This document shows, one piece after another, positions 1 through 10,721 of a stretch of DNA of 10,721 bases. This DNA is from an archaeon (GTDB taxonomy: Archaea; Iainarchaeota; Iainarchaeia; Iainarchaeales; CSSED10-239). The translations under genes and the position numbers were made by a program. Position 1 is the first letter of the stretch, and the number at the start of each line of letters is the position of its first letter. The notes beneath the pieces are model-generated. The model worked only from the letters and a program-made list of their open reading frames with translations. It did not search any database and was not told where the DNA came from. The stretch is taken from the NCBI GenBank assembly GCA_023230325.1, contig JALNXN010000022.1:1-10721 (forward strand). Direction: 5' to 3'.

Positions 1-187
1 CTACTACATTAACATCTACAGCTTTTGAACCCTTGTCATCTTGAACAATTTCAAAAGTTACTTTCATACCATCTCTGATATTAGTACTTTTTAAACCTGT
101 TTGATGAACAAAATAATCCTTGCCATCAGACCCAGTTATAAAACCAAATCTTTTCTTAAAGTTATAAAACTTTACTGTTCCATCCAT
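1..187 (-). CDS. Cold-shock-domain protein, 3' end cut by window edge
   Basis: The visible 62 codons begin MDGTVKFYNFKKRFGFI and continue with DYFVHQTGL, which are the RNP1-like (KRFGFI) and RNP2-like (DYFVHQ) motifs of the CspA/cold-shock family. These are small OB-fold proteins that bind single-stranded RNA or DNA and melt secondary structure. Family members are about 65-70 residues, so only a few codons are missing beyond base 1. The ATG at 187 is chosen because the next upstream ATG is followed at once by a stop, and a GTGA ribosome-binding core sits 7 nt ahead (195-198). A TATA-like TTTTAAAA lies near 207-215. It is downstream of disA on the same strand, separated by 138 bp. Cold-shock domains are patchy in archaea. 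Family assignment is firm; the RNA target is unknown. Confidence 0.9.
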   Translation of the reverse strand, partial: MDGTVKFYNFKKRFGFITGSDGKDYFVHQTGLKSTNIRDGMKVTFEIVQDDKGSKAVDVNVV

Positions 188-240
188 TATATATTCACAT
201 TTTTTGTTTTTAAAATAATCTAAAATTAATAGCTTTTGCT

Positions 241-301
241 TAGCTATAAATTTCAAGACTACATTATAATATATTTATAATAAGAAAGTCTTATAAAGCT
301 A
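241..301. repeat. Imperfect nested inverted repeat between csp and disA
   Basis: TAGCT (241-245) pairs with AGCTA (297-301), AAGACT (255-260) with AGTCTT (287-292), and ATTATAA (263-269) with TTATAAT (275-281). The arms are nested but not exactly co-axial. It lies after the disA stop and 54-114 nt before the csp start. It could be a 3' hairpin of disA, a structured leader of csp, or chance in AT-rich DNA; the G/C-containing arms argue mildly against pure chance. Confidence 0.35.
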
Positions 302-325
302 TTTAAGGCACAAAATTTAAGAAAT

Positions 326-1453
326 TTACTGAAAATTAAACTCATCCTCTAAAATATCCTCATTCAATCTATTTAACTGAGATAAAATATATTTTGCTTT
401 ATTACTATTTAATCCGTCAATTAATGCCAATTGCCCTGGACTACAACTCTTAATATTTGAAATGGTTTTTTTCACATTTATAATTTTATCAATTGTTTCA
501 AAGTCTAAATTTGGAATTTTATATAAAATCCTATACCCTCTAGAATCTTTATTTTCAATTTCACAAGAATTAATTAATATGTTTTTATCAGTTATCTTTC
601 TTACACCTAATCTAAGTAAATATTCAACCTTTTCTTCTGCTTCCTTTTTTGTAATTGGCTTTTGAGAATAATCCATTAAAAGTAAACTTAATTCCTCATC
701 CAATCCAAAAATAACCTCTGAAAGGGTTTGAGAAATATCATTTCCTTGAGTTCCAAGCTCAACTATTATTTTTTCCATCTCTTCACCGTGCTTAAAGAAA
801 TATAGGATTTTTTGAATTACATCAATTACTTGTTCAAAAACTTTTGTAGGAATATTAAATTCACTATATAATAATTTATTTAAATTTGAATCAATCTTTT
901 GTCTATAATCTTTTAAATTATTTAAAGAATAATTTGCTTTAACTGTTAAAAAACTAGGATCTTGTAAAACATATTTTTGATCTCTAAAATATAATGAAAT
1001 TATGTTTCTTCTATGAGAAATTGCAATTACTGGTAAATTACTTTGAATCGCAGTTTGTTCAGCAGACCTATGTCTCATTCCAGTTTCTGAAGATGGAACT
1101 GATTTGTCTGGCATTAAATGTTTGTTTGCACCAATTATCTTTTTTAAATCGCTTGATAAAATAATTGCACCATCCATTTTTGATAATTCAAATAATTTTT
1201 GAGAAGAAAAAGGAATGTCTAAATCAAAACCACCTTTTAAAATTGGAGCTAACTCTTCATTTGAACCTAAAACAATTAATGCACCTAAATTTCCATTTAA
1301 TATTTCATCTAAACCTCTCCTAAGTTCATTTCCAGGAGTAACAATTGGTAAAATTTTATTAATATCTATAATTTCTCCTCTCTGTATTTCTTGAAGAAGA
1401 GCATCAGTCCAATTTTCATCTAGATATTGATTTATTTTAATTTTAACTGACAT
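326..1453 (-). CDS. disA: DNA integrity scanning protein DisA (diadenylate cyclase)
   Basis: The 375-residue protein has the full DisA layout. An N-terminal DAC domain (about 20-165) carries both catalytic motifs, DGA (94-96) and GMRHRSAE (125-132, RHR at 127-129), which condense two ATP into cyclic di-AMP. A helical linker region follows (about 175-310), then a C-terminal helix-hairpin-helix segment (about 330-365, SPGQLALIDGLNSNKAKYIL) that in bacterial DisA binds branched DNA. Bacterial DisA is about 355 residues, so the length fits. Archaeal cyclases described so far are mainly the DacZ type, which has a different architecture. The ATG at 1453 has a GTGA core 6 nt upstream (1460-1463), and a TATA-like tract lies at 1491-1500. 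No phosphodiesterase or known c-di-AMP receptor is nearby. It is transcribed divergently from the deoxyribosyltransferase-like gene. Confidence 0.93.
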   Translation of the reverse strand: MSVKIKINQYLDENWTDALLQEIQRGEIIDINKILPIVTPGNELRRGLDEILNGNLGALIVLGSNEELAPILKGGFDLDIPFSSQKLFELSKMDGAIILSSDLKKIIGANKHLMPDKSVPSSETGMRHRSAEQTAIQSNLPVIAISHRRNIISLYFRDQKYVLQDPSFLTVKANYSLNNLKDYRQKIDSNLNKLLYSEFNIPTKVFEQVIDVIQKILYFFKHGEEMEKIIVELGTQGNDISQTLSEVIFGLDEELSLLLMDYSQKPITKKEAEEKVEYLLRLGVRKITDKNILINSCEIENKDSRGYRILYKIPNLDFETIDKIINVKKTISNIKSCSPGQLALIDGLNSNKAKYILSQLNRLNEDILEDEFNFQ

Positions 1454-1489
1454 ATTTTTTCACAATTTTTAAGTAAAAATAGAATTTTC

Positions 1490-1500
1490 ATATATATATA
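1490..1500 (-). promoter_or_regulatory. Candidate TATA box of disA
   Basis: An alternating TATATATATA tract is centred about 42 nt upstream of the disA ATG. It would place transcription start about 15 nt before the codon, leaving room for the GTGA ribosome-binding core at 1460-1463. Simple AT alternation is weak evidence on its own. Confidence 0.4.
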
Positions 1501-1622
1501 CTATGTTCTTATTATAAATAAACCTAATTGAGAAAATTAATATAAATTAGAATATAGTTTGTAAAATTAATCTAAGTAATTAAAACTATATGTTTATTAA
1601 GAGATTTATGTTTAATATTACT

Positions 1623-1997
1623 ATGAAAATATTATTACTTTCAAGAGAAGAAGATATTAAAAAATTACCAAACATAAAGTTTAATATTAAAAAACATGAA
1701 GTTATACTTCCAACCTTTCAATTAGGAAAAACTTCTAAATTTATAAATAAGAAGAAAGAATTTATAGATAAGGATATTGAATTGATTAAAAAGGTAGATG
1801 CGATTCTTGTTTGTAATTTTGATAAGGGTAAGCAAATAAATTATGTTGGCAGTTCTATGCTTTTATTTATAGGTGTGGCTTATGCTTTAAATAAAAAGAT
1901 ATATTTACTTTATAATTTTTCTAAATCTAAAAGTAAGGATGAAATTAAATATTTAAATGCTACTGCCTTAAATGGGGATTTGAATAAAATTATATAA
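1623..1997 (+). CDS. Nucleoside 2-deoxyribosyltransferase-like protein, probably inactive
   Basis: The 124-residue protein resembles a small archaeal Rossmann-like family related to nucleoside 2-deoxyribosyltransferases. It has a first strand MKILLLS, HEVILP (25-30), the DAILVCN strand (59-65), the segment YVGSSMLLFIGVAYALNKKIYLL (start 74), and an NGDL end (117-120). As I recall the family, the segment normally reads like GGNTFLEIGFAY, with the Glu acting as nucleophile; here that position is Phe82, and the N-terminal CGS-like loop is LSR. Deoxyribosyl transfer is therefore unlikely, and a binding or regulatory role is possible (inference). An in-frame ATG at 1590 would add 11 residues (MFIKRFMFNIT). 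The start at 1623 is preferred because the beta strand begins there, as in relatives. The HAD gene follows after 13 bp, so they are probably co-transcribed. Confidence 0.7.
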   Translation: MKILLLSREEDIKKLPNIKFNIKKHEVILPTFQLGKTSKFINKKKEFIDKDIELIKKVDAILVCNFDKGKQINYVGSSMLLFIGVAYALNKKIYLLYNFSKSKSKDEIKYLNATALNGDLNKII

Positions 1998-2010
1998 AAG
2001 GAAAAGAAAT

Positions 2011-2643
2011 ATGATTAAACTAATAGTTTTTGATTTATGGGCAACATTAGCAAAAAGGGATGGGATTGATTTTCACTTTGCCTTAAAAATAGTTGAGGAA
2101 TTTAAATTAGATAAATTAGAAGCTGATGTTAATGATATTTTTAGAAACACAGTCAAAACTAGGAGATGGGAAACTGAATTTGATGCTTATATTGAATTTG
2201 CAAGAAATGTTGGAATTGAGCCAACAAAGGAAAATACATTTAAAATTATGAAACTAAGAAAAATTGCAGAAAGTAATGTTATGGTTTATGATTTTGTTTA
2301 CCCCTTATTTAAAGCTCTTAAAAAAAATAATTATATTTTATCAATTATTACAAACTCTTCTATTTTTGAAAAGGAACTTTTAGAAAAGAACACAAGGATA
2401 TTAGATTATATTGATTATCCTCTTTTTTCATATGAGATAGGAGCAGTTAAACCAAATCCTATGATCTATTTAGAATTGCAAAGACAAACAATGATTCTTG
2501 CTGATGAGATAGTAATGATTGGGGACAATTTTATTAATGATGTGTTAACACCCAAGCAACTAAATTGGAATGCAATTCATTTTGATGGAGATTATAATAG
2601 ACTTAAAAAAGATTTAGAAGCTTTAGGAATTAACTTAAAATAA
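2011..2643 (+). CDS. HAD-superfamily hydrolase
   Basis: The 210-residue protein has all four HAD motifs: FDLWATL (7-13) with nucleophile Asp8, ITNSS (113-117) as motif II, Lys147 in AVKPNP as motif III, and GDNFINDV (171-178) as acidic motif IV. A helical cap spans roughly 18-95. The usual second Asp of DxD is Trp10. That Asp serves as the general acid in most HAD phosphatases; haloacid dehalogenases also lack it, and DxW forms occur among uncharacterised HAD hydrolases. The substrate therefore cannot be called. The gene starts 13 bp after the deoxyribosyltransferase-like gene, with a purine-rich AAGGAAAAG stretch ahead of the ATG, which suggests an operon. Its stop lies 8 bp from the stop of the converging MBL-fold gene. 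Both genes of the pair could act on nucleotides or sugar phosphates, but this is only an inference from context. Confidence 0.88.
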   Translation: MIKLIVFDLWATLAKRDGIDFHFALKIVEEFKLDKLEADVNDIFRNTVKTRRWETEFDAYIEFARNVGIEPTKENTFKIMKLRKIAESNVMVYDFVYPLFKALKKNNYILSIITNSSIFEKELLEKNTRILDYIDYPLFSYEIGAVKPNPMIYLELQRQTMILADEIVMIGDNFINDVLTPKQLNWNAIHFDGDYNRLKKDLEALGINLK

Positions 2644-2651
2644 ATTAAAAA

Positions 2652-3224
2652 TTAATAATCATGTCCTGAACATAAAAAATCAAAATCTAATTTTTTTAAT
2701 TTTTCTAAAGATAAAGGCATTTCTTTTGGTAAAGAATTTGGTAAATCCATTCTTCCAATAAATTCAAAGTCTGTGTCAAAAAGGGTATCTCCAGAAAATA
2801 ACACTTTCCTTTTAGAATCATATAAACAAATTGAACCTATAGTGTGTCCTGGTGTTTCAATTATTGTTAGATAGTCAGGCAAATCTAAACTAGAGATGTC
2901 ATTTAATTTTAAATTGAAATTATCTGCAACTTCTGTTAAAAGAATTGTTCCAAATCTATTATTACCTAAAGATTCAATTTCTTTTTTAGAAGCATAAAAT
3001 TTAGCATTTGTAAAAATTTTCCAATTTGCGATATGATCATAGTGTAAATGAGTAAATATAACAGTTTTAATCTCTTTAGGATCAATAATTGAAGAAATAC
3101 TTGTTAAAATTAGTAGATAATCGGAAGGAGACCCACAATCAATAATTATATTTTCTTTAGATAAAAAGTAAACATTACTTTCTCCTTCTATTTTATAAAT
3201 CCCATCAACAATTTTTTCAAGCAT
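2652..3224 (-). CDS. Metallo-beta-lactamase-fold hydrolase (glyoxalase II-like)
   Basis: The 190-residue protein starts MLEKIVDGIYKIEG and contains the dinuclear metal site of the MBL fold. Numbered from this ATG: THLHYDH (58-64), giving HxHxDH; His127 in ETPGHTIGS; bridging Asp146 in FSGDT; and His188 in SGHDY near the C-terminus. The small size and GHTxGS/FSGDT pattern fit glyoxalase II-like thioesterases, but the substrate is not determined. An in-frame GTG at 3233 would add three residues. I read it instead as the GTGA ribosome-binding core (3230-3233), 5 nt from the ATG. A 7-bp inverted repeat with a 5-nt loop (3235-3253) lies just upstream, with a TATA-like TTTTTATATAAAG further out (about 3283-3296). 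It converges on the HAD gene. Confidence 0.9.
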   Translation of the reverse strand: MLEKIVDGIYKIEGESNVYFLSKENIIIDCGSPSDYLLILTSISSIIDPKEIKTVIFTHLHYDHIANWKIFTNAKFYASKKEIESLGNNRFGTILLTEVADNFNLKLNDISSLDLPDYLTIIETPGHTIGSICLYDSKRKVLFSGDTLFDTDFEFIGRMDLPNSLPKEMPLSLEKLKKLDFDFLCSGHDY

Positions 3225-3297
3225 ATTAATCACAATTTATTTGTCCAATAAATAATGTTTTTATTCAAAAGGCATAATTATTTCTTTATATAAAAAT

Positions 3298-4281
3298 TTA
3301 TAATTTTTCAATAACTTCTTCAGGAACATAAATATGTTTATAATCCTTAGTTATTTTAACAATATCTATCCTTTTTATAAAATTAGGAAATTTATTTTTA
3401 ATATCATCAACAATTTCATAAAATTTATCTTCAGAATCTATTTCTATTTCTGGCTCTAATTCCCAAGAGCCTACATTTTCAACTAAATATACAATATGTC
3501 TATTGTTTTTACAATATGCTAAAAATTCATTATATTTCTCAATAATCATTTTATTAATAGAAATAAATAATTTATAATATTTTAAATTAACTTTATTAAA
3601 ATTTAAAAAAATATCATAACCTGAAATAATTCCTTTTTTTTCTAAAAGTTTAATTCTTGAAATAACAGTCTTTATATTTAAATTTAGTTTTTTAGATATA
3701 TCCATAGAGGATATTCTAGAATCATTAACTAATAATCTTAATATTTCTTTATCAGATTTATCTAATTTAATAATAATTTCTTCTCCAATCATCTTTTTAT
3801 CTTCTAAATAATTTATTTTTGATTCAACTAAATAGTTTTTACCATAAACATAAGTGTCTGCCATTATACCAACAGAATAATTTTGTATATACTTATTATA
3901 TTTTTGAAGAATTTTATTTTTTTCAGAATTAAATTCTTTAACATCTCTACAAAGAATAGAAATTATTAAATCAAAAACACCTGTACATTTTGCAACCCAA
4001 TTTATTTTATAATAATTATTAAAATCAGTAATAATTAAATCAGTAATATTTTTTGAAGCACCATGAAATTGAAAATATATTTTATAATGACTTAATCCTA
4101 ATTTACTTAAAGAAATTAAAGTTAAAAAATTAGAAATTACCCCTTCTTTTTCTAACCTATGTATCTTATATGTGCAAGTTTCTTTACTTAGTCTTACAGA
4201 TTTAGCAATAACTGAAAATGGTTGTCTACTATTTTTACTTAACTCAAATAATATTTCTTTATCTTTCTTATCTAACTGCAT
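3298..4281 (-). CDS. Transcription regulator with two fused Lrp/AsnC units
   Basis: The 327-residue protein is twice the normal Lrp/AsnC length (about 150) because the whole unit is repeated. Unit 1 has a winged helix at 3-50 (LDKKDKEILFEL to LEKEGVIS) and an effector-binding RAM-like domain at about 62-142. Unit 2 repeats this at 173-220 (LDKSDKEILRLL to LEKKGIIS) and about 233-312. Lrp proteins sense amino acids and act as dimers, so this chain is a built-in dimer that can diverge asymmetrically. The divergent neighbour encodes an amino-acid-type binding protein and is the obvious candidate target; autoregulation is also likely (both inferred). The ATG at 4281 is chosen over 4329 because the longer form would read through a good TATA box (4301-4311) and adds a non-family hydrophobic leader. 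The message is probably leaderless. Confidence 0.88.
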   Translation of the reverse strand: MQLDKKDKEILFELSKNSRQPFSVIAKSVRLSKETCTYKIHRLEKEGVISNFLTLISLSKLGLSHYKIYFQFHGASKNITDLIITDFNNYYKINWVAKCTGVFDLIISILCRDVKEFNSEKNKILQKYNKYIQNYSVGIMADTYVYGKNYLVESKINYLEDKKMIGEEIIIKLDKSDKEILRLLVNDSRISSMDISKKLNLNIKTVISRIKLLEKKGIISGYDIFLNFNKVNLKYYKLFISINKMIIEKYNEFLAYCKNNRHIVYLVENVGSWELEPEIEIDSEDKFYEIVDDIKNKFPNFIKRIDIVKITKDYKHIYVPEEVIEKL

Positions 4282-4300
4282 ATTTAATTTATTACCAATA

Positions 4301-4311
4301 AAATATATAAA
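4301..4311 (-). promoter_or_regulatory. TATA box of the double-Lrp gene
   Basis: TTTATATATTT on the minus strand is centred 25 nt upstream of the ATG at 4281. This is the spacing expected when transcription starts at or next to the start codon (leaderless). It decides the choice of start for this gene. Confidence 0.6.
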
Positions 4312-4319
4312 TATTACTG

Positions 4320-4331
4320 TTTTGTGCAAAA
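4320..4331. promoter_or_regulatory. Short dyad upstream of the double-Lrp TATA box
   Basis: TTTTG (4320-4324) and CAAAA (4327-4331) form a 12-bp near-palindrome about 9 bp upstream of the Lrp TATA box. It could be an autoregulatory or activator site. The arms are short and AT-rich, so chance is possible. Confidence 0.25.
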
Positions 4332-4376
4332 AATAAATGTTAAGTTATAATTACTTGTAAAAACAATAAATTAATA

Positions 4377-4394
4377 TTAACTTAAGCGGGTTAA
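4377..4394. promoter_or_regulatory. TTAAC-N8-GTTAA dyad at the start of the binding-protein gene
   Basis: An 18-bp inverted repeat ends 3 nt before the ATG at 4398. It lies between a TATA-like AATAAATTAATATT (4363-4376) and the start codon. This is where an archaeal repressor such as the adjacent double-Lrp protein would block initiation. Lrp sites are degenerate, so assignment to that protein is inference. Confidence 0.3.
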
Positions 4395-4397
4395 ACT

Positions 4398-5543
4398 ATG
4401 AATAAAAAAATAATACTACCAATTGCAATAATAGCAATAATTTTATTAGCAATATTAACAGCAAACTTTTCAGGATTAATTACACTAAATAATTCAAATG
4501 AATATGTAATTGGTTCAATTATGCCACTTTCAGGAGATGCAGCAGCATTTGGATTACCTTTTGAAAAGACAGTTAATTTAGCTGTTAATGAGATTAATGA
4601 AAATGGTGGAATTAATGGCAAACAATTAAAAGTAATTTTTGAAGATAGTAAATGTACTAATAAAGATGCAGTTGATTCAGTAAATAAATTAATAAATATA
4701 AATAATGTAAAAATAATTATTGGCGGAATTTGTTCTGGAGAAACATTAGCAGCTGCACCAATAGCAGAAAAGAACAAAATAATTTTATTTTCACCAGCAT
4801 CAGGAAGTCCAGATATAACTTTTTCAGGAGATTATATTTTTAGAAATACAGCATCAGATGCTTATTCTGGGAAAAAAATTGCAGAAGCAATAATTAAAAA
4901 TAATCAAAGAAAATTAGCAATAATTACAGAAAATTCAGATTATGCATTAGCAATATCAAGAGTCTTTAAAGAAGAATATAAAAAATTAGGTGGAGAAATT
5001 TTAATTGAAGAAAAGTTTAATTCAGATGTAACTGATTTTAAAACAATAGTTACAAAAATAATAAACACTAATCCAGATGCAATATATTTAATTCCACAAA
5101 CTCCAAAATCGTTAACAATACTTTTAAAAGAATTAAAAGAAAATAACTATACAGGTCAATTATATGGAAATGAATACACTAGATCAAAAGAAGTTTTAAA
5201 AGACTATGCAACAGAAGCTGAAGACATAATTTTTGCAGAACCTGAGTTTGATGAAAATTCACCATTAACTAAAGAGTTATTAGATAAATTAAAAAATAAC
5301 AATATAGACCTATCCTTTCCATCATATCAAACAAAAGTATACGATTCAGTTTATATAATTAAAGAAGCTATTGAAAAATGTAAAACTGATAGGGACACAG
5401 ATTGTATTAAAAATCACCTTTATGGTATTAAAGACAGACTTGGAACAGATGGCTTTTTAACAATTAATGAAAATGGAGATGCAGAAGTAAACTACCAATT
5501 AAAAATTATAAAGAATGGAGAAGTTGTTATTTACAACAACTAA
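4398..5543 (+). CDS. LivJ-type amino-acid-binding protein (type I periplasmic fold), membrane-anchored
   Basis: The 381-residue protein has one N-terminal membrane segment (about 5-28, IILPIAIIAIILLAI), so the ligand-binding part faces outside the cell. The rest is a type I periplasmic-binding fold of the Leu/Ile/Val receptor family: IGSIMPLSGDAAAFG (38-52), NEINENGGINGKQLKV (64-79), GGICSGETLAAAPIAE (109-124) and the SPASGSPDITF loop (132-142). Cys86 and Cys112 match the spacing of the LivJ disulfide, and Cys328/Cys336 could form a second one. No permease or ATPase gene is within the window, so it may serve a distant transporter or act as a sensor. It is divergent from the double-Lrp gene and probably regulated by it (inference). 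Its stop overlaps the abiEii stop by 3 nt (5541-5542 shared, 5540-5543 span). A diverged copy of its last codons lies at 6968-7057. Confidence 0.9.
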   Translation: MNKKIILPIAIIAIILLAILTANFSGLITLNNSNEYVIGSIMPLSGDAAAFGLPFEKTVNLAVNEINENGGINGKQLKVIFEDSKCTNKDAVDSVNKLININNVKIIIGGICSGETLAAAPIAEKNKIILFSPASGSPDITFSGDYIFRNTASDAYSGKKIAEAIIKNNQRKLAIITENSDYALAISRVFKEEYKKLGGEILIEEKFNSDVTDFKTIVTKIINTNPDAIYLIPQTPKSLTILLKELKENNYTGQLYGNEYTRSKEVLKDYATEAEDIIFAEPEFDENSPLTKELLDKLKNNNIDLSFPSYQTKVYDSVYIIKEAIEKCKTDRDTDCIKNHLYGIKDRLGTDGFLTINENGDAEVNYQLKIIKNGEVVIYNN

Positions 5544-6361
5544 TTCTTTTCTTTATTTTTTTTGATATTTTCAATAATTGAAATATAATAAAATTCAAAA
5601 TTATCAATATCTTGAAATTTAATTTCATACATATCTTTAGAAAATACATCCTTTAAATCTAACAAACTTTTTTTAAAACTAGTTAAACTAAATTTTTTAG
5701 AACTACCTATTCCTTTAAACATTAATTTTTTATTAATTAAACTAATAGTATCTTTAGTAAGGTAGATATGTTTTTTATTTATTAGAAACCAAATATCATA
5801 AATATCTCTGCCTTTTCTTCTTGTATATATTGCTCTAATTTTTTCTGAAAAAATTTCTTTTAAATCCATACATCTAATTATTTTTGTTGGAAGATTATAA
5901 GCAGGAAAATCTAATGAAAATGAAACTGTAGGTAATAAAACTTCTTCTCTATAACTAACATCAACATCAATAAAACAAAGACTTTTAGCATTAGTATATA
6001 ATGGACCTTCTGCAGATATTTTCAATGAAAAACCATATTCATTAATACTAACTATTTTTCCAGTAGATTTAACTCCATCTAATACCCAAAGCATACTAGT
6101 AATTCTTTTATTTATATGATTTGAAAATGATTTAATATCTTTAAATCCAAATGGAGAAATAGACAAATCAATAGTAAAATCTAAATCTGTAGAAAATCTA
6201 TCTAATCCCTGAAAAAACCAAAGATAAGTACCACCTTTAAAAACTAATGGATAATCTGACAAAATTATTAATATTAATGTTTGAAGATAATGCTTTTCTT
6301 GTTGATATGGTTTTATTCCTCTTATATTTGCAACATTTACTATTTCTTTTTTACTTAACAT
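5540..6361 (-). CDS. abiEii: AbiEii-type nucleotidyltransferase toxin (type IV toxin-antitoxin)
   Basis: The 273-residue protein has the features of the AbiEii/DUF1814 nucleotidyltransferase toxins. Numbered from the ATG at 6361: FKGGTYL (41-47), RFSTDLDF (55-62) with Asp59 and Asp61 as metal ligands, a FIDVDVS strand (130-136) supplying a further acidic position, the EIFSEKIRA helix (169-177), and RRKGRDIYD (181-189). Characterised relatives (MenT and AbiEii enzymes) transfer nucleotides, in some cases onto tRNA 3' ends, and so stop growth; the target here is unknown. All key motifs are intact. An in-frame GTG at 6373 would add four residues, but ATG 6361 is preferred, giving an 11-nt overlap with the antitoxin gene and hence translational coupling. 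It converges on the binding-protein gene with overlapping stop codons. Confidence 0.9.
   Translation of the reverse strand: MLSKKEIVNVANIRGIKPYQQEKHYLQTLILIILSDYPLVFKGGTYLWFFQGLDRFSTDLDFTIDLSISPFGFKDIKSFSNHINKRITSMLWVLDGVKSTGKIVSINEYGFSLKISAEGPLYTNAKSLCFIDVDVSYREEVLLPTVSFSLDFPAYNLPTKIIRCMDLKEIFSEKIRAIYTRRKGRDIYDIWFLINKKHIYLTKDTISLINKKLMFKGIGSSKKFSLTSFKKSLLDLKDVFSKDMYEIKFQDIDNFEFYYISIIENIKKNKEKN
5544..5563 (+). terminator. T-rich tract after the binding-protein stop
   Basis: The tract contains runs of 4, 3 and 8 T residues within 20 nt directly after the stop. This fits archaeal U-tract termination. The same bases encode the Lys/Asn-rich C-terminus of AbiEii on the other strand, so the run may only reflect that composition. 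Confidence 0.35.
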
Positions 6362-6911
6362 CTTCAACCACACTTTTAACCCTTTTTGGATACAATTTGC
6401 TATATTTTTTTAATAACTTAAAATTGATCAAAGATTTATAATCTTGTAAAGTAGATTTATTATAAATTCCATAATAAATTCCATCAAGTATAGCTTTTTC
6501 TGGATTTGCAATATATGCATAACTACCATCTAAATTATATTTTTTAAAACCAAAAAATAATTTAGGAGTAATTTGATGATATCTTAATTGCATATCCTCA
6601 TAATATCTGGTATTAATAGTAGTAACACAAGAAGTATTAATTGGAACTTGATTAATAATTTGATGAAAAAACAACGCAGAGGACAAAGAAATATAAGATG
6701 GTTCTATAAATTGAGTACCTATCACATATTCATCAGATGAAAATATAATTTTACCATGTTTCCTTTTAGCCAAACCATTATTAACTAATCTTGAAACATA
6801 AACACTTGTAATAACTACAGATCTACCAATAAGATTAGATATTTGCTTAGTACTAAATACTGCTTTTTTAGTATTTAATAACTTTTCTTTAATTTTATAT
6901 ATATTAGACAT
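6351..6911 (-). CDS. abiEi: AbiEi-type antitoxin / transcriptional repressor
   Basis: The 186-residue protein begins with a winged-helix region (about 4-55, with FSTKQISNLIG and VYVSRLVNNGLAKR) and a C-terminal AbiEi-like domain (EPSYISLSSAL from 70, IANPEKAILDGIYYG about 134-148). In characterised AbiE systems this protein counteracts the toxin without binding it stably and represses its own operon by binding inverted repeats in the promoter. The ATG at 6911 is preferred over a GTG at 6914. A TATA-like ATATATAA lies about 26 nt upstream, so the message may be leaderless. The start codon abuts a nested dyad (6911-6946). The overlapping toxin gene follows directly. The length is typical of short AbiEi forms. 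Confidence 0.88.
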   Translation of the reverse strand: MSNIYKIKEKLLNTKKAVFSTKQISNLIGRSVVITSVYVSRLVNNGLAKRKHGKIIFSSDEYVIGTQFIEPSYISLSSALFFHQIINQVPINTSCVTTINTRYYEDMQLRYHQITPKLFFGFKKYNLDGSYAYIANPEKAILDGIYYGIYNKSTLQDYKSLINFKLLKKYSKLYPKRVKSVVEDVK

Positions 6912-6946
6912 CACACCACAATAACAATATTGTTATATATGTGTGA
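6911..6946. promoter_or_regulatory. Nested 36-bp dyad over the abiE promoter (likely AbiEi operator)
   Basis: A perfect 16-bp palindrome, ATAACAATATTGTTAT (6921-6936), is flanked at equal 4-bp spacing by TCACAC (6911-6916) and GTGTGA (6941-6946). All arms share one axis at 6928.5. The dyad covers the TATA-like element (about 6932-6941) and touches the abiEi start codon, so a bound repressor would block transcription. AbiEi proteins are known to autorepress through promoter inverted repeats. Confidence 0.75.
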
Positions 6947-6967
6947 CACAAAACATTTATAAAATAG

Positions 6968-7057
6968 TTCTTTTTAATAATAACTATAATTAAAAATACA
7001 CAGATAAACTATCAATTAAAGATTATTAAAAATGGAGAAGTTGTTATTTATAAATAA
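6968..7057 (+). pseudogene. Relic 3' end of a second LivJ-type binding-protein gene
   Basis: The frame open from 6968 ends ...NYQLKIIKNGEVVIYK and a stop (7055-7057). Fifteen codons (7007-7051) encode exactly residues 365-379 of the complete binding protein (5490-5534). The five nucleotide differences in these 45 positions are all synonymous third-position changes. Weaker similarity continues upstream: the relic reads FFLIITIIKNTQIN where the intact gene reads GFLTINENGDAEVN. A stop (TAG, 6965-6967) and the abiE promoter region adjoin, and there is no start. It is a remnant of a paralogue or of an older allele that was once under protein-level selection. The abiE operon lies between it and the intact gene. 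Confidence 0.85.
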
Positions 7058-7113
7058 AACCAACCTATTAAACAGTAAAAAGAATTCTGCTTAAATCAAA
7101 CAAATTAATTATT
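7058..7113. other. AT-rich spacer without recognised content
   Basis: This stretch lies between the binding-protein relic and the GC-richer structured segment. I see no open frame with a family match, no clear promoter and no repeat of note. Confidence 0.6.
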
Positions 7114-7180
7114 GCGTGTGAACTGAGCAAAACTAGTTCTTTTAGGGGGAAAGCACCTTTTCTAAAGGGGCTCAGTGAGT
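7114..7180. ncRNA. Candidate structured RNA or 3'-UTR element at the gltX stop
   Basis: GC is 31 of 67 bases (46%), far above the flanks. ACTGAGC (7122-7128) pairs perfectly with GCTCAGT (7170-7176). Inside it C7139-G7145 pairs with C7162-G7168 (one G-T), and AAAG (7150-7153) with CTTT (7157-7160). A competing hairpin, GAACT (7120-7124) with AGTTC (7135-7139), would exclude the outer stem. The right side includes the gltX stop codon (7172-7174). On the minus strand it would be a gltX 3'-UTR element; on the plus strand, an RNA antisense to the gltX end. No T-run follows on either strand, so it is not a simple terminator. I do not recognise a known family. Confidence 0.4.
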
Positions 7181-8872
7181 AAACCAAAAGTTATAAATCT
7201 TTTTACCATTTAAATCTTCTTCAATTGAATCAAGTCTACAAAAACCAAATCTCTCAAACTGAATAACTTCTCCTACCTTTAATTGAGAAATATGCGATTC
7301 TGCTTGTCCCTTTATTAATTCATGCTCAGGAGTAAAAACAGTAGCATCAACTAACTGAGAAGAATCATCTGGAAGAAAATGAATTATTGTTTTATTTTCA
7401 TTTGGTTCTTCTTTATATTTAGAATAGTTTTCAGAATCAAATACTAATTTATTAATATTTACAAATTTAAAATTAATATTATCCATTAGTCTAATTAATT
7501 CACCATCTTTAAAAGAATCAAAATCATCTCTTTCAATTAAATAATAACCAGTTGATTTAAATTTTCTTACACCCAAATCTAAATTTGGATGAATTGGTAG
7601 TTTATATTCTTTTTTTGGATCATTTTCTACTTCAATTTTAATTGGATCTTTAATGAAAAAAAATCTTTTTGAAGAATCATTTAATATTCTTTTATTATAT
7701 TTAATTAAAGTATCCCAAGTAATAACAGAACCAGAAGATTTTGTAATACCAGATTCTATTACCATTTGAGTAATTGCTTCTTTTGAAAATCCTCTTCTTT
7801 TTAATGCTCTAAGAGTTGGTAAAGATGGATCATCCCAACCAATAAGTTCTCCAGAATTTACTTTTTCTCTAATTTCTCTTCCACTAGAAGCCATTCCTTC
7901 TAAATTAAATCTTGAAAATTCATAAGTATAAGTATCATATAAACCTAATAGTTTTCTTATATAATGATGAAGTTCTGAAGCCATTTCAAATTCTAATGTT
8001 CTTAGTCTATGAGTAGTATTAAAATAACCATCTAAAACTGCATTTTGAAAATCATAAGTTGGATAATTTCTATATTTATAACCAAGTCTTGGATGTTCTT
8101 TATCAATTACTCTAAAAATTGATGGGTCTCTCATTCTTGTATTTTTATGTTTCATATCAATTTTTATTCTCAAAGAGGCTTTTCCTTCTGGGTAAGTTTC
8201 CATTTCCTTCCAATAGATTAAATTTTGTTCAGGAGTTGTAAATCTACAATCGCAATTTTCTTTTTTATCTCTTAATTCACTCATTTTTTCTGAATTACAA
8301 AAACAAACATATGCTTGATTTTTTAAAATTAATTTTTCAGCCATTTCTTTAAATAAAGGTATATAGTCAGAAGCATATTCAACTCTAACAGGATGAGCAC
8401 CCAACCACTCAATATCCTCTTGCATAATTGTATAAAATTCTGGTTTAACTAATTTAGGGTTAGTATCTTCAAATCTTAAATAAAATTCCCCATCATATTT
8501 CTTTGCTAATAAATAATTTAATAAAATGGCTTTAGAGTGACCAATATGAAAATATTTTTCTGGTCCTGGAGGAAAACAAGTAACAACTTTATCCCCTTCT
8601 TTAATATTTAAAAAAGCAAAAATATTTCTTTCTTCTTTTTCTTTTTTTTCAAAGAATTCAGGATTGATTTCTTTTAATTGTTCAATTTGTTCTTCTAAAG
8701 ATAAGGAATTAATTTCATTTAATAAAGGTATTAATTCAAAAGATAACTCCTTAGTCTTTGTTCTATATTCTGGAAAGTCTTTTAAAATTCCACCAAGAAC
8801 AAATTTAAGTTCAGCTTTACCTTTATGCTTAATTGAATTTTCCAAAATTATTTTTTTAAAATCTTCTTGCAT
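7172..8872 (-). CDS. gltX: Glutamyl-tRNA synthetase, archaeal type
   Basis: The 566-residue class I synthetase charges tRNA with glutamate. In archaea lacking GlnRS the enzyme also charges tRNA-Gln for later amidation (known of the family). It has an N-terminal extension (1-95) seen in archaeal/eukaryotic forms, FPPGPEKYFHIGH (100-112) with the HIGH signature at 109-112, and a zinc-type Cys set CFC...CDC (190, 192, 207, 209). The anticodon-binding beta-barrel part follows from about 400. The KMSKS position reads MASSGREI (327-334), a degenerate form without the usual lysines. THRLRTLEFE (287-296) looks partly GlnRS-like, so Glu versus Gln specificity is not fully settled. ATG 8872 lies 6 nt after the HEPN stop, which suggests co-transcription, although a TATA-like AATTTATAA inside the HEPN gene end could give it a separate promoter. 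Confidence 0.92.
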   Translation of the reverse strand: MQEDFKKIILENSIKHKGKAELKFVLGGILKDFPEYRTKTKELSFELIPLLNEINSLSLEEQIEQLKEINPEFFEKKEKEERNIFAFLNIKEGDKVVTCFPPGPEKYFHIGHSKAILLNYLLAKKYDGEFYLRFEDTNPKLVKPEFYTIMQEDIEWLGAHPVRVEYASDYIPLFKEMAEKLILKNQAYVCFCNSEKMSELRDKKENCDCRFTTPEQNLIYWKEMETYPEGKASLRIKIDMKHKNTRMRDPSIFRVIDKEHPRLGYKYRNYPTYDFQNAVLDGYFNTTHRLRTLEFEMASELHHYIRKLLGLYDTYTYEFSRFNLEGMASSGREIREKVNSGELIGWDDPSLPTLRALKRRGFSKEAITQMVIESGITKSSGSVITWDTLIKYNKRILNDSSKRFFFIKDPIKIEVENDPKKEYKLPIHPNLDLGVRKFKSTGYYLIERDDFDSFKDGELIRLMDNINFKFVNINKLVFDSENYSKYKEEPNENKTIIHFLPDDSSQLVDATVFTPEHELIKGQAESHISQLKVGEVIQFERFGFCRLDSIEEDLNGKKIYNFWFTH

Positions 8873-8878
8873 AATTAA

Positions 8879-9325
8879 TCATTTTTTATTTTTTTTCTTA
8901 TAAATTATATCATCTACAATATTTAAAAAAATTTCAGTTTGTTCAATAATAAAAAAAGCTTCATCTTTACTTACTAAATTTATTTCTTCATAAACTACTT
9001 GATGCCTTTTTTTTCTGGTTTTATTAATTAAGAAAAATAATGTTTCTGGAATATTAGAACTAAAATTTTCTTTAACAAAATTAATTATAGATAAATGTTT
9101 AGAATATCCTGTTGGTCTATATCCTTTAAAAAACATTAAAGATTTAGCTGCTTGAAGCATTGCAGTATAAGATATAGATAAAGCCCAATCATAATCTTTT
9201 ATAGTAAACAATTTCCTTGCAACTTCTAAATCTCTAAAAGCATGTTTTAATGAATTTTCTATAAACTCTTTAGTTGAATCTATTTTTTCCCAACTAATTA
9301 ATTTTTCTTCTAAAATTATCCTCAT
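8879..9325 (-). CDS. HEPN-domain protein, candidate toxin of an MNT/HEPN pair
   Basis: The 148-residue protein is all-helical and HEPN-like: HAFRDLEVARKLFTIKDYDWALSISYTAMLQAAKSL (from residue 28) and the KHLSIINFV helix. The candidate active motif is RKKRHQVVY (104-112, numbered from the ATG at 9325). HEPN toxins are RNases with R-x4-6-H; here Arg104-x3-His108 is one residue short, so activity is uncertain. In HepT/MntA systems the partner inactivates HEPN by adding AMP to a Tyr after the His; Tyr112 is the nearest candidate. The start at ATG 9325 is used, with a TTG at 9331 as the alternative; a GGAG directly precedes the ATG. It overlaps the upstream MNT gene by 32 nt, so translation is coupled, and gltX starts 6 nt after its stop. 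Confidence 0.82.
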   Translation of the reverse strand: MRIILEEKLISWEKIDSTKEFIENSLKHAFRDLEVARKLFTIKDYDWALSISYTAMLQAAKSLMFFKGYRPTGYSKHLSIINFVKENFSSNIPETLFFLINKTRKKRHQVVYEEINLVSKDEAFFIIEQTEIFLNIVDDIIYKKKNKK

Positions 9326-9872
9326 CTCCAATTAACATAATAATTTTATCTTTATTTATTGTTTTTAATAAATTATTATTTTTTGATTTTTTAATAAAAT
9401 CTTTATTATTCCATAAAATATAATTAATATCTCTTTTTAATCTATCTTCTAAATCACTAATAATTTTTAATAATTCATTTTGATTAAGAGAATCAGAAAT
9501 AACTAATAAATCAATATCACTTTTTGAATTTTCTACACCCTTAGCAAAAGATCCAAAAATAAGACAATAATCGACTTTGTTTTTTAATTTTATTTTAATT
9601 TCTTGGCCTATAAACTCAGTTTTTAAAAAAATATTTTTTAAGTCTTTTAAAAAAATATTATTTTTATTTATTGTATATATAGAAAGATTACTTTTCTTAA
9701 TTTTAATAATTAGATTTAATGATTCTAGATTTAATAGTTCCTTAGATGTTTGAGAAGGATAACTTTTAGTTAATTTTGCAATTTCTCTTAAATGGAAAGA
9801 TGAATCTTGATTAAACATTAATAAGGATAAAATATTTATTCTTGTTTTTGAAGTAAATAATTTTTCTAACAT
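9294..9872 (-). CDS. Minimal nucleotidyltransferase (MNT) with N-terminal winged helix, candidate antitoxin
   Basis: The 192-residue protein fuses a winged-helix DNA-binding domain (1-75; SKTRINILSLL, FHLREIAKLTKSYPSQTSKEL) to a small polymerase-beta-type nucleotidyltransferase. The catalytic signature is complete: FGSFAKG (106-112), SDIDLLV (118-124) with Asp119 and Asp121, and a third Asp at 148 in RDINYILW. In MntA/HepT pairs this enzyme AMPylates the HEPN toxin and neutralises it. The added winged helix suggests that the same protein represses its own promoter, which carries a 36-bp nested dyad ending 4 nt from the ATG (inference). It overlaps the HEPN gene by 32 nt. A TATA-like CTATATTTG lies about 30 nt upstream, under the outer arm of the dyad. 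Confidence 0.87.
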   Translation of the reverse strand: MLEKLFTSKTRINILSLLMFNQDSSFHLREIAKLTKSYPSQTSKELLNLESLNLIIKIKKSNLSIYTINKNNIFLKDLKNIFLKTEFIGQEIKIKLKNKVDYCLIFGSFAKGVENSKSDIDLLVISDSLNQNELLKIISDLEDRLKRDINYILWNNKDFIKKSKNNNLLKTINKDKIIMLIGDEDNFRRKIN

Positions 9873-9875
9873 ATA

Positions 9876-9911
9876 TACACTATTTAAGTACAGTTGTACA
9901 AATATAGTGTA
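9876..9911. promoter_or_regulatory. Nested 36-bp dyad over the MNT/HEPN promoter
   Basis: TACACTAT (9876-9883) and ATAGTGTA (9904-9911) are perfect inverted arms. Inside, 4 bp away on each side, GTACA (9888-9892) faces TGTAC (9895-9899). All arms share the axis 9893.5. The site lies 4 nt before the MNT start and covers the TATA-like element, which fits an operator for the winged-helix domain of the MNT protein. Confidence 0.7.
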
Positions 9912-9951
9912 CAGAAAGAAATTTAAATATAACCTTTATTTAACATCATAA

Positions 9952-10230
9952 TTAATCGTAATTCCTTTTATAAACATAATCTCTATGTTCAAAATATCTA
10001 AATAAAATTTTATTTTCTTTTTTTAAATACCTAAAAATTAAAACAAATTTCTGAGTAATATGAACTCTTTTAAAGTTCTGCAAAGGATTTTTTAAATTTT
10101 TATAATGTTCAATTTCAATATTGTTTTTAATTTCATCTATTTTAGTAAGTATTTGAGAATATAACATAGGATCTTTTTTTGAAAGTTTAATTAAATTCTT
10201 TAATAATTCTTTATGAAATTCAAAATCCAT
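9952..10230 (-). CDS. relE: RelE-family mRNA interferase toxin
   Basis: The 92-residue basic protein has the RelE/ParE fold pattern: an N-terminal helical hairpin (HKELLKNLIKLSKKDPMLYSQILTKIDEI), then strands FKRVHI (53-58), FVLIFRY (62-68) and ILFRYFEHRDYVYK (75-88). The basic and aromatic tail around His82, Arg83, Tyr85 and Tyr87 occupies the place of RelE catalytic residues. RelE toxins cut mRNA in the ribosomal A site. The ATG follows the stop codon of the antitoxin with no gap (TAAATG), and an AAAGGT ribosome-binding site lies inside the antitoxin end. Together with the antitoxin it forms a type II toxin-antitoxin operon. RelE rather than ParE is preferred from the tail, but not proven. 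Confidence 0.85.
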   Translation of the reverse strand: MDFEFHKELLKNLIKLSKKDPMLYSQILTKIDEIKNNIEIEHYKNLKNPLQNFKRVHITQKFVLIFRYLKKENKILFRYFEHRDYVYKRNYD

Positions 10231-10482
10231 TTATTTACCTTTTATATAATTATCTAAATCATCTACAGAATTAAACTTTTTATAATCTGAAGATTTATCT
10301 TTTTTATTATCTGATAACACTTTTTTTATAAAATCAGGTCTTAATTCTGGAGCTAATTCTAAATCTGCGTAGTATCTAACTACTACAGAAATTGCTTCTA
10401 CTTTATTTTTTAAATTATTCTTTGCTTTAATTATATTTAATGTTTGATTTATGTCTACTGGTAAATCTAATAATGCTTTCAT
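10231..10482 (-). CDS. DUF2683-like antitoxin partner of RelE
   Basis: The 83-residue protein starts MKALLDLPVDINQTLNIIKA, a ribbon-helix-helix-like N-terminus (strand to about 8, helices about 10-38) of the kind found in the archaeal DUF2683 family, followed by LAPELRPDFIKK (43-54) and an acidic/Lys-rich tail (SSDYKKFNSVDDLDNYI) that would wrap the toxin. Such proteins bind both the toxin and their own promoter. A strong GGTGA site is placed 4 nt before the ATG, and a TATA-like ATATATAATATAT lies directly upstream, so the pair has its own promoter rather than being read only from tyrS. Family assignment is from memory of the sequence pattern. Confidence 0.8.
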   Translation of the reverse strand: MKALLDLPVDINQTLNIIKAKNNLKNKVEAISVVVRYYADLELAPELRPDFIKKVLSDNKKDKSSDYKKFNSVDDLDNYIKGK

Positions 10483-10486
10483 GTTA

Positions 10487-10491
10487 TCACC
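10487..10491 (-). promoter_or_regulatory. GGTGA ribosome-binding site of the DUF2683 gene
   Basis: GGTGA (extended to GGTGAT) lies 4 nt ahead of the ATG at 10482 and matches the archaeal 16S 3' tail. It is the best ribosome-binding site in the window and fixes this start. Confidence 0.65.
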
Positions 10492-10518
10492 AAATATATT
10501 ATATATCGAAACATTAAT

Positions 10519-10548
10519 AAATATTAATAGTTATTAACAAATATTAAT
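10519..10548. repeat. Two direct copies of AAATATTAAT upstream of the DUF2683/RelE operon
   Basis: Identical 10-mers lie at 10519-10528 and 10539-10548, 20 bp apart (about two helical turns), upstream of the TATA-like element. Such spacing would suit a ribbon-helix-helix repressor. The sequence is all A/T, so chance is a serious alternative. Confidence 0.25.
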
Positions 10549-10591
10549 TAAAATTAAAAATAATATAATTAATTAAATTTTAACTCAATTA

Positions 10592-10721
10592 TTATAAACT
10601 TTCAGGATAAGCTGCTTTAATTAAGTCTTCTTTTCCAACAAACTTTTGTCTAATTGGTTCTAATAATTTATTTACTTCTTCAGACACTCCATTTTTTAGA
10701 TCCATTGGATGAAGTGCTTTT
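10592..10721 (-). CDS. tyrS: Tyrosyl-tRNA synthetase, C-terminal end only
   Basis: The 42 visible codons read [19 protein letters not shown] and end AAYPESL before the stop at 10592-10594; the rest lies beyond the right edge. The LHPMDLKN...LLEPIR segment matches the C-terminal helix of archaeal TyrRS such as that of Methanocaldococcus jannaschii, which ends in a very similar sequence. The enzyme joins tyrosine to its tRNA. Catalytic motifs are outside the window. It is followed on the same strand, after 109 bp, by the DUF2683/RelE operon. Confidence 0.85.

Follow-up and report, generated by a model that had tools for sequence, protein, structure and literature searches.

Several described systems come close to the arrangement analyzed here. 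In Helicobacter pylori, insertion with long target duplication (Nobusato et al. 2000, as described in PMC1643837) involves a long flanking duplication, often together with restriction-modification genes, and has been put forward as a way in which genes move. At icd of E. coli K-12, in the account given in PMC11148124, the e14 prophage has the old 3′ end of the gene pushed past the insert, and the gene is now finished by a new end that differs from it mostly at silent sites; the scar comprises 165 bp of duplicated sequence with 12 nucleotide changes and two conservative replacements. For the T6SS arrays of Vibrio, PMC5361080 describes a proposed homology-facilitated illegitimate recombination, in which foreign DNA is anchored by one-sided homology and old 3′ parts are moved downstream. 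Judged from its sequence, our locus would belong to an architecture already known in kind from long-duplication insertions and from e14/icd, of which it appears to be a variant: an archaeal abiE cassette with two alleles of a gene end.

The locus lies in a stretch of 10,721 nucleotides of DNA from an uncultured archaeon, referred to here as the window. An intact gene on the plus strand (4398..5543, 381 aa) encodes an ABC-type substrate-binding protein (Peripla_BP_6; Pfam PF13458, E 1.5e-49), for which 517 homologues were matched, the nearest full-length one at 99% and the next at 64-69%. It is followed on the minus strand by the toxin gene abiEii (5540..6373) and the antitoxin gene abiEi (6351..6914; listed start GTG, with an ATG at 6908), and then by a relic of the binding-protein gene end. 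Convergent with the relic, across a gap of 114 bp, is gltX (7172..8872, minus strand), encoding an archaeal-type glutamyl-tRNA synthetase (GluRS; TIGR00463 above cut-off). The stop codons of the binding-protein gene (TAA, 5541-5543) and of abiEii (TAG, 5542-5540, minus strand) have two bases in common, an overlap already pointed out in the initial annotation. The bracketed segment, about 1.5 kb, contains abiEi and abiEii alone.

In gene order, families, nucleotidyltransferase motif and, as a candidate feature, an inverted repeat at the promoter, the pair agrees with known AbiE type IV toxin-antitoxin systems, and it is notable only in its genomic setting. AbiEii matches PF08843 (E 6e-26) and the PADLOC AbiEii model (3.3e-50) and carries a GG..DLD motif, GGTYLWFFQGLDRFSTDLD, which follows the definition hG[G/S]..DhD given in PMC3985639. 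The order is bicistronic with the antitoxin first, and the two genes overlap; AbiEi matches its PADLOC model at 1.4e-23, a Pfam scan of this protein matched nothing, and the NCBIfam AbiEi model gave 16.4 bits, far under its cut-off of 150. An imperfect inverted repeat (6892..6965, 70-72% complementary) runs across the abiEi start, at the promoter, where autoregulation predicts one, and is a candidate AbiEi operator by sequence; a TATA-like TTTATAAA was read by eye at 6955-6962. The pair as a whole is intact-looking.

A direct repeat brackets this cassette. The end codons of the intact gene (5490..5534, plus strand) recur past the abiE promoter on the same strand (7007..7051), at an offset of 1517 and with 40/45 bases equal. 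This is the top 45-mer pair in the window (41/45 at the best register, against 34 for the runner-up), and chance alone gave at most 35 when the window was simulated 20 times with a third-order Markov model. Both copies translate into the same 15 residues, NYQLKIIKNGEVVIY, with 5 codon differences, all of them silent, and the longest exact run that they share is only 20 bases. The relic copy remains in frame up to its own stop (AAA TAA, 7052..7057, plus strand), where the intact counterpart reads AAC AAC TAA. That abiE sits between two diverged copies of one gene's 3′ end, as first proposed, is borne out by 40/45 bases and 15/15 residues. The accompanying claim, that all differences are silent and the second copy was once selected coding sequence, holds for the last 15 codons only: at the equal offset a weaker similarity extends back to 6970 (6970..7006, plus strand, 24/37 matches, reached by a fraction of 9.4e-5 of control placements), and there replacement changes affect 9/12 codons, with a stop in frame at 6965. 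We regard 6970-7006 as a probable decayed relic, or else as chance similarity. The direct repeat bracketing abiE measures 45 to 84 nt, and its divergence is unequal, 13/37 in the upstream part vs 5/45 in the core (Fisher P 0.015).

Five silent changes out of five are improbable if one copy had merely drifted (0.0002 to 0.004, depending on the mutation model). The possibility that the copies were identical at insertion, by duplication in place followed by drift, is opposed by the 15-codon core (P 0.0064), since such drift predicts more replacements, and is not opposed by all 27 codons taken together, where the silent excess is gone (P 0.52). The silent-only differences between the core copies would point to two alleles, against one duplicated target, and the last 15 codons give the second copy the appearance of a recently coding gene end.

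We infer that the locus is the scar of a homology-anchored insertion, with two alleles of a gene end joined around the cassette, and we give this reading an even chance. Incoming foreign DNA would have brought abiE along with a gene end homologous to that of the binding-protein gene and would have recombined next to or inside the resident binding-protein gene, the homology of the gene anchoring one side while the joining of the other side would require no integrase. Of the two allelic ends, one would now complete the binding-protein gene, abutting abiEii, and the other would be stranded past the abiE promoter, beside gltX; the end beside gltX is more likely the resident one. If 6970-7006 is homologous, the relic taken as a whole has no silent excess, which counts against this model. 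Joining across the repeat in silico gives an intact binding-protein gene of 380 residues, ending VIYK*, convergent with gltX and 114 bp from its stop, in agreement with the initial annotation, whose interpretation as a whole is partly supported. Like the long target duplications of H. pylori, the insert is bracketed by a long direct repeat, but here it is a type IV toxin-antitoxin pair, the host is an archaeon and the core copies are silently different. Whereas the insert at icd is a prophage that carries a putative integrase, the segment here holds abiE only, and whereas the anchor proposed in Vibrio is the region upstream of an effector-immunity module in a polymorphic toxin locus, the anchor here would be an unrelated neighbor gene.

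We surveyed such sandwiched loci elsewhere. A filter at ≥82% identity does not recover the window's own repeat, and loosened settings were used for the counts. The AbiEii sample consisted of 78 loci (L060-L137), namely 75 better-scoring places and 3 of G001, with L132 and L134 dropped where AbiEii was not relocated; weaker or contig-edge places are left out, and several loci come from one genome and are not all independent. Direct repeats bracket AbiEii in 16/76 of these loci and GluRS in 0/20 (Fisher P 0.021), the latter being the 20 best-scoring among 96 genomes with a match, with a test that spans the whole gene and makes flanking slightly harder. At the same setting, 0/454 control positions in L001-L024 were bracketed; both this and the GluRS control are small or from unmatched genomes. 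Among 40 PIN loci, taken from the upper part of the matches listed, 8 were bracketed, as high a share as for AbiEii (Fisher P 1.0), or 9/40 if the bounds are those of the gene itself, and some of these sandwiches are apparently tandem PIN genes. Positions elsewhere within the AbiEii loci were bracketed in 39/444 cases, arrays such as L061 included. Given these PIN and elsewhere counts, we rejected the idea that the sandwich statistic is specific to AbiE. A strict setting gave 11/76 for AbiEii, 4/40 for PIN and 0/20 for GluRS; an earlier loose setting gave 5/32 for short AbiEii loci and 8/240 for random positions in L001-L024.

Five of the 16 sandwiched loci (L060, L061, L093, L095 and L131) could be compared codon by codon, the rest being gapped, non-coding or unclear in frame. 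Against duplication in place followed by drift, three of these gave P < 0.05 (L060, 0.0052; L061, 1e-7; L093, 0.049), and two did not (L095, 0.26; L131, 0.22). The duplicated end in L060 and L093 is a 5′ end, and the genes adjoining abiE were not conserved in relatives of these two loci in the roughly 1.5 kb of flank examined. Scars like that of the window surround some toxin-antitoxin pairs in other archaea and may be a record of integrase-free entry. A broader proposal is possible but doubtful: bare toxin-antitoxin cassettes of archaea would spread without an integrase, carried on a host gene end as homologous anchor, with the resident end swapped and stranded, scars stackable into arrays (as L061 suggests), and cassettes lost or regained by end-to-end recombination. 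The distribution of toxin-antitoxin and defence genes is patchy and these genes move, yet some show no mobile element around them; a scar that keeps both alleles of a neighbor gene end is a readable transfer record, its silent changes could order transfers in time, and such scars are open to systematic search.

The direct repeat at the locus is att-like in that the gene is whole again once the copies are joined, and a gene 3′ end may have served as att site for a recombinase-bearing element with its own version of that end, the integrase and other genes being lost, or acting in trans, and abiE left. We consider this course unlikely, although the icd/e14 scar bears an equal signature (PMC11148124) and a conserved core with a decayed flank is as expected of att arms. 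According to PMC6563490, 14/68 precisely mapped thaumarchaeal elements lie in 3′-distal regions of protein genes and the median crenarchaeal att site is 45 bp, both of which fit; the same account has thaumarchaeal att sites as generally short, which does not. Nor does the content of the segment fit, about 1.5 kb with abiE alone, and the integrating element first suggested needs a recombinase, of which there was none among the scanned window proteins. A search for tyrosine integrases (PF00589, the only such family searched) gave no match near four coding parallels, namely on the contigs of L060, L061 and L093 and within 130 kb in G153 (L095). The 5′ position of the duplicated ends in L060 and L093 is a further objection, 5′ gene ends being unusual as att sites.

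The 15 codons with silent differences only could also come from a selected paralogue, that is, two binding-protein genes in tandem before gltX, the second mostly replaced by abiE. One homologue, P0005 (666 residues), appears from its length and ending to hold a second such domain. Yet among the 120 homologues listed of 517, no two share contig size and source (the sole repeated size, 8217, comes from different sources), so the tandem second gene of the initial annotation was not seen there, and the four nearest listed homologues are of single-domain length. Moreover, 15/15 residues with five silent changes would suit a relative's allele at least as well, and we hold the paralogue to be rather improbable.

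The direction might also be reversed, with abiE an old neighbor of gltX and the binding-protein gene the mobile part, the relic stemming from an earlier copy between abiE and gltX. In two relatives, AbiEii and GluRS matches fall on contigs of equal size (30774 and 9507 bases) from the same sources, where 0.009 such coincidences are expected among top matches and 0.042 across rows of at least 9 kb; abiE and gltX are linked by this indirect test, and no binding-protein homologue was on these contigs among the 120 matches listed of 517. abiE may therefore have entered by a route other than this gene, or the direction may be reversed, and abiE's usual target may be something other than the binding-protein gene. 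On the other hand, the AbiEii tree conflicts with the GluRS tree on these relatives (the AbiEii branch behind the conflict has a support of only 87/95), an argument that the pair was not simply inherited vertically, so that abiE seems mobile from its phylogeny; and GluRS relatives on four large contigs (671531, 839632, 368344 and 177659 bases) are without AbiEii among 99 matches. We regard the reversed direction as quite improbable. A 2862-base coincidence between the binding-protein and GluRS lists involves differing sources and a contig too small for both genes, and one at 3595 (P0039 and P0275, same sources) is suggestive only, with 0.66 expected over all lengths. A genome-contig scan that used only the binding protein matched 25 loci, whose sources did not include any archaeon resembling the probable host of the window, and no relative turned up on viral contigs scanned with the binding protein (singly and as an alignment), with AbiEii, with GluRS or with the 15-codon pattern.

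An assembly artefact joining two strain variants, conceivable in what is probably a metagenome contig, is very improbable, given that the exact run common to the copies is at most 20 bases, that the binding protein (99%) and AbiEii (100%) recur on 3096-base contigs that are probably one and the same (a coincidence of a kind not rare, 0.81 being expected over all lengths), and that the abiE-gltX linkage is seen again in relatives. Other candidates were set aside as well: a structured RNA at 7055-7195 (Rfam matched nothing there up to E 1, and the z-scores of the fold were only -0.37 and -0.32), a tRNA as insertion target (no tRNA in the window) and a transposon (no terminal inverted repeats noticed around the cassette).

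For the homology-anchored insertion, one parallel comes with abiE-free relatives. In G153, abiE has the 3′ end of an intact epimerase gene on one side and a relic of this same end on the other, and it parts two epimerase genes that are adjacent without abiE in 2/19 other loci compared (G123 and G086). G106 and G147, nearest to G153 by the first epimerase gene, are without the second one, and it is possible that here the second epimerase gene came in together with the relic beside a resident first gene. The relic retains the ATGA stop-start overlap found in abiE-free G123, and the end of the intact copy with 50 nt of flank resembles G147 (101/113); two contexts are joined around abiE in G153.

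The 3′ end of the substrate-binding protein gene (Peripla_BP_6; 4398–5543, forward strand) recurs on the same strand as a relic at 7007–7057, and an AbiE cassette lies between the two on the reverse strand (abiEii, 5540–6373; abiEi, 6351–6914). As the initial annotation had proposed, 5490–5534 and 7007–7051 agree at 40 of 45 bases and encode the same 15 residues in the same reading frame; the relic continues in frame to a stop. The runner-up 45-mer match within the window has 34 matching bases, and the best across 20 simulated windows has 35. The claimed overlap of the abiEii and binding-protein stop codons is also real, with two bases common to both. Both AbiE proteins can be recognised and seem to be intact, the C-terminal end of AbiEii reaching three to six residues past its homologues P0122–P0125. 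The stretch of about 1.4 kb between the binding-protein stop and roughly position 6969 holds nothing of note besides abiE.

The assertion that all five differences are silent holds over the last 15 codons, but over all 27 the excess of silent changes disappears (P 0.52). Five of five silent has a probability of 0.0002–0.004 for a neutral copy, and of 0.0064 under duplication in place followed by drift of the relic. Weaker similarity continues upstream at the same offset to 6970 (24/37, reached by 9.4e-5 of control placements), with replacement differences in 9 of 12 codons and a stop at 6965 upstream of it. This upstream match is either chance in AT-rich DNA (the window has 23% GC) or a decayed flank beside a core whose coding role ended later.

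The best account of the locus is homology-anchored insertion, which would leave both alleles of the gene end around the toxin-antitoxin cassette. Removing one repeat unit in silico leaves, as predicted, a complete binding-protein gene of 380 residues that ends in VIYK* and is separated from the gltX stop by 114 bp. The closest precedents are insertion of restriction-modification genes with long target duplication (PMC1643837), displacement via homology-facilitated illegitimate recombination (PMC5361080) and, with an integrase involved, e14 at icd (PMC11148124). In the genomes of the four parallels with clear gene ends (L060, L061, L093 and L095), tyrosine-integrase family matches are either on different contigs from abiE or, for G153 (L095), no nearer than 130 kb. 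A direct statement of the gene-end repeat pattern for AbiE was not found among the literature matches listed, which does not prove its absence; AbiE is reported as enriched in DPANN archaea (PMC12988326).

The same layout is present at L095 in genome G153, where an intact epimerase gene is convergent with abiEii and a 3′-end relic lies beyond abiEi. Two of 19 other loci (G123 and G086) carry, without abiE, the epimerase gene followed directly by the gene found behind the relic in G153. In G123, the epimerase stop and the next start overlap as ATGA, an overlap kept by the G153 relic provided that the second gene starts at the MKILV methionine. For the intact G153 epimerase end plus 50 nt of adjoining sequence, it is G147 that matches (101/113); therefore, each end has its own context of origin, and the two were joined around abiE. 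G115 and G133 carry both genes on the same strand, about 3.1 kb apart, but the second gene is absent from G106, G147 and G140 at E up to 1e-60, and so the assignment of the resident end in G153 is likely but not proven.

Four sandwiched loci have clear gene ends, and a silent excess over post-duplication drift appears in three of five parallels: the 5′ end of a gene for an Lhr-like helicase (L060; 10 silent and 2 replacement codons, P 0.0052), a DNA methyltransferase (L061; 47 and 18, P 1e-7) and the 5′ end of a Fae gene (L093; 8 and 3, P 0.049). The epimerase 3′ end (L095; 4 and 3, P 0.26) and the fifth parallel (L131; 3 and 1, P 0.22) are below significance. At L061 (2767–10965), methyltransferase gene pieces at 2767–3560, 4446–5226, 5997–6246 and 7330–8121 stand beside an intact copy at 10066–10965; AbiE, a HEPN-MNT pair (read by eye) and other small genes lie between the copies, an arrangement that looks like stacked scars. 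In genome G467, part of the region at the start of fae occurs a second time (L239:2883–2962), about 150 nt upstream of fae, and the L093 abiE genes have no match at that locus.

AbiEii matches were found in 82 of 392 genomes of the phylum of the haloarchaeon G002. Among 76 AbiEii loci (73 from this search after two drops, and 3 from the bacterium G001), 16 are sandwiched by direct repeats 40 nt or longer (E ≤ 1e-6, copies at most 4.5 kb apart), against 0/20 GluRS control loci (Fisher P 0.021) and 8/40 PIN loci (P 1.0). A stricter setting gave 11/76, 0/20 and 4/40, respectively. The pattern is thus a mark of toxin-antitoxin neighbourhoods in general rather than of AbiE in particular. Away from abiEii within the same loci, 39/444 positions were sandwiched, and in the comparison loci L001–L024 0/454.

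Linkage in relatives was assessed indirectly, by comparing protein matches for contigs of equal size and source. Binding-protein (99%) and AbiEii (100%) matches each fall on a contig of 3096 bases, probably the same one. In two relatives, abiE is again on the contig of gltX: AbiEii and GluRS matches from the same sources fall on contigs of 30774 and 9507 bases (chance expectation 0.009 for top hits, 0.042 for all rows of at least 9 kb), with no binding-protein homologue there among the 120 of 517 matches listed. Among 99 matches, no AbiEii was on the contigs of 671531, 839632, 368344 and 177659 bases that carry GluRS relatives. The GluRS tree groups the homologues P0223 and P0234 with the window outside (98/98), and the AbiEii tree groups the window with P0122, not P0125 (87/95, under the tree program's star). 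Given these patchy matches and differing groupings, abiE is patchy and seems mobile.

Aenigmarchaeota, Pacearchaeota and Woesearchaeota are among the named relatives of the binding protein and of GluRS, which makes a DPANN archaeon the probable host, although the binding-protein homologues include bacterial ones too. All five residue differences between the binding protein and its near-identical homologue P0001 fall within residues 268–307 of 381, which hints at a recombination tract. An Lrp-like regulator gene precedes the binding-protein gene on the reverse strand. Upstream of gltX (7172–8872, reverse strand), 8879–10482 holds a HEPN-MNT pair (PADLOC PDC-M05-like) and two small genes whose resemblance to a RelE/RelB pair is limited to size and order, a Pfam scan of one of them giving no match; gltX is thus flanked by toxin-antitoxin modules, two of them recognised and one suspected. 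An inverted repeat read by eye across the gltX stop (ACTGAGC..GCTCAGT, 7120–7180) has no Rfam match and a fold energy that is not unusual. The contig is probably archaeal, and 326–1453 encodes a DisA-like diadenylate cyclase (NCBIfam E 1.2e-96).
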